Shown here piece by piece: positions 1-64,000 of a stretch of 64,000 bases of DNA. Numbering within the stretch: position 1 is the first letter of the stretch; the number at the start of each line of letters is the position of its first letter. The notes beneath the pieces were generated by a model that did no database searches, had not been told where the DNA came from, and saw nothing but the letters and a program-made list of their open reading frames with translations. A program made the position numbers and the translations under genes. Source of the DNA: Hymenobacter sedentarius (GTDB taxonomy: Bacteria; Bacteroidota; Bacteroidia; Cytophagales; Hymenobacteraceae); the NCBI RefSeq assembly GCF_001507645.1, contig NZ_CP013909.1:186001-250000 (forward strand), written 5' to 3'.

Positions 1-1153
1 TGCTGGTGCGGCCCGATACTTTGGTGGCGTTGAGCAGCGGCGTTTCGGCGGGGTTGCGCACGATGCGCTCGTTGGGGCCGGCTTGCACGTTGTAGAAGCC
101 CACCGGGGTGGCGCCCACCCGGCGCGAATAAAACAAATTGCCTTTGTTGAACAGCTCGGTGCCTTCGGTAAAGAAGGGCCGGTTTTCGTTGAACTGCACT
201 TCAAAGGGCGAGAGGTTGAGCACCTGGTTGTCGCTCTGCACCTGCCCAAAGTCGGGCACCAGCGTGGCGTCGAGCGTGAAGCTTTCGTTGATGCCCCACT
301 TGATGTCGGCCCCGCCGTTGAAGCTGGTGGTGGTGCGCTTGGTGCCTTCGGCGTTCAGGGGGTTGTGGTTGACGTAAGCCGACACGTAGGGTGTGAGCGA
401 GAGGCGCAGCGGCGGCTTCAGGTCGCGCAGGCCGGTGAGCTCGCCCCACTGGTTCACGAAGCCCGACACCTGGGGCTTCACCTCGTTCCAGAAAAACTGC
501 TGGTTTTCGCGCTTGCGCTGGCGGGCAAAGTTCAGGCCCCAGAGCTGCTCGGGCGCCCCGCTGAAGCGGATGGCCGAGTACGGAATGCGCAGTTCGGCTA
601 CCCAGTCGGTGCCGCGCTGCACGGCGCGGCTTTCCCACACCGCATTCCAGTTGCCGTCTTCGCCCCCGGCCGGCGAATAGCGCGCATCGAGCTGCACGCC
701 CGAAGCCGTGACCGTAAAATTGTAGCCGTTGAGCTGGTCGTGGTAGGTGTCGATGAACACGCTGAACAAGTCGGAATTGCCGAAATTATCCCGTGCCGTA
801 AGCTCCCGCAGGATGGAGTCCTGCGAGATGTCGTGCATGACGGCCCCCACGTACAGGGCGGCGTCGTCGTAGAGCACGCGCACTTCGGTCGGGTATTTTT
901 CGTGCGGGCCGGGGTTGGGCCGCTGCTGGATGAAGTCGGTGGCAACGGGCGCCTCGCGCCAGGCCGCCTCGTCGAGCACACCATCGATTTTCACGGCTTC
1001 GCGGAGGCGCACCGCGCCCAGCTGGCGCTTGGGCCCGGCCGTGGCCGTGGGAGCAGCCGCGGGGGCGGCGGTTTGGGCCAGGGCATTGGGCAAGGCCAGC
1101 CCAAGAAACCCGATAAATAGAAAGAAAGCGCGCAGAGAAAAGGTGCTGGTCAT
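1..1153 (-). CDS. DUF5916 protein with N-terminal CBM9-like domain (partial, 3' end outside window)
   Basis: The reading frame is open from an ATG at 1151-1153 to the left edge, giving 384 residues without a stop. A signal peptide covers about residues 1-27 (ending NALAQ). Residues of about 45-215 resemble the carbohydrate-binding module 9-like domain that precedes DUF5916, beginning at IDGVLDEAAW. The stretch NENRPFFTEGTELF near residue 320, followed by FYSRRVG, is characteristic of the DUF5916 part, which is thought to form an outer-membrane beta-barrel related to TonB receptors. Family members are usually about twice this length, so roughly half is missing here. The substrate is unknown. 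It stands alone on the minus strand, downstream of the sigma/DUF4097 cassettes. The family call is confident; a transport role is inferred. Confidence 0.85.
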   Translation of the reverse strand, partial: MTSTFSLRAFFLFIGFLGLALPNALAQTAAPAAAPTATAGPKRQLGAVRLREAVKIDGVLDEAAWREAPVATDFIQQRPNPGPHEKYPTEVRVLYDDAALYVGAVMHDISQDSILRELTARDNFGNSDLFSVFIDTYHDQLNGYNFTVTASGVQLDARYSPAGGEDGNWNAVWESRAVQRGTDWVAELRIPYSAIRFSGAPEQLWGLNFARQRKRENQQFFWNEVKPQVSGFVNQWGELTGLRDLKPPLRLSLTPYVSAYVNHNPLNAEGTKRTTTSFNGGADIKWGINESFTLDATLVPDFGQVQSDNQVLNLSPFEVQFNENRPFFTEGTELFNKGNLFYSRRVGATPVGFYNVQAGPNERIVRNPAETPLLNATKVSGRTS

Positions 1154-1332
1154 AGCAGAAAGAAGTGTGGTGGATATAGATGCAAAACGGCGCACACGGT
1201 TGCCCAACTCTTCGGACGCCTCCAAAAAAATCAGGAAAACTCGTTCTTAAAGGCTGGCCATCAGGACGCACGAATGCGGGTGGCCGCCGGTGTGGCGCCC
1301 TTTTGCGTGGAAACTCCCGCCTTGTGGAATGG

Positions 1333-2079
1333 TTACTTGCGCTTGCGGAAATACACGTCGTTGCTGATGGATTCGAGCTTGACGAGCGGGCCGCTGCCCT
1401 TCAGGGTGCCGCGCAGCTGGTAGCCCACCATGGGGTTTTTCTGCGGGGTTGAGCTAAACGCAATGTCCTGGTCGGTGTACACCTCGCCCGTGATGGTTTT
1501 GAGGGCCAGCTCGGCGCCCTTGGTAGCAGGCCAGGCCACGTCCACAAAGCCGCTCAGAGACTTGGCCTCGATGGCCCCGGTGAGGCCCACGATGTCGATG
1601 TTGCCACTGAGCGTGCTCACGTGCAGGGCCACATCGGCGGGCACGGTGATGTCGTACTCAATCAAGGCGCACACCTGGTTCACTACGCGGCCGTCGTGGT
1701 CGCGGGCGCCGCCGTTTTTGCCGTTGGTGATGTACGTATCGCCGTAGTAGGAGCCGCCGTTGGGGCAGTCGCCGGGCTCGGCTTTGCGCAGCATTTCCTT
1801 GTCAAACTCCGAGGTCAGCTTCAGCTCCTCGCCGGCCGGCTCCAGGGTGAGCAGCAAGGCATCGTTGAGCTTGTTTTGGTTGATGCTGACGGAGGCCTTC
1901 ACGGTCATTTTGCCGCTGGCCCCGGCCCGGATGTGGATGTTGCTGGCCTGCCGCAGGTTGAGAAACACCCGCTGGCCGGCCGTTAGATTAGCGCTTTTTT
2001 CGATGATTTTTTGGGCCGTAGCCTGCTGGACGCCGCTCGCGGCAATGACCAGCAACAGGAAGAATATAAGGCGGCGCAT
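1333..2079 (-). CDS. Exported DUF4097-like beta-solenoid protein (cassette 1, gene 4)
   Basis: This 248-residue protein has a clear signal peptide (MRRLIFFLLLVIAASG, then TAQ). The start is the ATG at 2077-2079; an in-frame extension upstream would lack a signal sequence and would run into a repeat. The body contains the short repeating beta-strand pattern typical of DUF4097 putative adhesins (HVSTLSGNIDIVG, AKSLSGFVDVAW, LKTITGEVYTD, LESISNDVYFRK). It differs from the other three DUF4097 proteins by a Cys-containing insert (about residues 100-140). It is the last gene of the first sigma cassette and lies 221 nt after its neighbour, so it may be transcribed partly on its own. The molecular role of DUF4097 proteins is not established; envelope sensing is an inference from the context. 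Confidence 0.85.
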   Translation of the reverse strand: MRRLIFFLLLVIAASGVQQATAQKIIEKSANLTAGQRVFLNLRQASNIHIRAGASGKMTVKASVSINQNKLNDALLLTLEPAGEELKLTSEFDKEMLRKAEPGDCPNGGSYYGDTYITNGKNGGARDHDGRVVNQVCALIEYDITVPADVALHVSTLSGNIDIVGLTGAIEAKSLSGFVDVAWPATKGAELALKTITGEVYTDQDIAFSSTPQKNPMVGYQLRGTLKGSGPLVKLESISNDVYFRKRK

Positions 2080-2177
2080 GATGCAGAAAATGAGAGGTGA
2101 AAGGCTGGGGTTGAGTGATAGTGGAGCGGGAAAAAGAACGTCATGCAGAGCACCGTCTGTCATGGTGAAGAGCCGTT

Positions 2178-2264
2178 TGTCATGCTGAGCGTAGTGAAGC
2201 ATCTTATCACGTCACAACGTTTCGTTCAGCGAGGATAAGACGCTTCGCTACGCTCTGCATGACA
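2178..2264. repeat. Extragenic inverted repeat, TCATGCTGAGC family
   Basis: The left arm (2178-2208) and right arm (2233-2264) are imperfect reverse complements, each with the core tcatgc-gagcgtag-gaagc. A shorter related fragment lies just before it at about 2139-2165. The same family occurs again at 4719-4819. It lies between two DUF4097 genes in the same direction and would form a long hairpin in their transcript. Confidence 0.75.
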
Positions 2265-2300
2265 CGAGGCGCAGTGAAGCCGTCTTTTTAAAGCTTCAGG

Positions 2301-3071
2301 CTACTTGGCTTTGCGGACAAAAACGTCGCCGCTCACGGTTTTGAGTGACAGTTGGTTGCCGCCGCCGTTGATGGTGCCGTCAACCACCTGGCCGCCCACG
2401 TGGCGCATGCTGGCGTCCTGGCCTTTGCCCAGGTTCAGGTCGAAGTCGGTGTACACCTCGCCCGAAACCGAGCGCAGCTTCAGCGTGGCCTTGGTGTTGG
2501 CGGGCATGCTCACGTCCACATCGCCGCTCACGGTAGAAATGGAGCTGGGACCCTGGCGCAGCGGGGCAAAGCGCACCTGCACGTCGCCGCTCACGGTGTT
2601 GGCCACCACGGGGCCGGCCACGTTGGTGAGCTTGATGTCGCCGTTTTTCACGTTTATCTCGAGGTCGCCGGTCACGTCGCGCACGGCCACGTCGCCGCCG
2701 TTCCAGTTGGTCTGGTTGTACTGCACAGTAGAGTTGCGCGGAACACGAATGGTGTAGTTGGCGTCTTTGCGCGAGGCCCGCACAATGTGCACGGTGTTGT
2801 CCTGCTGCGTCACGGCCAAGCCGATTTTGGTGTTGTCCACGGCCGAGTTGTAGATGGGGCGCAGGCCCTCGGCGCGCTTGGGTGTTTCTTCGTAGCCGTC
2901 GCCTTTTATCACCAGCTCGTTGCCGTCGATGCCTTCCACCGTCACGTCGCTGCCCTGCATGTCGATGATGATTTTGCGGTCTTTGCCGCCGAGTTTGGTG
3001 CGGTATTCCTGGGCGTGCCCGGCCTGGGCCGCCAGCAGGCCCGCCAATGCGAGTACAATGAGCTTGTTCAT
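2301..3071 (-). CDS. Exported DUF4097 family protein (cassette 1, gene 3)
   Basis: This 256-residue protein starts at the ATG at 3069-3071 with the signal peptide MNKLIVLALAGLLAAQAGHA. Repeated strand-turn units give the beta-solenoid pattern of DUF4097: VAVRDVTGDLEINVKNGD, VANTVSGDVQV, ISTVSGDVDV, LRSVSGEVYTDF, LKTVSGDVFVRKAK. The ending VFVRKAK is almost the same as ILLRKAK in the paralogue at 4878-5750, which supports duplication of the cassette. It follows the anti-sigma gene by 98 nt on the same strand. It probably acts in the periplasm or at the cell surface. The function is unknown; a link to the sigma/anti-sigma pair is inferred from gene order only. Confidence 0.88.
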   Translation of the reverse strand: MNKLIVLALAGLLAAQAGHAQEYRTKLGGKDRKIIIDMQGSDVTVEGIDGNELVIKGDGYEETPKRAEGLRPIYNSAVDNTKIGLAVTQQDNTVHIVRASRKDANYTIRVPRNSTVQYNQTNWNGGDVAVRDVTGDLEINVKNGDIKLTNVAGPVVANTVSGDVQVRFAPLRQGPSSISTVSGDVDVSMPANTKATLKLRSVSGEVYTDFDLNLGKGQDASMRHVGGQVVDGTINGGGNQLSLKTVSGDVFVRKAK

Positions 3072-3169
3072 GGAGGTAAAAAAGTTAGGCAAGTGAGGTC
3101 CTGGCGCGGCGCCGGAGGCCGGCGCCGCGAGCAGAAAACAGGTGAGAAAAGAGTAGGAAAACGAGAAGA

Positions 3170-4024
3170 CTAAATCAGTTTGCCGATGCCGGCTTCGGCC
3201 TGGGCCCGCACCACGGGCAGGGCATCGGGGCGTTTGGCCAGACGCTCGAGCTGGGGCACGGCCCGGCGCACGCGCATCGACACCACCATGTCAATCAGTG
3301 CGATTTGCACGTTGGGGTCGGTTTGGATGGGCAGGGAGTTAGCCAGGCCCTCCCGCACCCGGGGGTCGTCGCGGAGGCGGTACAAGGCTTCGCAGGCCGC
3401 CAGGCGCACGTTGGGGTTGGGGTCGAAATTGAGGGTATTGAGGAGCACCTGCACGGTGGGGTCGCCGGGCTCGGATTCTTTGGGCGAGTTGGTCACCAGC
3501 CGAATCCGGTCGCTGGCCGAAACCGTGCGGCCGTTGTCGCCGGTCAGGGCTTGGGCCAGGGCGTAGGGGGTGTTTTTATCCGCTTCGGAAGTGGTGGCCA
3601 CGCCGTCGGTGGAGCGCCCGCCCCAGGGTAGCTGGCGGCCGAGGAATACGCCGGCCGCAATCAGCATAATGCTGGCGGCGATGCGCATCCAGTTATTGGC
3701 CACCGCCGTGGGCCACATCGACACCACCTTGGCTTCGGGTTGAGCCGGGGCCGGAGCGCTGGGCACTGCGGTGGGCAACAAGGCCTTCTGCTCTTCCAGC
3801 ATGGCCATAAAGTTGGCGCGCAGGGCCGTGCGGGGCACTTCGGGCAGGGCCGCGTCCAGGTCGTTGGTGAGAGCACGGAGCTGGGTTACTTGCAGCTGGC
3901 AGGCGGGGCAGGTGGGCAGGTGGGCCGCCACGCGGTCGGCCTCGGCAGCGGGCAGGCAGTGCTCCACGTAGGCCGGCAGCAGCGCTTCTAGCTCGTGGTA
4001 GGCAGAAAGTTCGGGCGTTTTCAT
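3170..4024 (-). CDS. Anti-sigma factor: zinc finger, one membrane segment, HEAT-like repeats (cassette 1, gene 2)
   Basis: This 284-residue protein has three parts. The N-terminal zf-HC2 anti-sigma zinc finger carries H35, C39 and C42 in AAHLPTCPAC. A single membrane segment lies at about residues 111-130 (WMRIAASIMLIAAGVFLG). From about residue 190 to the end are helical repeats of the HEAT type (FDPNPNVRLAACEAL, then QIALIDMVVSM). The expected arrangement is a cytoplasmic zinc finger that binds the sigma factor, with the HEAT part in the periplasm. The gene starts 3 nt after the sigma gene's stop, so the two are almost certainly co-transcribed. Many zf-HC2 anti-sigma factors lack such a HEAT domain, so it may be the sensor; that part is inferred. 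Confidence 0.85.
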   Translation of the reverse strand: MKTPELSAYHELEALLPAYVEHCLPAAEADRVAAHLPTCPACQLQVTQLRALTNDLDAALPEVPRTALRANFMAMLEEQKALLPTAVPSAPAPAQPEAKVVSMWPTAVANNWMRIAASIMLIAAGVFLGRQLPWGGRSTDGVATTSEADKNTPYALAQALTGDNGRTVSASDRIRLVTNSPKESEPGDPTVQVLLNTLNFDPNPNVRLAACEALYRLRDDPRVREGLANSLPIQTDPNVQIALIDMVVSMRVRRAVPQLERLAKRPDALPVVRAQAEAGIGKLI

Positions 4025-4027
4025 GGC

Positions 4028-4582
4028 TTAGGTAGCGAAATAGATTTTGCGCAGCGCCTGCAGGGCGCGGTGGGCTTTTACGCGGGCGGCTTCGGCGGTG
4101 CAGCCCAGCAGCTGCCCGATTTCTTCGTAGCCGAAGCCCTGGAAGCGGTTCAGCACCAGGATTTCGCGCTGCGGGGCGGGCAGCATCGCCAGGGCCTCGT
4201 GCAGGTCGTCGGCGCAGGTGCTCACCCGCATTTGAGAGACGGCCGCGCCGCGCAAGCCGCCGGTGCGCTCCACTTCCTCCACGTCCACATCGGCGGCGCG
4301 CAGCTTTTCGCGGCGCTGCCAGTAGTCGGCGTGCACGTTGCGGGCCATCTGGTACACCCAGGCCTTGAAGGGCTGGGTGGGCTGGTAGCTGCTGCGGTAT
4401 TTAAGGATGCGCTCGAACACAGTCTGGGTGAGGTCTTCGCTGGTTTCGCGGTCGTTGGTGAGGCGGGTGAGGTAATTGAACAAGGGCCCGTGGTACCGTT
4501 CGAATAGCGGCACGAGCTGGTCGAGGTCATCGGCCCGGACAGCGGCCATCAGTGCTTCGTCGCTCGTACTCGTGGTGGTCAC
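4028..4582 (-). CDS. ECF-type RNA polymerase sigma-70 factor (cassette 1, gene 1)
   Basis: At 184 residues this is normal ECF size. Region 2 lies at about residues 15-90, with PLFERYHGPLFNYL, SEDLTQTVFERIL and FKAWVYQMARNVHADYWQRR. Region 4 lies at about residues 125-180, with LPAPQREILVLNRFQGFGYEEIGQLLGCT as its helix-turn-helix core. The start is a GTG at 4580-4582. It is the first gene of an apparent operon with the HEAT-bearing anti-sigma factor. The gene at 7509-8060 is a paralogue in the same position of a second cassette. ECF factors usually activate their own operon; no conserved promoter shared by the two cassettes could be made out by eye. Confidence 0.95.
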   Translation of the reverse strand: MTTTSTSDEALMAAVRADDLDQLVPLFERYHGPLFNYLTRLTNDRETSEDLTQTVFERILKYRSSYQPTQPFKAWVYQMARNVHADYWQRREKLRAADVDVEEVERTGGLRGAAVSQMRVSTCADDLHEALAMLPAPQREILVLNRFQGFGYEEIGQLLGCTAEAARVKAHRALQALRKIYFAT

Positions 4583-4718
4583 GGGTGGTGGTTTGGAGTG
4601 GGATTGAAAGGAGTACCGGGCTTTGGGCCATTCGTTACATGGTGGCTCAATTTTTTTTTCAAGCTCAGAAATGAGCTAAAAAAGAACTTCATACAGAGCG
4701 CAGAAAAATTGAGATAAA

Positions 4719-4819
4719 AAAGAACGTCATGCTGAGCTTGTCAAAGCATCTCTACCGCGCAACTAATTGAATTTAGTATGCAGTAGAGATGCTTCGACAA
4801 GCTCAGCATGACGTTCTTT
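4719..4819. repeat. Extragenic inverted repeat, TCATGCTGAGC family
   Basis: Two 37-bp arms (4719-4755 and 4783-4819) are reverse complements with one mismatch, separated by 27 nt. The core is acgtcatgctgagcttgtc followed by aagcatctctac. It lies between the second cassette's last gene and the first cassette's sigma gene, where it could fold into a strong hairpin and separate the two transcripts. There is no clear T-run, so terminator activity is not certain. Confidence 0.85.
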
Positions 4820-4877
4820 ATTTCAGCCTGAGTGCTGGTAGGCATGACGTTGCATCATGCTCGAAAAACGACTGGCC

Positions 4878-5750
4878 TTACTTGGCTTTGCGCAGCAGGA
4901 TGTCGCCGTTCATGGTTTTCAGCATCACCTCGGCGCCGCCGCCGTTGACTTTGCCATAGGTCCAGTCGTCGGTGCTGATGCGGTAGAGGCCATTCTGGGA
5001 CGTACGGGTCACTTTGGGCGTGTTCTTGTCCACGGCCACGTCAAAGTCGCTGTACACATTGCCGCGGTCCGACTTCATCTTGAGGGCGGCTTTGGCATTG
5101 CTCGGGAACGTGACGTCGACCTTGCCGTTGAGGGTGGAGAAGGCCATGGGCGCCCCTGATTTCACGCTTTTGAAGGTAGCCGTGAGGCTGCCGTTCACGG
5201 TGTTGGCCACGGCCGAGCCCGATACCTGGTTGAGCTGAATGGGGCCATTTACGTTGGAGATTTCCAGCTCACCGTTCACGTTCTCGACGATGATGTCGCC
5301 GTTGTTGACGGTGCTCAGCTTGAGCGAGAAGTTCTGGGGCACCTTGATGGTAAGGTCCACGGGCCGCATGTGCGACTCGGTCGAAATCTCGACCACGTTG
5401 TTCTTCTCTTCGGCCGTCAGGTTCAGGCCCGATACGTTGGAGAGGCGCTTCATGCCGGCCGGGGCGGGGCCGTCGTCGTTGCGCTCGCTGTGCCGGCCCG
5501 AATTACGGGGGCGGGCCGCGGCATCAATCACCACGTCTTTGCCGCCGTAGCCGGTCACGTGAATAAAGCCGTTGACCAGGCCCACTTCCAGCGTACCGGG
5601 CTTGCCGGGCGAGCTGAGGGCTACCGTGAGTTGTTCCTTGGTATCCTTGGCATCCTGGGCCAGCGCCGGCAGGGCGCCGGCAAGGAGGAGAAGGGCAAGG
5701 CTCGCCCGCCGCACGGGGTGCGTGAAGGCCATTTGAACTAAGTTGTTCAT
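4878..5750 (-). CDS. Exported DUF4097 family protein (cassette 2, gene 4)
   Basis: This 290-residue protein has an N-terminal signal sequence (RRASLALLLLAGALPALAQ); an ATG at codon 7 is an alternative start. Strand-turn repeats of the DUF4097 type run through the second half: LSTVNNGDIIVENVNGEL, ISNVNGPIQLNQVSGS, VANTVNGSLTATF, FSTLNGKVDVTF, MKSDRGNVYSDFDV. It ends MLKTMNGDILLRKAK. It follows the neighbouring DUF4097 gene by 18 nt, so both are probably on one mRNA. It most resembles the protein at 2301-3071. Exact function unknown. Confidence 0.88.
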   Translation of the reverse strand: MNNLVQMAFTHPVRRASLALLLLAGALPALAQDAKDTKEQLTVALSSPGKPGTLEVGLVNGFIHVTGYGGKDVVIDAAARPRNSGRHSERNDDGPAPAGMKRLSNVSGLNLTAEEKNNVVEISTESHMRPVDLTIKVPQNFSLKLSTVNNGDIIVENVNGELEISNVNGPIQLNQVSGSAVANTVNGSLTATFKSVKSGAPMAFSTLNGKVDVTFPSNAKAALKMKSDRGNVYSDFDVAVDKNTPKVTRTSQNGLYRISTDDWTYGKVNGGGAEVMLKTMNGDILLRKAK

Positions 5751-5768
5751 CGTTGATAAGGGAAAGTA

Positions 5769-6641
5769 CTATTGTTTGGAGACGGTCACGTCGCCGTTGA
5801 TGGTTTCGAATCGCAGGTCGGGCCCGCCTTTGCCGATGCGCACGGCGGTTTCCTTGGTGAGCTTGTAGACGGTGCCGCCGCCGCGGCCCTCCTGGTTTTT
5901 GGTGACTTGCACCGGCAGGACTTCCGCATTGGCAAAGTCGGTGTAGAACTCCCCGTGCATGCTCTTGAAGTGCATGTCGGCGCCCAGGTTGGCCGGGTAG
6001 TGCACCCGAATCTGGCCGTTGATGGTGTGGTAGGACGAAGCCCCGGGCGGGTTGGCGGCGTAGGTGGCGTCCACGTTGCCGTTCACGGTGTGGGCCCAGG
6101 TGGTGCCCTTCACGTTTTTGAGGGTGATGGAGCCGTTCACGTTGCCCACGTGCAGGGGCCCGGTCACGTCCTGCACGAGCACGGCGCCGTTGTTCACCGT
6201 CGACACGTGCAGGTTGAGCTGGTAGGGCACCTTCACCACAAAGTCATAATTGTAGCGGTAGTCAATGTCCTTGTGGTTCCAGCTGCGGTGGTCGTTGGTG
6301 TGCGGACGTGAGTCGAAGGGCCCGCTCAGGTACACCACCACGCTATCGCCGTGCTGCTGGAAGCCCAGCTGGGCCTCTTTCCTGCCTTGCTCCAGGGCAG
6401 CCGCGTCGTCGGCCCGTATGGTTTTGGTAGCTTCCACCAGCACCTTGTTGCCGGCGTAGCCCTGCACCGTCACCGAGCCGTTGATGTTATAGAGGGCCAG
6501 GGTGCTGCGCCCGGCATCGGCCGTGAGCGTAAATTCCTTGCTGATTTGCTCCTTGGCTTCTTTGCTCTGCGCCCAGCACCCGGTGCTAGACAGCAGCAAA
6601 AGCAGGGCGCTCAGGCTGGGGCGAATATTGGGGCTGGTCAT
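5769..6641 (-). CDS. Exported DUF4097 family protein (cassette 2, gene 3)
   Basis: This 290-residue protein opens with a hydrophobic signal (LSALLLLLSSTGCWAQ). Cys in TGCW could make it a lipoprotein, but the fit to a lipobox is weak. DUF4097-type repeats include LHVSTVNNGAVLVQDVTG, VGNVNGSITLKNV, AHTVNGNVDATY, YHTINGQIRVHY, FKSMHGEFYTDF and FETINGDVTVSKQ. Its first 56 nt overlap the end of the anti-sigma gene in another frame, which suggests translational coupling. No other ATG would keep the signal peptide, so the overlap appears real. It is a paralogue of the three other DUF4097 genes in this region. Confidence 0.87.
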   Translation of the reverse strand: MTSPNIRPSLSALLLLLSSTGCWAQSKEAKEQISKEFTLTADAGRSTLALYNINGSVTVQGYAGNKVLVEATKTIRADDAAALEQGRKEAQLGFQQHGDSVVVYLSGPFDSRPHTNDHRSWNHKDIDYRYNYDFVVKVPYQLNLHVSTVNNGAVLVQDVTGPLHVGNVNGSITLKNVKGTTWAHTVNGNVDATYAANPPGASSYHTINGQIRVHYPANLGADMHFKSMHGEFYTDFANAEVLPVQVTKNQEGRGGGTVYKLTKETAVRIGKGGPDLRFETINGDVTVSKQ

Positions 6642-7497
6642 GGCTGAGGGGGGTTGAGGGCGCGGCGGGCCGGCCGTGGGACAGGGTTTGAATGGTTTGT
6701 TCGATTTTGCTCTTCACCGTCTGGTCCAGGTTTTCCTGCTTGAGCAGCTCACGCAGCGGCTTCACCGAGCGGCGCTCCTGCAGCTGCACCATCACGTCGG
6801 CCAGGGCGGTTTGCACCAGCGGCGAATCCTGGTTGGCCAGGGCGTGCACCAGGCCCAGGCGCACCGTGGGGTCTTGCGCCAGGGGGGCCAGGGCTTCCAG
6901 CGTGGCCAGGCGCACGTTCACGTTGGGGTCGTTATTGAGGGTGCTGAGCAGGGCATTCACCACGCGGGCGTTGGGGCCGTCCAGTTGCTTGGTGTAGCTC
7001 ACGGCCCGCAGCCGCTCGGTGGCCGAGGGGTTTTCGATAAGTGCCAGCAGCATCATCTGCCGCATGTCGCCTACCTGGCCTGCCAGCGCCGCGATTTGCT
7101 GCTGTTCGGCGCGCTCGGGCTTGTGCTCGTTGTTGAGCCAGTAGCCCCCTATCAGCCCCACTCCTATCAGGCAGGCGCTGTACACCAGCCGCAGCAGCGG
7201 CACCGGAATTTCCAGGGCCAGCCACCGCTGCCACAAACCCTTGAGCGAGTAGCTGGGCGCGGCTTCCTCCTGCTCCTTAAATGCGCTGAGCATGGCGTAG
7301 AAATCGGCGCGCACGTGCGGGCTGGGCTCGGGCACCGGTACGTTGCCCATGGTTTGCCACACCCGCTGCACGGCCTGCAGCTCCTCGCGGCAGTCGGCGC
7401 AGTCGGCCAGGTGGGCCGCCAGTTCCTGCTGCTCGGTGGGGGTCAGCTGGCTGCTCAGGTAATCGACTAATTGCTCTTTGGTGCGTTCACAGTTCAT
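6586..7497 (-). CDS. Anti-sigma factor: zinc finger, one membrane segment, HEAT-like repeats (cassette 2, gene 2)
   Basis: This 303-residue protein has the same architecture as the one at 3170-4024. A zf-HC2 zinc finger holds H29, C33 and C36 (AAHLADCADC). One membrane helix lies at about residues 101-121 (LLRLVYSACLIGVGLIGGYW). HEAT-like repeats follow from about residue 180 (NDPNVNVRLATLEALAPL, QDPTVRLGLVHAL, QTALADVMVQL). The C-terminal tail (about 30 residues) is proline-rich and overlaps the next gene by 56 nt. It starts 11 nt after the sigma gene. Expected role: hold the ECF sigma factor at the membrane until a periplasmic signal arrives. The use of HEAT repeats for sensing is an inference. 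Confidence 0.85.
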   Translation of the reverse strand: MNCERTKEQLVDYLSSQLTPTEQQELAAHLADCADCREELQAVQRVWQTMGNVPVPEPSPHVRADFYAMLSAFKEQEEAAPSYSLKGLWQRWLALEIPVPLLRLVYSACLIGVGLIGGYWLNNEHKPERAEQQQIAALAGQVGDMRQMMLLALIENPSATERLRAVSYTKQLDGPNARVVNALLSTLNNDPNVNVRLATLEALAPLAQDPTVRLGLVHALANQDSPLVQTALADVMVQLQERRSVKPLRELLKQENLDQTVKSKIEQTIQTLSHGRPAAPSTPLSHDQPQYSPQPERPAFAAV

Positions 7498-7508
7498 AGC
7501 TCTAGCAG

Positions 7509-8060
7509 TTAATTTTCGATGCGCAGGTAGCTCGCCTTCAGCTCGTTCATGGCGCGGTGCACGCGCACCTTCACGGCGCCTTCGGTGGTGTTCAGCACCC
7601 GGGCTATTTCACCGTACTTCATTTCCTGAAACCGGCTCAAGACCAGGATTTCGCGGTCTTCGGGGCGCAGCCGGCCCAGTGCCTGGTGCAGCAGGGCCAC
7701 GTCCTGGGCCTGCTCCAGGCTGGCATCGGCTGCGGCGCCGCCAGCCAAGTGCTCGGCCATGCTGTCGATGTCGGTGTGGTGGGCATCGTGGCGGTTTTTC
7801 TTGATGAAGTCGGCCAGCACGTTGCGGGCCAGGTGGTACATCCAGGTGCGAAACTCGCCGTCGCCGGTGAAGGTGTGGCGGTATTTGAGCATGCGGTAGA
7901 AGACATTCTGCACTAGGTCTTCGCTGGCATCGGCGCGGCCCAGCATGTGGTAAAGAAAGCCGAACAGCTGGCGGTGGTAGCGCTCAAAGAGCAGGCCCAT
8001 CCGGTCCAGGTCGCCGCCTTTCACCCGCAGCATCAATGCATTATCCGATAGCGAGTCCAA
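7509..8060 (-). CDS. ECF-type RNA polymerase sigma-70 factor (cassette 2, gene 1)
   Basis: This 183-residue ECF sigma factor has region 2 at about residues 15-90 (LLFERYHRQLFGFLYHML, SEDLVQNVFYRML, FRTWMYHLARNVLADFIKK) and region 4 at about residues 120-175 (LRPEDREILVLSRFQEMKYGEIARVLNTT). The assigned start is a TTG at 8058-8060, preceding MDSLSDNALML; the first ATG is nine codons in. It resembles the sigma factor at 4028-4582 and heads an equivalent set of genes. Expected to be released by the anti-sigma factor downstream and to transcribe this operon and possibly others. Confidence 0.94.
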   Translation of the reverse strand: MDSLSDNALMLRVKGGDLDRMGLLFERYHRQLFGFLYHMLGRADASEDLVQNVFYRMLKYRHTFTGDGEFRTWMYHLARNVLADFIKKNRHDAHHTDIDSMAEHLAGGAAADASLEQAQDVALLHQALGRLRPEDREILVLSRFQEMKYGEIARVLNTTEGAVKVRVHRAMNELKASYLRIEN

Positions 8061-8360
8061 CCTGATGCGCTGAAGTAGTGAGGGGATTTGCTTGTGGACA
8101 CCGGGCCCAATCGGGAAGGTTACAGAAAATTCACATCTTTTTTTATGCCGGCTGATTCAGCCCCGCGCACCAAGCGGCTACGTGCAGGGCCTGAGCGACT
8201 TTCGACCCAGCAAAGTGCTGAGCTTAATCCAATTATTTCAATAATTATTCTTAACTTCTGTAACCTAACCCGGAGCAGTAGCCGTAAAGAACCCACGCTA
8301 AAAGCAGACTCGCTTGGCATCTAATACATTAAGTGCATTCTCACCTCTAACTCGCGACCT
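8061..8360. other. Divergent intergenic region without a gene
   Basis: These 300 nt separate the minus-strand sigma cassette from a plus-strand secreted protein, so they must hold promoters for both directions. An AT-rich stretch at about 8225-8265 is the likeliest core. No close match to TAnnTTTG and no RNA gene could be recognised. Confidence 0.5.
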
Positions 8361-8831
8361 ATGAAACTCTCCAGAATTTTGCTCGCATCCGTAGTTGCCA
8401 CTGGCGTAAGCAGCGCGGCCCTCGCCCAAACCACCACTAGCGGCTCTACCTCGGGTACCACCAGCGGCACAACATCGGGCACTACCACTAGTGGTATGGG
8501 CAGCACCTCTGGCACTACCACGAGCGGGACCACGAGTGGCACTACAATGGGGACCACCTCGGGCACTACCAGCGGTAGCACCACGATGGGTACCACCAGC
8601 GGCAGCACTACGATGGGCACTACCAGCGGAACCACCAGCGGTACTACCTCGGGGGCCACTACCAGCGGCAACATGGGCACGACCTCGGGCACTACTACCA
8701 GCGGCACGACGAGTGGCACTACCAGCGGCGAAATGAGCGGCAGCACCACGTCGATGAGCAACCGGCCCATGAAGGCCAAAGCCAAGGCCACGCCCAAGAA
8801 GACCAAGATGAAGGCCCACCCCCGGAAGTAA
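8361..8831 (+). CDS. Secreted Thr/Ser/Gly-repeat protein with basic C-terminal tail
   Basis: This 156-residue protein has a signal peptide (RILLASVVATGVSSAALAQ). About residues 24-132 consist almost only of Thr, Ser, Gly and a few Met, in degenerate repeats of the type GTTSG or GTTMGTTSG. The last 20 or so residues are basic (MKAKAKATPKKTKMKAHPRK). The repeat codons vary, so this is not a simple recent DNA-level expansion. The mature part could be an extended, possibly glycosylated surface or periplasmic segment. No enzyme motif is present. Function unknown. The Lys-rich ending recalls the tails at 11903-12562 and 29232-32243. Confidence 0.8.
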   Translation: MKLSRILLASVVATGVSSAALAQTTTSGSTSGTTSGTTSGTTTSGMGSTSGTTTSGTTSGTTMGTTSGTTSGSTTMGTTSGSTTMGTTSGTTSGTTSGATTSGNMGTTSGTTTSGTTSGTTSGEMSGSTTSMSNRPMKAKAKATPKKTKMKAHPRK

Positions 8832-8861
8832 ACTTTTGAAGGGCAATGCCGTAAGGTTTCA

Positions 8862-8895
8862 AACCGGCTGTTTCCACGGAAGCAGCCGGTTTTGG
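8862..8895 (+). terminator. Rho-independent terminator
   Basis: A 9-bp stem (8862-8870 with 8883-8891, aaccggctg) is followed by a T-rich run. It lies 31 nt after the stop of the Thr/Ser/Gly-repeat gene and closes that transcript before the next start at 8919. Confidence 0.75.
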
Positions 8896-8918
8896 CTTTT
8901 GTATTTACTCCCAAGCCC

Positions 8919-9299
8919 ATGAAACCGCACTTTTTGCTGGCCGGCCTGCTCCTGGCAGCCACAGCACAAGCCCAGACCGTTCCCTTCGACCCGTCGGCGC
9001 CGGTGCGCGGCGGCCGCCAAAGCCAAACCACCGTGCCGCCCGTCAATCCGGCTCTCAACCAGAGCACCATTCAGGGGCCGCCCGAAATGCAGCGCACCCC
9101 CACCAGCACCGACGCCCAGCCCAGCCGCCTGCTGCCGGAGCGCGGCTTCTCGACGGCGGGCACTCCCGAAGAGTCGCCCACGGCCGTGCCCGACGTGCGG
9201 GAGCAGCCCGTAATTAAGGACAGCCGCTCCCGGCAATCGACGGACGTGGTGCCGCGCCGCTCGCGCCGGAGCTCCAGCAGCAACGTAATCCCGCGCTAA
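8919..9299 (+). CDS. Small secreted protein of unknown function
   Basis: This 126-residue protein starts at the ATG at 8919, just after a terminator; an in-frame TTG farther upstream would lie in the terminator. The signal peptide is KPHFLLAGLLLAATAQAQ. The rest is hydrophilic, rich in Pro, Ser, Arg and Thr, and probably disordered, ending in a basic stretch (RRSRRSSSSNVIPR). No domain recognised. A strong palindromic terminator follows at 9323. Confidence 0.7.
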   Translation: MKPHFLLAGLLLAATAQAQTVPFDPSAPVRGGRQSQTTVPPVNPALNQSTIQGPPEMQRTPTSTDAQPSRLLPERGFSTAGTPEESPTAVPDVREQPVIKDSRSRQSTDVVPRRSRRSSSSNVIPR

Positions 9300-9322
9300 G
9301 CCGCAGCCCTTTTAGTACCGAA

Positions 9323-9356
9323 AAAAGCCCAGCCCAATTAATTGGGCTGGGCTTTT
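9323..9356. terminator. Bidirectional terminator (perfect 34-nt palindrome)
   Basis: The sequence is a perfect palindrome centred at 9339/9340, with arms aaaagcccagcccaatt and a T-run at each end. It sits between the converging genes 8919-9299 (plus) and 9392-9748 (minus) and can serve both. Confidence 0.9.
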
Positions 9357-9391
9357 GCACTTCGGGCGATGCGGCGCGGTGGCGCGGCGGG

Positions 9392-9748
9392 CTATTTCTT
9401 CTTGCTTTTTTCGGCGTGGGCCAGCAGCTCGGCACCGTGCCGGCGCAGCAAGTCCGCGAGCTCGGTCAGCGGCTTTTTCAGCTCCTCGTCAACATTCGCG
9501 CTTACCTGGCCAGTCTGGTCCCCGAGCATGCTCAGGGAGTGGCCGATGGCCGTGGCACTCAGGGCCCCGCTGGTGAGCAAAGACTGCAGGTTGCCGATTT
9601 CGCGGGCAATGTCCTGCAGACCGGGCTCGCCGCTTTGCAAAAATTTCTGCTGCCAGGTTTCGGTGTTGTCCATGGCCGAGCCCAAGGGCAGGCTGGTCAG
9701 GCCGTTGCGGAGGGCGCTAACAGTAGCGTGAAGGTGGTCGAGAGACAT
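9392..9748 (-). CDS. Conserved-looking hypothetical helical protein
   Basis: This 118-residue soluble protein has no signal peptide. It is predicted to be mostly alpha-helical from its heptad-like spacing (LRNGLTSLPL, IGNLQSLLTSGALSATAIGHSL, LTELADLLRRHGAELLAHAEK) and ends in a lysine run. No known domain recognised. It is followed by a shared terminator and preceded by uvsE on the same strand, 75 nt away. Confidence 0.65.
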   Translation of the reverse strand: MSLDHLHATVSALRNGLTSLPLGSAMDNTETWQQKFLQSGEPGLQDIAREIGNLQSLLTSGALSATAIGHSLSMLGDQTGQVSANVDEELKKPLTELADLLRRHGAELLAHAEKSKKK

Positions 9749-9823
9749 TCGCTAAGGGGTGGTAAAAGGGTGGAATTGGAAAGTGGAGCGCTGGCTCAAT
9801 CCAGCAAATGGAACGGAAAAAAC

Positions 9824-10825
9824 TTAAGAACCCGATGCGCCAGGGGCGGCCTCTTTTTTGGCGCGCCTGGCTTTGGGCGAGGCGTTGGGGTCGGGCGGCA
9901 GGGTGAGCGGCGGGCTGGGCACGTTGGGCGCCGGGGCGCTCAGCCCCAGCTCGCGCAGAATGGCCACCGCGCGCAGGGCGCTGGCTTCCTTGTTTTTGAT
10001 TTCCAGCATCAGGTCCATGTCGAGCCCGTGAAGGTTGGTAAGGAATTCGCGAAACAGGTCGTCGACCAGGTCGTCGGTGTGCTTGCCTTTGCGCTCGCCC
10101 AGGGCCTGCGAGCTGTAGTCCATCATGGGCACGCCGTCGCGGGTGGGGTGCCAGGTAGCAGCGGCCAGCCGCAGGGCTTCGTCCATGGGCTCGCCGTGGT
10201 TGAGGCACTCGTGGTGGAAGTTGTCGAAGAGAATGGGCACGCCGGTGAGCTCGTGCAGGTGCAGGCAGTCGCGCAACGGAAACAGCCGGTCGTCGTTTTC
10301 CACCACCACGCGCGCTTTCACGGCCGCGGGCAGGGTGGCATGCACCGCCGCAAACCGGCTGATGGCCAGCTCCCGCTCGCCGTATAGCCCCCCCACATGA
10401 ATCTGGAGTTTGGCGGTGCCGTCCAGGCCCATCAAATCCAGCATGGAGCCCTGGTACACCAGCTCCTGGATGCTGCGCTGCACAATGTCGGGGCTGGGCG
10501 AATTCAGCACCACAAACTGGTCGGGGTGAAAACTCACCCGCAGGTTGTTGGCCTTGATGTAATCGCCGATTTCCCGGAACTCGGCCGCAAAGTGGGTCTG
10601 CCAGGGAAAGGTGTTTATTTCGTGCGAGCCAAACGGCACAATGCCCGAGCCCATCCGGAAAAAGAGCAGGCCCTGGGCCACGTTCCACTCCAGCATGCGG
10701 CGCAGGCAAATCAGGTTAGCCGTCACGGCCGCAATGAGCCGCTCCTCCGAGTACGAGGCCAGCCGAAAGGTATTGGCGGCGCTGCAGTCCATCGCCTCGT
10801 TCACGCAGGGATACCCAATTTTCAT
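9824..10825 (-). CDS. uvsE: UV DNA damage endonuclease UvsE/UVDE
   Basis: This 333-residue protein has the TIM-barrel fold of UV damage endonucleases, which nick DNA 5' of UV photoproducts and some other lesions in an alternative excision repair pathway. Family landmarks: the start MKIGYPCVNEAM, NLICLRRMLEWN, FRMGSGIVPFGSH, RVSFHPDQFVVLNS (metal-binding His/Asp), QIHVGGLYGE, VVENDDRLF (metal-binding Glu), PILFDNFHHECLN, and LMLEIKNKE near the end. The last about 45 residues are a Pro/Lys-rich tail outside the barrel. It is a single gene on the minus strand. The call is confident. Confidence 0.95.
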   Translation of the reverse strand: MKIGYPCVNEAMDCSAANTFRLASYSEERLIAAVTANLICLRRMLEWNVAQGLLFFRMGSGIVPFGSHEINTFPWQTHFAAEFREIGDYIKANNLRVSFHPDQFVVLNSPSPDIVQRSIQELVYQGSMLDLMGLDGTAKLQIHVGGLYGERELAISRFAAVHATLPAAVKARVVVENDDRLFPLRDCLHLHELTGVPILFDNFHHECLNHGEPMDEALRLAAATWHPTRDGVPMMDYSSQALGERKGKHTDDLVDDLFREFLTNLHGLDMDLMLEIKNKEASALRAVAILRELGLSAPAPNVPSPPLTLPPDPNASPKARRAKKEAAPGASGS

Positions 10826-10910
10826 ACTGTGGGCTTACGCGAAGCGTTGGAAGTGGGTTCAGTTTATCGGACTAGGAGCTCGGCAGTGGGGAAAGCCCAA
10901 GCCGGGTGGA

Positions 10911-11070
10911 ACCTCACCCCCGGCCCCTCTCCCGCGGAGAGGGGAGCCTGCCGGGAACCAGTCAACAGAAAGCCCCGGCTCAAGTGAGCCGGGGCTTTCT
11001 GTTTTCAGGAATTAATCTAGTACTTGTGCCGTGGCTCCCCTCTCCGCGGGAGAGGGGCCGGGGGTGAGGT
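10911..11070. repeat. Pair of perfect 38-bp inverted repeats flanking a terminator
   Basis: The arms at 10911-10948 and 11033-11070 are exact reverse complements over 38 bp (outer core acctcacccccggcccctct). Each arm also contains its own hairpin (cccctctcc with ggagagggg). A terminator stem lies between them. A decayed pair of the same family occurs at 26301-26471. Confidence 0.92.
10966..11003 (-). terminator. Terminator for the gene at 11091-11786
   Basis: The stem agaaagccccggct with agccggggctttct and a very short loop sits about 90 nt downstream (minus-strand sense) of the stop at 11091. T-rich tracts border both sides, so it may work in both directions. Confidence 0.7.
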
Positions 11071-11090
11071 TACCCGGACCAAGCTTCGCC

Positions 11091-11786
11091 CTACGGCTCA
11101 TACCCCCGATTGTCCCGAAATACCTTGTTGTAGTCGGCCCGGGCCTTGCGGGCCTTTTCGGCTTTTTGCGCGGCTTCAATCTCCTCCATCTTGCGGCGCT
11201 GCTTGCCTTCGCGCGAAAACTGCTCGTAAATCAGGCTGACGGGGCTGGCAATGGTGGGCACCGGGGCTTTGGGCGCGGTGGAGTCGACGGCGAACAGGGG
11301 CTTGGGCTTCGGGGGGCGCTTGGCGCCGCTCGCCACGGGCGGCGCGGGGCGCTTCATGTTGCGTAGCGCCCGGTTGATAATGGCGCGGTCGGGCCGGTCG
11401 CCGGTTACCTGCACTTCGCCGAGGCGCACGCTGTCGCGCACCAGCTGGATACGCACCACCAGCTGCGAGAGCCCGGTGCCGCCCAGCGGCAGCAGCTGGA
11501 CTTTATAACCCAGGGCCCGAAACAAGATGGTGTCGGTGGGCAGGGCATCCACGGCAAAGTCGCCGGTGGCGTTGGTGACAACGCCGCGGCGCGTGCGCTG
11601 TACCTGCACGGTAGTGCCCGGCACGGCCTGGCGCGTGTCGGCCGCGGCCACGCTGCCGCTCACGCGCACTTGCTGGGCTTGCGCCTGGGCGCTGCCGGCC
11701 AGCAGCCACAGCGCCGCCAGCCCCCCCAGCCACTGGCTCAGCTTGGGCCAAACGCCACGTACAGAAGGCACTATTTGGATAAACAT
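11091..11786 (-). CDS. Exported carboxypeptidase-regulatory-like domain protein
   Basis: This 231-residue protein starts at the ATG at 11784-11786; a longer frame would begin inside the preceding gene's terminator. A signal peptide covers about residues 1-36 (WLGGLAALWLLAGSAQAQ). Next comes a carboxypeptidase-D regulatory-like (CarboxypepD_reg) domain of about residues 39-120: VSGSVAAADTRQAVPGTTV, GVVTNATGDFAVDALPTD, DTILFRALGYKVQLLPL. This beta-sandwich normally sits at the N-terminus of TonB receptors; here it is followed only by a basic, lysine/arginine-rich helical tail (EGKQRRKMEEIEAAQKAEKA). It is therefore not a receptor. Function unknown. Confidence 0.8.
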   Translation of the reverse strand: MFIQIVPSVRGVWPKLSQWLGGLAALWLLAGSAQAQAQQVRVSGSVAAADTRQAVPGTTVQVQRTRRGVVTNATGDFAVDALPTDTILFRALGYKVQLLPLGGTGLSQLVVRIQLVRDSVRLGEVQVTGDRPDRAIINRALRNMKRPAPPVASGAKRPPKPKPLFAVDSTAPKAPVPTIASPVSLIYEQFSREGKQRRKMEEIEAAQKAEKARKARADYNKVFRDNRGYEP

Positions 11787-11835
11787 CAACTTAGTAAACA
11801 CACGCAACAACAAAGTTGCAACCCATTGAGCCAAA

Positions 11836-11867
11836 AAAAGCCCACACCGTTGCAGGTGCGGGCTTTT
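11836..11867 (-). terminator. Rho-independent terminator for the gene at 11903-12562
   Basis: The stem gcccacacc with ggtgcgggc (one mismatch) lies 36-67 nt after the stop at 11903 in the minus sense and is followed in that sense by a run of seven Ts. Confidence 0.8.
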
Positions 11868-11902
11868 CAGCGACGGTTCGGCCGATTGCATCGACCAACT
11901 CG

Positions 11903-12562
11903 TTAGTTTTTCACCTTGGTGCCGTCGGCGTCCTTGGTTTTGATTTTGCCGTTTTCTTTCACCTTGATTTTGCTGCCGTCTTCGGCTTTCGCCTTCAGCT
12001 TGGTAGCGCCCATGGTGCCGGTGCCGGCATCGGTGGTGGTGGTAGAAGACTCGGTGGTGGTGCTCGAGGAGTTCATCGCGCCCGACGACGTGCTGTCCAT
12101 CGACGACATGCTGGCATTATCGTTCGTGTAGCTGCCGTCGTCGTAGTAGCTCGAGCGGCTCGACTCGTAGGCCTGGTACTGCGTGGGGTCCACGAATATT
12201 ACCTTGAACTCCTGGTCCTGCTCTTTGTTGGCATCGCGCATGGCAGCGGCCATGCCGGTGGTATCGGTGGTGTACTTGGTGCGCAGGTCGTTGATGCGCT
12301 TGTAGCGGTTCACGTACACGGTGCGGATTTTGGTCTTGGTGGCCTCGTCCGTGATTTTCATGTTGGCCGCCATCTTGTCGGCGAGTTGCTGGGCGCGGGC
12401 TTCAATTTGGGCTTCCGTCATCGGGCCCGTGGTGGTCGTGGTCGTGGTGGTGGTCGTGGTGCCGTCGGCCGGCACGGTGTTGACTTCGGTGGTCTTCTCC
12501 TGCGAGCAGGAAGCCAACGACAGGGCAGCAGCGCCCGCGAGAATCAAGAGGGAATTTTTCAT
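11903..12562 (-). CDS. Lipoprotein with poly-Thr linker and Lys-rich repeating tail
   Basis: This 219-residue protein starts at the ATG at 12560-12562. The signal ends in a lipobox (ALSLASC), so it is probably a lipid-anchored envelope protein. An 11-residue threonine run follows at about residues 35-45. A helical domain at about residues 48-140 (MTEAQIEARAQQLADKMAANM, YVNRYKRINDL) comes next, then a Ser/Thr-rich linker, and a C-terminal tail in which Lys alternates with other residues (KLKAKAEDGSKIKVKENG). A very similar tail ends the M16 peptidase at 29232-32243. No known enzyme domain. The threonine codons form a near-perfect trinucleotide tract that could change length by slippage. Confidence 0.75.
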   Translation of the reverse strand: MKNSLLILAGAAALSLASCSQEKTTEVNTVPADGTTTTTTTTTTTGPMTEAQIEARAQQLADKMAANMKITDEATKTKIRTVYVNRYKRINDLRTKYTTDTTGMAAAMRDANKEQDQEFKVIFVDPTQYQAYESSRSSYYDDGSYTNDNASMSSMDSTSSGAMNSSSTTTESSTTTTDAGTGTMGATKLKAKAEDGSKIKVKENGKIKTKDADGTKVKN

Positions 12563-12680
12563 TTCAGGGAAGGTTAAGAACAACCGTAAGTGGTTGGAGG
12601 CGCTTTACGGCAATGCCGTGGCGTATGTTGCCAAACCTGAATATTCCCCTGTCAAGTATTCCAGCTCAACTGCCTGTTAG

Positions 12681-13919
12681 CTACGCCCTCCGCAGCTCAA
12701 ACAGCGTGATTTCGGGCAGGAAGCCCACCCGCCCCGGATAGCCCAGATAGCCCAACCCGGTGTTGACGTACAGCTTCTGCCGGCCCTGCTCGTAGAGGCC
12801 GGCCCACTGCTTGTACACGTACTGCACGGGGCTCCATTTCAGGCCCGGCAGGTTCACGCCAAACTGCATGCCGTGGGTGTGGCCGCTCAGGGTCAGGTCA
12901 ATGTCGGGGTAATGCAGCACCTGCGCTTCCCAGTGCGAGGGGTCGTGCGAGAGCAGGATTTTGAACGGCGCATCGCCGCTGGCCGCGTGGGCCCGGGGCA
13001 GGTTGCCGTGCTTGGGAAAGTTGGCGTGGCTGCTCCAGTTTTGCACGCCCAGGATGGCAATTTTGTCGTCGCCCCGCGTGATGGTGTGGCTGGCATCGTT
13101 GATGAGCGTCCAGCCGATTTTCGCGTGGTTTTGCATCAGGCGCTCCAGGTTCTCACGCTTTTGGGCGGCGCTGTCCCACTGCACGTAGTCGCCGTAGTCG
13201 TGGTTGCCCAGGCTGGAGAAAATGGGCAGGTCGGATTTGATTTGCTGCAGCGCCGGAATGTGGGGCTCTACTTCCGTGGCGCGGTTGTTCACCAGGTCGC
13301 CGGTCATGAGCACGAGGTCGGCGTTTTGCTTATTGATAAGCGCCACCGCCCGCTGCAGCGGCTCGGTTGAGCTAAAACTGCCGGTGTGCAGGTCGGAAAT
13401 CTGCACCACTTTAAAGCCGTCGAAGGCCGGTGGCAAATTGGGAAAATGCAGCGTCACGCGGCGCACCTGGTAGTCGGTCGCGCCCTTGGCCATGCCCCAC
13501 AGCAGCGAGAAAAACGGGATGGCGCCCAGGCCCACGGCCAGCTTCGCCAGAAATTCGCTGCGCGGAATGGCCTGCCCTGCCGCCCCGGCTGGCCGCGTAG
13601 CCGCGCTCACGGCCCAGCGGCCCAGCCGTGTGAGGTCTTCCAGCAGCAAGGGAATCAGGATAACCAGCTTGGCCGCGAGCAAGAGCACCGGCAAACTCAT
13701 CAAATAGCTTTTCAGCACCGTATTGCCCATTTGCCGGGTCGAGCCCGCCCAAAAGGCCAGCACCCACACGGCCAGCGTGAGCAGCCAGTAGCCGACGGCC
13801 GCCCACCGCCGCCCGCCCACCGACAGGTGCTGCGCCAGCGTGCGCGTGGCCTGATACCCATACCATTCGGCCAGAATAACCAGGCCCAATACCAACCATA
13901 ACACCAAAGGATTTCGCAT
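12681..13919 (-). CDS. Membrane-anchored metallophosphoesterase (calcineurin-like)
   Basis: At 412 residues, it has about four hydrophobic segments in the first 130 residues and a calcineurin-like phosphoesterase domain after that. All metal-binding blocks are present: VVQISDLHTGSF, LVLMTGDLVNNRA, SSLGNHDYG and LTLSGHTHGMQ. A catalytic metal centre is thus expected. The layout matches the YkuE/YaeI-like membrane metallophosphoesterases, some of which act on lipid substrates such as UDP-diacylglucosamine-type molecules; the substrate here is not known. It is a single gene, divergent from radC. Confidence 0.92.
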   Translation of the reverse strand: MRNPLVLWLVLGLVILAEWYGYQATRTLAQHLSVGGRRWAAVGYWLLTLAVWVLAFWAGSTRQMGNTVLKSYLMSLPVLLLAAKLVILIPLLLEDLTRLGRWAVSAATRPAGAAGQAIPRSEFLAKLAVGLGAIPFFSLLWGMAKGATDYQVRRVTLHFPNLPPAFDGFKVVQISDLHTGSFSSTEPLQRAVALINKQNADLVLMTGDLVNNRATEVEPHIPALQQIKSDLPIFSSLGNHDYGDYVQWDSAAQKRENLERLMQNHAKIGWTLINDASHTITRGDDKIAILGVQNWSSHANFPKHGNLPRAHAASGDAPFKILLSHDPSHWEAQVLHYPDIDLTLSGHTHGMQFGVNLPGLKWSPVQYVYKQWAGLYEQGRQKLYVNTGLGYLGYPGRVGFLPEITLFELRRA

Positions 13920-14043
13920 AATCTGAACTGAAGCGGGTGGTCCGCCGGGCTTCCTGCCAAAGCGGACTCGCTGTTTAAACGCGCCGAGGCGCCTTTTGCT
14001 TTACTTTTAATTTACTTTCCGCCCTCTACCAACCCCGTGCCGC

Positions 14044-14802
14044 ATGGAAACACCTGACAGCCTGACCGAACCCACGGCGCCCGCCCTGCCGGGTACGCCC
14101 CCACCCTATGCGGCCCCCGGCGCGCTGGGCATCAAGAGCTGGGCCGAGGAAGACCGGCCCCGCGAAAAGCTGCTGGCCAAAGGCCGCGCCGCCCTGTCCG
14201 ATGCCGAGCTGCTGGCCATTCTGCTGGGCTCGGGCACCGTGAAGCTCTCGGCAGTAGACGTGGCCAAGCTCATGCTGCAAGGCGTGAACAACGACCTCAA
14301 CGCCCTGGCCCGCGAAAGCGTGAAGCAGCTCTGCCGCCACCCCGGCATCGGCGAGGCCAAGGCCATTACGGTGGTGGCCGCGCTGGAACTGGGCCGCCGC
14401 CGCAAAGAGGCCGATGCCGCCCCGCGCACCACCATCACCTGCTCGCGCGACATCTACCAGCTGATTCGGCCCAATTTGATGGACCTGCCCCACGAAGAGT
14501 TCTGGGTGATTCTGCTGAACCGGGCGAACGTGGTGATGCGCAAAACGGCCATCAGCCGCGGCGGAGTGGCTGGCACCGTGGCCGACCCCAAGATGATATT
14601 CAAAGAAGCCCTCGAGCAGCTGGCCAGCAGCATTATTCTGGTGCACAACCACCCCAGCGGCAACCGCAACCCCAGCGCCGCCGATATTCAGCTCACCAAA
14701 AAGCTCAAGGAAGCCGGCACCTTCCTGGACCTGCCCATCCTCGACCACCTCATCTATTCCGACCAAGGCTACTACAGCTTTGCCGACGAGGGGATGCTGT
14801 AA
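14044..14802 (+). CDS. radC: RadC family protein (JAB/MPN-type, UPF0758)
   Basis: This 252-residue protein has an N-terminal helix-hairpin-helix-like region (about residues 35-115, with DRPREKLLAKG, LSDAELLAILLGSG and HPGIGEAKAITVVAALELGRR) and a C-terminal JAMM metal site of the MPN fold (LVHNHPSGNRNPSAADIQLT, with H-x-H-P-S-G and a downstream Asp). Despite its name, a role of RadC in DNA repair is not proven. The gene begins about 125 nt from the divergent phosphoesterase gene. The start at ATG 14044 fits the family, with a variable Pro-rich N-terminus. Confidence 0.95.
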   Translation: METPDSLTEPTAPALPGTPPPYAAPGALGIKSWAEEDRPREKLLAKGRAALSDAELLAILLGSGTVKLSAVDVAKLMLQGVNNDLNALARESVKQLCRHPGIGEAKAITVVAALELGRRRKEADAAPRTTITCSRDIYQLIRPNLMDLPHEEFWVILLNRANVVMRKTAISRGGVAGTVADPKMIFKEALEQLASSIILVHNHPSGNRNPSAADIQLTKKLKEAGTFLDLPILDHLIYSDQGYYSFADEGML

Positions 14803-14960
14803 ATTGGGCTAAGAACCACGGTTTTGCGGAACAGCACTACTGCAAGCGGTAAGGGCAATGGTTTCCGCTGGACCAGGAATGCGCAGGTGGGAAATGCGAA
14901 GCAAATTTCTATGATTTGGCACTGCGTATAGCTGCCAGGAAACGCGCGCAAGTGCCGTTT

Positions 14961-15140
14961 CTAACTCTGAAAGAGCGTTTTCCTACGCCTGCGCGCTATC
15001 CCGGTGGCCAACAGCCCCACGGTTATTATCGCGAAGCACAGGCCCAGGGAAATGAGGTGGTTGACGCGCAGGAGAAAACCGCCCACGGAGAGCAGCGCCC
15101 CGACGATATAAAGCACCATGGAAAGCCGAGTAGCGTGCAT
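14961..15140 (-). CDS. Small two-helix membrane protein
   Basis: An open frame of 59 codons runs from the ATG at 15138-15140 to the TAG at 14961-14963. The product has two hydrophobic segments, LSMVLYIVGALLSVGGFLL (about residues 6-24) and LISLGLCFAIITVGLLATGI (about residues 29-48), joined by a short loop, and a basic C-terminus (ARRRRKTLF). This follows the positive-inside pattern for two-pass inner-membrane proteins. It is easily missed because of its size. Function unknown. It lies 128 nt downstream of nothing larger on its own strand apart from the YceI gene, so it may be monocistronic. Confidence 0.6.
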   Translation of the reverse strand: MHATRLSMVLYIVGALLSVGGFLLRVNHLISLGLCFAIITVGLLATGIARRRRKTLFQS

Positions 15141-15268
15141 AGAGTTGATGTTGGGGGGCCGAGGAGACGGTGTAGTGGGTCGAAAGGTACCGGAATTTAC
15201 AGAAGCAGATGCACCGCAGCAACCTTGCCCAGGGGGCAGGGCAGCTGCGGTGGTATCGGGGCCGAGTA

Positions 15269-15928
15269 CTAGCGCTGAGCTACGCCATCGGCCTTGGCGA
15301 TGACGTTGAATGTCAGCGTGAAATTGTCGTCGATGGCCTTGTCGCCGATGCTCTCAAAGAACGATTTCGAGCGGTAGCGGATGTCGTACTTGGTGCGGTC
15401 GATGGTGGCCGTGCCGCTGGCGGCGGCCACGCCGTTTTTCACTCCTACCTGGGCCGGGAAGGTAAGGGGGTTGGTTTTGCCTTTAATGGTGAGGTTGCCC
15501 GTGATGGTGGCGTTGTTCCCGCTGGCGTCGCCCTTCAGCGCCTTTACCTGCGTGATGACGAACGTGGCCGTTGGGTTCTTCTCCACACCAAAGAAGTCGT
15601 CGGATTTGAGGTGGCCCACCAGCTTTTCATTCATTCCCCCGCTCAGGTCCTCGTCCTTGAGGGAAGCCATGTCGACCACGAACGTGCCGCCCACAATCTG
15701 GCTGCCTTTCACCAGCACCTGCCCGCTTTGAAACTGAATGGTGCCGTTGTGCTGGCCGGTCACTTTTTTGGCGAGCCAGCCCAACGTGCTTAGCTGCGGC
15801 TGCAGTACGTAAGGCTCGGGCGTGGGCTTGCGGGCTACCGTAGCGGAGGGCGCCGCGCCGGGCGCGGCATGTGTGGGAGCCGCGAGCACGGCAGTGGCGA
15901 GCAGCAGGGGCAAGAAGAGTTTTTGCAT
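15269..15928 (-). CDS. YceI family periplasmic protein
   Basis: This 219-residue protein starts at the ATG at 15926-15928, with a signal peptide (FLPLLLATAVLAAPTHA). The YceI-like beta-barrel occupies about residues 37-215: STLGWLAKKVTGQHNGTIQF, GSQIVGGTFVVDMASL, LVGHLKSDDFFGVEKNPTATF, GNLTIKGKTNPLTFPAQV and FESIGDKAIDDNFTLTFNV. YceI proteins bind isoprenoid or other lipids in a long cavity, and may carry them or respond to stress. The gene stands alone here. Confidence 0.93.
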   Translation of the reverse strand: MQKLFLPLLLATAVLAAPTHAAPGAAPSATVARKPTPEPYVLQPQLSTLGWLAKKVTGQHNGTIQFQSGQVLVKGSQIVGGTFVVDMASLKDEDLSGGMNEKLVGHLKSDDFFGVEKNPTATFVITQVKALKGDASGNNATITGNLTIKGKTNPLTFPAQVGVKNGVAAASGTATIDRTKYDIRYRSKSFFESIGDKAIDDNFTLTFNVIAKADGVAQR

Positions 15929-16366
15929 GGGTGAAAAAAGGGAGAGTAAATGGTTAGGCGACAAGTTAAGAGGAAGTTGCCACCTGACAACATTCGGAGC
16001 CAGCGCGGCGTGCCGCGGCTGCTCTCAGCGCCCCCTGCCACGGCGCCCCCCGGTCGGCGCCTGGGCCGCCGCGGCACCCATTGGGCCGACCCAGTGCAGC
16101 CGCGGCCGACCGGCTTACGGCTCCTGTTCATTATCTCCCCGGCACCCGCTACTGCCGAAATCTCTGCGCAAGGGCTCCGTTTCCGCAAGCCTAAGGGCTC
16201 TGCGGGTTTACCGCAAATGCCTGCGCATTTATACCATTTTGCTACAGAATAATACGTATTTCTTGCCTGGAGGCACTTTAAGCTCAGTCAAAGCTGAGCC
16301 GTTGCCGTTTAAAAAAGGCCGCTGGCACCCCCACCCCTCGGCACTTCGCCCTACACCCACCGTGCT
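15929..16366. other. Intergenic region without a recognised gene
   Basis: About 440 nt between the YceI gene (minus) and a short plus-strand frame. An AT-rich patch at 16225-16265 (ataccattttgctacagaat) is the most promoter-like part. No convincing protein frame or RNA gene was seen. Confidence 0.5.
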
Positions 16367-16570
16367 ATGAAGCCCACCCCCATTTCCCAACGACCTGTGC
16401 TCCAAGCCGACCCCAAAATCGTGGCCAAGGTCCGGCGCGACGACAACAACGCGGCCCCCAACTTCTTCGGTACCCTGCGCGGCGAGCAGGACCAGGAGTA
16501 CCTGCTTCCGACTGCGGAGCTGCGGCAAACGTCCTGGCCGCAGGAGTTCGGCCGCCCCGGGCTCAGGTAG
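16367..16570 (+). CDS. Small hypothetical protein
   Basis: An ATG-started frame of 67 codons, hydrophilic, without signal peptide (MKPTPISQRPVLQADPKIVA, then DDNNAAPNFFGTLRGEQDQE). GC-rich hairpins, one followed by six Ts at about 16665, lie downstream and would fit the end of a transcript. No domain recognised. The frame could be chance in GC-rich DNA, so confidence is moderate to low. Confidence 0.4.
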   Translation: MKPTPISQRPVLQADPKIVAKVRRDDNNAAPNFFGTLRGEQDQEYLLPTAELRQTSWPQEFGRPGLR

Positions 16571-16962
16571 CCACCTCCCGCCCGCTCGGGGGCGCCGGGC
16601 TCTTCGCCTCCCGCATCTTTTCCGCCGTCCGCTGCTGGCCCCGCTAACGCGGGCCCGGGGCTCTTTTTTGTCTGCATGAACCCCTCCACCTTGGCGCGGC
16701 GCCCGGGCCCACAAGGTTTATGCCCTGCCTTAGTCAAGCACCCAGGGGCCGCCGCTGGCCGAAGCCTGCCAGAGCGGGCCGGGCAGCGGCACAACGAAGC
16801 CACGGCCAACGCCCAGGCCAACACCGCCGTGGAGTGCAGCACCAGCGCCAGGCGGTGCGCCCACCGGGTAGATGAAGCGCCCGCTTTCGGCGCCAGGTAC
16901 GCCACCGAAAAACCGGCTTGGCCCAATTATTCCGCTCATTTCTGTTCCTATTGTCTTTACTT
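16571..16962. other. Intergenic region with a GC-rich terminator-like hairpin
   Basis: About 390 nt. At 16636-16670 a GC-rich stem (gccccg with cggggc) precedes ctctttttt. Minus-strand open frames exist across 16700-16900, but two frames are equally open and none has a recognisable domain, so no gene is called. Confidence 0.45.
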
Positions 16963-17817
16963 ATGCCCACCCGCAACCACCTGCCCAAAGGTCGTCTGCT
17001 GCTCATCGGCGGCCACGAACAGCGCCAGGTACCCAACCCGGACGAAGCGCCCGAGGAGGCCCCCGATTTTATTCTCCAGCGCTTCGTCGACGAGCTGGCC
17101 GCCAAAAACACCGTCGTGGTGATTCCCACGGCGTCCGAAGAGCCCGCGGCCGCGGCCGAGGACTACGTTGAGCTCTTCGCCACCCTCGGCGTGAAGCACG
17201 TGCAAGTGCTCGACGTCCAGACCCGCGAGCAAGCCAACAGCCCCGCGGCCCTGGCCCTGCTCGACCGGGCCAACGGCGTCATGTTCACCGGCGGCGACCA
17301 GCTCCGGCTCACGGCCTTGTTGGGCGGCACGCAGTTTCTGCAGCGCCTGCGCGAGCGCTACCACAAGGAACACTTCGTCATTGCCGGCACCAGCGCCGGG
17401 GCCGCGGCCATGTCCACGGCCATGATTTACCAGGGCCGCAACGACGCGGGGTTCCGCAAAGACGAAATTCACTTATCGGCCGGCCTGCAGCTGCTGCCCG
17501 ACGTGGCCATCGACACTCACTTCGTCACGCGCGGCCGCATCGTGCGCATGGCACAGATTATTGCCGGCAACCCCGGCTGCCTGGGCATCGGACTCGAAGA
17601 AGACACCGCCGTGCTCGTGACCGACGGCCGCGAGCTGGAGGTGCTCGGCAACGGCGTTGTGGTGCTCGTCGACGGCCTCGACTGCACCGGCAACACCCTG
17701 CCGCAGGTTAAGCCCGGCGAGGTCTTCTCCATCCGCGACCTGAAGGTCCACTTGCTTTCACGCGGCGAGCGCTACTCCCTGCCGCAGTACCAGCACGCTG
17801 CTGCACTGGCCCACTAG
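16963..17817 (+). CDS. cphB: Cyanophycinase (peptidase family S51)
   Basis: This 284-residue protein starts at the ATG at 16963. Cyanophycinase cuts cyanophycin, a poly-Asp backbone with Arg side chains, into beta-Asp-Arg dipeptides. Landmarks: the N-terminal GRLLLIGGHEQ, VVVIPTASEEP, NGVMFTGGDQLRLT, and the nucleophile Ser in FVIAGTSAGAAAMS (about residue 144), then DTHFVTRGRIVRM and GIGLEEDTAVLV. No signal peptide, so it acts in the cytoplasm. The next gene follows after 47 nt on the same strand. No cyanophycin synthetase lies in the window, but an isoaspartyl peptidase that could use the dipeptides is at 48171-49103. Confidence 0.92.
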   Translation: MPTRNHLPKGRLLLIGGHEQRQVPNPDEAPEEAPDFILQRFVDELAAKNTVVVIPTASEEPAAAAEDYVELFATLGVKHVQVLDVQTREQANSPAALALLDRANGVMFTGGDQLRLTALLGGTQFLQRLRERYHKEHFVIAGTSAGAAAMSTAMIYQGRNDAGFRKDEIHLSAGLQLLPDVAIDTHFVTRGRIVRMAQIIAGNPGCLGIGLEEDTAVLVTDGRELEVLGNGVVVLVDGLDCTGNTLPQVKPGEVFSIRDLKVHLLSRGERYSLPQYQHAAALAH

Positions 17818-17864
17818 CTTCCGTCCGCTCGGCCCTCTTTTCGCTCTGCCCTATTCTATCGCTC

Positions 17865-18206
17865 ATGACCGAACTGGCCGCCGAAATCCACCGCGCCATC
17901 CAGGCGTACTGTGCCCAGGCCCGGGCGCTGCCGCTCACGGCCACGGATTTTTATGACTGGCTGGCAGCCCTCCCCCCGGACCGGCGGGCCGAGGTGAAGG
18001 CGCAGGGAATGCGGGCCAGCAAAGCCGAGCCCGAATTCCTCAGCTTTTGCCTCGAATGGCGCGGCTACACCCTCTGGAATTTCATGGCCGGGCACCTATC
18101 CCTGGAGGCGTTCGACCATTGGGTTGCGTCGGGCCAAAGCGCAGGGAAGTTGCCCCGCCGACAACCAGCTGCCTCCGGAAACACCACGCCCCACCCGCGG
18201 GCCTGA
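17865..18206 (+). CDS. Hypothetical protein
   Basis: This 113-residue protein has no signal peptide, with an alpha-helical body (MTELAAEIHRAIQAYCAQA, DFYDWLAALPPDRRAEVKAQ) and an aromatic-rich middle (FCLEWRGYTLWNFMAGHLS). It follows cyanophycinase by 47 nt and may be co-transcribed. No domain recognised. Confidence 0.65.
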   Translation: MTELAAEIHRAIQAYCAQARALPLTATDFYDWLAALPPDRRAEVKAQGMRASKAEPEFLSFCLEWRGYTLWNFMAGHLSLEAFDHWVASGQSAGKLPRRQPAASGNTTPHPRA

Positions 18207-18325
18207 GCCTAGCCGCTTCCGCATCGGCTTTCTAAAGGCCGAACGCCCTTATAACCCTTACTAAACGGTTCGCGAGTTGCCCGTTTTTTTAATTACCACC
18301 CATTTTTCAAACCAAAACCCACCCC

Positions 18326-18577
18326 ATGAAAAAGACCACCACCCTCCTCGGCCTGTTTGCCCTCACCGCAACCCTAGCCGTGAACACCCCGGCCCGGGCT
18401 CAATCTGCCGACGCCACCACCAACACCACCAAAACCACCACCACGCGCGATAACGACGACGAGGACCACAGCAAGTGGGGCCTGCTCGGCCTGCTTGGTC
18501 TGTTGGGCTTGCTCGGCCGTCGGAAAACCACCGAGGTGCACCGCACCGCCGCCGCAGTGCCCAATCATAACCGCTAG
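18326..18577 (+). CDS. Small exported protein with WGLLGLLGLLG segment
   Basis: This 83-residue protein has a signal peptide (KKTTTLLGLFALTATLAVNT, then PARAQ), a Thr/Asp-rich spacer (TTTTRDNDDEDHSK) and a short hydrophobic block WGLLGLLGLLGLLG directly before basic residues GRRK. This resembles the WGxxGxxG-type small proteins whose C-terminal signal-like segment (hydrophobic block plus Arg/Lys) may hold them at the membrane or send them to a sorting system. No enzymatic domain. Function unknown. Confidence 0.75.
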   Translation: MKKTTTLLGLFALTATLAVNTPARAQSADATTNTTKTTTTRDNDDEDHSKWGLLGLLGLLGLLGRRKTTEVHRTAAAVPNHNR

Positions 18578-18631
18578 CCGGCCGAGCACCGCGCCGCAGC
18601 CCGCTTGGCAGGAGGCAGCGCAAAACCCCGC

Positions 18632-18681
18632 AAGCCGTGAGCAGGCGCCAGCCCAGGCTGTCGTTCGCTCACGGCTTTTTG
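18632..18681 (+). terminator. Rho-independent terminator
   Basis: An 11-bp stem (aagccgtgagc, 18632-18642, with 18667-18677) is followed by a T-run at 18676-18680. It lies 55 nt after the stop of the small WGLLG protein. Confidence 0.85.
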
Positions 18682-18733
18682 TTGACTCTTAGGTTCTTAA
18701 CACCTACTTCGCTGTTGCACAAGCAGCCCCTGC

Positions 18734-19288
18734 ATGAACCCACGCCCCACCCCACCGACCCCTGCCCCCGCTATGGCCCGCATTGTCGAGCGCAACATCG
18801 CGGAGCTCCTCAAGCGGCGGCAGGCCGAAGAAGCCCGCCGCACCTGGCAGGAGCGCCTGGCCGATGCCGTTACCACCTTTGCGGACAGCCTGGCGTTTGT
18901 GTTCATTCACCTGGCGTTGTTCGGCGGCTGGCTAATCTGGAATGCCGGCTGGCTTGGGCTGAAACCCTTCGACCCCAGCTTCGTGGTGCTGGCCATGTTT
19001 GCCTCGGTCGAGGCCATCTTTCTCTCGACGTTCGTGCTCATCAGCCAAAACCGCATGTCGGCCCAGGCCGACAAACGCGCCGAGCTCAACCTGCAGGTGA
19101 GCCTGCTGGGCGAGCACGAAATCACGCGCCTCGTCGCGCTGGTGGCAGAAATGGCCAAAAAGCTCGGCATCGCAGAAGGCCACGACCCGGAGCTAGCGGA
19201 GCTCGCGCAAGACGTGAAGCCCGAGCAGGTGCTCGACACCATCGAACACCACGAGCAGCGTAGTTCTCCGGCTTCGCCAACGGCATAG
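18734..19288 (+). CDS. DUF1003 family membrane protein
   Basis: This 184-residue protein has two adjacent transmembrane segments at about residues 52-105 (FADSLAFVFIHLALFGGWLI; FVVLAMFASVEAIFLSTFVL), then SQNRMSAQADKRAELNLQVS, the DUF1003 signature. A helical C-terminal part follows (EHEITRLVALVAEMAKKLGI). DUF1003 proteins are small inner-membrane proteins of unknown function. The ATG at codon 14 is an alternative start. A single gene, between a terminator and the operator region at 19351. Confidence 0.9.
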   Translation: MNPRPTPPTPAPAMARIVERNIAELLKRRQAEEARRTWQERLADAVTTFADSLAFVFIHLALFGGWLIWNAGWLGLKPFDPSFVVLAMFASVEAIFLSTFVLISQNRMSAQADKRAELNLQVSLLGEHEITRLVALVAEMAKKLGIAEGHDPELAELAQDVKPEQVLDTIEHHEQRSSPASPTA

Positions 19289-19350
19289 CCCAGCAGCTCC
19301 TGCAAGCCAAAGCGACTTGAGTTGGAAACAAGCGACCCTAAAATTTTACC

Positions 19351-19366
19351 TACGAAGAAATTCGTA
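19351..19366. promoter_or_regulatory. Operator-like palindrome 1 (TACGAA-N4-TTCGTA)
   Basis: A perfect 6+6 dyad with a 4-nt spacer (gaaa). A second copy with the same half-sites lies 56 bp downstream, with a promoter element between the two. Confidence 0.65.
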
Positions 19367-19396
19367 AACCGTGGTGGCCCGGTGGATTCCCTCACT

Positions 19397-19404
19397 TACA
19401 TTTG
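19397..19404 (+). promoter_or_regulatory. Bacteroidota -7 promoter box (TAnnTTTG)
   Basis: tacatttg is a full match to TAnnTTTG. It lies between the two palindromes, so transcription would start at about 19411, inside palindrome 2. A clear -33 box was not found, which fits a promoter that depends on an additional factor or is weak. Confidence 0.55.
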
Positions 19405-19406
19405 GT

Positions 19407-19422
19407 TACGAATCTTTTCGTA
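19407..19422. promoter_or_regulatory. Operator-like palindrome 2 (TACGAA-N4-TTCGTA)
   Basis: Identical half-sites to palindrome 1, with spacer tctt. Its place over the expected transcription start suggests repression by a dimeric regulator. BlaI/MecI-type repressors bind dyads of this size, but no regulator gene lies in the window, so the binding protein is unknown. Confidence 0.65.
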
Positions 19423-19437
19423 CTAACTACGTGTAGT

Positions 19438-19674
19438 CGCATAAGGCAGGAAGCCGCGCCCGAGCCAGTAGATGCCCGGTATCCGCAGCCTCAGCAGCCG
19501 CACCTGAATATTGACTATGCGGCGTTCGTTCGGGAGTTGAAGCAAGACGAATTGCTGGCCGCCGATGCTACAAGCTTCCGATTTGAGCTGACCACGGATG
19601 GTACGGTGGTGGATGGCCCAGCCCGAAGCCAAAGCCGGTCACTGAATAAACCCTCACCTTTTCTTTTCTGCTGA
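19438..19674 (+). pseudogene. Possible remnant of an M56 (BlaR1-type) peptidase C-terminus
   Basis: The frame that runs into the TonB receptor start encodes HLNIDYAAFVRELKQDELLA and then TSFRFELTTDGTVVDG. This recalls, from memory, the periplasmic C-terminal region of BlaR1-like M56 peptidases of Cytophagales. The frame has no proper start of its own (only a TTG within the promoter region) and is far too short for the family. With the operator pair just upstream, it looks like what is left after an internal deletion of a blaI-M56 type locus. Its last base overlaps the receptor's ATG. The identification is tentative. Confidence 0.3.
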
Positions 19675-22121
19675 TGAACTGCTCGATACTTTCCCCACTC
19701 GGGCGCGGCCTGGCACTGCTCTGGCTGGCCGCTGCGCCGGGCTGGGCCCAGGCCCAAACGCCCGCCGCCGTGCGCGGCACCGTGGCTACCCCGACGGGGT
19801 CGCCCGTGGAATTTGCCACCCTCACGCTGCACCGGGCGGCCGATTCGGTAGTGGTCAAAACCGAGTTCAGCGATGTAAAAGGAGCGTTTCAGTTCGACGC
19901 CGTGCCCCTGGGGCGCTATCTCTTATCAGCAGCTCAGGTGGGGTTTGTGCGCTACTGGGCGGGGCCGCTGGAGGTGCCGGCTGGTGGGCTCACGCTGCCA
20001 GCTTTCGCCTTGCAAACCAGTGAGGGCACCAAGCTCAAGGAAGTGGTGGTAGTGGGCCAGAAGCCGCTGTTTGAGCGCGAAGCCGACCGCACGGTGGTGA
20101 ACGTGGAAGGCTCGACGCTGGCCGCCGGCAACACTACGCTGGACGTGCTGGCCCGCGCCCCGGGCGTATCCGTGACTAACGACAACCTGGCCCTGCGCGG
20201 CAAGCAGGGGCTGCTGGTGATGATAGACGGCAAGCGCCAGCCCATGTCGGGCTCAGAGCTGGCCGACTACCTGCGCGCCCTGCCCGCCGAGCAGGTGCGC
20301 AGTATTGAGTTGATTACCAACCCACCGGCCAAGTACGACGCCCAAGGCGGCGCCGGCATCATCGCCATCAACCTCAAAAAAGACCAGCGCCAGGGCACCA
20401 ACGGCACCGCCAACCTGGGCTACGGCCGCGGGGTGCACGGCCGCTTCACCACGGGCCTGAACGCCAACTACCGCCATCAAAAGGTAAACCTGTTTGGCAG
20501 CTACAATTACTCGGACCGGCGCACGTACTCCAACCTCACCATCCACCGCGACTTCTTCGAACAAGCCCAACCCACCGGCACCACCGACCAGGTGAGCTAC
20601 AACCGGCTGCAAAACCAGGCCCATAACTTTCGAGGGGGCCTCGACTATGCCCTGAGCGAGCGCACGGTGCTGGGCGCGGCCGTGAGCGGGCTGCGGCGCA
20701 CGGGCAACAACGTGGGCACCAACGCCACCCAGGTATACGGCCCCGACGGAGCACTGCGCACGGCTTCCCATTCTGAGTCGTTCCGCACCGTGACCACGCC
20801 CAACTTTACCAGCAACGTCAACTTCCGGCACACCTTTCCGGCCGATTCAGGTGGCAGCCGCGAACTGTCGGGCGATGTGAATTACGCCACGTACCACACC
20901 CGCCGGCAGCAGGGCCTGGCCACGGTGCTCGACGGCCCGGCGCTCGCCCCTAACATCCTGGTGGGCGACCAGACCGGCCTGCTCACCATCCAGTCGGCCA
21001 AGGCCGACTACCTGTGGCCCCTCACCCACCAGCGCCGGCTGGAAATGGGCGCCAAGGCCAGCCACGTGGCTTCCGACAACGACGTGCTGTTTAACCGCAC
21101 CGCGAACGGCCAAACCAGCGTCGACCTCACCCAAACCAACCGGTTTCGGTACGACGAACGGATTCAAGCCGCCTACGCAACCTTTGCCCAAACCTGGCCC
21201 AAAACCAAGCTGCAGCTGGGCTTGCGGGCCGAGCAAACCCTGGCCACTGGCCGGCAGGACGTGGGCAACGAGGGCTTCGACCGCCGCTACGCCCAGCTCT
21301 TTCCGAGCGGCAGCCTCACGCGCACGCTTTCCGACCGGCACACGCTGGCCTTCTCGCTCAGCCGCCGCATCGACCGGCCCAGCTACGGCCAGCTCAACCC
21401 CTTCCGCATTTACCTCGACGCCACCACCTACGGCTCGGGCAATACCGACCTGGTGCCGCAAACCAGCTACAACCTGGAACTGACGCACACCTTCCGCCAG
21501 AAATTCAGTTCCGGCTTGAGCTACAGCAACACCCGCCACCCCATCATCGAGGTAGTGCAGCCCGAGTCGGCCACCAGCCGGCTCATCGTGTCCCGGCCCG
21601 TGAACCTGGCCACGCAGCACTACTTCGCCCTGACCCTGACGGCGCCGCTGGAGCCGGTGAAAGGCTGGACCGTGTACAACAACGCCGTGCTGTACTACTC
21701 GCAGTTTGTAGGTGACCTGGCCGGCACAGCCCTCAATCGGGGCCGGCTCGCCTTCAACCTGAGCAGCACCAGCACCGTGGCCCTGCCCCGCGCTTGGACC
21801 CTGGACGTAAACGCCACCTACCAGTCGCGCGAGCAGTACGGCTTCATCAACGCCCGCCCCTTGGGCCAGCTCACGCTGGGCGCCCAAAAAAGCCTGTGGG
21901 ACCGCAAAGCCACCCTCAAGTTCAACGTAACCGATGTGCTCTACACCAACATCGAAGGCGGTACCTCGGCCTACAACAACTACGTCGAGCGGTTCCGGCA
22001 GCCCGGCGATTCGCGAGTGGCCACGCTCACGCTCACCTACCGCTTCGGCAACGACAAGCTGGCCCCCGCCCGCCGGCGCGCCGACGGCGCCGAGGACGAA
22101 AAACGCCGCGCTGGGGGCTGA
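19674..22121 (+). CDS. TonB-dependent outer-membrane receptor, OMP beta-barrel family
   Basis: At 815 residues, it has a signal peptide (about 1-27), then a carboxypeptidase-regulatory-like domain (about 28-110: VRGTVATPTGSPVEFATLTL, FDAVPLGRYLLSA), a plug domain (about 125-235: LDVLARAPGVSVTNDNLALR, IELITNPPAKYDAQGGAGII) and a long beta-barrel. The barrel ends in LTLTYRFGNDK followed by a charged tail (RRRADGAEDEKRRAGG) that seems typical of this subfamily. It probably imports a substrate using TonB energy, but there is no SusD-like partner beside it. It lies behind twin operator-like sites at 19351-19422. The disrupted gene at 52385-55812 belongs to the same broad family. Confidence 0.92.
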   Translation: MNCSILSPLGRGLALLWLAAAPGWAQAQTPAAVRGTVATPTGSPVEFATLTLHRAADSVVVKTEFSDVKGAFQFDAVPLGRYLLSAAQVGFVRYWAGPLEVPAGGLTLPAFALQTSEGTKLKEVVVVGQKPLFEREADRTVVNVEGSTLAAGNTTLDVLARAPGVSVTNDNLALRGKQGLLVMIDGKRQPMSGSELADYLRALPAEQVRSIELITNPPAKYDAQGGAGIIAINLKKDQRQGTNGTANLGYGRGVHGRFTTGLNANYRHQKVNLFGSYNYSDRRTYSNLTIHRDFFEQAQPTGTTDQVSYNRLQNQAHNFRGGLDYALSERTVLGAAVSGLRRTGNNVGTNATQVYGPDGALRTASHSESFRTVTTPNFTSNVNFRHTFPADSGGSRELSGDVNYATYHTRRQQGLATVLDGPALAPNILVGDQTGLLTIQSAKADYLWPLTHQRRLEMGAKASHVASDNDVLFNRTANGQTSVDLTQTNRFRYDERIQAAYATFAQTWPKTKLQLGLRAEQTLATGRQDVGNEGFDRRYAQLFPSGSLTRTLSDRHTLAFSLSRRIDRPSYGQLNPFRIYLDATTYGSGNTDLVPQTSYNLELTHTFRQKFSSGLSYSNTRHPIIEVVQPESATSRLIVSRPVNLATQHYFALTLTAPLEPVKGWTVYNNAVLYYSQFVGDLAGTALNRGRLAFNLSSTSTVALPRAWTLDVNATYQSREQYGFINARPLGQLTLGAQKSLWDRKATLKFNVTDVLYTNIEGGTSAYNNYVERFRQPGDSRVATLTLTYRFGNDKLAPARRRADGAEDEKRRAGG

Positions 22122-22200
22122 TAACCCGCAAGGCATGGGACAAATTTTTAAGAAGCGGATAAAGTGGTGCGGACCGCCTTCCCTTACAGCCTACTACCCT

Positions 22201-22228
22201 GCTGTGTCGGTCATTACGGTGACACAGC
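22201..22228 (+). terminator. Possible terminator hairpin
   Basis: An 8-bp stem (gctgtgtc with gacacagc) lies 80 nt after the receptor stop and is followed by a pyrimidine-rich stretch (cagcttttcccacttctt), not by a clean T-run. Confidence 0.4.
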
Positions 22229-22328
22229 CAGCTTTTCCCACTTCTTAATAGTGGATTCGTAAAAATTCCGGCTGTTTCCCTGAAGTCAATTGACCCCCGT
22301 GTTCCGGTAGTTTCAGAAGCGGCAGTCC

Positions 22329-24143
22329 TTACTTGGTGCGCAACACCACCACGCCCATGGCGGGCACCGTGACCTTAGTGGCTGCCGCCCGCGTGAAGGC
22401 GTCCTGGTATTGGTGCCCAGCGAGCAGTGCGTGGGTGAACGCAGCCGGCTTGCTGCCGCGGTTGAGGACCACCAGCACGTCTTCTTTGCCCAGCGTGCGG
22501 CGGAAGGCGTACAGCTGCCGGGCATCGTCGGTGGCTACCGTGGTGAAGGTGCCCCGCTGGATGGCCGCAGAGCGCCGGCGCAAGGCAATAAACTTCTGGT
22601 ACCACGCAAACAAGTCCTTGTTGAACTGCACCGCGTCGGGGGCGTGGGTGGTTTGGTCGGGGTTGGCCGTTTCGGGCTCGTATTGCTTGTCGGCCCACAC
22701 CATGGGCTTGCGGCAATCGGGGTCGTTGGGGCCCCACGTACCGGCTTCGTCGCCGTAGAAAATCATCGGCGAGCCCAGGTACAGCATCTGGAAGGCGGCA
22801 ATCAGCTTTTGCTTTTGCAGCTGGGCCGCGGTGGGCTTGCGGGCATTGTAGGTCTTGTTGTTGCTCTTCTGGCTCCAGTTGAAGTAGGGTCCCCAGTCGC
22901 CCATTTTTTTGCCGTCGGGGTTGGCCACCGCGCTGCCGATGCGGGTAGCGTCGTGGCTGTCTACCAGGTTTTGCATGTTCAGGGCCACGCCCGGGCCAAA
23001 GGCTTCGCGCAGCTGCTTGAGGCGGGCGTCGAAGGCCGTGACGGTGGCGGCGGTGGCGTCCTGCACGAAAAAGTCGTGCACGGCGAAGGCGAAGTTGTAG
23101 TTCATGGTAGCGTCGAACTCGTCGCCGCTCAGGTAGGGCTTGGTTTTCTCTATTGGGAACACCAGCTCGGCCGTCATGTAGGCCTGGGGGTTGATGCTGC
23201 GCACATGCTGGCGCCAGCTTTTCCAGAACGGGTGCCCCACGTCGTAGGCCACGTCCAGGCGCCAGCCGTCGATGCCGTGGGCTGCGCCTTTGTTCATGGG
23301 GTTCATCCAGCGCCGGGTGGCGTTGAAAATATATTGCTTGGGCCCGGCCACAATGCCAGTTTCGTCTTCTTTTAGCTCGGGCAGGGTCTTCACCCCAAAC
23401 CAACCGTTGTACTCAAAGGCGGTGCCTTTGGCGGCATCGCGCCAGCTCTTCACCATAAACCAGTCGGCGTAGGGCGAGGCTTGTTGGTTTTTCACGACGT
23501 CCTGAAAGGCAAAGCTTTTTGCCCCCAGGTGGTTGAACACGCCGTCGAAGATGAGGTGCATTTTGCGCTTATGCACTTCCTCGATGAGCTTGAGCACCAG
23601 CAAATCGGCCTTGGTCCACACCCAGGTTTCGGCCTTGAGCGGGTTTTCGGTGACCATGAGCTTCTTATCGCCTTCCGGGTCGGGCCCAAACGTGGGGTCG
23701 ACGTGGTGGTAGCACAGGGCATCGTACTTGTGCGAGGAAGGCGACCAAAACACCGGCGTGAGGTACAGCGCATTCACGCCCAATGACTGCAGGTAGTCGA
23801 GCTTATTGAGGATGCCCTGCAAGTCGCCCCCGTAGCGGCGGCGCTGAATGTTGTAATAGATGTCTTTGCCGTTTTTCTGCTCGTAGGGCTGCAGCTTGTA
23901 CCAGTCGCTGCCCCAAGGATGAATCTGGAACGCCGAGGAGTCGTCAAACGGATAGGCGCCGTTCTGGTCGGTCACCTTCGGGTCGTTGCGCGGGTCGCCG
24001 TTGCTGAAACGCTCCGGAAATATTTGGTACCAGACCACTCCTTTGCTCCAATCCGGGGTGAAATCGGCTTGCGCCCGGCCCGGCAGGACCGAGGCCAGTA
24101 GCAACAGCACAGCCAGCAGCGCAGTGGAGAAAGGATTCTTCAT
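22329..24143 (-). CDS. Exported GH13 alpha-amylase family enzyme (SusA/neopullulanase-like)
   Basis: This 604-residue protein has a signal peptide (FSTALLAVLLLLASVLPGRA). A (beta/alpha)8 catalytic domain holds the GH13 blocks: LIFDGVFNHLG (region I), GWRLDVAYDV with the Asp nucleophile (about residue 296), the general acid Glu in AELVFP (about 325) and NLVDSHDATRIGS with the transition-state Asp (about 397). KGVVWYQIFPERFSNGDP is typical of the cyclodextrinase/neopullulanase branch. A beta-sandwich C-domain follows. Expected to cut alpha-1,4 (and perhaps alpha-1,6) bonds of malto-oligosaccharides outside the cytoplasm. No SusC/SusD genes flank it; a GH97 enzyme that could complete glucose release is at 59114-61267. 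Confidence 0.93.
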   Translation of the reverse strand: MKNPFSTALLAVLLLLASVLPGRAQADFTPDWSKGVVWYQIFPERFSNGDPRNDPKVTDQNGAYPFDDSSAFQIHPWGSDWYKLQPYEQKNGKDIYYNIQRRRYGGDLQGILNKLDYLQSLGVNALYLTPVFWSPSSHKYDALCYHHVDPTFGPDPEGDKKLMVTENPLKAETWVWTKADLLVLKLIEEVHKRKMHLIFDGVFNHLGAKSFAFQDVVKNQQASPYADWFMVKSWRDAAKGTAFEYNGWFGVKTLPELKEDETGIVAGPKQYIFNATRRWMNPMNKGAAHGIDGWRLDVAYDVGHPFWKSWRQHVRSINPQAYMTAELVFPIEKTKPYLSGDEFDATMNYNFAFAVHDFFVQDATAATVTAFDARLKQLREAFGPGVALNMQNLVDSHDATRIGSAVANPDGKKMGDWGPYFNWSQKSNNKTYNARKPTAAQLQKQKLIAAFQMLYLGSPMIFYGDEAGTWGPNDPDCRKPMVWADKQYEPETANPDQTTHAPDAVQFNKDLFAWYQKFIALRRRSAAIQRGTFTTVATDDARQLYAFRRTLGKEDVLVVLNRGSKPAAFTHALLAGHQYQDAFTRAAATKVTVPAMGVVVLRTK

Positions 24144-24590
24144 GGGTTGAGGGTCTGATAGCCGGGGAAAAGCAGCGCCTGTGGGGACGCAAACCTACGC
24201 GCAGAAGGATTGATTGGCTAACCTGCGAGCGACGCGCACCAGTGCTCCAGCGGCAGATTACGGCGCCGGTGCAGCAGAAGCAACAGCGTGGGAAGGGGTG
24301 AGCAAAACTCTTTACACTGGCCCTTTCAGCAAAGGAGCGAGTTTGCTTAGCGCAACTTGAGCCCATAAATCCACGCGGCACAGCAGCCATTGATATTCCG
24401 AAATACAGGGCTTTGTAACGCGATATCGCCGACTTATATATTTGCATATGCTATGAATATGCTGGGAAACAGCGGTCTTGCATCCTGCTGCCAACATTAT
24501 CCATTAAGCAATACCTGAGCCTCTTACACGGGCTGCGCAACCACCGGTCATTAGTAAAACACAAACAACAAACCCCCAATTTCTTTCAAC
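24144..24590. other. Divergent intergenic region
   Basis: About 450 nt between the GH13 gene (minus) and an outer-membrane-like gene (plus). The right half turns AT-rich and contains the strong promoter described separately. No RNA gene or credible protein frame was seen. Confidence 0.5.
24412..24444 (+). promoter_or_regulatory. Bacteroidota-type promoter (TTTG-N21-TATATTTG)
   Basis: A TTTG -33 box (24412-24415) and a full TAnnTTTG -7 box (24437-24444) are 21 nt apart. It should drive the gene at 24591 with a leader of about 140 nt. Confidence 0.7.
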
Positions 24591-25202
24591 ATGGCAGCTT
24601 TGAGAAGCCTGGTTTTATTTGCTTCGCTAGCAATTATTCCGTTCAATAAAGGCTTCGCGCAAGAGGCGAATAAAGGCAGCGGGCAGGAGGCAGAAAAGAA
24701 AGCACCCCCGGTGCGTTTGTTGGTCGGCGGCGCCTTGGAGCTGGGTGGCGACCGGGTAGCCGAAGTGTATTTTACCAACGGAAATACCCAATCGGTAAAC
24801 GCCGGGCAGGGCATTTCCATCGCCGTAGGCGGGGAGTTTCAGGTTCCGAAAGTGGAGAAGCTGCGCTTGCGCGGAACCGTGGGCTACAAGTACGTGACCA
24901 CCGCAGCCGATAACGCCCATATCCGTTTGACCCGGGTGCCCATCCTGTTAACGGCCAACTGGATGTTTACCGATAAGCTCCGTGTGGGGGCCGGCCTGGC
25001 CATGCACCGCGGCATTCAATTCAATACCGATGGACTTGGGGAAGACGTCTCCTTCCAAAGCGCCAGTGGGCCGACGTTCGAAATAGCATACCGGGGCGTC
25101 GGCCTCATGTACACGGCGATGTCGTACACCGACCAGTATCGCAAAACGTATTCGGCAAATGCGATAGGCATCACGTTCAGCGCAACCATACCCCGTCACT
25201 GA
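24591..25202 (+). CDS. Probable outer-membrane beta-barrel protein
   Basis: This 203-residue protein has a signal peptide (LRSLVLFASLAIIPFNKGFA). After a charged linker, alternating amphipathic strands of about 8-12 residues run to the end (VRLLVGGALELGG, GISIAVGGEFQVP, LRLRGTVGYKYVTT, RVPILLTANWMFT, LRVGAGLAMHRGI, AIGITFSATIP), as in small eight-stranded barrels. No family recognised with certainty. Driven by the promoter at 24412-24444. Confidence 0.65.
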   Translation: MAALRSLVLFASLAIIPFNKGFAQEANKGSGQEAEKKAPPVRLLVGGALELGGDRVAEVYFTNGNTQSVNAGQGISIAVGGEFQVPKVEKLRLRGTVGYKYVTTAADNAHIRLTRVPILLTANWMFTDKLRVGAGLAMHRGIQFNTDGLGEDVSFQSASGPTFEIAYRGVGLMYTAMSYTDQYRKTYSANAIGITFSATIPRH

Positions 25203-25276
25203 GGGTGGAGCCCGCAGTCAACGGCCTTTCATTCAGCTTGGGTTTAGAATTCCACGGAGGAGATAAATCGTTACTT

Positions 25277-25584
25277 TTAGGCTGCGTCCAGGGCTTTGGT
25301 CAGCACGGCGCGGGCCGCGCGGCCTGCACCGTGCCCACGGCCGCCTCGCCGACCGTGAGCAGCTGCCGCAGCTGGGCTTCCGTTAGCCCAACGTGGGGTT
25401 TGACTGTAACCCACGTTTTGCCATAGAGGTAGCGTTTGGCATACTCAAACCACACATCGAGCTTGGTGTGCATCAGGTTATTTACGCGGCGCTCGGTGGC
25501 GTGGAAAGTAGTTGCGGGAGCTTGTTGAGCCGCGGCCGGAACAATGCCGGCAAGCGCGGTAAAGAGCAGAAAGAATAGTCGCAT
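25277..25584 (-). pseudogene. N-terminal fragment of an M1-family aminopeptidase joined to an unrelated C-terminus
   Basis: From the ATG at 25582-25584 the frame encodes a signal peptide (RLFFLLFTALAGIVPAAAQ) and then RVNNLMHTKLDVWFEYAKRY and LYGKTWVTVKPH, which resembles the very start of an exported M1 metallopeptidase. After KPH (residue 64) the sequence changes to GLTEAQLRQLLTVGEAAVG and stops at 25300, after 94 residues; M1 enzymes have 500-900. Shifting frame near the end gives RAARAVLTKALDAA and a stop at 25277, which looks like a natural C-terminus of another protein. The best reading is a deletion that fused the start of an M1 gene to the end of another gene, with a later frameshift. 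Confidence 0.55.
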
Positions 25585-25676
25585 GAGGCGAACAAGGTAG
25601 GAACTCACCTGTAATTGAGCCCGGACCAACGCTCTGTTTGCAGGCCTTGAGTTACCTTTTCGAAAACACCATCAAC

Positions 25677-26288
25677 ATGATTAAAAAAATTGGGCTGGCC
25701 GCCGCCATCATCGGCATTATTCTCTATTCATTAAATGCCACCAAACCCGACGCCAGTGCTTACTCCGCCAAACTGAATAAATCCCGCAGCGAAAAAAACC
25801 GCTCCTTTCGGCAGTCGGATAGCTCTCCCCTATCCGCCGAACAAAAGGCCCAATTTGACAGCCTGAAGTATTATCCAGCTCAATTAGCATTTGTAATTCC
25901 TGCTACTATTTCGCTCAATACAAACCCTGATACCACGCTCATTCAAATGAGCGACAACCGCGCGGAGAAATATTTAAATTGGGGAATCGCGAAATTTCAA
26001 ATAGATAATAAGCCCCAGCAATTAGGCATTTATTTAAAAGCGACGGGCAAAGATTCCACGCTATTTATTCCATTCACGGACCCCACAAACGGCCACGAAA
26101 CCTACGGCGGCGGCCGTTACCTCGACGCAGCCAAGCCCAAGTTAGACGCCACGGAAATTGAGCTGGATTTCAACCAGGCGTACAACCCGTACTGCGCTTA
26201 TAATAACGAGTACAGCTGCCCCGTGCCACCGGCGGCAAATCGGCTCCAGGTGGCTATTCCGGCTGGGGAAAAATCGTTTCACGAGTGA
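25677..26288 (+). CDS. DUF1684 family protein
   Basis: This 203-residue protein starts at the ATG at 25677, with an N-terminal membrane or signal segment (MIKKIGLAAAIIGIILYSL). The DUF1684 features follow: EKNRSFRQSDSSPLSAEQ, LKYYPAQLAFVIPATI, ETYGGGRYLD, and near the end ELDFNQAYNPYCAYNNEYSC with PVPPAANRLQVAIPAGEKSF. Members are secreted or envelope proteins of unknown function. The coding sequence is clearly more AT-rich than its neighbours. The fragment at 25277-25584 is divergent, 92 nt away. Confidence 0.88.
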   Translation: MIKKIGLAAAIIGIILYSLNATKPDASAYSAKLNKSRSEKNRSFRQSDSSPLSAEQKAQFDSLKYYPAQLAFVIPATISLNTNPDTTLIQMSDNRAEKYLNWGIAKFQIDNKPQQLGIYLKATGKDSTLFIPFTDPTNGHETYGGGRYLDAAKPKLDATEIELDFNQAYNPYCAYNNEYSCPVPPAANRLQVAIPAGEKSFHE

Positions 26289-26300
26289 GCGCAGCGGGGA

Positions 26301-26471
26301 ACCTCACCCCCCAGCCCCTCTCCCGCGGAGAGTGCAGCCACGGCGGCGCGCACGTAGCGCGGACTTTTAGTCCGCGCGTGTTCCGTGTAGAGTTTAGCAC
26401 TTCGCGGACTAAAAGTCCGCGCTACAATCGTCAGGCTCCCCTTTCCGCCGGAGGGGGGTTGAGAGTGAGAT
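26301..26471. repeat. Decayed long inverted repeat of the 10911-11070 family
   Basis: The left arm (about 26301-26339, acctcacccccc then cccctctcccgcggag) and right arm (about 26433-26471) are related to the 38-bp arms at 10911-11070 but have several mismatches. A different inverted repeat (26354-26425) lies inside. Confidence 0.75.
26354..26425. repeat. Perfect 23-bp inverted repeat nested in another repeat
   Basis: The arms 26354-26376 and 26403-26425 (gtagcgcggacttttagtcc...) are exact reverse complements, and each arm is itself a palindrome (gcggac with gtccgc). Spacer 26 nt. Confidence 0.85.
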
Positions 26472-26504
26472 TTCCGGAGTGAAATGCTCCAGTTCCCGCT
26501 TCAT

Positions 26505-26536
26505 TTTCAGCTGGCTTGCCTCGGTTTGTACCTTTG
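26505..26536 (+). promoter_or_regulatory. Likely pheT promoter (TTTC-N20-TACCTTTG)
   Basis: The -7 box tacctttg (26529-26536) is a full TAnnTTTG match, with tttc 20 nt upstream. The leader to the ATG at 26587 would be about 45 nt. Confidence 0.6.
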
Positions 26537-26586
26537 TCGGCCTGCCCCAATGCTGGGCACCCGACAACCGACAACCGACACTCCTC

Positions 26587-29022
26587 ATGCGCATTTCTTT
26601 CGACTGGCTTAAGACCCTCATTCCTACCGACAAACCTGCCACCGAAATCGGCGCCCTGCTCACCGGCTCGGGCTTGGAAGTGGAGAGCCTGGAAGAGCTG
26701 GAAAGCATTCCCGGCGGCTTGCGCGGCGTGGTGCTGGGCACCGTGCTCACCTGCGACGCCCACCCCGATGCCGACAAGCTCAGCCTGACCACCGTGGACG
26801 TGGGCGACGCCGAGCCGCGCCAGATAGTGTGCGGCGCCCCCAACGTGGCCGCTGGCCAGCGCGTGGTGGTGGCCCTGGAAGGCGCTACGCTGTACCCCGC
26901 ACAGGGCGAGCCGTTCAAAATCAAGAAAAGCAAAATCCGCGGCGCGGCCTCCGAAGGCATGATTTGCGCCGAGGACGAAATTGGGCTGGGCACCTCGCAC
27001 GCTGGCATCATGGTGCTGGAAACCGAGCTGCCCAACGGCACGCCCGCCGCCGATTACTTCGGCCTGGGCTCCGATACCGTGTTTGAAATCGGCCTCACGC
27101 CCAACCGTGCCGATGCGGCTTCGCACTACGGCGTGGCCCGCGAGCTGCGCGCCCTGCTGCGCCAGCCCTGCCACCTGCCCGATACCAGCGCCTTCCAGGC
27201 GTCGGCCTCGGCCGCGGCCAACATCGGCGTGACGATTGAGGACGCCACCGCCTGCCCGCGCTACGCCGGCTTGCTGCTCGAAAACGTGCAGGTGGGCCCC
27301 TCGCCCGAGTGGCTACAGCGCCGCCTGCGCAGCATCGGCCTCTCCCCTATCAACAACGTGGTGGACGTGACCAACTTCGTGCTGCACGAGTTGGGCCAGC
27401 CCCTGCACGCCTTCGACGCCGACCAGATTACGGGCAGCCAGATTCGGGTGAAGCGCGCCGAAGCCGGCGAGAAATTCGTGACGCTCGACGGCGTGGAGCG
27501 CAGCCTCAAAGCCGATGACCTGGTGATTGCCGATGCCCACGGTGCGCCCATGGCCCTGGCCGGCGTGTTCGGCGGCAAGACCTCGGGTGTGAGCGACGCC
27601 ACTACCCGCGTGTTCCTGGAAAGCGCCTACTTCGGCCCCGCCGCCGTGCGCCGCACCTCCCAAACGCACCAATTGAAGACCGATGCCTCGTTCCGCTTCG
27701 AGCGCGGCACCGACCCCAACATGGTACCCGTGGCGCTGCAGCGCGCGGCCTTGCTGCTGCAGGAAGTAGCAGGCGCCACGGTGGCTGCGCCGGTGGTAGA
27801 CGAGTACTCCGCGCCGGTGCAGCCGGCCACGGTGCGCCTGCGCCTGCCGCGCGTGGAGCGGCTGGTGGGCCAGCACATTGCTCCCGAGCGCATCCGTCAG
27901 ATTCTCACCGACCTGGACATTGTGATTACCGACGAAAACCGGGACGAGGGCGACCAGGCCACCTGGCTGCTGTCGGTGCCGCCGCACAAGGTGGACGTGA
28001 CGCGCGAGGCCGACATCATCGAGGAGATTTTGCGGATTTACGGCTACAACAACGTGGCGCTGCGGCCCAATAACTCGGCGTCGTACCTGGCTAAATTCCC
28101 GAACCCCGACCCGGAAGTGACGCGCCTCAAAATTGCCACCTTGCTAAGTGGGCAAGGCTTTTCGGAGATTCTGACCAATTCGCTCACCAACTCGCAGTAC
28201 TTCGACAAAGAAGGCGAAGCGGACGAGTCGCTGGTGCGCATTCTCAACTACAACAGCGTGGATTTGAATGCCATGCGGCCCACGCTGCTGCACTCGGGGC
28301 TGGAAATCATTCGGCACAACATTAACCGCCGCCAGCGGGATTTGAAGCTGTACGAATTCGGCAAAATCTACCAGCAAACCGCCGAAGGCAAGTACCATGA
28401 GAAGACCAAGCTGGTGATTTACCTGACCGGCAACGCCACCGCCGAAACCTGGCAGCACAAGTCGGAGAAAGCCACCTTCCACGACCTGGCCGGGGCGGTG
28501 CAGCAGGTGCTGGCGGCCCTGGGCTTTGGCGGGGCGGCCTCGCAGCCAGTGCAGCACCCCTACCTGGCCGGCGGCCTCACGCTGCTGGTGCACAACCAGC
28601 CCGTGGCCCAACTCGGCGCCGTGGCCGCCTCGGTGCTCAAGCGCCTCGACGTGACGCAGCCCGTGTGGTATGCTGAGCTGGACTGGGATGCCCTGAGCAA
28701 GAAGTACAAGCCCACGCTGGTGGCCCGCGAGCTGCCCAAGTTCCCGGAGGTACGCCGCGACCTGAGCCTGGTGGTGGACGCCAGCGTGACCTTCGACCAG
28801 CTGCGCCAGATTGCGCAGCGCACCGAGAAGAAGCTGCTGCAAAGCGTGAACGTGTTCGATGTGTACGCCGGCGAAAACCTGGGCGCGGGCAAGAAGTCTT
28901 ATTCGGTGAGCTTCACCCTGCAGGACTTCACCCAGACCCTGAGCGAGCAGGCCATCGACCAGGTAATGCAGCGCCTGATTGGGCAATTTGAAAAGCAAGC
29001 CGGCGCGCTGATTCGCAAATAA
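26587..29022 (+). CDS. pheT: Phenylalanine--tRNA ligase beta subunit
   Basis: This 811-residue protein starts at the ATG at 26587 (MRISFDWLKTLIPTD, the usual beginning). It makes, with PheS, the alpha2-beta2 enzyme that charges tRNA-Phe. Domains: EMAP-II-like tRNA-binding domain (about 40-150, VVLGTVLTCDAHPDADKLS), B3/B4 editing domain (about 210-390, ending in TDASFRFERGTDPN), B5 (about 405-480, LRLPRVERLVGQHI), the inactive catalytic-like core (about 490-690, VDVTREADIIEEILRIYGYN) and the FDX-ACB anticodon-binding domain (about 715-811, PKFPEVRRDLSLVVDA). Full length for the family. pheS is not in the window. Downstream come the M16 peptidase and the ZapB-like/zapA/rny genes. Confidence 0.98.
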   Translation: MRISFDWLKTLIPTDKPATEIGALLTGSGLEVESLEELESIPGGLRGVVLGTVLTCDAHPDADKLSLTTVDVGDAEPRQIVCGAPNVAAGQRVVVALEGATLYPAQGEPFKIKKSKIRGAASEGMICAEDEIGLGTSHAGIMVLETELPNGTPAADYFGLGSDTVFEIGLTPNRADAASHYGVARELRALLRQPCHLPDTSAFQASASAAANIGVTIEDATACPRYAGLLLENVQVGPSPEWLQRRLRSIGLSPINNVVDVTNFVLHELGQPLHAFDADQITGSQIRVKRAEAGEKFVTLDGVERSLKADDLVIADAHGAPMALAGVFGGKTSGVSDATTRVFLESAYFGPAAVRRTSQTHQLKTDASFRFERGTDPNMVPVALQRAALLLQEVAGATVAAPVVDEYSAPVQPATVRLRLPRVERLVGQHIAPERIRQILTDLDIVITDENRDEGDQATWLLSVPPHKVDVTREADIIEEILRIYGYNNVALRPNNSASYLAKFPNPDPEVTRLKIATLLSGQGFSEILTNSLTNSQYFDKEGEADESLVRILNYNSVDLNAMRPTLLHSGLEIIRHNINRRQRDLKLYEFGKIYQQTAEGKYHEKTKLVIYLTGNATAETWQHKSEKATFHDLAGAVQQVLAALGFGGAASQPVQHPYLAGGLTLLVHNQPVAQLGAVAASVLKRLDVTQPVWYAELDWDALSKKYKPTLVARELPKFPEVRRDLSLVVDASVTFDQLRQIAQRTEKKLLQSVNVFDVYAGENLGAGKKSYSVSFTLQDFTQTLSEQAIDQVMQRLIGQFEKQAGALIRK

Positions 29023-29231
29023 CCACAACCGGCGAGCAGGCCGCTGCCTGGAAATCAAGGAACGTTATGCCCGGCATGGCGTTCCTTTTTTATGCCTTGC
29101 TCTATACAATTGCATTGCTCATCGATTTATTACTCCGGTTTATAGGCGAAGTACTATCTTTCAGGCAGCAAGCATTGAGCTGTGCTTTAAGTATTTTTTA
29201 TTTCCCTCCCCTTACTCCTGTTTCTCGCAAA

Positions 29232-32200
29232 ATGAATCTTCGTTTATTGTCTACGTTGGGCCTGGCCCTGGTAACCACTGTTGGCTCGGCGCAGCAAAAG
29301 CCCGCGGCGAAAGCCAGCAAAGCGCCGGCTACCAAATCAGCATCGGCTGCCTCACCCGGCGGTACCAAACTGATTGAGAAAGTGACCAAGCAGCCCGGCC
29401 AACTCGTGATTCCCTACGAGAAGTACGTGCTGCCCAACGGCCTGACGCTCATTGTAGCCGAAGACCATTCCGACCCCTTGGTACACGTGGACGTGACGTA
29501 TCACGTAGGTTCGGCCCGCGAGCAGATTGGCAAGTCGGGCTTTGCTCACTTCTTCGAGCACATGATGTTCCAGGGTTCCGACCACGTGGGCGACCAGATG
29601 CACTTCAAGCTGGTGACTGCCGCCGGGGGTACCCTGAACGGCTCTACCAACCAGGACCGCACCAACTACTACGAAACCCTGCCGAGCAACCAGCTCGAAA
29701 CCGGCCTGTGGCTGGAAGCCGACCGCATGGGCTTCCTGCTCGACGCCGTGAGCCAGAAGAAGTTTGAAATCCAGCGCTCGACCGTGAAAAACGAGCGGGG
29801 CCAGAACTACGACAACCGCCCGTACGGCCTCGCCAGCGAGTACGTGAACAAGACGCTGTACCCCTACGGCCACCCCTATTCCTGGATGACCATCGGCTAC
29901 CTCGAAGACCTGGACCGCTCCAACGTAGAGGACCTGAAAAACTTCTTCCTGCGCTGGTACGGCCCCAACAACGCCACCCTGACCGTAGGCGGCGACGTGC
30001 AGCCCGCTCAAGTGGTGAAGCTGGTAGAAAAGTACTTCGGCTCCATCAAGCGCGGCCCGGCCGTGGCCAAGGCCAAACTGCCCGCCCCCGTGCTGGCTAC
30101 CGACCGCTACGTGAGCTACACCGACAACGTGCGCTTCCCGATGCTGCAGATGGTGTTCCCGACCGTGCCCCACGGCCACGCCGACGAAATGGCCCTGGAT
30201 GCTCTGTCCGAAATTTTGGGCGGCGGCAAGACCTCGCTGCTCTACAAAAACCTGGTGAAAAACCAGAAGGCCGTGCAAGCCAGCGCCAACCAGCAGAATT
30301 CGGAGCTGGCCGGCCAGCTGGCCATCGTGGCCCTGCCCTTCCCCGGCAAAGGCCTCGACAGCCTCGAAGCCATTGTGCGCAAAACCCTAACCGAGTTTGA
30401 AAAGCGCGGCGTAACCGACGAGGACCTGCAGCGCTTCAAGGCCCAGGCCGAAGCACAAAGCGTGAACCGCCTGGCCAGCGTAAGCGGCAAAGTGAGCCAG
30501 CTCGCTGCCAACCAGACCTACTTTAACAACCCGAACTACATCACGGTAGAAGCCAAGCAGCTCAAGGCCCTGACCAAGGCCGACGTGCAGCGCGCCTACG
30601 ACAAGTACCTCAAAGGCAAGCACGCCGTTATCCTGAGCGTATTGCCCAAAACCGGTGGTGTAGCCGCGGCCAAGCCCGACAACTTCACCATCGACAAAGC
30701 GGGCTACCAGGCGCCGAAAGACGAGTACGCCGGCCTGAAGTACGTGAAGGCCACCGACACCTTTGACCGCAGCAAGCAGCCGGCCTCCGGCGCCAACCCG
30801 GTTATCAAGGTACCGGCCTTGTATCGCGAAGAGTTTGCCAACGGTCTGAAGGTGATTGGCACCCGCAACTCCGAGATTCCCTCCGTGACCATGCTGCTCA
30901 CCATCCGCGGCGGCCGCCGGCTGGAGCAGGCCAACCCCGCCAAAGCCGGCCTGGCCAGCCTCACGGCAGCCATGCTAAACGAGGGTTCGAAGAAGTACAC
31001 CAGCGAGCAATTTTCGGCCGAGCTGGATAAGTTGGGCAGCAACGTATCGGTGCAGTCGGGCGACGACCGGGTGACAGTATACGTGCAAAGCCTGACCAAG
31101 AACCTGCCGGCCACGCTGGCCCTGCTCAACGAGCGGTTGCTGCGTCCCCGCTTCGACCAGGCCGACTTTGACCGCGTGAAAAAGCAGACCCTGGAGCTGA
31201 TTGCCAACCAGAATACCCAACCCGTGGTGATTGCCAATAAAACCTACGACCGGTTGCTGTTTGGCACCACCGACGTAATGGGCATCTCCCCGAGCGGCAC
31301 CACCGCCAGCGTAAGCGGCCTCACCCTCGACGACGTGAAGCAGTTTTACCAAACCGGCGGCGCACCCAACACGAGCTACCTGACCATTGTGGGCGACGTA
31401 GACCCCAAGGAAGTGACCGCAAAGCTGGACTTCCTGAAGGCCTGGCCCCGCCAGAACATCACGCTGCCCGCGGCCATGCCCGTGACCCAGCCTGATAAGA
31501 CGCGCATCTACTTCGTGAACAAGGACGGTGCCGCCCAATCGGAAATCCGCGTGGGCTACCTGGCCCTGCCCTACGATGCCACCGGCGACTATTACCGCGC
31601 TTACCTCTCCAACTACCTGCTGGGCGGCGCCTTCAACTCGCGCATCAACCTGAACCTGCGCGAGAACAAAGGCTACACCTACGGCGCCCGCTCGGGTTTT
31701 GCCGGCACCAGCTACGTGGGCCCGTTCACGGCCTCGGCCGGCGTGCGCGCCGATGCCACGGCCGCTTCGGTGAAGGAGTTCATGAGCGAAATCAAGAACT
31801 ACCCGAACGGCATCTCCGACGAGGAGCTGCGCTTTGTGCAAACCTCGGTGGGCCAGAGCGACGCCCTGAAGTACGAGACCGGCGGGCAGAAAGCGGCCTT
31901 CCTGAGCCGCATCGTGGAGTACAACCTGCCCACCTCGTTTGTGGATGAGCAGAGCCAGATTCTGAAGAAGCTAACCAAGGAAGACGTGCAGGCCTCGGCC
32001 AAGAAGTACCTGCCCGCCGACCACATGTACATCGTGGTGGTAGGCGACCGCGCCAAGGCTTTCCCCGGCCTGGGCGAGCTGGGCTACGAAGTAGTGGAGC
32101 TGGACCTGGACGGCAAGCCCCTAGTGGCAGCTGCTGCCATGCCCGCCGCCGCTCCCGCCCAGATGGCCATGCCGACTGACGAGAAAATCAAGACCAAAAC

Positions 32201-32243
32201 CGAAGACGGTGGCAAAATGAAGGTCAAGACGAAGAAAGGCTAG
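29232..32243 (+). CDS. Exported M16 family zinc peptidase, two-module form
   Basis: At 1003 residues from the ATG at 29232, it has a signal peptide ending GSAQQ. The first M16 module carries the inverted zinc motif HFFEH (in SGFAHFFEHMMFQGSDH, about residue 105) and a downstream Glu. The second module (from about residue 530) begins YREEFANGLKVIGTRNSEIP and lacks HxxEH, as in the usual active/inactive pair that closes around peptide substrates. It ends with FNSRINLNLRENKGYTYGARS and a Lys-rich tail (EKIKTKTEDGGKMKVKTKKG) that is not part of the peptidase fold. It probably degrades peptides in the periplasm. The tail matches that of the lipoprotein at 11903-12562. Confidence 0.93.
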   Translation: MNLRLLSTLGLALVTTVGSAQQKPAAKASKAPATKSASAASPGGTKLIEKVTKQPGQLVIPYEKYVLPNGLTLIVAEDHSDPLVHVDVTYHVGSAREQIGKSGFAHFFEHMMFQGSDHVGDQMHFKLVTAAGGTLNGSTNQDRTNYYETLPSNQLETGLWLEADRMGFLLDAVSQKKFEIQRSTVKNERGQNYDNRPYGLASEYVNKTLYPYGHPYSWMTIGYLEDLDRSNVEDLKNFFLRWYGPNNATLTVGGDVQPAQVVKLVEKYFGSIKRGPAVAKAKLPAPVLATDRYVSYTDNVRFPMLQMVFPTVPHGHADEMALDALSEILGGGKTSLLYKNLVKNQKAVQASANQQNSELAGQLAIVALPFPGKGLDSLEAIVRKTLTEFEKRGVTDEDLQRFKAQAEAQSVNRLASVSGKVSQLAANQTYFNNPNYITVEAKQLKALTKADVQRAYDKYLKGKHAVILSVLPKTGGVAAAKPDNFTIDKAGYQAPKDEYAGLKYVKATDTFDRSKQPASGANPVIKVPALYREEFANGLKVIGTRNSEIPSVTMLLTIRGGRRLEQANPAKAGLASLTAAMLNEGSKKYTSEQFSAELDKLGSNVSVQSGDDRVTVYVQSLTKNLPATLALLNERLLRPRFDQADFDRVKKQTLELIANQNTQPVVIANKTYDRLLFGTTDVMGISPSGTTASVSGLTLDDVKQFYQTGGAPNTSYLTIVGDVDPKEVTAKLDFLKAWPRQNITLPAAMPVTQPDKTRIYFVNKDGAAQSEIRVGYLALPYDATGDYYRAYLSNYLLGGAFNSRINLNLRENKGYTYGARSGFAGTSYVGPFTASAGVRADATAASVKEFMSEIKNYPNGISDEELRFVQTSVGQSDALKYETGGQKAAFLSRIVEYNLPTSFVDEQSQILKKLTKEDVQASAKKYLPADHMYIVVVGDRAKAFPGLGELGYEVVELDLDGKPLVAAAAMPAAAPAQMAMPTDEKIKTKTEDGGKMKVKTKKG

Positions 32244-32276
32244 TCGGCGAACCGGTTAACCTGATGTTTGGAAGCA

Positions 32277-32315
32277 AGTAGCACGTCGGGGGTTCCTGAC
32301 GTGCTTACTTTTTTT
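32277..32315 (+). terminator. Rho-independent terminator
   Basis: The stem agcacgtc (32280-32287) with gacgtgct (32298-32305), and seven Ts at 32309-32315, lie 34 nt after the M16 peptidase stop. Confidence 0.85.
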
Positions 32316-32361
32316 GCCAACCAGCTAGACCAAATTCAAAGCTGCCTGAGTAGTAAGTTGC

Positions 32362-32402
32362 AAGCGGGTCCCTGGTAAAGCGTAGCTTTCGGGGACCCGC
32401 TT
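32362..32402 (+). promoter_or_regulatory. Two-level hairpin upstream of the ZapB-like gene
   Basis: An 11-bp stem (aagcgggtccc with gggacccgctt) encloses a second small stem (aaagc with gcttt). It ends 27 nt before the GTG start at 32430 and is followed only by tttatctt, so it may be a 5'-leader structure or a weak terminator. Confidence 0.45.
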
Positions 32403-32429
32403 TATCTTCACGCAAAAATTATCTCGACC

Positions 32430-32726
32430 GTGGCCTCATCCCAACAGCTTGCGCAACTCGACCGCCTGGAGCGGCAGATTACCACCTTAGTGGCTGCCTA
32501 TCAGCAATTGCGTGAAGAGCTGGCCGATGCCAACACCACCGTGCAGCAGCTGCGGGCCGATGTGCGCGAGCGGGACCGGCAGCTCAAGGAGCACCAGAAC
32601 CAGGAAAATATTGTTAAACTTGTACACACCATAGCTGGGGAACCCACCCACGCCAACGAATTAAAACTGCGCCTCAACGAATACATCCGCGAACTGGACA
32701 AGTGTCTTGCCTATTTGAGAGACTAA
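32430..32726 (+). CDS. ZapB-like coiled-coil protein
   Basis: This 98-residue protein starts with GTG at 32430. Most of it (about residues 8-65) is a coiled coil (LDRLERQITTLVAAYQQLRE, QQLRADVRERDRQLKEHQNQ), followed by a conserved-looking end (HANELKLRLNEYIRELDKCL). In Bacteroidota such a small coiled-coil gene often precedes zapA; the likely role is as the partner of ZapA at the division ring. It is separated from zapA by 39 nt. The ZapB-like name rests on size, coiled coil and position. Confidence 0.75.
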   Translation: MASSQQLAQLDRLERQITTLVAAYQQLREELADANTTVQQLRADVRERDRQLKEHQNQENIVKLVHTIAGEPTHANELKLRLNEYIRELDKCLAYLRD

Positions 32727-32765
32727 CCCACTGACCTTCACCCCCACCGCCGTAACTTCCGCCTT

Positions 32766-33059
32766 ATGAGCGAACTAGCCATCAAAATTCGAATTGCTGA
32801 CCGGGACTATCCCATGCGCGTATCGGTGCAGGATGAGGAACGGCTGCGCTTGGCCGGGCGGCTGCTGAGCGACAAGCTGCGCGAATTTCGGGAGGGCTAC
32901 GGCATTCAGGACAAGCAGGACTTACTGGCCATGATTGCGCTGGCCACCATGGCCGACCAATTGAAAGTGAGCAAGGAAAAGGATGGCACCGATGCGGCGC
33001 TAACCGAGCGGCTGGCTCGTTTCGACGAGCTGCTATCAGGCGTGGTGCCGGCGAGGTAA
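32766..33059 (+). CDS. zapA: Cell division protein ZapA
   Basis: This 97-residue protein is of normal size for ZapA, with the N-terminal beta region ([20 protein letters not shown]), then [20 protein letters not shown] and a helical C-terminal half ([20 protein letters not shown]). ZapA cross-links FtsZ filaments at the division site. Order ZapB-like, zapA, rny agrees with what is usual in Bacteroidota. Confidence 0.9.
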
Positions 33060-33187
33060 TCCCCTCGCCCGGCACCGCACACTCGTTGGCCCGGCAGGGC
33101 GGCGCGGCAATCGGCCGCTACCGCGTTAGCCCGGGCAAAACTGTTCCTCCCAGTTATGGTTTTCACCCATTCCAAAACCATACTGAT

Positions 33188-34876
33188 ATGTCCCCCCTAA
33201 TAATGTACTGTTTGCTGACCGCGGTGGTCGCCCTTGTGGCGGGCTTCGTGATTGGCAAGCAGCTGGCCGGCAAAGCCCGGCTGGACCACGAAGGCCAGGC
33301 CACGGCCCGGGCCCAAGAAATCCTCCGCGACGCCGAGGAGAAAGGCAACCGCCTCCGCGACGAAAAGATAAAGCAGGCCGACGAGCGCCTGGAGCAGTCC
33401 AAGAACAAGTTCAAGAACCTCCGCAACGAGTTTGATGTCGAAAGCCGCCGCCTAAAGCAGAGCCTGGAGCAAGAGCTCACCGAGCGCCGCCAAGGCGTAG
33501 TCGAGCAAGAGCAGAGCATCAAGCTGCTCACCGAAACCACCCAGCGCCAGCTCGAGCAGCTGCAGCGCAAGGAAGTGGAGCTGGAAAAAGCCCGCGAGAA
33601 AAACCAGAACGACACCCAGCAACTGCGCGACAAGCTGGAAAGCCAGGCCGAAAAGCGCCGCCTCGACCACGAAGCCGCTATGGCTGAGCTGGAAGAAAAG
33701 CAGAAAGAGGCCGAAGAGCAGCTCCATTCGGTACAGCGCCAGCTCGAGACCATTGCCAACCTCACGGCCGCCGAGGCCCGCGAGCAGCTGGTAGAATCCC
33801 TAAAAAACGAAGCCCAGATTCAGGCCAGTTCCTACGTGAAGGACACCGTGGCCCAGGCCAAGCTGACCGCCACCAAAGACGCCAAGAAGATTGTGCTGGA
33901 AACTATTCAGCGCACCGCTTCGGAGCACGCCATTGAGAACTGTGTGTCGATTTTCAACATTGAAAGCGACGACGTTAAGGGTAAAATCATCGGCCGTGAG
34001 GGCCGCAACATCCGGGCGCTGGAAGCCGCGACGGGCGTTGAAATCATCGTGGACGACACGCCAGAGGCCATCATCATCTCGGGCTTCGACCCGGTGCGCC
34101 GCGAAATTGCCCGTCTCTCCCTGCACTTGCTGGTGAAGGACGGCCGGATTCACCCCGCCCGCGTGGAGGAAATCGTGGCTAAGACCCGCAAGAACATCGA
34201 AGAGGAAATCGTCGAAATTGGCGAGAAGACCATCATTGACCTTGGCATTCACGGCCTGCACCCCGAGCTGATTAAGATGGTGGGCCGCATGCGCTTCCGC
34301 TCATCGTACGGCCAAAACCTGCTGCAGCACTCGCGCGAAGTAGCCAACCTCTGCGCCACCATGGCCGCCGAGATGGGCCTCGACGTGAAGAAAGCCAAGC
34401 GGGCCGGCCTGCTCCACGACATCGGCAAGGTGAGCACCGAGGAACCCGAGCTGCCCCACGCCATCTTGGGCATGGAGATGGCCAAGAAGTGGAAAGAGCA
34501 CCCCGACGTGGTGAACGCCATCGGCGCCCACCACGACGAAATTGAAATGACTGCCATGATTTCGCCGCTCGTGCAGGCCTGCGACGCCATCTCGGGCTCG
34601 CGCCCCGGTGCCCGCCGCGAGATGATGGAAAGCTACATCAAGCGCCTCAAGCAACTCGAAGAAACCGCCAACGGCTTCAAGGGCGTGAACCAATGCTTCG
34701 CCATCCAGGCCGGCCGCGAGCTGCGCGTGATGGTCGACGCCGAGAACGTGACCGACGAGCGCGCCGCCGAGCTGAGCTTCGAAATTTCGCAGAAGATTGA
34801 GAAGGAAATGCAGTACCCGGGCCAGATTAAAATCACCGTGATTCGGGAGATGCGCGCCGTGGCGTACGCCAAGTAA
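33188..34876 (+). CDS. rny: Ribonuclease Y
   Basis: This 562-residue protein starts at the ATG at 33188. It is the membrane-bound endoribonuclease that starts mRNA decay in many bacteria. An N-terminal membrane helix ([20 protein letters not shown]) leads into a long coiled coil (about 25-240), a KH RNA-binding domain (about 250-315: [40 protein letters not shown]) and an HD domain (about 330-480) with the metal-binding pair in [16 protein letters not shown] and with HHDEIEM. Full length. A terminator hairpin follows. Confidence 0.97.
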
Positions 34877-34896
34877 GCTGCCCGCCAATCCCCAAG

Positions 34897-34935
34897 AGAA
34901 GCCCTTGAAGCAGTTGCTCCAAGGGCTTCTTTTTT
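34897..34935 (+). terminator. Rho-independent terminator after rny
   Basis: A 10-bp stem (agaagccctt, 34897-34906, with 34921-34930) followed by a T-run lies 20 nt after the rny stop. Confidence 0.9.
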
Positions 34936-34973
34936 ATGGCATGTGGCTATATCCATCCTTACCTTTCGAGCCT

Positions 34974-35957
34974 ATGAAGGCCTGCATTATCACCCGCTCA
35001 TTCTACCTATTCGCGGCCCTTGGGCTAAGCGCCTGCGCCGTGCAGAACCCCTACGCCACTACCAACCGCTCCTATAAGAAGCAGGTAAAAGCCTACGCCA
35101 AGTCCTTGCGCACAATGCCCGTGCCCACGCCGGGCGCCGACAGCATGCTGCTGGGCAAGTACTGGGTGGGCACCACCAACTTCAACCTGCGCAAGCCCAA
35201 CCTGGTCGTTATCCATCACACGGCCCAGGACTCCACGGCGCAGACGCTGAAGACGTTTACGCTGCCCCGCACCCAGGTGAGCGCGCACTACGTGATTGGG
35301 CGCGACGGCCAGGTGTACCACATGCTCAACGACTACCTGCGGGCCTGGCACGGCGGCGTGGCTAAGTGGGGCAATACCACCGACATCAACTCCGCGTCCA
35401 TCGGAATTGAGCTGGACAACAATGGCACCGAGCCCTTCAGCGAATTGCAGATAGCCAGCCTGTTGAAAGTGCTGGCGGGCCTGAAGAAGGCTTACGGCAT
35501 CCCCACGGCCAACTTCATTGGCCACTCCGACATTGCCCCCAGCCGCAAGAACGACCCCAGCGCCTTGTTTCCCTGGAAGCGGCTGGCCGACAACGGGTTT
35601 GGCCTGTGGTACGATGCGGGCCCGCTTCCCAGCCCACCCGGCACCCCCACCCTGCCCGATAGCACGCTGGTGGACAGCACGGTGGCCCTGGCCGGCAACC
35701 TGCCCTTGCCCAACAGCAGGCCTCAGGGCTCTCTTCTGCGGGATACTGCTATGGTTGATGCGCAGCTGGCACGCCTAAACGGGACGCAGGCGACTTTTAA
35801 CCCGCAGGAAGCGCTGCGCATCATTGGGTACGACACCCACGACCTGCCGGCGGCCATTCAGGCGTTCAAGCGCCATTTCATTCAGCAAAACGTAACCGCG
35901 CCGCTGACCGACGCCGACACCCGCATTCTGTATAATCTCTACAAGAAGTACTTATAA
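34974..35957 (+). CDS. N-acetylmuramoyl-L-alanine amidase lipoprotein (AmiD-like, Amidase_2)
   Basis: This 327-residue protein starts at the ATG at 34974; an upstream in-frame start would lie in the rny terminator. A lipobox (FAALGLSAC) marks a lipid-anchored protein. The Amidase_2 zinc domain (about residues 60-200) includes NLVVIHHTAQDSTAQ, VSAHYVIGRDGQVYHML, AWHGGVAKWGN, SIGIELDNNG and NFIGHSDIAPSRKNDPS, with the expected His and Asp ligands. A C-terminal helical domain (from about 255, FNPQEALRIIGYDTHDLPAA) resembles peptidoglycan-binding modules that often follow. Role: removes peptide stems from peptidoglycan or its fragments. Confidence 0.92.
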   Translation: MKACIITRSFYLFAALGLSACAVQNPYATTNRSYKKQVKAYAKSLRTMPVPTPGADSMLLGKYWVGTTNFNLRKPNLVVIHHTAQDSTAQTLKTFTLPRTQVSAHYVIGRDGQVYHMLNDYLRAWHGGVAKWGNTTDINSASIGIELDNNGTEPFSELQIASLLKVLAGLKKAYGIPTANFIGHSDIAPSRKNDPSALFPWKRLADNGFGLWYDAGPLPSPPGTPTLPDSTLVDSTVALAGNLPLPNSRPQGSLLRDTAMVDAQLARLNGTQATFNPQEALRIIGYDTHDLPAAIQAFKRHFIQQNVTAPLTDADTRILYNLYKKYL

Positions 35958-35982
35958 CCGCCTCTGGGAATTATATTTCGCA

Positions 35983-36047
35983 GATGACGAAGCGGCTAAG
36001 CCCACGCTCTGGCCCGGGGCCAGCCCGGGGCCGGTGGCTTAGTCATC
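35983..36047 (+). promoter_or_regulatory. Long GC-rich hairpin before the aminotransferase gene
   Basis: Outer pairs gatgac/gtcatc, then ctaagcccac with gtggcttag (one bulge), and an inner ggcccgggg-rich stem form one long imperfect hairpin. There is no T-run after it. It may end the amidase transcript or be a leader structure of the aminotransferase gene that starts 47 nt later. Confidence 0.4.
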
Positions 36048-36093
36048 GGGCTTCCTGGCGCTTAGCCGGGTGGCCGCTCTTAACTTTACCTGT

Positions 36094-37329
36094 ATGTTAG
36101 AAGTATCACTGCGAGGGCAGGCCATGCCCGTTTCGCCGTTTCGTAAGCTGGCGCCTTATGCCGAAGCAGCCCGGCTTCAGGGCAAAATTGTGTATCCGCT
36201 CAACATCGGCCAGCCCGACATTGAGACGCCGCCCGCCGCGCTGGAAGCCGTGCGCACCGCCGACGTGCGCGTGCTGGGTTACAGCCACGGCGCGGGCACC
36301 GAAAGCTACCGGCGCAAGCTGGCGGCTTACTACCAGCGGGCCAGCCTGCCGGTGGCCTTCGAGGACATTATTGTGACCACCGGCGGTAGCGAGGCCATTC
36401 TGTTTGCGCTGCTCACCTGCCTCAACCCCGGCGATGAAGTCATTATTCCGGAGCCGTTTTATGGCACGTACACGGCCTTTGCCATTGCGGCCGGCGTAAC
36501 CATTGTGCCCGTCACGGCGCACATCGAAAACGGGTTTGCCCTGCCCCCGCTGGCCGACTTTGAGCGCGTGCTCTCGCCCCGCACGCGGGCCATCCTCATC
36601 TGCAACCCCAGCAACCCCACCGGCTACGTGTACAGCCGCGCCGAGCTGGAAAGCATTCTCGGGCTCTGCAAAGCGCACGACCTGTACCTGCTGTCGGACG
36701 AGGCCTACCGGGAGTTTTGCTACGACGCGCCCTACGTGAGCGCGCTGCAGCTCCCTGGGGCCGAGCAGCACGTGGTAGTGGTGGATACCATTTCGAAGCG
36801 CTACAGCGCCTGCGGGGCCCGCGTGGGCGCGCTGGTCACGCTCAATAAGCAAGTGTACATGGCCGCCTTCCGCTTTGCCCAGATGCGGGTGAGTCCGCCC
36901 GGCCTGGGCATGTTGCTGGCCGAGGCGGCCTCGGAGCTGCCGGAGTCGTATTTCGACGAGAGCAAGGCCGAGTACCTGGCCCGGCGCGACCTGACCGTGG
37001 CGCGCCTGCAGGCCATGCCCGGCGTGGTATGCCCGCGCCCCGGCGGGGCGTTTTACGTGTTGGCCCACCTGCCCGTCGACGACACCGAAGAGTTTGGGCG
37101 GTGGCTGCTGGAAAGCTTTTCCTACGAAAACCAAACCCTGATGCTTTCGCCGGCCAACGGCTTCTACCAGACGCCGGGCCTGGGCCGGCAGGAAGTGCGC
37201 CTGGCCTACGTGCTTAACCGCACCGATTTGGCGGCGGCTCTCACTTGCCTGGAGCTTGCCCTGCTGGCTTACCCCGGCCGCACCGAACCGCTGCCAGCCG
37301 CAGAAGCCACAACTGCCATTACTATTTGA
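36094..37329 (+). CDS. Pyridoxal-phosphate aminotransferase, class I/II (aspartate aminotransferase-like)
   Basis: This 411-residue fold-type I aminotransferase has VYPLNIGQPDIETPPAAL near the start, TTGGSEAILFALL, IIPEPFYGTYTAFA, LICNPSNPTGYVYSRAE, YLLSDEAYREF and the PLP-binding Lys in DTISKRYSACGARVG (about residue 235), and an Arg in EVRLAYVLN near the C-terminus that would bind the substrate carboxylate. Which amino acid it uses cannot be told. The gene for a b-type cytochrome follows after 14 nt. Confidence 0.93.
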   Translation: MLEVSLRGQAMPVSPFRKLAPYAEAARLQGKIVYPLNIGQPDIETPPAALEAVRTADVRVLGYSHGAGTESYRRKLAAYYQRASLPVAFEDIIVTTGGSEAILFALLTCLNPGDEVIIPEPFYGTYTAFAIAAGVTIVPVTAHIENGFALPPLADFERVLSPRTRAILICNPSNPTGYVYSRAELESILGLCKAHDLYLLSDEAYREFCYDAPYVSALQLPGAEQHVVVVDTISKRYSACGARVGALVTLNKQVYMAAFRFAQMRVSPPGLGMLLAEAASELPESYFDESKAEYLARRDLTVARLQAMPGVVCPRPGGAFYVLAHLPVDDTEEFGRWLLESFSYENQTLMLSPANGFYQTPGLGRQEVRLAYVLNRTDLAAALTCLELALLAYPGRTEPLPAAEATTAITI

Positions 37330-37343
37330 TTTTCTGACCGCCT

Positions 37344-38000
37344 ATGAACACCAGCATTGCCCCTGCCGTCGAAGTACCCATCAAAGACTACCGCGCCTCG
37401 ATACGGTTCTGGCACTGGGCCAACGCACTGCTCATCAGCCTACAGTTGATGACCATTCTGTTTCAGAAGGTGATTGTCAAATCCAAATCGGCAGTGACAG
37501 AGCTCCAGTCTTCTGGGAAAGATGTTTCAGTGCCACAGGCACGCGAGCTGGCCCACATCATCAGCGAGCGTATCTGGGCCTGGCACATTTACTTCGGGTG
37601 GGCACTGGTGGCGCTTTGGGTGATGCGGCTCGGCCTGCAGCTGACGGGCCCTTCGGAACTGCGCTTTTCGGCGCGGCTGTTGGAAATTCTGCGCCGCTAC
37701 CGCCTAGCCCCGCCCGCCGACAAGAGCAAAGCCGGCAAAATTCTGTTCGCCAAAGCCACCTACGCGCTGTTTTACCTCTTCATCACCATTATGGTAGCAA
37801 CCGGCCTCATTTTGATATATGAGGACGTATCCTGGCTGAAGGGCATTCATCACCTGGCAGAGGAAACGCACAACGTGACGATGTTCCTGATTATCGGCTT
37901 CATTGTCATCCACGTGGTAGGCGTGGTGTGGGCCGAAATCAGTGAGGACCACGGGCTGATTTCGCGCATGGTGGGCGGAGAAAAGAAGGGCGTGGCTTAG
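37344..38000 (+). CDS. Cytochrome b561-type membrane protein
   Basis: This 218-residue protein has four membrane segments (about residues 20-43, 77-100, 137-160, 178-200). It matches the cytochrome b561/Ni-Fe-hydrogenase b-type group: haem-binding His residues are available in RFWHWANALL, IWAWHIYFGWA, GIHHLAEETHNVTMF and FIVIHVVGVVWAEISEDHG. It probably passes electrons between the quinone pool and a partner not encoded here. It lies 14 nt after the aminotransferase gene. Confidence 0.88.
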   Translation: MNTSIAPAVEVPIKDYRASIRFWHWANALLISLQLMTILFQKVIVKSKSAVTELQSSGKDVSVPQARELAHIISERIWAWHIYFGWALVALWVMRLGLQLTGPSELRFSARLLEILRRYRLAPPADKSKAGKILFAKATYALFYLFITIMVATGLILIYEDVSWLKGIHHLAEETHNVTMFLIIGFIVIHVVGVVWAEISEDHGLISRMVGGEKKGVA

Positions 38001-38033
38001 CGGCGGCACCTCACCCCCGGCCGTGGCGCGGTG

Positions 38034-38217
38034 CTGTCATTGCGAGCGCAGCGCGGCAATCCGTCTTGGTCTCAGCGGCCAGCCCAATAATGCGAAAAGC
38101 CCCGGCTCTACTGCAGAGTCGGGGCTTTTCGCTTCTACTGAGTTTGTTACAACTCGGCATTGGTCGCAGTGAGAGGACGGATTGCCGCGTTCCGCTGCGC
38201 TTCACTCGCAATGACAG
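38034..38217. repeat. Inverted repeat pair, GTCATTGCGAGC family, around a terminator
   Basis: The left arm (38034-38065, ctgtcattgcgagcgcagcg) and right arm (38176-38217) are reverse complements with a 10-nt size difference. This core is a repeat of wide occurrence in bacterial intergenic regions. Between the arms is a bidirectional terminator. Confidence 0.7.
38092..38132. terminator. Bidirectional terminator
   Basis: The stem gcgaaaagccccggctct with its complement lies between converging genes (cytochrome b on plus, M1 peptidase on minus). A-runs and T-runs border it on both sides. Confidence 0.8.
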
Positions 38218-38296
38218 GTGCGCCGCTGTGGTGCCTCTCCTGTGGAGAGGGGCCGTGCCCGTCAGAGCTGAGGCGCCGCCAGTTCCTATCTGCACT

Positions 38297-38335
38297 GCAC
38301 AAAAAAAGCAGCTCAATTGAGCTGCTTTTTTGTGC
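38297..38335. terminator. Terminator for the M1 peptidase gene
   Basis: A nearly perfect palindrome (gcacaaaaaaagcagctcaa and complement) lies 25 nt after the minus-strand stop at 38360, with T-runs on both sides. Confidence 0.9.
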
Positions 38336-38359
38336 ACAGTTCCGAATGTATCGGGCTGC

Positions 38360-40714
38360 TTATTTGGTGCCGCCAGTAGGCTTTTGCTCCTGCTTTTGCA
38401 TGGGGCTGGCCGATTGGGCTGCCTGCTGCATGGGGTTGGGCTGGGCCTGCTGCTGTTGCTGGAAGAGCTCGAAACGCGAGGCAGCGGGCTGGCGCGGGAA
38501 GGCGTTGTTGCTCAAATCCGTGTCGGCCGTCTGCTGAAAGGGGTCGAGCACGAAGCTGATGACCGGCTTCTTGGTCACAATCACCTTGCTCACCTGCGCG
38601 TTGTTCTTGCGCCAGATTTCCGCCGGGATGGTCTGAATTTCCTGCGAGTTGTCGGCGTAGGTGAGCTGCACAATCACGGGCATCACCAGGCCGCCGACGT
38701 TGCGCAAGCTCAGCTCGTAGAAGTGCTGCTCCTGGCCCAGGCGCTGCTGCTGCTCGGGGCTCAGGGTGCCCATATACGCCGTGTAGCGCTGCTGGTCGGC
38801 CGGCGTCACGGCCAAGGGGTTGAAACTGTTGTAAAAGTCCTTGAGCTCGGGCTTCTCGTCTACCAGCGTGCTCTTGAGGTCCTGGGCGTTGCGCTGTGCC
38901 GAGATGGAGGCCGGGGCCGCGGCTTGCTGCTGTTGCAGGCGGGCATTTTCGACCTGCGGGTTCTTCGTGCTCATCTCGTAGCTTTTCACCGATTCCAGGG
39001 CGATGTCCGTGCGGTCAGTAGTGTAGAACCAGCCGCGCCAGAACCAGTCCAGGTCCACGGCCGAGGCGTCTTCCATGGTGCGGAAGAAGTCGGCCGGCGT
39101 GGGGTGCTTGTAGGCCCAGCGCTGGGCGTAGGTCTTGAAGGCGTGGTCGAACAGTTCGCGGCCCATCACCGTTTCGCGCAGAATGTTCAGCGCTGTGGCC
39201 GGCTTGCCGTAGGCGTTGTTGCCGAACTGCAGCACCGACTCCGAGTTGGTCATTATTGGCGTTTGCAGGGTCTTGTCGGTTAGCATGTAGTTCACCATGT
39301 TCCGGGGCTCACCGCGCGACGACGGGTAGTTGCGCTCCCACTCCTGCTCGGTCAGGTACTGCACGAAGGTGTTCAGGCCTTCGTCCATCCACGTCCACTG
39401 CCGCTCGTCGGAGTTGATAATCATGGGGAAGAAGTTGTGCCCCACTTCGTGGATAATCACCGAAATCATCCCGTATTTCCGCTGCGCCGAATACGTGCCG
39501 TCCTTCTCGGGGCGGCCGCCGTTGAAGCAAAGCATTGGGTACTCCATGCCGCCTACCGGGCCGTGCACCGAGATGGCCACCGGGTACTGGTAGGGAATCG
39601 TGAACTTGGAATACGTCTTGATGGTGTGGGCCACGACTTCCGTCGAATACTTGCCCCAGAGCGGGTTGCCTTCTTTGGGGTAGTACGACATGCACATCAC
39701 GGGCTTGCCTTCTTGCTTGATTTGCATGGCATCCCAGATGAATTTGCGCGAGCTGGCCCAGGCAAAGTCGCGCACGTTTTTAGCGGCGAAGCTCCAGGTT
39801 TTGGTGCCGGTAGCGCGTTTGCCTTCGGCCTTCACGGCCTCCTCCTGGCTGACGATGAGCACGGGCTTCTTGGCGGTTTTGGCCTGCTCGAAGCGTTTCT
39901 GCTGCGTAGCCGTGAGCACCTGCGAGGCGTTCTGGAGCGTGCCCGTGGCACCCACCACGTGGTCGGCCGGCGCGGTGATACTCACTTTATAGTCGCCGAA
40001 GGGCAGGGTGAACTCGCCATTGCCCAGGAACTGCTTGTGCTGCCAGCCCTGATTATCGGAGTACACGGCCATGCGCGGGTAGAACTGCGCGATTTCGTAG
40101 AGGTAGTTCTTATCCTCGGGGAAGTACTCGTAGCCGCTGCGCTCGTTGATTTTCAGCTGGTCGTTGATGTTGTAGTGCCACTTCACGTTGAAGGCGAAGG
40201 ACTGGCCGGGGCGCAAGGGCGAGGGCAAGTCCACGCGCATCATGGTGTGGTTGGTCACTGTTTTCAGGGCCTTGCCGTCTTTGCCCGTCACGCTCTCAAT
40301 CTTGAAGCCGCCGTCGAAATCCGACAACATGCCTTCCAGGGCGTTGAACGACATTTTATCCTGCAGCTGGCCCACCTCGGTGGCCTTTGTTATCGAATTC
40401 TTGTCCAGAATGTTCTGGTCGAGCTGCACCCACAGGTAAGGCAGCACATCCGGCGACAGGTTGGTGTAGGTAATGGTTTCGCGGCCGGTGATGGCCTGCT
40501 TGGCGTCGTCGAGCGACACTTTAATGTCGTAGTCGGCGCGCTGCTGCCAGTAGTCTTTGCCGGGCGCGCCGCTGGCCGTGCGGTAGGTGTTGGGCGTGGG
40601 CAGCAGCGTTTCGAGCTGTGCAAATTTGTCGGTACCCGAATTGGTGGTCTGAGCTAAAGCCGGCCGCTGGCCCGCCAAAGCCAGCACCAAGCCGGCAAAT
40701 AGAAAACGACGCAT
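38360..40714 (-). CDS. Exported M1 family zinc metallopeptidase
   Basis: At 784 residues from the ATG at 40712-40714, it has a signal peptide (RRFLFAGLVLALAGQRPALA). The N-terminal beta-sandwich domain (about 45-260) contains YDIKVSLDDAKQAITGRETI. The gluzincin catalytic domain carries HEVGH in ISVIIHEVGHNFFPMIINSD, with the third zinc ligand Glu in WTWMDEGLNTF 18 residues on. VHGPVGGMEYPMLCFNGG takes the place of the usual GAMEN substrate-binding loop. A Gln-rich low-complexity tail ends the protein (FQQQQQAQPNPMQQAAQS). It is probably a periplasmic aminopeptidase-like enzyme. Confidence 0.93.
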   Translation of the reverse strand: MRRFLFAGLVLALAGQRPALAQTTNSGTDKFAQLETLLPTPNTYRTASGAPGKDYWQQRADYDIKVSLDDAKQAITGRETITYTNLSPDVLPYLWVQLDQNILDKNSITKATEVGQLQDKMSFNALEGMLSDFDGGFKIESVTGKDGKALKTVTNHTMMRVDLPSPLRPGQSFAFNVKWHYNINDQLKINERSGYEYFPEDKNYLYEIAQFYPRMAVYSDNQGWQHKQFLGNGEFTLPFGDYKVSITAPADHVVGATGTLQNASQVLTATQQKRFEQAKTAKKPVLIVSQEEAVKAEGKRATGTKTWSFAAKNVRDFAWASSRKFIWDAMQIKQEGKPVMCMSYYPKEGNPLWGKYSTEVVAHTIKTYSKFTIPYQYPVAISVHGPVGGMEYPMLCFNGGRPEKDGTYSAQRKYGMISVIIHEVGHNFFPMIINSDERQWTWMDEGLNTFVQYLTEQEWERNYPSSRGEPRNMVNYMLTDKTLQTPIMTNSESVLQFGNNAYGKPATALNILRETVMGRELFDHAFKTYAQRWAYKHPTPADFFRTMEDASAVDLDWFWRGWFYTTDRTDIALESVKSYEMSTKNPQVENARLQQQQAAAPASISAQRNAQDLKSTLVDEKPELKDFYNSFNPLAVTPADQQRYTAYMGTLSPEQQQRLGQEQHFYELSLRNVGGLVMPVIVQLTYADNSQEIQTIPAEIWRKNNAQVSKVIVTKKPVISFVLDPFQQTADTDLSNNAFPRQPAASRFELFQQQQQAQPNPMQQAAQSASPMQKQEQKPTGGTK

Positions 40715-40853
40715 AGAAAAAAGTAAAGGAGAAAAAAGCAAAAGAAGCCGTAGCTGGGAAAGTCGACGAAGATACGCCAGAGGTTGCGGCGGCTCCAGCA
40801 AATAATTGGCGTAACCTGCACCCCAACAGGTAGCGGCAACAAAAATCCTACCC

Positions 40854-41453
40854 TTAGGGCCACATCTGCTGTAGCAGCAGCACCGTGGCAATGCCCAGGG
40901 CGGCGCCGCTGGTGGTGAGCAGCCAATCGCGCCGCGCCACGCCCAGCCCCCGCAGCAGCACCGCACCCGCCAGCAAAATGACGCTCACAATGAGCACCTG
41001 CCCTAGCTCAACCCCTACATTAAAGGCCAGCAGCTCCTTGATGGGGCGACTATTGGCCCCGAGCAAGGCCCGCAGGTAGTTGGAAAACCCCAGGCCGTGG
41101 ATGAGGCCGAACCCCAGCGCCAAGGCATTGGGCGCGGCGGCTATCACCACCGGCGCCCGCGGCCGGAGCACCCGGCTGTTGGCGCTGCGCAAATTGAGCA
41201 ACGCCGTAACCATGATGGTAATCGGAATCAGGGCTTCAATCACGGCCGGATTAAACGCCACCACGCCCAGCGTGGCCAGGGCCAATGTGAGCGAGTGGCC
41301 CACCGTGAAGCTGGTGACTAACGCCAGCACCCGGCGCCAGTCGGCCAGGACGTAGGGCGCGCACAGCGCCAGCAAAAACGTGAGGTGGTCGGCCGCCCGG
41401 GGCGTGCAGATGTGCAGAAACCCGAGCTGCAGGTAAGTTTGAAATACAGACAT
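40854..41453 (-). CDS. HupE/UreJ family membrane protein
   Basis: This 199-residue protein has about six membrane segments and is of the HupE/UreJ_2 type: FQTYLQLGFLHICTPRAADH, LTFLLALCAPYVLADWRRVL, VTSFTVGHSLTLALATLG, ALGFGLIHGLGFSNYLRALL, LLAFNVGVELGQVLIVSVIL. Conserved His and Glu residues in these segments could bind a metal ion; some family members are linked to nickel or cobalt. Family position is clear, substrate not. It precedes the M1 peptidase by 139 nt on the same strand. Confidence 0.9.
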   Translation of the reverse strand: MSVFQTYLQLGFLHICTPRAADHLTFLLALCAPYVLADWRRVLALVTSFTVGHSLTLALATLGVVAFNPAVIEALIPITIMVTALLNLRSANSRVLRPRAPVVIAAAPNALALGFGLIHGLGFSNYLRALLGANSRPIKELLAFNVGVELGQVLIVSVILLAGAVLLRGLGVARRDWLLTTSGAALGIATVLLLQQMWP

Positions 41454-41828
41454 CAAAAAGGCATTCTTGACAACTAGGCCGGAAGGCGAAGGTCGGCATT
41501 TTATTGAATGCGCGTTTTGCGGAATTACCTAGCCAGCTTTTTGATAAAATCACGGAATAATTTAAATAGGCAACTTGAGCTACGTCTACATATCTTGCGG
41601 CAATGTCCAAACCGCCCAGCTTTTCGCAATCCTCAGATTGAGGTTGTTGCTGGTCTTGCTGCCACACCAGAAATGCGTTGCCCAAAAGCATGGTCGGCCG
41701 CCTGAACGCGAAGGATTTCTAGGACCTGCTTTTTAAAATAAAAAAGGCCCTGGCTAAATAGCCAGGGCCTTTTTTTATAATCGTCATTTTCCGTGCCGGT
41801 GACTGAAGCGGCGAGGGTAGCGGGAGTT
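41454..41828. other. Intergenic region, partly AT-rich
   Basis: This holds an AT-rich section (about 41500-41640) and a bidirectional terminator (41740-41775), but no credible gene. It forms the border between the HupE gene and the toxin-antitoxin pair. Confidence 0.5.
41740..41775. terminator. Bidirectional terminator (after hepT)
   Basis: A 16-bp stem (aaaaaaggccctggct with its complement), a 4-nt loop, and A/T-runs on both sides, 54 nt beyond the hepT stop. Confidence 0.9.
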
Positions 41829-42194
41829 TCAAGAGAAATGCAGCGGGTTATCAATCAACTCTGACAGCATTAGTGCTACGGTTTTGCCGAGTGTGTCTAG
41901 GTCGTTTTCTAGCACAGCTGCTACTATTTCGAAGTCAATGTCAAAATAGTGGTGAATCATGCGGTCACGAATGCCAGCAATGCCTTTCCACTGCACTTGC
42001 GAGTAGGCATCACGCCAAGCCAATGGTACATGCTTCGTGGCCTCGCCAATGATTTCCAGGCTGCGCACAACGGCGCGGCTCAGCGTTTCATCGTGAATTA
42101 TCGTTCCCAATTCGTACGCTGACCGGCACCGCTGCAAGAATAGCACCTCGTCTCGAATGTGCATCAATCGCTCAAGCGGCGGTGGCGAGGACAT
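41829..42194 (-). CDS. hepT: HepT-like toxin (DUF86, HEPN ribonuclease)
   Basis: This 121-residue HEPN-fold protein has the RNase motif R-x4-H-x-Y near residue 78 (RDRMIHHYFDID) and a typical helical body (LERLMHIRDEVLFLQ, AVVRSLEIIGEATKHV). HepT toxins cut RNA and are neutralised by the MntA nucleotidyltransferase, which adds AMP residues to the Tyr of the motif. The start overlaps the end of the mntA gene by 23 nt, so translation is coupled. The active-site residues are intact. Confidence 0.9.
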   Translation of the reverse strand: MSSPPPLERLMHIRDEVLFLQRCRSAYELGTIIHDETLSRAVVRSLEIIGEATKHVPLAWRDAYSQVQWKGIAGIRDRMIHHYFDIDFEIVAAVLENDLDTLGKTVALMLSELIDNPLHFS

Positions 42195-42489
42195 TTTCCG
42201 TGCTCTGTAAAATATGAGGCCCGATATAAGGCGAAAGGCCCGGACGGGTCAGCAGTTCCACTTTTCGGCCCAGCAAGTCTTCTAAAAAGTCGCCCAACGC
42301 CACCAGCGTATGCAAAGACTTCTGACCCAGTTGAAAATCGACCAGCAAGTCCACGTCGCTTTCCGGCCCGGCCTCGTCGCGCACGAACGAGCCAAACAAA
42401 CCCAGCTGCGCCACGCCTAGGCCCCGCAGCTGCTCACGCTGCGCCTGCAGGCGCTCGATAACTTCGGCTTTGGTGCGGACGGGTTCCAT
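42172..42489 (-). CDS. mntA: MntA-like minimal nucleotidyltransferase antitoxin
   Basis: This 105-residue protein starts at the ATG at 42487-42489. It is a minimal nucleotidyltransferase with GLFGSFVRDEAGPESDVDLL: G-S-F, then the D-x-D metal site, followed by VDF and GRKVELLT. These enzymes transfer AMP to the partner HEPN toxin. It lies upstream of hepT on the same mRNA with a 23-nt overlap. Confidence 0.92.
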   Translation of the reverse strand: MEPVRTKAEVIERLQAQREQLRGLGVAQLGLFGSFVRDEAGPESDVDLLVDFQLGQKSLHTLVALGDFLEDLLGRKVELLTRPGLSPYIGPHILQSTENVLATAA

Positions 42490-42621
42490 AAAGTGGGCTA
42501 CGGGACTGGGGACGCACAAGATACGGCAGCCTCGGCGCTGGGCTCCCCCGCGCCCCGCCACTGTGGCGGGCGCGGCTGGGGTTAACAGGAGTTTCGGCAA
42601 GAAGCGTACCCTGGTGCAAGC

Positions 42622-42643
42622 TTAGCACAGCGTAACTCGTACC
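42622..42643. repeat. Dispersed 22-bp repeat, copy 1
   Basis: ttagcacagcgtaactcgta plus cc. The reverse complement recurs at 52133-52154 with one mismatch. It lies in the gap upstream of mntA. Confidence 0.55.
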
Positions 42644-42702
42644 GAAAATTTGGGCGAGGTTGTGCCTCGCAATAGAACGGCTTGCGGTGGAACGACCTGT
42701 CC

Positions 42703-42921
42703 ATGCGGCTGCCGATTGCCGCTGCGCGGCAGTGGAGCTACAAGCTCCGCGTTATCGCCGGTCACGAGTTACGGCTTACGGCTGCGCCTGAACTCGCGCC
42801 AGACGTGGAAAAAATCATCCGAGAATATGAGCAACACTTACCGTTGAGCTCCCGAGTTCAACGGCAATTGCATAACCGATTAGAATCCACCTTGACATAT
42901 TCTCATACACCAAGCCATTAA
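42703..42921 (+). CDS. Possible small hypothetical protein
   Basis: A frame of 72 codons from the ATG at 42703 (MRLPIAAARQWSYKLRVIAG, then APDVEKIIREYEQHL), directly followed by a strong terminator at 42923. This makes it more plausible as a gene, but no domain is recognised and the first part is low in complexity. Could be chance. Confidence 0.3.
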   Translation: MRLPIAAARQWSYKLRVIAGHELRLTAAPELAPDVEKIIREYEQHLPLSSRVQRQLHNRLESTLTYSHTPSH

Positions 42922-42922
42922 A

Positions 42923-42959
42923 CGAAAGCCCCGCCAGCTGCTTGCTGGCGGGGCTTTCG
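42923..42959. terminator. Rho-independent terminator
   Basis: A 16-bp perfect stem (cgaaagccccgccagc, 42923-42938, with 42944-42959) with a 5-nt loop. The flanks are not strongly T-rich. Confidence 0.75.
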
Positions 42960-43074
42960 CTCTTACAAATCAGCTAGCTCAATAATTACACTGTGGGCAG
43001 TTCCGCATTCTCCTAAATTAAATGCGCTGCATTGAATTCCACGATGTACATTTCGATTCATCTATCCAATTGAT

Positions 43075-43554
43075 ATGCTGCACTTCCTCTGCCTACTACT
43101 GCTTCTTTCCGGCCCGCTCTGTGGGCAAACCCTGCCAGATTCGTCTCGGGTAGGCGGGATGCCTCCCCTATATACCCTACCTCAGCTCACTGCGGCCGAC
43201 ACCGTTAAAGCACTGCACCGGATGTTTACTAATAGGCGCGTAGGCGGTGGGCTTTTAGTCGTGCTTGGCGGTATAGCTGTAGTTGCAACCCCATTAGTTT
43301 ATGTAGCTACGGCCGGTCCTTCAACATCTACCTATGGCAACCTTCCTGACGCTGTAAGCGGGATGCAGCTAGGATTTGTTCTTGCTGCTCCTATAACGGC
43401 ACTTGGAATTTATCAATTGTCGCGGAATTTCAAAGACAGGGAAGCAGAGGTAATTATTAATTACACAGAAAAACACATTCTACCGCCAAAAATCAAACGA
43501 AAATTAAGCCCAAACCTTTTTCTGCCGCCCAACTCCCCTTCTAATTTTCATTAA
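43075..43554 (+). CDS. Hypothetical membrane protein
   Basis: This 159-residue protein has a signal peptide (MLHFLCLLLLLSGPLCGQ), a short periplasmic segment with LHRMFTNRRVGG, then two membrane segments (GGLLVVLGGIAVVATPLVYV; GMQLGFVLAAPITALGIYQL) and a basic tail (NYTEKHILPPKIKRKL). It is more AT-rich than the core genes around it. Function unknown. Confidence 0.65.
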   Translation: MLHFLCLLLLLSGPLCGQTLPDSSRVGGMPPLYTLPQLTAADTVKALHRMFTNRRVGGGLLVVLGGIAVVATPLVYVATAGPSTSTYGNLPDAVSGMQLGFVLAAPITALGIYQLSRNFKDREAEVIINYTEKHILPPKIKRKLSPNLFLPPNSPSNFH

Positions 43555-43587
43555 TAAGTATGCTTCTCTTGTTTGGAGATACGTGCT

Positions 43588-43631
43588 AATTAAAAAGCCC
43601 CGCTAGCAATTGCCATCGGGGCTTTTTAATT
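43588..43631. terminator. Bidirectional terminator
   Basis: The stem aattaaaaagccccg (43588-43602) with cggggctttttaatt (43617-43631) between the converging hypothetical gene (plus) and clpB (minus). Confidence 0.9.
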
Positions 43632-43654
43632 AATTACTCAATTCAGGTCAATAA

Positions 43655-46264
<2,610 letters not shown>

Positions 46265-46409
46265 TTGTCGTAGTCTCTTAGTAGGTGCTTCAGTGGAGAA
46301 GTTCTACGAGCGGACTAGCAAAGGGGGTGCAGAAGAGGTTTTTCGGACTTTTTGGCGGGAAACAAATGTTTACATTGCACGCTAAAAGACAAAATTACAG
46401 GCAAAACAG

Positions 46410-48101
46410 ATGGTAGAAGTATTGAATTTCAAAGCGGGCCCGTCATCAACACCAGGCTTAACGCTGGAGTTAGCACCAATCACTGTATTTGTAGGACCAA
46501 ACAATTCTGGCAAGAGTCGAGTCTTAGTCGAATTAGAAAATTGGAGTGTTAATGGGCACTGTCTACCAAATAAAGTATTAGAAAGTGTAGTCTTTAAAAA
46601 ATTTAGTGAAGAAGAACTTAATGTAGAAATAAATAAGATTCAAAGTCCTAATACACTAGGCCAGAGTCGCGACTCTGATTACGTTTATTTATCTAGGGCA
46701 GGAACCAAACTGAATGAAAATAGTGATGATTTTAAAAGAATCCATTATAAATACTTAGTCAAGGAAGCCGTGCAAGGATTTGTTTCTGGCTCAAACCAGT
46801 ATGGTGATTTAAGAAGTTTATTTACATTAAGGTTGGATGGGAGCAGTCGTCTCGGCCTATTAACAGAAAGAAAAACAGGTGATTTTCAAGCTCAACCTAA
46901 TAATCCACTATCACGCCTCTTTCTTAACAACACACTACGTCAAGTCATAAGGCGCATAGTGTTTGATGCTTTTGGCCGTTATTTCGTGATTGACCCAACA
47001 AATCCAGGATACCTCAGAGTACGTTTAACAGACCGAGCCCCATCCACTGAAGCTGAGGAGAGAGGGTGGGACGATTTAGCTATTGCTTATCATCGAGACG
47101 GTACTTTAATTCAACAAACTAGTGATGGGGTCCGGGCATTCACAGGCATAATTACTGCATTAATTGTTGGTGACCCCAAAATCACTCTTATAGACGAACC
47201 GGAAGCATTTCTGCATCCCGCATTGTCGATGAAGCTCGGCAAAGAAGTGGCTTCTATATCAGCTAGTGAACCCGAAAAAAGGTTATTTGTATCGACGCAT
47301 AGCGCGTCATTCTTGATGGGCTGTATACAGTCCGGAGCGCCCCTTAACATTGTGCGCTTGACTTACAAAGGAGGAGTTGCAACTACCCGTGTCTTACGAC
47401 GCGAACAGCTACTTCATTTAATGCGCAATCCTATGCTTCGCTCAACGGGAATGCTAGATGGCTTATTTTATGAAGCAGTGATTGTTACAGAGGGAGATTC
47501 CGACAGAGCTTTTTATCAAGAAGTTAATGAGCGACTTCGAACTGCAAAAGATTGGCGAGGCTTAGGAAATTGTCTTTTTATCAATGCCCAGAATAAACAG
47601 ACTATTTGGGATATTGTGCGCCCATTGCGAGAATTAGGCATTCCTGCTATTGGCATTGTAGACTTAGATGTATTGAAAGAAGGAGGCAAAACATTCAGTA
47701 AATTAACTGAGGGAGCTTTTTTCTCTAAGGTAAGTCTAGGGGGAATTGAAATAACTCGCTCTAATTTACTTGCTGCACTAAATGCAGTAGATGTTACCTG
47801 GAAACGCAATGGCGGAATTGAAGTTTTAACGGCAATAGATAAACAAGGAGCTAATGATTACTTCGACCAACTAGAAGAACATGGTGTTTTTGTAGTACGC
47901 TCTGGTGAAGTTGAGGCTTGGCTAGGCAATCTGGGAGTTCCAAGAGAAAAGCAGAATTGGCTTCCTAGAATGTTTGAGGCCATGGGTGAGGACCCAACAC
48001 AAACAGGTTATGTGCAACCTTCCAAGGGTGATGTGTGGGACTTTGTGGGGCGCATGAGGCTATGGGTAGATAATCCTAGCAGGAAAGGGATACCTGAATA
48101 G
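46410..48101 (+). CDS. OLD-family ATPase/TOPRIM nuclease (probable phage defence)
   Basis: This 563-residue protein joins an SMC/ABC-like AAA ATPase and a C-terminal TOPRIM nuclease. Walker A is VFVGPNNSGKSR (about residues 27-38), a signature-like helix is SDGVRAFTGIITALIVG (about 236-252), Walker B is TLIDEPEAFLHP (about 259) and a switch His lies in FVSTHSASFL. The TOPRIM part has the Glu block VTEGDSDRAFY (about 357) and the Asp block GIVDLDVLKEGG (about 417). No UvrD-like or reverse-transcriptase gene is beside it, so it fits a stand-alone (class 1) OLD rather than Gabija or a retron effector. It is strikingly AT-rich (15 G+C of 60 in 46561-46620; 26 of 60 in 47581-47640) next to GC-rich genes, a sign of recent transfer. 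Overlap of function with anti-phage defence is inferred from the family. Confidence 0.88.
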   Translation: MVEVLNFKAGPSSTPGLTLELAPITVFVGPNNSGKSRVLVELENWSVNGHCLPNKVLESVVFKKFSEEELNVEINKIQSPNTLGQSRDSDYVYLSRAGTKLNENSDDFKRIHYKYLVKEAVQGFVSGSNQYGDLRSLFTLRLDGSSRLGLLTERKTGDFQAQPNNPLSRLFLNNTLRQVIRRIVFDAFGRYFVIDPTNPGYLRVRLTDRAPSTEAEERGWDDLAIAYHRDGTLIQQTSDGVRAFTGIITALIVGDPKITLIDEPEAFLHPALSMKLGKEVASISASEPEKRLFVSTHSASFLMGCIQSGAPLNIVRLTYKGGVATTRVLRREQLLHLMRNPMLRSTGMLDGLFYEAVIVTEGDSDRAFYQEVNERLRTAKDWRGLGNCLFINAQNKQTIWDIVRPLRELGIPAIGIVDLDVLKEGGKTFSKLTEGAFFSKVSLGGIEITRSNLLAALNAVDVTWKRNGGIEVLTAIDKQGANDYFDQLEEHGVFVVRSGEVEAWLGNLGVPREKQNWLPRMFEAMGEDPTQTGYVQPSKGDVWDFVGRMRLWVDNPSRKGIPE

Positions 48102-48170
48102 CTACACAAGAAGCTTCCTTTTCTCTCAGCGGCGGGGGCAGCGGGCGGGGGTGGGGGCGTATTGCTCCGT

Positions 48171-49103
48171 TTACTCCACAATCATGTTGCACACGTTGGT
48201 GCCGGTGCGGCCGTCGGCGCTCACGTAGGCCCAGAACAGGCCTTCGGTGCTGTGGGGCATGGCTACGCGGCCGTGCCCGTCGAGGGCGATGACGCCGCCT
48301 TTGCCGCCTGCGGGGGCCACTTTCTCGTGGATGACCAGGTGCGCGGCTGCCTCCACGCTCAGGCCCCGGTACTCCATCAGCGCGGCGATGTCGTGGGCCA
48401 CGGTGTGGCGAAGGAAGAATTCGCCGTGCCCGGTGCCCGACACGGCGCACACGTGGTTGGCGTAGGTGCCGGCCCCGATGATGGGCGAGTCGCCCACCCG
48501 GCCATACTGCTTGTTGAGCATGCCCCCGGTGGACGTGCCGGCGGCCAGTTGCCCGGCCTGGTCGAGGGCCACGGCGCCCACGGTGCCGTATTTGGTGGTT
48601 GGGGCGGAGGAGCTGGCTGCGGCGGCTTGCAGGGCCTGAAACTGCTGCCACCGCTCCTCGGTCCGAAACCACTCCGGCGGGGCCGTTTCCAGGCCCATTT
48701 CCGCGGCAAACTGGTCGGCGCCGGCGCCCGTGAGCAGTACGTGAGCGGAGCGTTCGAGCACAGCCCGGGCTGCCGAAATGGGGTTGCGCACGGTGCGCAC
48801 GCCGGCCACCGCACCGGCTTGCAGCGTGGCGCCGTCCATCAGGGCCGCGTCCATCTCATTCAGTCCGGCGTGCGAAAACACCGAGCCGCGCCCGGCATTG
48901 AACAGAGGCGAGTCTTCCAGCAGGCGCAGGCTGGTTTCGACTGCGGTCAGGCTGCTGCCGCCCTCGGCCAGCACCGCGAAGCCCGCTTGTGCGGCAGCAG
49001 TCAAGGTGCGGTGGTATTCGGCTTCCTGCGGAAACGGGGTGCCGGCGGGGTACAGGCGGCCCGAGCCGCCGTGCAGCAACAGCGTGAAATTGGTGGAAGG
49101 CAT
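48171..49103 (-). CDS. iaaA: Isoaspartyl peptidase / plant-type L-asparaginase (Ntn hydrolase)
   Basis: This 310-residue protein has landmarks of the family: FTLLLHGGSGRLYP at the start, ALMDGATLQAGAVAGVRTVR, the autocleavage site before Thr in TTKYGTVGAVALDQAGQLAA (about residue 170), then STGGMLNKQYGRVGDSPIIG and SGTGHGEFFLR. The precursor cuts itself so that Thr becomes the N-terminal nucleophile. Substrates are beta-aspartyl dipeptides and asparagine. With cyanophycinase at 16963-17817 it could finish cyanophycin breakdown; that is an inference, as the two genes are 31 kb apart. Confidence 0.94.
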   Translation of the reverse strand: MPSTNFTLLLHGGSGRLYPAGTPFPQEAEYHRTLTAAAQAGFAVLAEGGSSLTAVETSLRLLEDSPLFNAGRGSVFSHAGLNEMDAALMDGATLQAGAVAGVRTVRNPISAARAVLERSAHVLLTGAGADQFAAEMGLETAPPEWFRTEERWQQFQALQAAAASSSAPTTKYGTVGAVALDQAGQLAAGTSTGGMLNKQYGRVGDSPIIGAGTYANHVCAVSGTGHGEFFLRHTVAHDIAALMEYRGLSVEAAAHLVIHEKVAPAGGKGGVIALDGHGRVAMPHSTEGLFWAYVSADGRTGTNVCNMIVE

Positions 49104-49188
49104 GGGCTCTGATTAGGTAGGTTAAGATTCAACAGACTAGAAGAAGCGTCCGTATCGTTCGGCAGCTTTCACACGGGGCAGGGCTCAA

Positions 49189-49461
49189 CTAACTCGCTTC
49201 CTCAAACGGCAGCACCACATTCGCCATCGCCTTGAGGTCCAGGTCCGGCACGAAGCCGTCGCACACGGTGAGGATGCTGTAGAGGTAGCGCTTGAGCTCC
49301 GCGGGGTCGGGCTGCTCCTGGCGTAGCGCGGCCTGTACGAGGTGCAGGGACAAATCGGCCAGCACTAGTTGCTTGCGCGTGGTGAGGTCGCTGGTCGTAA
49401 CGGCTGTGGACTCCGTCAGGGCGTGGGCCTGGCGAACGAGGTCCAGAATGGCATCTTGCAT
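49189..49461 (-). CDS. Small hypothetical protein
   Basis: This 90-residue alpha-helical soluble protein (MQDAILDLVRQAHALTESTA, LVLADLSLHLVQAALRQEQP) has no known domain. It lies 85 nt downstream of nothing on its own strand other than the methyltransferase gene. Composition is typical of local genes, so it is probably real. Confidence 0.55.
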   Translation of the reverse strand: MQDAILDLVRQAHALTESTAVTTSDLTTRKQLVLADLSLHLVQAALRQEQPDPAELKRYLYSILTVCDGFVPDLDLKAMANVVLPFEEAS

Positions 49462-49598
49462 TCTCAATTAGGTATTTTGGAGGGATGAATGCGGCGCTGG
49501 GCGCTGCCGCTGCAAGGTGGCAAAGCTAGTTCTTGTCCGAAGATGCCAAGAAGCTGCCCAGCTTTCTCATTAAGCAGCGACAGCTTCTGCCCTTTCTG

Positions 49599-50387
49599 TT
49601 AGCTCTGCTGCGGCAGCCCTAGCAAATACAGTTTCTTGGCCTTGCCGGTAATGCGTCCTTTCTCCCATTTGTAATCTTCGGTTTCGAACCCAGCCAGCAG
49701 TTGGTCCAGGTCTTCCAAGGTGTAGGTGCGGGCATTGGACACAGCCCCATCCCAGGCAAAGCACAGCGGAATAACCGGCAGTAGGTACGTAAACACCAAC
49801 TGCTTCCAGGTGAGAGGCCGGGCAAAGGGCGTGAGGAAGAACACCATCATAAATATCATGGGCAGCGATACCCACCACAGCGCAGTGGGCAGGCTGTTAT
49901 CGCTCATTTCGTAGATGCAGATGGCTTGCCGGCTGTCACGGGCATGCTGCAGGATGCGGCGCGCGGTGGCCGGGTTCATGTGGTGAAAGCTGCCCACCAT
50001 GGTGCGCACCCCGGCTAATTCGGCCGGCACCTGCAGCGCATCCACCGGCGCCAGCCAATACGTCAGCGCCGGGTTGGGGCCGCTGTTTATTTCGGCCACC
50101 ACTTCGCGGTTCGGGTACAGGTCGGTAAACGTAAGGCGCAGCTGCTCGCCGCCGGGCTGGGCCTGCAGCGCCCGAAACACTTCCCGCATGGGGCCGCCCC
50201 CACCCGAGCAAAGGTCCACGATGGTGTGCTGGCCCGTATGCTGCAAGGCCCTGGTGAGCAGGGCTGCTATATCGGCGGGGGTGCCCAGCAGGTTGTGCAT
50301 CACCACCATCAGCCGGGTGAGGCAGGCGCGCAGCCAGTGCGGAAACCAGGGATAATCTTCCAGTTCGAACAGATGTATGCGCTTCAT
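49599..50387 (-). CDS. Class I SAM-dependent methyltransferase-like protein
   Basis: This 262-residue protein has the SAM-binding motif I HTIVDLCSGGGGPMREVF (about residues 54-72), then the acidic motif II region LRLTFTDLYPN and a motif-like SFHHMNPATARRIL. Past about residue 165 there are two hydrophobic stretches (WVSLPMIFMMVFFLTPFARP; KQLVFTYLLPVIPLCFAW), so the protein may lie on the membrane. The substrate is unknown. Confidence 0.8.
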   Translation of the reverse strand: MKRIHLFELEDYPWFPHWLRACLTRLMVVMHNLLGTPADIAALLTRALQHTGQHTIVDLCSGGGGPMREVFRALQAQPGGEQLRLTFTDLYPNREVVAEINSGPNPALTYWLAPVDALQVPAELAGVRTMVGSFHHMNPATARRILQHARDSRQAICIYEMSDNSLPTALWWVSLPMIFMMVFFLTPFARPLTWKQLVFTYLLPVIPLCFAWDGAVSNARTYTLEDLDQLLAGFETEDYKWEKGRITGKAKKLYLLGLPQQS

Positions 50388-50542
50388 ATTAGTTAGGGTG
50401 CTCTTTTCCTATCAAGGTCGGACCGGCAGCACTTATCGGCGAGTAAAAAGCATTAGTAAACTGCTAATACAGCATGGCAAGCTACACCACAGGGCAATTC
50501 ATCATCCGATTGCCTTCAAAGTCAACATATCTTTTATCGAAC

Positions 50543-50594
50543 AAGCCCCAACAAAAGAGCCCCAGCAACTGCTGGGACTATTTTGTTGGGGCTT
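50543..50594 (-). terminator. Rho-independent terminator for the gene at 50646-51368
   Basis: A 14-bp outer stem (aagccccaacaaaa with its complement) encloses a second stem (ccccagca with tgctggg). It lies about 50 nt downstream of the minus-strand stop. Confidence 0.75.
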
Positions 50595-50645
50595 AAGGCA
50601 ACCGGCTTGCAGTTAGGCGGCCAAAGTGGGTCGGGGCAGTGGCCC

Positions 50646-51368
50646 TTACAGCCGGACGCCTTGCGCGTGCAATTGCTTTTCCTGTGCGGCTTGGTTGGCC
50701 GTGAATTCGGCGTGCTGCTCCGGCGTGCGAGTAGTGCCCAGGCTGGCTAAATGCTGCCGCACTTCGGCAGCCGGCAAATCGTTGCAGTACATCGGTGAGC
50801 CCGGCTGCTGGCGCCACGACTCGTGCAGGCTGCCGGCATCTACGGCGTCGTAGCCCAACTCCTCCACCAATGCCATCACCTTTTGCTTGGCGGCGGCATC
50901 GTCGCCAGCCACGGGCAGCGCGATGCGGCCGGGCGTGCCGGCGGGCTGCCCTGGTTTCTCGAGGTGCGGAGCGAGGATGTTGTTGAATACCTTCACCACC
51001 GGCTGGCCTAGGTGCTGCTGTACCCATTCGCTCTCGGTCAGGACGCCGCTTTCCAGCTCGGGCAGCTGGCCGTCGCGCAGCAAGGGATAGTAGTTGCTGG
51101 TGTCAATTACCGGTACGCTGGCGGGCACGCCCTCAAACAGGTCCTTGGGCAGATCGGGAATGTTTTTCAGCGGAATGGTTACCACAATGATGTCGCCGTG
51201 GCGGGCGGCTTCCCGGGCCGTAACGGGGGTGGCGCCGGTTTTTTGGGCTAGCTCCGTTAGCGTTTCGGGGCCGCGGGAGTTGGCAATGTATACCGAGTGG
51301 CCGAGGCTGGTGAGCCGCCCGGCGAGGGCGCTGCCGATGTGGCCGGCCCCAATGATTCCAATGTTCAT
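50646..51368 (-). CDS. NAD(P)-binding oxidoreductase, F420-reductase-like
   Basis: This 240-residue protein has a Rossmann nucleotide-binding start (MNIGIIGAGHIGSALAGRLT) and NSRGPETL, matching the NADPH-dependent F420 reductase/NADP-oxidoreductase-coenzyme-F420 family. VVTIPLKNIPDLPKDLFEG and VIDTSNYYPLLRDGQL are typical of this branch in bacteria that lack F420. The real substrate is unknown. Single gene. Confidence 0.88.
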   Translation of the reverse strand: MNIGIIGAGHIGSALAGRLTSLGHSVYIANSRGPETLTELAQKTGATPVTAREAARHGDIIVVTIPLKNIPDLPKDLFEGVPASVPVIDTSNYYPLLRDGQLPELESGVLTESEWVQQHLGQPVVKVFNNILAPHLEKPGQPAGTPGRIALPVAGDDAAAKQKVMALVEELGYDAVDAGSLHESWRQQPGSPMYCNDLPAAEVRQHLASLGTTRTPEQHAEFTANQAAQEKQLHAQGVRL

Positions 51369-51497
51369 AAGCAGTAAATTGAGCTAGCGTTTTGTGAGCC
51401 GCTCTTGTGTAAAGCGGTACGCTCTAAGACTACCTGCTCCCTGAGATTGTTCAGCCGCGCCGGCAGTGGGCCATACATTGGCAAGCAGCCGAGGCTT

Positions 51498-52031
51498 TTA
51501 CAGTTCCCACTCCCCTGCCAGCAGGCGCGGCAGTAGCGGGTGCAGCATGCGGTAGGTGGCGCCCCACAGGTAGTGCGGCCCCACCCGCCAGAAAGGCACC
51601 AGCTCGGGGTTGGGCCAGCCGGGGAATTGCCACAGTTCCTGGCCGGCGTTGGCGGGGTCGGCCAGGTGGCGAAGGGGCACTTCCAGCACTTCCGCTATTT
51701 CGGGCTGGGCCGCGCGCCACGTGGGCGGCGGAGCGATGCGGGCCAGAAACGGGGTGATGTGAAAGCCCGTGGAGCGTGTGTGCAGGGGCGGTAGCTCGGC
51801 CAGCACCTCAATGGCGGCCGCAGCCAGCCCAATTTCCTCTTCGGTTTCGCGCAGGGCTGTGGCCAGCAGGGAGGCGTCGGTGGGGTCGCGCTTGCCGCCA
51901 GGGAATGCCAGCTGCCCGCCGTGCACGCCGTGGTCGCCGCGGCGCACCAGCACGAGCGTGGGTTCGCCGGCCGCGTTGCGAAACACGGGGACGAGCACGG
52001 CTGATTCGCGCAGGGCAGGCGGAGGATTCAT
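51498..52031 (-). CDS. NUDIX hydrolase, CoA pyrophosphatase-like (NudL group)
   Basis: This 177-residue protein starts at the ATG at 52029-52031; six codons farther upstream only a TTG is available. The Nudix box is GGKRDPTDASLL then ATALRETEEEIGL (about residues 47-72), with Asp in place of the first usual Glu, as in NudL. VLVPVFRNAAGEPTLVLVRR before it and HITPFLARI after it also agree with the CoA pyrophosphatase group. It probably cuts CoA or similar dinucleotides. Confidence 0.85.
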   Translation of the reverse strand: MNPPPALRESAVLVPVFRNAAGEPTLVLVRRGDHGVHGGQLAFPGGKRDPTDASLLATALRETEEEIGLAAAAIEVLAELPPLHTRSTGFHITPFLARIAPPPTWRAAQPEIAEVLEVPLRHLADPANAGQELWQFPGWPNPELVPFWRVGPHYLWGATYRMLHPLLPRLLAGEWEL

Positions 52032-52132
52032 AAAACTGGAGACGGACAATGCTCGTGGCGAGGCACCTGGAAGCGGCCGCTACGCTGCAATATCAGCAAC
52101 ATGGGCAAAACCCGGGAAAAGGCTACCTCTTC

Positions 52133-52154
52133 GGCACGAGTTACGCTGTGCTAA
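52133..52154. repeat. Dispersed 22-bp repeat, copy 2
   Basis: ggcacgagttacgctgtgct plus aa, the reverse complement of 42622-42643 with one mismatch. Confidence 0.55.
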
Positions 52155-52188
52155 ACCCACGCTAGGGCAGTTGCAGAAGAGCCCATAT

Positions 52189-52247
52189 CGCTAATTCGCC
52201 GCCCGCGCCACCGGGAAACCGGGCGGGCCGCGGGCGGCGAATTAGCG
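52189..52247. repeat. Perfect 19-bp inverted repeat
   Basis: The arms cgctaattcgccgcccgcg (52189-52207) and 52229-52247 are exact reverse complements with a GC-rich 21-nt spacer that can form an inner stem. A strong cruciform or hairpin is expected. Confidence 0.8.
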
Positions 52248-52693
52248 AGGCTTGGAAACGCCAAGGCAGCAGCTCGCCCCACAAGCTGTGGGAAAAACTG
52301 CTACCTCAACTGTATCCACTCGGCTTAACCATTCGGCGGGCCAGTGGAGGGAGTTAACCCACTCTTGGGCAACGCGCGGCTTGGTTAGTTGCCGCCCTGG
52401 CCGTTGCCGCTGTCGCCGGCTTTCTGGTCGTCGTTGCGGATGCTGCGCTTGGGGCGGCTGGGCTTGTTTTCCAGCTTGCCAAACCGGTAGCTGAAGGCGG
52501 CCCGCACGCCGCGGTTGTACACGTAGGTGGTGTTGGTCGAGACCGACTGGCCGGTGTCAAAGTCGTTGGTCAGCTTCACGTAGGAGCTGAAGGGGTTGTC
52601 GGCGTTCAGGGTCAGGTCGCCTTTGCCTTTCCAGAGGTCTTTGCGCAGGCCCAGGGAGTACATCTGCCAGGGCGAGCTAGGGAGTGTTTACAG

Positions 52694-53233
52694 TTAGAGC
52701 CAGGTTAAAGCTGCAACTAAGCAGCAAGTAGCAAAGTAGTTGGCGGCGCGTTTGTCGAATCGGGTAGCTACGGCCCGAAAGCGTTTTAAGCCATTAATAG
52801 CCCGTTCGATGTGGTTGCGCTCTTTGTAGCTTTCAGCGTCATGCGCCAACGGGACCGTGCGGTTTTTCTTGCCGGGAATCACGGCCGTGGCCCCTGCCTG
52901 CTGGATTTGGGCGCGCACGTAGCCCGCGTCGTAGGCCCGGTCGGCCAGCACCGCCTGCCCCGGGCGCAAGTGCTGCACCAGCAACCCGAGCGCTTGCGGG
53001 CAATCCCCCGCGTGGCCCCCGGTCAGGGCCAGGGCGCAAATGCGGCCCTGCGCGTCGCAACTCAGGTGGAGTTTGGTCGTGAAGCCGCCGCGGCTGCGGC
53101 CGAGCGCCTGCCCGCAAGGGCTGTCTTTTTTTTCGCGCCGGCGGCCACCTGGTGCGCCCGTACGGTGGTGGAATCGACCAGCAGGCGGTGCAAGCCGGCT
53201 TCCTGTTGCACTTGGGCCAGCACCCGGGGCCAT
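52694..53233 (-). CDS. IS transposase, OrfB part (expressed by -1 frameshift)
   Basis: The frame overlaps OrfA and has no good start of its own. Past the A8 site it reads KKDSPCGQALGRSRGGFTTK, then the second catalytic Asp in AVLADRAYDAGYVRA and the Glu in KERNHIERAINGLKRFRAVA, completing the DDE triad. The stop lies within the left inverted repeat at 52694-52696. Confidence 0.88.
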   Translation of the reverse strand: MAPGAGPSATGSRLAPPAGRFHHRTGAPGGRRREKKDSPCGQALGRSRGGFTTKLHLSCDAQGRICALALTGGHAGDCPQALGLLVQHLRPGQAVLADRAYDAGYVRAQIQQAGATAVIPGKKNRTVPLAHDAESYKERNHIERAINGLKRFRAVATRFDKRAANYFATCCLVAALTWL

Positions 53234-53463
53234 ACCCCGGCTTGCCGCCAGCGGCGAAACCGGGCGTACACCGTGTGCCAGGGCCCAAACCGCTCGGCCG
53301 GCAAATCACGCCACGAGACGCCGCAACGGGCCCGCCAGAGCACGGCTTCCACGAACAAGCGCGTGTCTTTGGCCGTCGTGCCCGGCGAACTTTCTTGGCC
53401 CGGCAGCAACGGCGAAAGCTTCGCCCACTGCGCATCGGTCAATAAACTCCGGTCTTTATTCAT
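53062..53463 (-). CDS. IS transposase, OrfA part
   Basis: This 133-residue N-terminal part starts at the ATG at 53461-53463. It has the DUF4096-like region of IS5-type transposases (LLTDAQWAKLSPLLPGQESS, RCGVSWRDLPAERFGPWHTV, YARFRRWRQAGVW) and the first catalytic Asp in LLVDSTTVRAHQVAAG. An A8 stretch (53125-53132 on the complementary strand; codons AAA AAA AAG) should make ribosomes shift back by one into OrfB to give the whole transposase. Confidence 0.9.
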   Translation of the reverse strand: MNKDRSLLTDAQWAKLSPLLPGQESSPGTTAKDTRLFVEAVLWRARCGVSWRDLPAERFGPWHTVYARFRRWRQAGVWPRVLAQVQQEAGLHRLLVDSTTVRAHQVAAGAKKKTALAGRRSAAAAAASRPNST

Positions 53464-56091
53464 GCTCAAAGGTCGACCTTAACTGTAAACACTCCCTAGT
53501 GCCCTGCAGCTGAATGCGCGGCGAGTTGAGCATGGCAAACATCTGGAAGCTGATGCCCTTGCCCAATTTATAGCCCGAGTTGATGTTGGCCGAGTACACC
53601 ACGCCGCGGTTGCTGGTGTTCAGGGTCTTGCTGCTCAGGTACACGTAGAAGGCGCTGATGTTGCCGCTGATGTTCCACTTGGGCAAGGGCTTGGCCGAGC
53701 CGAACAGGTTGAGGCCGTAGGTCTGGTTGCGGGCCACGTTGCCGAAGGTGGCCAGCACCCGGCCGTTGGCGTCGGTGCTGTACACCCGCTCGATGGCGTT
53801 GTTGGTTTGGCGCGAATACACTGTCACGTTGATGCTGGTGCCCTTGGCAAAGGTGTTCCAGTTCAGCTCGTAGTTGTCTGTGAATTCAGCGTTCAGCTCG
53901 GGGTTGCCCTTCGAAACGTTGCGCGGGTCGCTGGTGTTTTCGTACGGGTTGAGGTATAAGATGCTCGGGCGCTGGATGCGGCGCGAGTAGGTGGCCCGCA
54001 GCGAGGAGCCGGGCTGCTTGAGGTTGCGCGTGAGGGCCACGTTGGGCAGCACGTTGGTGTAGGTCAGGCGGAACTCGTTGTCCTGGTTTTGGAAGTTGCC
54101 GCGCAGGTCAGTGCGCTCCACGCGGGCACCCAGGCGGGCGGTGTATTTCTTGCCCAGGCTGGTGCCGTAGGTTGCGTAGCCGGCCAGCACGTCCTGGTCG
54201 TAGTCAAACTTGTTGGTCAGGCTGGGCTCCAGTCCAAATACGCCGGTGCTCAGGTTGGTGCGGTACACCTCGTAGTCGCTGAACACCGTGCGCTGAATCA
54301 TCTTGGCGCCCACTTCCACGGTTTGCTTCTCGCCGATGGGGTGCACGTAGTCGGTTTGCAGGGTGCTTTCGAGGTTGCGGGCCAGGTTGGGGCTCTGCTC
54401 GCGGTACTGCGGGTTGTCGAAATCGGGGCTGAGGAGGGGGAATTGCCGCACGTCGTAGTCGTTGTCGCGGCGGTTGCGGCTGTGCTGGGCCAGCACCGTC
54501 CACTCGCGGCGGCTTTTGGCCCCGAAGCTGCGCGTGTAGGAGCCCAGCAGGTCGTAGCTGCGGTTGGTGGCGTCCATCGTCTGCTCGCGGGTGTAGTTGC
54601 CAAACAGCGGGTTGGTGCTGGTGGGCTGGCCCTGGTCGAGGGTGTAGCGGTTGTTGATGTCGAGGTCGAACTGGTTGCCGAACTGGGCCGTGCTGAAGGT
54701 CAGGCTGAGGGCGTGGTTGGGCGCGGGCTAGTATTCCAGCCCAACGCGGCCCTGGCCGCCTCCGCCCATGCCCGTGCCGTCGTTGCGCTGGTACAGCCGG
54801 CCCGTGGTCAGGACCGATTGGCCGTTGACCACCGTGCGCACGTCCCTATCGATGCGGTCCACTTCCTGGTCGCCGGGCGAATAGAAGGCGAAGGCGTTCA
54901 CGCCCGCCGTCACGCCCAGCTTGCCTTTGCGGGCGTTGAGGGTGAAGTTGCCGTTGGAGTTGCGCGTGCCCAGGGCCAGGCCCACGTTGCCGTTCACGCC
55001 CTGTAGGTTGTTTTCCTTGAGCACGATGTTGATGATGCCGGCCGAGCCTTCGCCGTCGTACTTGGCCGAGGGCGAGGTGATGACTTCCACCGACTTAATC
55101 TGGTCGCCGGGCAGCTGCTTGAGGGCCGTGGCAATGTCGCCCGAAATCACGGCCGAGGGCTTGCCGTTGATGAGGATGCGCACGTTGCCGGAGCCGCGCA
55201 GCTGCAGGTTGCCGTCGGGGTCCACGCTCACCATGGGGCCTTGCGCAGCACGTCGGCGGCGGTGCTGCCTTTGTTGGTGTTGTCGGTGGCGGCGTTGTAC
55301 ACCAGGCGGTCGGGCTTACTTTCCACCACGGGGCGCTCGCCGTTCACGGTCACTTCGTTGAGCTGCTGGGCGGCGGGCGTCAGGGCCACGGTGCCCAGGT
55401 CGAGGGTCATTTTGCCGTCGGCCAAAGTCACCGGCTGCGTGAGGCTGCCGTAGCCAATGAAGCTGAGCTGCAGGCGGTACTCGCCGGCGGCCAGTCCCTT
55501 CATGCTGAAGCGGCCTTTGTCGTCGGCCACGGTGCCGTCCACGGGTTTGTCGCCGGTGGCGGGCAGCAGGGCCACAGTGGCAAACTCCACTGGTTTCTTG
55601 GTGGCGCCGTCCAGTACCACGCCGCTGATGCGGCCGGTGCCGCGGGCGGCAGGCAGCGTTACCAGGGCCGGGGAGGTAGCGCCCGGTGCGCCCGTCGGAA
55701 TGCCGGCGGGGCCACCCGCGGGACGTGAAGCTGGAGCCGCGGGAGCCTGAGCCACGGCTTCGTGAGCAAGCACACTGGCCAGGGCCAGCATTGGCAGTAA
55801 GGGGTTATTCATAAAAAGTGCAGAAAAAAGGTGGTCAGGAAAGCGGTGCGTGCAACGAGTAGGCAGGATTTATCATCCGCGCCTAATAGGTGTATCGCGG
55901 TACCCCAACGTTGCATTACATAAAAAGTATTTTTTTCTATCCTTGTGGATTCCCACTTCCTGAAAGGCACATTTGGGCCTGTGGCAGCCGCGCAGCAGTC
56001 CCGGCCACCGGCTCGGCCAGCAGCATCTTATTCACCACCCAGGCCAGCGCCCGCAACGCAAGAAGCTGCGGGCGCTGGGTGCCCTAAACCG

Positions 56092-56667
56092 TTACGCCAG
56101 CTGGCGGTTTGAATGTGTGCCCGTGGCGGCGGCCCGGCGAAACAGCAACCCCGAAACGGCCCACAGCGCGGCGAAAACTGCATTCGCGCCTACCACATTC
56201 ACCATGTGCACCTGGGGTTCGGCAGCAGCACCCGTGGGCTTCCAGATGAATAGCGCAATCACGGTGACCACCACATAGGTCAGCGACGCCGCGAACATGG
56301 CATTGGACATACCCAGCGGCCGGAAGCGCGCCACGAATGCCCCGACGAGGGCTACCGCCAGCACCGCCACATACAGCAGATTAGCGGGGTTGTCCTCACT
56401 CCCGACGAGCCCTACCGCTAGATTGGCCCACACGAGCAGCAGTCCGGCGGCCACCCCCAGGCCGGCGCCCAGGCGGTACATGGTATTGTCCCCCATCCGC
56501 GCAATCAGGACAAACGTGAGGCCCGCGCCGAACAGCATCACGCCCGCGACAATGAAATCGGACAAGGTCCAATTCACTTCCTTGGTGAACTGCATTGCCA
56601 CCAGGGGTATCAGCAATAGGAAGGCCGTAGCGAGGGCCACGCGGGTAAGGCTTTTGGCGAGTGTCAT
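56092..56667 (-). CDS. Hypothetical multi-pass membrane protein
   Basis: This 191-residue protein has about six membrane segments (VALATAFLLLIPLVAMQF; FIVAGVMLFGAGLTFVLIA; LGVAAGLLLVWANLAVGLVG; LLYVAVLAVALVGAFVA; FAASLTYVVVTVIALFIW; VFAALWAVSGLLFRRAAA). No charged active-site pattern recognised. It stands alone on the minus strand. Function unknown. Confidence 0.75.
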   Translation of the reverse strand: MTLAKSLTRVALATAFLLLIPLVAMQFTKEVNWTLSDFIVAGVMLFGAGLTFVLIARMGDNTMYRLGAGLGVAAGLLLVWANLAVGLVGSEDNPANLLYVAVLAVALVGAFVARFRPLGMSNAMFAASLTYVVVTVIALFIWKPTGAAAEPQVHMVNVVGANAVFAALWAVSGLLFRRAAATGTHSNRQLA

Positions 56668-57096
56668 GGCAGTAGTCGTTTTGGTTGAGATGAGAGTTAG
56701 AAGAACCCTTTAAAAGCGGGTCGTTTTGAATTAAGAAGCTGTGTCGGCGCGGCCGGAGCCATGGCCATGGGGCTGAAAAACAAGTGCCAAGGGCTTCCCG
56801 CAACCGGCCTCCCCCGGCAGTGGACGGCTTTATGAGATAGAACGATGCAAAGGAAACAAAAGAACTTTGCATTACAAAGTGGCGCCTTAAAAAACTATTC
56901 GCCTTTGCGATGGGCGTAGATATTTAGCTCAAGAATGGGACGATGGTAAAGCCCGTGGCGTGTCATTAGATGGACACCCGCCACCTGCATGTTTTGGCTA
57001 TACTATGATAAGCATGAGCCGCTTAGCTACAAAGATTCTCAGAAGTTAGCCCCACCGCCTGGCCCGGCTCACGGCCTGCTGCTGGCTGCCCCAGCG
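56668..57096. other. Intergenic region without a recognised gene
   Basis: About 430 nt, more AT-rich around 56830-57000, upstream of the membrane protein gene (minus) and downstream of the VOC gene (minus). It should contain the promoter of the former. No clear gene or RNA seen. Confidence 0.5.
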
Positions 57097-57474
57097 CTAC
57101 TTGGGCGGCATTTCCTGCAGCGTCCAGGTATTGCCATCGGGGTCTTGGAAGCCCACGTACTTCATGCCGCCGCCCAAATCCTGGATTTCGCCCATGGGCA
57201 CGCCCCGGCCCGCCAGTTCGGCGCGAACTTGGGCAATATCGGCGACCACCAGGTGCAAGCCGCGCAGGCAACCCACCGGCATGGCCAGGCCAAACAGCCC
57301 CTCGCTCATCACAATGGAACAGCCCGAACCGGGCGGGGTGAGCTGCACCACCCGCACCGTGGCACTGGGCCGCACGTCGTGGTCGAGCTTAAAGCCGACT
57401 TGTTCGGCATAAAACGTTTTGGCGCGGTCTATGTCGGTGACCGGCACCGGCACCAGCTCAAGTTTCATCTCCAT
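57097..57474 (-). CDS. VOC superfamily protein (glyoxalase/bleomycin-resistance-like)
   Basis: This 125-residue protein starts at the ATG at 57472-57474. It shows two beta-alpha-beta-beta-beta units of the vicinal oxygen chelate fold: MKLELVPVPVTDIDRAKTFY and AEQVGFKLDHDV, then LRGLHLVVADIAQVRAELAG and YVGFQDPDGNTWTLQEM. The metal ligands of true glyoxalase I are only partly present. Its substrate is unknown; proteins of this kind include dioxygenases and antibiotic-binding proteins. Confidence 0.88.
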   Translation of the reverse strand: MEMKLELVPVPVTDIDRAKTFYAEQVGFKLDHDVRPSATVRVVQLTPPGSGCSIVMSEGLFGLAMPVGCLRGLHLVVADIAQVRAELAGRGVPMGEIQDLGGGMKYVGFQDPDGNTWTLQEMPPK

Positions 57475-57891
57475 AAAGGCGTTGACGGAAGAAGGATTGG
57501 CAAGCAAAGTACAGCCACTTCTCCCTTGCCCTTGCAGAACTCGGAAGAACTTCTCGTGTGAGAAATCAGCTCAATTTTCTCCCCACCGGCCGGAGCATCG
57601 TGGGGCGGCTACGGGCAGGGTTGAGCTGGGCCTCACGGTACCTACTCCCCTGCCAGCAGGCGCGCTGCAAGGCGCTGGGGCAGCGGCTACTGCTCAATAG
57701 CTGCCGCGGCATAAAGCATCTGCACGTTTCGCTGCTGGTGGGCCCAGAAGCCCACTCATACTCCGTGAAGGGCCAGAGTGCGGACGAGCAAGTAGTACCA
57801 GGCATAGGGCTGGCCCATAGGCCAAGACCTCCTTCCAACCTCCGTTCTCTCGGCGCTGAAAAAAAATTTCTAAAAAGTCTGTAACGTTCTC
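57475..57891. other. Intergenic region, possibly with a decayed gene
   Basis: About 420 nt with no intact gene. On the minus strand, 57640-57820 reads GQPYAWYYLLVRTLALHGV, stop, VGFWAHQQRNVQMLYAAAAI, stop, which looks like old coding DNA, but the family cannot be named. Confidence 0.35.
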
Positions 57892-58158
57892 CTACATGGG
57901 CGGTATCCACTTCTGAAAGCACTCTTCTCCGCCTGCCATATGCACGCCGCTCCACCGTGCAGCCCCTTGTGCTGCTGAGTTCTCCCCGAAGCCCTGCTCC
58001 GAAGAACTAAAACGCAATCCCGCCAGCCGCCCGGCTTTGTCAAGTCGGCGCGAAGCCTGCGACAGAATTTCCTTGAATTCTGGCTCTCGATTATCAACTA
58101 CACTGGGATAGAAGTAAGCCAAACAGGTAGAATAAACATCATCTACTATGTTTTGCAT
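57892..58158 (-). CDS. Small hypothetical protein
   Basis: An 88-codon frame from the ATG at 58156-58158 (MQNIVDDVYSTCLAYFYPSV, EFKEILSQASRRLDKAGRLA, RWSGVHMAGGEECFQKWIPP). The composition is that of an ordinary soluble protein rather than a chance frame, but no domain is recognised. The gene at 58245 is divergent, 86 nt away. Confidence 0.45.
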   Translation of the reverse strand: MQNIVDDVYSTCLAYFYPSVVDNREPEFKEILSQASRRLDKAGRLAGLRFSSSEQGFGENSAAQGAARWSGVHMAGGEECFQKWIPPM

Positions 58159-58244
58159 GCTACCTGGCATAACACTATACTATTGTATAACCTGCTTCCT
58201 AGACCACCTTTTTTCTCCTTTTTCAACTCATCTTTTCTGCAACC

Positions 58245-58715
58245 ATGAACTTCTCTTTCAACCTCCGCCCCACTCAGTCGCTCACGGCCTCCGCTCCCCT
58301 ACGCCTGGCTTCAGCCCAATCCCTGCGGGCTGCCTTGTTCGGCGGGCTGGCCATCCTGGGCTGCAGCAGCGCGGCAATGGGCCAGGATTCTCCGTCCGTT
58401 AAAGCTCAGCAAACCGATGCCCACACCCTGGCTCTCACCGTCGAAAACCCCACCCAGCAGCGGGTACAGCTGGAAGTGGTATCATCCCAAGGCCACTACT
58501 CCCGCCTTCTGAATGAAGTGCACCACCGCCCTTCCTACGGCACGAAGCTCAGCTTCAACAAAGTACCCGCCGGGGACTATGCCGTCCGGCTGCGCGTGGG
58601 GCGCGAGAGCTACCGCTACCATGTGCAAGTACCAGCCACTCCGCAAACCGCCATCTTAGTACAGGAGCTGGCCCCGACCCCGGCCCAAGTGATGGTAGCC
58701 CAATCGGCTCGCTAG
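58245..58715 (+). CDS. Small exported protein, probable beta-sandwich
   Basis: This 156-residue protein has an N-terminal export signal (LRAALFGGLAILGCSSAAMG; a lipobox at LGC is possible). The mature part has alternating strands (HTLALTVENPTQQRVQLEVV, LSFNKVPAGDYAVRLRVGRE, YRYHVQVPATPQTAILVQEL), as in short immunoglobulin-like modules of Bacteroidota secreted proteins. Function unknown. A strong terminator follows. Confidence 0.7.
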   Translation: MNFSFNLRPTQSLTASAPLRLASAQSLRAALFGGLAILGCSSAAMGQDSPSVKAQQTDAHTLALTVENPTQQRVQLEVVSSQGHYSRLLNEVHHRPSYGTKLSFNKVPAGDYAVRLRVGRESYRYHVQVPATPQTAILVQELAPTPAQVMVAQSAR

Positions 58716-58770
58716 CCGCGTCGGGCACACCAACCCTCCGTATGTAGCTCATCTGAGTTCAGTTTAAGCG

Positions 58771-58820
58771 AAAGGGAGGCCTAAAGCCCCGCCGAGTGGC
58801 GGACCTTTAGGCCTCCCTTT
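58771..58820 (+). terminator. Rho-independent terminator
   Basis: A 15-bp perfect stem (aaagggaggcctaaa, 58771-58785, with 58806-58820), 55 nt after the stop at 58715. Confidence 0.8.
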
Positions 58821-58999
58821 CTGTCCTTCTCAGGGTGCCCCGTCGGGGCGATGCCGCGTTGAGCTGCAGGGCCCAAGTGCCGCCGCGGTACCGGCTTCGA
58901 GCAGTGGGGTAGGGAAATTAATCGTGCTGTTCGTGAATGAGGCGCAGCCGGGTAAGTTGCGCGGGAGAGATGCGGCGGCCTGCTCAGTATAACAGCTAA

Positions 59000-61267
<2,268 letters not shown>

Positions 61268-61295
61268 CGGCACCTACAGAACCTGGGCGGAAGGG

Positions 61296-61901
61296 CTAAT
61301 GCGCGGCCTTTCTGCTCAGGTTTTCCAGCGAAGCCTTGAACTCGGGCGTATCGTATTCGGCCATGCCGTCGTGCCGGGCCGCCACTTGCCCATCGGGGCC
61401 GAGAATGACGGCGGACGGGATGGAGTTGGAGTCGAACGGCGCCGGCAGCGGGCCCGTGGGGAAGTACAGCGGAAAGGTAAAGCCCTGACTTTTCAGGTAC
61501 TTCTGGGCCTTGGCCGGGTTGTCGTCGAGCGAGAGCATCACGAAGGCGACCTTCGACTTATCGACCTTCTGGTACAGGGCCTCGATGCCGGGCATTTCGG
61601 CGCGGCAGGGTGGGCACCAGCTGGCCCACAGGTTCACGAACACGGCCTTGCCCTTGAGGTCGCTCAGGCTCACGGCCTTGCCCTCCGGGGTCACCATCGG
61701 CAGGTTGTGCGGGTAAACCGGGCCGCCGGTCGGCACCACCGGCAGCGCGGTGATTGGGGCCACGGGAACCTCCGCTTTCCAGAGCCCCGTGGCCAGCAGG
61801 CCGCGCTGCACGCCACCAAGCACGATGGGCCGCAGGGGCGTGAACAGGACGAGGGCAAACAGGGCCAGCGGCAGCCACTGCATCAGTGCTTTATGCTTCA
61901 T
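61296..61901 (-). CDS. TlpA-like membrane-anchored thiol-disulfide protein
   Basis: This 201-residue protein starts at the ATG at 61899-61901. An N-terminal membrane anchor (MQWLPLALFALVLFTPLRPI) places the thioredoxin-like domain in the periplasm. The redox site is FVNLWASWCPPCRAEMPGIE (CPPC, about residue 101-104), with cis-Pro in NSIPSAVILG. TlpA/ResA-type proteins reduce disulfides, often for cytochrome c maturation. It lies next to a gene group with a c-type cytochrome. Confidence 0.92.
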   Translation of the reverse strand: MKHKALMQWLPLALFALVLFTPLRPIVLGGVQRGLLATGLWKAEVPVAPITALPVVPTGGPVYPHNLPMVTPEGKAVSLSDLKGKAVFVNLWASWCPPCRAEMPGIEALYQKVDKSKVAFVMLSLDDNPAKAQKYLKSQGFTFPLYFPTGPLPAPFDSNSIPSAVILGPDGQVAARHDGMAEYDTPEFKASLENLSRKAAH

Positions 61902-62179
61902 AGAGAGGATTGGCATAGAGTTGTTCGGCGCCCGGGTTGGGCCGTTGCGGGAAACAAGACGGCGCGAAGGTGGCCACCTTTTTCCCACCTGCGGAGCGCA
62001 ACAGGCCAAAGGCACCGGAAACTCCGGGGTGGTTGCGGCACCCAAGCCACTCCACCTGCTGCCAACGCACCCGGCATTGGGCAAAGTTCAGCTCAATAAT
62101 GAGTCAATACGCGTTGCCGGGCAGGGCCAACGCCGGGAACAACCCATAATAAATGCCTAGGTTCGTGCACCCGTTTCCC

Positions 62180-62998
62180 ATGCTCCACTCCCTCGGCTAC
62201 TTCGCGGCCATCTTCATCGGCCTTTCGCTCGGCATCATGGGCGGGGGCGGCTCTATTCTCACGGTGCCCGTGCTGGTGTACCTGATGGGCGTGAGCCCGG
62301 TGCTGAGCACGGCGTATTCGCTGTTTGTGGTCGGCTCTACGTCGGCGGTGGGCGCGTCGGGCTACTTCCGCAAGGGGCTGGTGTCGCTGAAAACGGCCGT
62401 GGTCTTTCTGATGCCTTCGCTGCTGTCCGTATTTACGGTGCGCAAGGTGCTCATGCCGACCATCCCGCACGTGCTGTTTACGGCCGGCAGCATCGTTTTC
62501 ACCAAAGACCTGCTGGTGCTGGTGGCCTTTGCCGTGCTCATGGTGGCGGCGGCCACGTCCATGATTCGCAGCAAGCAGGCCGAAGAGGTGCTCGACGAGG
62601 AGCTGCACTTCCCGCACGCCTTCAACTATCCGCTTATTCTGACCATCGGGCTGGTGGTGGGCACGCTCACGGGCTTTGTGGGCGCGGGCGGTGGCTTTCT
62701 CATCATCCCGGCGCTGGTGCTGGGCGCCCGCCTGCCCATGAAGCTGGCCGTGGGCACCTCGCTGGCCATCATTGCCCTAAACTCGCTCATCGGCTTCACC
62801 GGCGACCTGAGCGCCGGCACGCCTATCGCCTGGACGTTCTTGCTTGGTTTTCTGAGCTTTGCCCTGGGCGGCATTGTGCTGGGCACCTACCTCGCGCGCT
62901 TCATTCCGGGGGCCCGGCTCAAGCCCGCTTTCGGCTGGTTTACGCTGGCCATGGGCACGTTTATTCTCACCAAGGAACTGCTGTTTCGCCACGCTTAA
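62180..62998 (+). CDS. TauE/SafE family sulfite/anion exporter
   Basis: This 272-residue membrane protein has about eight helices in two repeats. The repeat signature appears as [20 protein letters not shown] and [20 protein letters not shown]. The ATG at 62180 places the start just before the first helix; the ATG at 62153 is an alternative. The family exports sulfite, sulfoacetate or other small anions. A rhodanese gene follows after 27 nt, which fits sulfur handling. Confidence 0.92.
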
Positions 62999-63025
62999 AC
63001 TCCTGTTTTTATTTTCTCCATCAGT

Positions 63026-63364
63026 ATGTTCCGTTCCACAGAATCTGCCACCCCCGCTTTCCAAAACCTCTTGCCCGCGCCGTTTGCCGAGGGGCTGCGC
63101 CAGCCCGGCGCGGTGCTGCTGGACGTGCGCCGGCCCGAGGAGTTTGCCAGCGGCCACCTGCCCGGCGGCGTCAATATCGAGGTAACCAGCCCCGACTTTG
63201 CCCAGCGCATCGCGGCGCTTGACCGCACCAAGCCCACCTACGTGTACTGCCGCAGCGGGGCCCGCTCGGCCAACGCGGCCGGCCAGCTCAGCACCGCCGG
63301 TTTTGGGCAGGTGCACAACCTGCTGGGCGGGGTGCTGGACTGGCCCGAACAGCTGGTGCGCTAA
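63026..63364 (+). CDS. Rhodanese-like domain protein
   Basis: This 112-residue single rhodanese domain has VLLDVRRPEEFASGHLPGGV and the active-site Cys in YVYCRSGARSANAA (about residue 75), then LLGGVLDW near the end. It carries sulfane sulfur between donors and acceptors. No signal peptide, so probably cytoplasmic. It is 27 nt after the TauE/SafE gene and very likely in one operon with it. Confidence 0.92.
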   Translation: MFRSTESATPAFQNLLPAPFAEGLRQPGAVLLDVRRPEEFASGHLPGGVNIEVTSPDFAQRIAALDRTKPTYVYCRSGARSANAAGQLSTAGFGQVHNLLGGVLDWPEQLVR

Positions 63365-63517
63365 GCTGAGTAGTTGGCCCGCTTTGTCTTAACGCTTGCC
63401 AACGCTCCTCCCTCACGCTTAACCTCCTTCCTGGACCTGGACCTACCGCGCCCTGCGCGCAAAGCCACCTGGCTATTCGGCAGTGGCGGCGTTCCCCTTT
63501 TGGTAACTTAGCCGCCC

Positions 63518-64000
63518 ATGAAACCCACGGAAGCCCCCGCGCAGCAACTGCTCCGGCTGGTTCGGCTGCTGATGCTGCTGACGGCCGCCGTGGTGCTGGT
63601 GCTGGCCGTGGTGGTGGCCCAACTCTACGGTCCCAAGGCGGCGCCGGAGCCCGTAGCAGCGGACGAGGCCACGCAGGGCCCGCCCCCGCCCGGCAGCTAC
63701 CACCGCCCGGCCACGCCAGCGCCGGATACGGCCGCCATTCCGCACACGGCGGCGGGCCGCGAAATCCGCTACGGGCAAGAGCTGATTGCCCACACCGCGC
63801 TGTATTTGGGGCCGCAGGGCTCGGTGGCGTCTCTCACCAACGGCATGAATTGCCAGAACTGCCACCTCGAAGCCGGAACGCGCGGCTTTGCTAACAACTA
63901 CCTGGCCGTGGCCGCCACCTACCCCAAGCTGAGGGCCCGCTCCGGCACGGTGGAGGGCATCGAGAAGCGCGTGGCCGACTGCATGGAACGCAGCCTCAAC
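63518..64000 (+). CDS. c-type cytochrome, thiosulfate-dehydrogenase-like (partial, 3' end outside window)
   Basis: The frame is open from the ATG at 63518 to the right edge, 161 codons. An N-terminal membrane anchor or signal (LLMLLTAAVVLVLAVVVAQL) is followed by a Pro-rich linker and a haem site CQNCH (in NGMNCQNCHLEAGTRGFANN, about residue 112). The pattern around it (HLEAGT, YPKLRARSGTVEGIEKRVAD, CMERSLN) resembles TsdA-type and related cytochromes. It could oxidise thiosulfate, in agreement with its rhodanese and TauE/SafE neighbours. The second haem domain, if any, is outside the window. Confidence 0.88.
   Translation, partial: MKPTEAPAQQLLRLVRLLMLLTAAVVLVLAVVVAQLYGPKAAPEPVAADEATQGPPPPGSYHRPATPAPDTAAIPHTAAGREIRYGQELIAHTALYLGPQGSVASLTNGMNCQNCHLEAGTRGFANNYLAVAATYPKLRARSGTVEGIEKRVADCMERSLN

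Follow-up and report, generated by a model that had tools for sequence, protein, structure and literature searches.

Sigma factor, HEAT anti-sigma and paired Toastrack genes in Hymenobacter sedentarius: a recurring cassette that probably monitors the cell envelope

What could a bacterium sense with an ECF sigma factor, a membrane anti-sigma factor carrying HEAT-like repeats and two exported proteins of DUF4097 (Toastrack) type, and why would it carry two such sets side by side? The window analysed was a 64,000-nucleotide stretch of the 4.87 Mb Hymenobacter sedentarius genome (NZ_CP013909.1, positions 186,001 to 250,000); cassette genes were called by Pfam and homology by blastp. All eight open reading frames lie where a first-pass annotation had placed them, in two minus-strand sets with shared gene order (set A, 8060-4878; set B, 4582-1333). 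Set A consists of sigA (7509..8060; Sigma70_r2 59.8 bits, r4_2 60.2 bits), antiA (6586..7497; zf-HC2 31.9, HEAT_2 36.1 bits), T1 (5769..6641), whose ORF overlaps the antiA end, and T2 (4878..5750; DUF4097 31.7 bits, cut-off 22.9). Set B consists of sigB (4028..4582; Sigma70_r2 54.1, r4_2 53.1 bits), antiB (3170..4024; zf-HC2 31.8, HEAT_2 37.0 bits), T3 (2301..3092; DUF4097 61.0 bits) and T4 (1333..2202; DUF4097 12.9 bits), the likely starts of T3 and T4 being placed by eye at about 3071 and 2079, downstream of the longest ORF starts. Both sigma factors have sigma regions 2 and 4, and both anti-sigma factors have a zf-HC2 domain above cut-off, one TM segment in antiA and a TM segment in antiB (hydropathy peaks beginning near residues 98 and 114) and a HEAT part predicted to be periplasmic. 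The claim of two DUF4097 proteins per set holds at the Pfam cut-off for T2 and T3 and fails there for T4 and for T1, which is without a Pfam match; T1 and T4 were counted as Toastracks because of blastp homology (T1 to T2, 3e-32; T4 to T3, 5e-12) and the fold of T1. The two sets are paralogous in every gene, with the sigma factors 41%, the anti-sigma factors 32% and the Toastracks 22-42% identical across aligned parts (blastp).

Conservation of this arrangement was assessed in fetched Bacteroidota loci, where 194 of 209 matches to the HEAT anti-sigma remained once a 40-bit limit had been applied and near-identical proteins had been taken out. An ECF sigma gene lies directly upstream in 193 of the 194 and a Toastrack gene directly downstream in all 194, with exactly two Toastracks in 173, so that the objection foreseen in the first-pass annotation, that linkage might not be conserved, falls away. 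Chance was excluded because above-cut-off DUF4097 occurs at one other place only in the 4.87 Mb genome and the sigma linkage recurs in 193/194 cases. The predicted four-gene switch recurs widely within the phylum, and no description of such a composition appeared in listings of open-access papers on DUF4097/Toastrack proteins, HEAT-repeat anti-sigma factors and Hymenobacter.

Trees divide the cassette into a predicted cytoplasmic half (sigma factor and anti-sigma domain, ASD) and a predicted periplasmic half (HEAT and Toastracks). Tree-distance correlations across 181 sets were 0.86 for sigma-ASD, 0.92 for HEAT and the first Toastrack and 0.91 for HEAT and the second, against 0.61 for HEAT-sigma and 0.75 for HEAT and its own ASD; with 30 clusters resampled, HEAT followed the first Toastrack more closely than the ASD in 299 of 300 draws. 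The split rests on few exchange events, because in sets with the common sigma type (n=166) all eight computed correlations lie between 0.86 and 0.95; within the 128 zf sets the mirror-tree partition is absent (all 0.91-0.98). In 12 of the 181 sets the sigma factor comes from another cluster, a single clade (support 100) on the sigma tree, and these 12 correspond to 4 changes on the HEAT+Toastrack tree, as counted on a quick tree with long-branch warnings. Three of the 12 exchanged sigma factors were scored and reached 190-206 bits for the GFO_1088/PG0214 family model (cut-off 130). B-type periplasmic halves thus seem to have been joined to an unrelated sigma family in about four changes on that quick tree. 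Exchange of the sigma half with HEAT kept by the Toastracks would amount to an evolutionary domain swap pointing to interacting parts, although co-inheritance within one operon falls short of proving contact between HEAT and Toastracks.

The Toastracks were also compared among themselves. A tree of 133 proteins from 67 sets, from which one short protein and three sets whose first ORF is split had been left out, sorted them by set and by position into four groups (A1, A2, B1, B2; support 98, 75, 99, 99) with 3 changes, the minimum, so a fixed Toastrack pair appears to have been kept. A one-to-one, swapped pairing between the sets was also considered: the best tree, from which further long or odd rows were left out, placed T1 beside T4 and T2 beside T3 (support 92). 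This pairing is not claimed, since AU tests reject none of the other pairings (p 0.246, 0.329).

The fold was modelled for T1 among the four Toastracks. The model has a mean pLDDT of 90.2 and is nearly all beta; its best PDB match was 4QRK (Foldseek E 4e-9, TM 0.43/0.55), with 4OPW at rank 6 (TM 0.23/0.26), while searching PDB sequences, whether by T1 profile or by T3 itself, yielded no match. Some solved DUF4097-type relatives are titled just 'putative adhesin'. The AlphaFold model of antiA (mean pLDDT 86.7, pTM 0.53) has helical repeats at 159-274; the anti-sigma profile matches PDB chains of RsiW and alphaRep, and the likeness of the HEAT part is to the protein-binding repeats of alphaRep.

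Each sigma gene is preceded by a conserved ECF-type site. The A-type site before sigA (GTAACCTT ... GGTGTCCAC; 8094..8124, minus strand, 0 mismatches, 34 bases upstream of the gene) scored 38.5 bits, the maximum in 2000 random sequences being 13.0, with a PWM built without the row of its own genome and including the near-identical BT770 row; the B-type site before sigB (GTAACGAA ... CGGTACTC; 4611..4639, minus strand, 0 mismatches) scored 41.2 bits by PWM, with a random maximum of 11.5 in 2000 sequences. Across loci such GTAAC-type sites lie about 60 bases before the sigma genes (38 for the other sigma type) and differ between A and B and also by sigma type. Putative -35 elements of AAC type, as looked for in an autoregulated promoter, are thus found before the sigma genes, and each sigma factor would use its own site. 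In family f42 loci some PWM matches fall within the coding sequence of T1; these were set aside as a coincidence of codons.

Further sites predict targets beyond the cassettes. At the T4 end an A-like site (1307..1337, minus strand; 3 mismatches, 18.9 bits), with similar sites in other Hymenobacter loci, reads toward and lies upstream of the 5' part of a DUF5916/CBM9 gene (1..1225, minus strand; 876 aa, running beyond the window; DUF5916 702.8 bits). A hybrid A/B site (TGTAACGTT ... GGTATCCAC; 57880..57910, plus strand; 1 mismatch to the A pattern and 1 to the B pattern), found in 4 of 13 loci examined (its own and the three closest orthologues), lies about 335 bases upstream of a gene for a 156-aa protein with a signal-like N-terminus (58245..58715, plus strand), the product of which matches no Pfam family at E 0.01. 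The lone other DUF4097 gene above cut-off, T5, lies 3.7 Mb away and is preceded by a B-type site; the site occurs in 11 of 29 homologous loci and is absent from 18, of which 7 are 55-61% identical and outside a cassette. Six matches to the B pattern at 0-1 mismatch were considered genome-wide; at 2 mismatches, where the reversed control was run, the pattern is not enriched (85 matches vs 189 for the control). Of the description of each set as self-contained, one part stands, namely that sigA and sigB are each preceded by a conserved site of their own; it is qualified by the sites before DUF5916, lone DUF4097 and small exported-protein genes. From the conserved sites a small regulon can be predicted to the base pair, along with two distinct promoter types.

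Taken together, the sets probably monitor the state of the cell envelope by means of one protein with helical repeats and a pair of exported, ladder-shaped ones. The reading to which we lean, with some reserve, is that both sets work as autoregulated envelope-stress switches of RseA/RseB type, in which HEAT reads the Toastracks and the Toastracks are also output. At rest the membrane anti-sigma factor would bind the ECF sigma factor on the cytoplasmic side by its zf-HC2 domain, and in the periplasm its HEAT domain would be docked onto both Toastracks of the same operon. Envelope disturbance might then draw off the Toastracks or alter their state, freeing or altering the HEAT domain; the anti-sigma factor would be inactivated, probably by stepwise proteolysis, and the released sigma factor would transcribe its own operon and a few further envelope genes, so that more anti-sigma and Toastracks would be made and the switch would reset. 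The Toastracks might be activators, inhibitors or pure outputs, each of these being compatible with the data. A bolder proposal, held tentatively and at somewhat less than even chances, is that in Bacteroidota HEAT and the Toastrack pair form a portable module for periplasmic sensing, which has been coupled to two or more unrelated ECF sigma/anti-sigma halves and acts as a self-titrating gauge. If so, the sigma factor would make Toastracks whose free periplasmic amount sets the anti-sigma factor, and Toastracks elsewhere in the genome would be both outputs and competitors.

The most serious rival, which we consider unlikely, takes the Toastracks as effectors only: they would be envelope-stabilising products of the sigma factor, co-transcribed because they are required whenever it is active, and HEAT would sense another cue (misfolded proteins, peptidoglycan or lipid). 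Toastracks do look like outputs, because a B-type site stands before T5, far from the cassettes, and another site before a DUF2807 Toastrack gene in genome G014; the latter site is the single match of a B pattern with a spacer one base too long, a pattern for which the near-absence of matches carries no meaning. A-like sites are found, too, ahead of PF00144 (beta-lactamase-family) genes, in two Runella loci (both Pfam-tested) and three family f42 loci (one Pfam-tested). A pure output would, however, be expected to follow the sigma factor and promoter, whereas HEAT remains linked to the Toastracks in sets with a different sigma half and, in nearly all resampled draws, tracks them better than its own cytoplasmic domain. 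A cytoplasmic system, in which the Toastracks would serve as scaffolds beneath the membrane, a role proposed for those of PSP type, is very improbable. It draws on Ravi et al. (2024; PMC11237479), who deduce from domain fusions that the Toastrack is intracellular and suggest that it assembles submembrane signalling complexes, one context including an operonic sigma factor. The cassette members do not fit that view: by a crude rule (hydrophobic N-terminus plus cleavage or lipobox pattern) 369 of 374 cassette Toastracks, T1-T4 included, have a signal-peptide-like N-terminus, and the TM segment separates HEAT from the domain that would bind sigma. For the topology of the anti-sigma factors the K/R charge rule gives a mixed picture (n=194: excess before the TM segment in 114, balance in 50, excess after it in 30) and is by itself not decisive.

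Also to be weighed is a recent local tandem duplication, in which the HEAT-Toastrack association would have no special meaning. The sets lie side by side and each gene of one has a homologue in the other, and to that extent the proposal of a duplicated and diverged cassette stands; its recent, local form was rejected on the tree and the separate genomic locations and is regarded as having next to no chance. A and B form two deep clades that span several families, often at different genomic places, and their upstream sites differ; among 14 same-genus genomes carrying both, the sets lie near each other in 9 and apart in 5, other same-genus genomes carry A or B alone, and in genome G022 the order is B, then A. 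By these trees A and B are old cassettes inherited separately. They are not of unrelated origin; set B is nevertheless of mixed history, its periplasmic half grouping with lineages that use an unrelated sigma factor.

The nearest parallels are RpoE-RseA-RseB of E. coli and AlgU-MucA-MucB of Pseudomonas, in which, as these sources describe, a periplasmic partner sits on the periplasmic domain of the membrane anti-sigma factor until an envelope signal separates the two (PMC8103513, PMC7400510). The cassette shares with RseA/RseB (MucA/MucB) the operon order of sigma factor, membrane anti-sigma factor and periplasmic partner; it differs in that the outer part of its anti-sigma factor is HEAT and its partners, predicted to bind, are two proteins of Toastrack fold. 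No RseB/MucB-type match for T1-T4 was present in the Pfam or NCBIfam lists. By analogy, the cassette would be known switch logic with other folds, which offers a concrete, testable role for exported DUF4097-type proteins. As in the LiaF, LiaG, LiaX, VraT and PSP-linked contexts described in PMC11237479, the Toastracks would be tied to an envelope-stress transcription switch; LiaX is portrayed as a sentinel, its N-terminal part being set free outside the cell and probably working via LiaF (PMC11779154). Unlike Lia/PSP systems, the cassette has as its output an ECF sigma factor with a HEAT anti-sigma factor, and its Toastracks are separate exported proteins kept in pairs. The cassette Toastracks themselves give sub-threshold LiaF-like, LiaG-like and LiaX-like matches (T1-T3 to the LiaX model, 22.9-28.6 bits, cut-off 350); no PspA, PspC, LiaF, LiaRS or DUF2089 partner was found among the eight cassette proteins in the Pfam and NCBIfam lists.

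Like the class I zf-HC2 (ASDI) anti-sigma factors RsiW, RsrA and ChrR, those of the cassette have a zinc-finger domain, with a TM segment; unlike them, they carry a HEAT sensor. A linked ASDI is reported for 6% of Bacteroidetes ECFs in a survey in the main text of which a word search met 'heat' just twice, in 'heatmap' and a heat-shock reference (PMC7406223). The GFO_1088/PG0214 sigma family, which by tree cluster would serve 12 of 181 cassettes (three confirmed by model score), was compared in 27 fetched loci with 1.5 kb flanks: HEAT was absent in 25, and so was Toastrack from those 25, one weak match excepted (13 bits, L299). An anti-sigma N-terminal motif is common to these loci and the cassettes, and by a count made by eye the following ORF encodes, in 19 of those 25, a short motif-bearing protein of about 140-175 aa.

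The eight genes that the first-pass annotation had assigned to two minus-strand sets were confirmed: set A (8060-4878, −) comprises sigA, antiA, T1 and T2, and set B (4582-1333, −) sigB, antiB, T3 and T4, in a Hymenobacter sedentarius genome of one contig (4.87 Mb). Both ECF sigma factors carried regions 2 and 4 and both anti-sigma factors zf-HC2 and HEAT_2 (Pfam). DUF4097 was assigned by Pfam to T2 and T3; in that search T4 scored under the DUF4097 cut-off and T1 had no match. T1 and T4 were linked to the other Toastracks (exported DUF4097-type proteins) through blastp. The best PDB match of the predicted T1 model (mean pLDDT 90.2) was 4QRK, a reference structure for Toastrack (E 4e-9, TM 0.43/0.55); next came Parabacteroides entries whose titles read putative lipid-binding protein, adhesin or pectinase. 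T1 is joined to the Toastracks by predicted fold as well as by blastp. The antiA model (mean pLDDT 86.7, pTM 0.53) showed a helical N-terminal domain, a long helix across the transmembrane segment and a helical-repeat domain; the N-terminus resembled RsiW (profile match) and the HEAT part alphaRep binders in both profile and fold comparison. AntiA was 98% identical in the closest named record, Hymenobacter sp. BT770. Its end overlaps the T1 start by 56 bases (6586-6641). A cassettes from elsewhere in the genus repeatedly show such an overlap, of about 52-118 bases, which suggests translational coupling of the two genes. The divergent neighbour upstream of sigA (8361-8831, +) encodes a low-complexity, exported-looking protein with Ser/Gly/Thr-rich repeats.

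Anti-sigma relatives were searched in 59 related genomes, in a named genome collection (80/289 loci kept) and across the phylum in 395 genomes, of which 258 gave a match, many through the N-terminus only, and 51 a match of at least 60 bits (counted by eye). The 185 regions fetched yielded 209 HEAT hits, of which 194 were left once a score limit had been applied and near-identical proteins had been dropped. The linkage noticed in the window was borne out in other Bacteroidota, with a sigma gene directly upstream in 193/194 HEAT anti-sigmas and a Toastrack directly downstream in 194/194, in regions picked with a bias, by likeness to the anti-sigma. Exactly two Toastracks were present in 173 cassettes, one in 13 (some ending at the limit of the fetched stretch), three in 7 and four in 1. 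Six weaker-match regions outside the 194 were inspected; all three with a HEAT hit had Toastracks, and the three without a HEAT hit were also without Toastracks. Elsewhere in the H. sedentarius genome DUF4097 exceeded the cut-off at only one place (gene T5), which bears on chance linkage. The lone anti-sigma without a sigma gene directly upstream (L260, genome G376) has a Toastrack hit there.

For the genus, 37 genomes including that of H. sedentarius were surveyed with limits of at least 200 bits (A-type anti-sigma) and at least 100 bits (B-type); by-eye counts were 16/37 and 27/37. Nine of the 14 genomes with both types had A and B within about 12 kb, ordered A-B or, in G022, B-A; four Runella records and genomes G046 and G165 had them as divergent neighbours. 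A tree of HEAT and the Toastrack pair, built by a quick method from 70 representative sets and carrying long-branch warnings, placed A and B on two deep sides with several families on each, and on this tree the duplication is therefore old. Of the duplicated, diverged tandem cassette first proposed, the duplication stands, but as an old event; in 5/14 genomes the sets lay far apart or on separate contigs. The Toastrack tree had four groups by set and position (support 98, 75, 99 and 99).

Tree distances for 181 complete sets correlated at 0.86 between sigma and anti-sigma domain (ASD), the cytoplasmic half, and in the periplasmic half at 0.92 and 0.91 between HEAT and the two Toastracks and 0.94 between Toastracks; values across the halves were lower (0.61-0.75). 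Because values were uniform where the common sigma type was present (166 sets; eight computed, all 0.86-0.95) and in 128 zf sets (all 0.91-0.98), the contrast is ascribed, on these distances, to exchanges within the B lineage. It persisted when 30 clusters were resampled with one member picked at random from each (300 draws): medians were 0.65 (HEAT-T1), 0.76 (HEAT-T2), 0.70 (sigma-ASD), 0.39 (HEAT-ASD) and 0.34 (sigma-HEAT), and HEAT-T1 exceeded HEAT-ASD in 299/300 draws. A sigma from another cluster was found in 12/181 sets, as one clade (100) on the sigma tree; four changes were required on the periplasmic tree, and likewise four by its starred branches. Gain and loss are indistinguishable in this count, and its starred branches call for caution, the tree being a quick one that includes long rows. 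The three of these sigmas that were tested scored 190-206 bits to NF058625 (cut-off 130), the GFO_1088/PG0214 family. Compared with antiB, the L102 protein was identical at 56/117 positions in the HEAT part and at only 8/76 in the ASD. Among 27 fetched loci of the other sigma family, all above cut-off, 2 were cassettes; HEAT was not seen in the remaining 25/27. In 19 of these the next ORF encoded a short protein that shares its N-terminal motif with the anti-sigmas of cassettes using this sigma, and one (L299) had a weak Toastrack hit.

Upstream of sigma genes a two-block motif far exceeded five mononucleotide shuffles. One spaced pair occurred in 25/36 same-genus A regions, lightly thinned (shuffle maximum 3), 23/30 B regions (4), 31/79 A regions of other genera (5) and 9/17 B regions of other genera (4), counts raised by kinship among regions. 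Site cores were located in 29/38, 21/33, 76/86 and 16/18 regions, part of those missed being masked by an over-long ORF start. The A core was CTGTAACCTT...GGTGTCCAC or AGTTTCCAC, the B core within the genus TGTAACGAAT...CGGTACTCC, and the B core found with the other sigma type TGTAATGTTT...TCGTCT. Outside the genus, several B-type cassettes retaining the common sigma type have GTAACCTT instead, and the motif therefore appears to follow the sigma. Matrices built with own-genome rows excluded and near-identical BT770 rows included scored the sigA site (8094-8124) at 38.5 and the sigB site (4611-4639) at 41.2 bits; maxima over 2000 random 300-base sequences were 13.0 (A) and 11.5 (B). Cross-scoring medians were −7.6 (A matrix, B regions) and −0.1 (B matrix, A regions).

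HEAT and Toastracks were co-inherited and kept together; a change of cytoplasmic half goes with a change of upstream site. By a simple rule, the N-terminus of 369/374 cassette Toastracks was hydrophobic and carried either an SPase I-like or a lipobox pattern. The charge rule was mixed for the 194 anti-sigmas (114 fit, 50 equal, 30 against), and their topology therefore rests on the ASD being cytoplasmic; given that, HEAT and Toastracks would then both be periplasmic. Since lipobox-like patterns fell mostly on first-position Toastracks (38, against 4 second-position and 1 fourth-position, same rule), some lineages may have a lipoprotein as first Toastrack. In Ravi et al. (2024, PMC11237479) DUF4097, DUF2154 and DUF2807 are unified as Toastrack, tied to envelope stress contexts and argued to be intracellular, whereas the cassette Toastracks look exported; a precedent for an exported regulator, described in PMC11779154, is LiaX, whose model T1-T3 matched weakly. 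The most economical reading is modelled on RseB acting on RseA and MucB acting on MucA: HEAT would read the Toastracks, and the operon would reset itself by producing more Toastracks; the sign of the Toastrack effect, the nature of the stimulus and the proteolysis are inferred. No description of a HEAT anti-sigma with Toastracks was found in the open-access literature searched.

At up to one mismatch the B pattern occurred at six places genome-wide, one of them (3913514-3913542) 63 bases before T5. In 450-base regions of 29 T5-like loci, a B site above the random maximum was found in 11, namely in 11/20 at 53% identity or more and 0/9 under 45%; of the nine site-less loci at 53% or more, two (G009, G023) sit within the B operon. 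The G029 site, at 11.7 bits, was barely over the limit, and the search of the genus and its relatives for A- or B-type anti-sigmas had matched nothing in that genome. A DUF2807 (Toastrack superfamily) gene in G014 (L403, 1501-2288) lies just downstream of the sole match to a mis-spaced B-type pattern, which suggests that the regulon includes further Toastracks.

The A pattern, searched at one mismatch, gave 17 hits in 10 of 12 genomes (reversed control 0). By position these were 10 at sigA, 5 immediately beyond T4 and ahead of a DUF5916-type gene, and 2 elsewhere. In the window a DUF5916/CBM9 gene (1-1225, −) directly behind set B has a conserved A-like ECF site (1307-1337, −). DUF5916-like genes, identified by Pfam in H. 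sedentarius only and in relatives by size and N-terminus, were preceded in ten genomes by an A-like site scoring 13.9-19.8 bits and in two by a B-type site; the other Hymenobacter loci L083 and L156 show the B-type site instead at such a gene. A hybrid A/B-type site (57880-57910, +) lies about 335 bases before the 58245 gene (region 57880-58715), whose exported-looking product of 156 aa is without a Pfam family. Of 23 places found, 13 loci were examined (730-base regions) and 4 kept the site, the own locus and its three closest; the long leader is preserved in four genomes, and L396 has a comparable arrangement with a different small exported-looking protein. Beta-lactamase-family (PF00144) genes, with Pfam applied to L130, L152 and L255, follow A-like sites near cassettes in L130 and L152 (Runella) and in L253-L255 (family f42), two distant groups.
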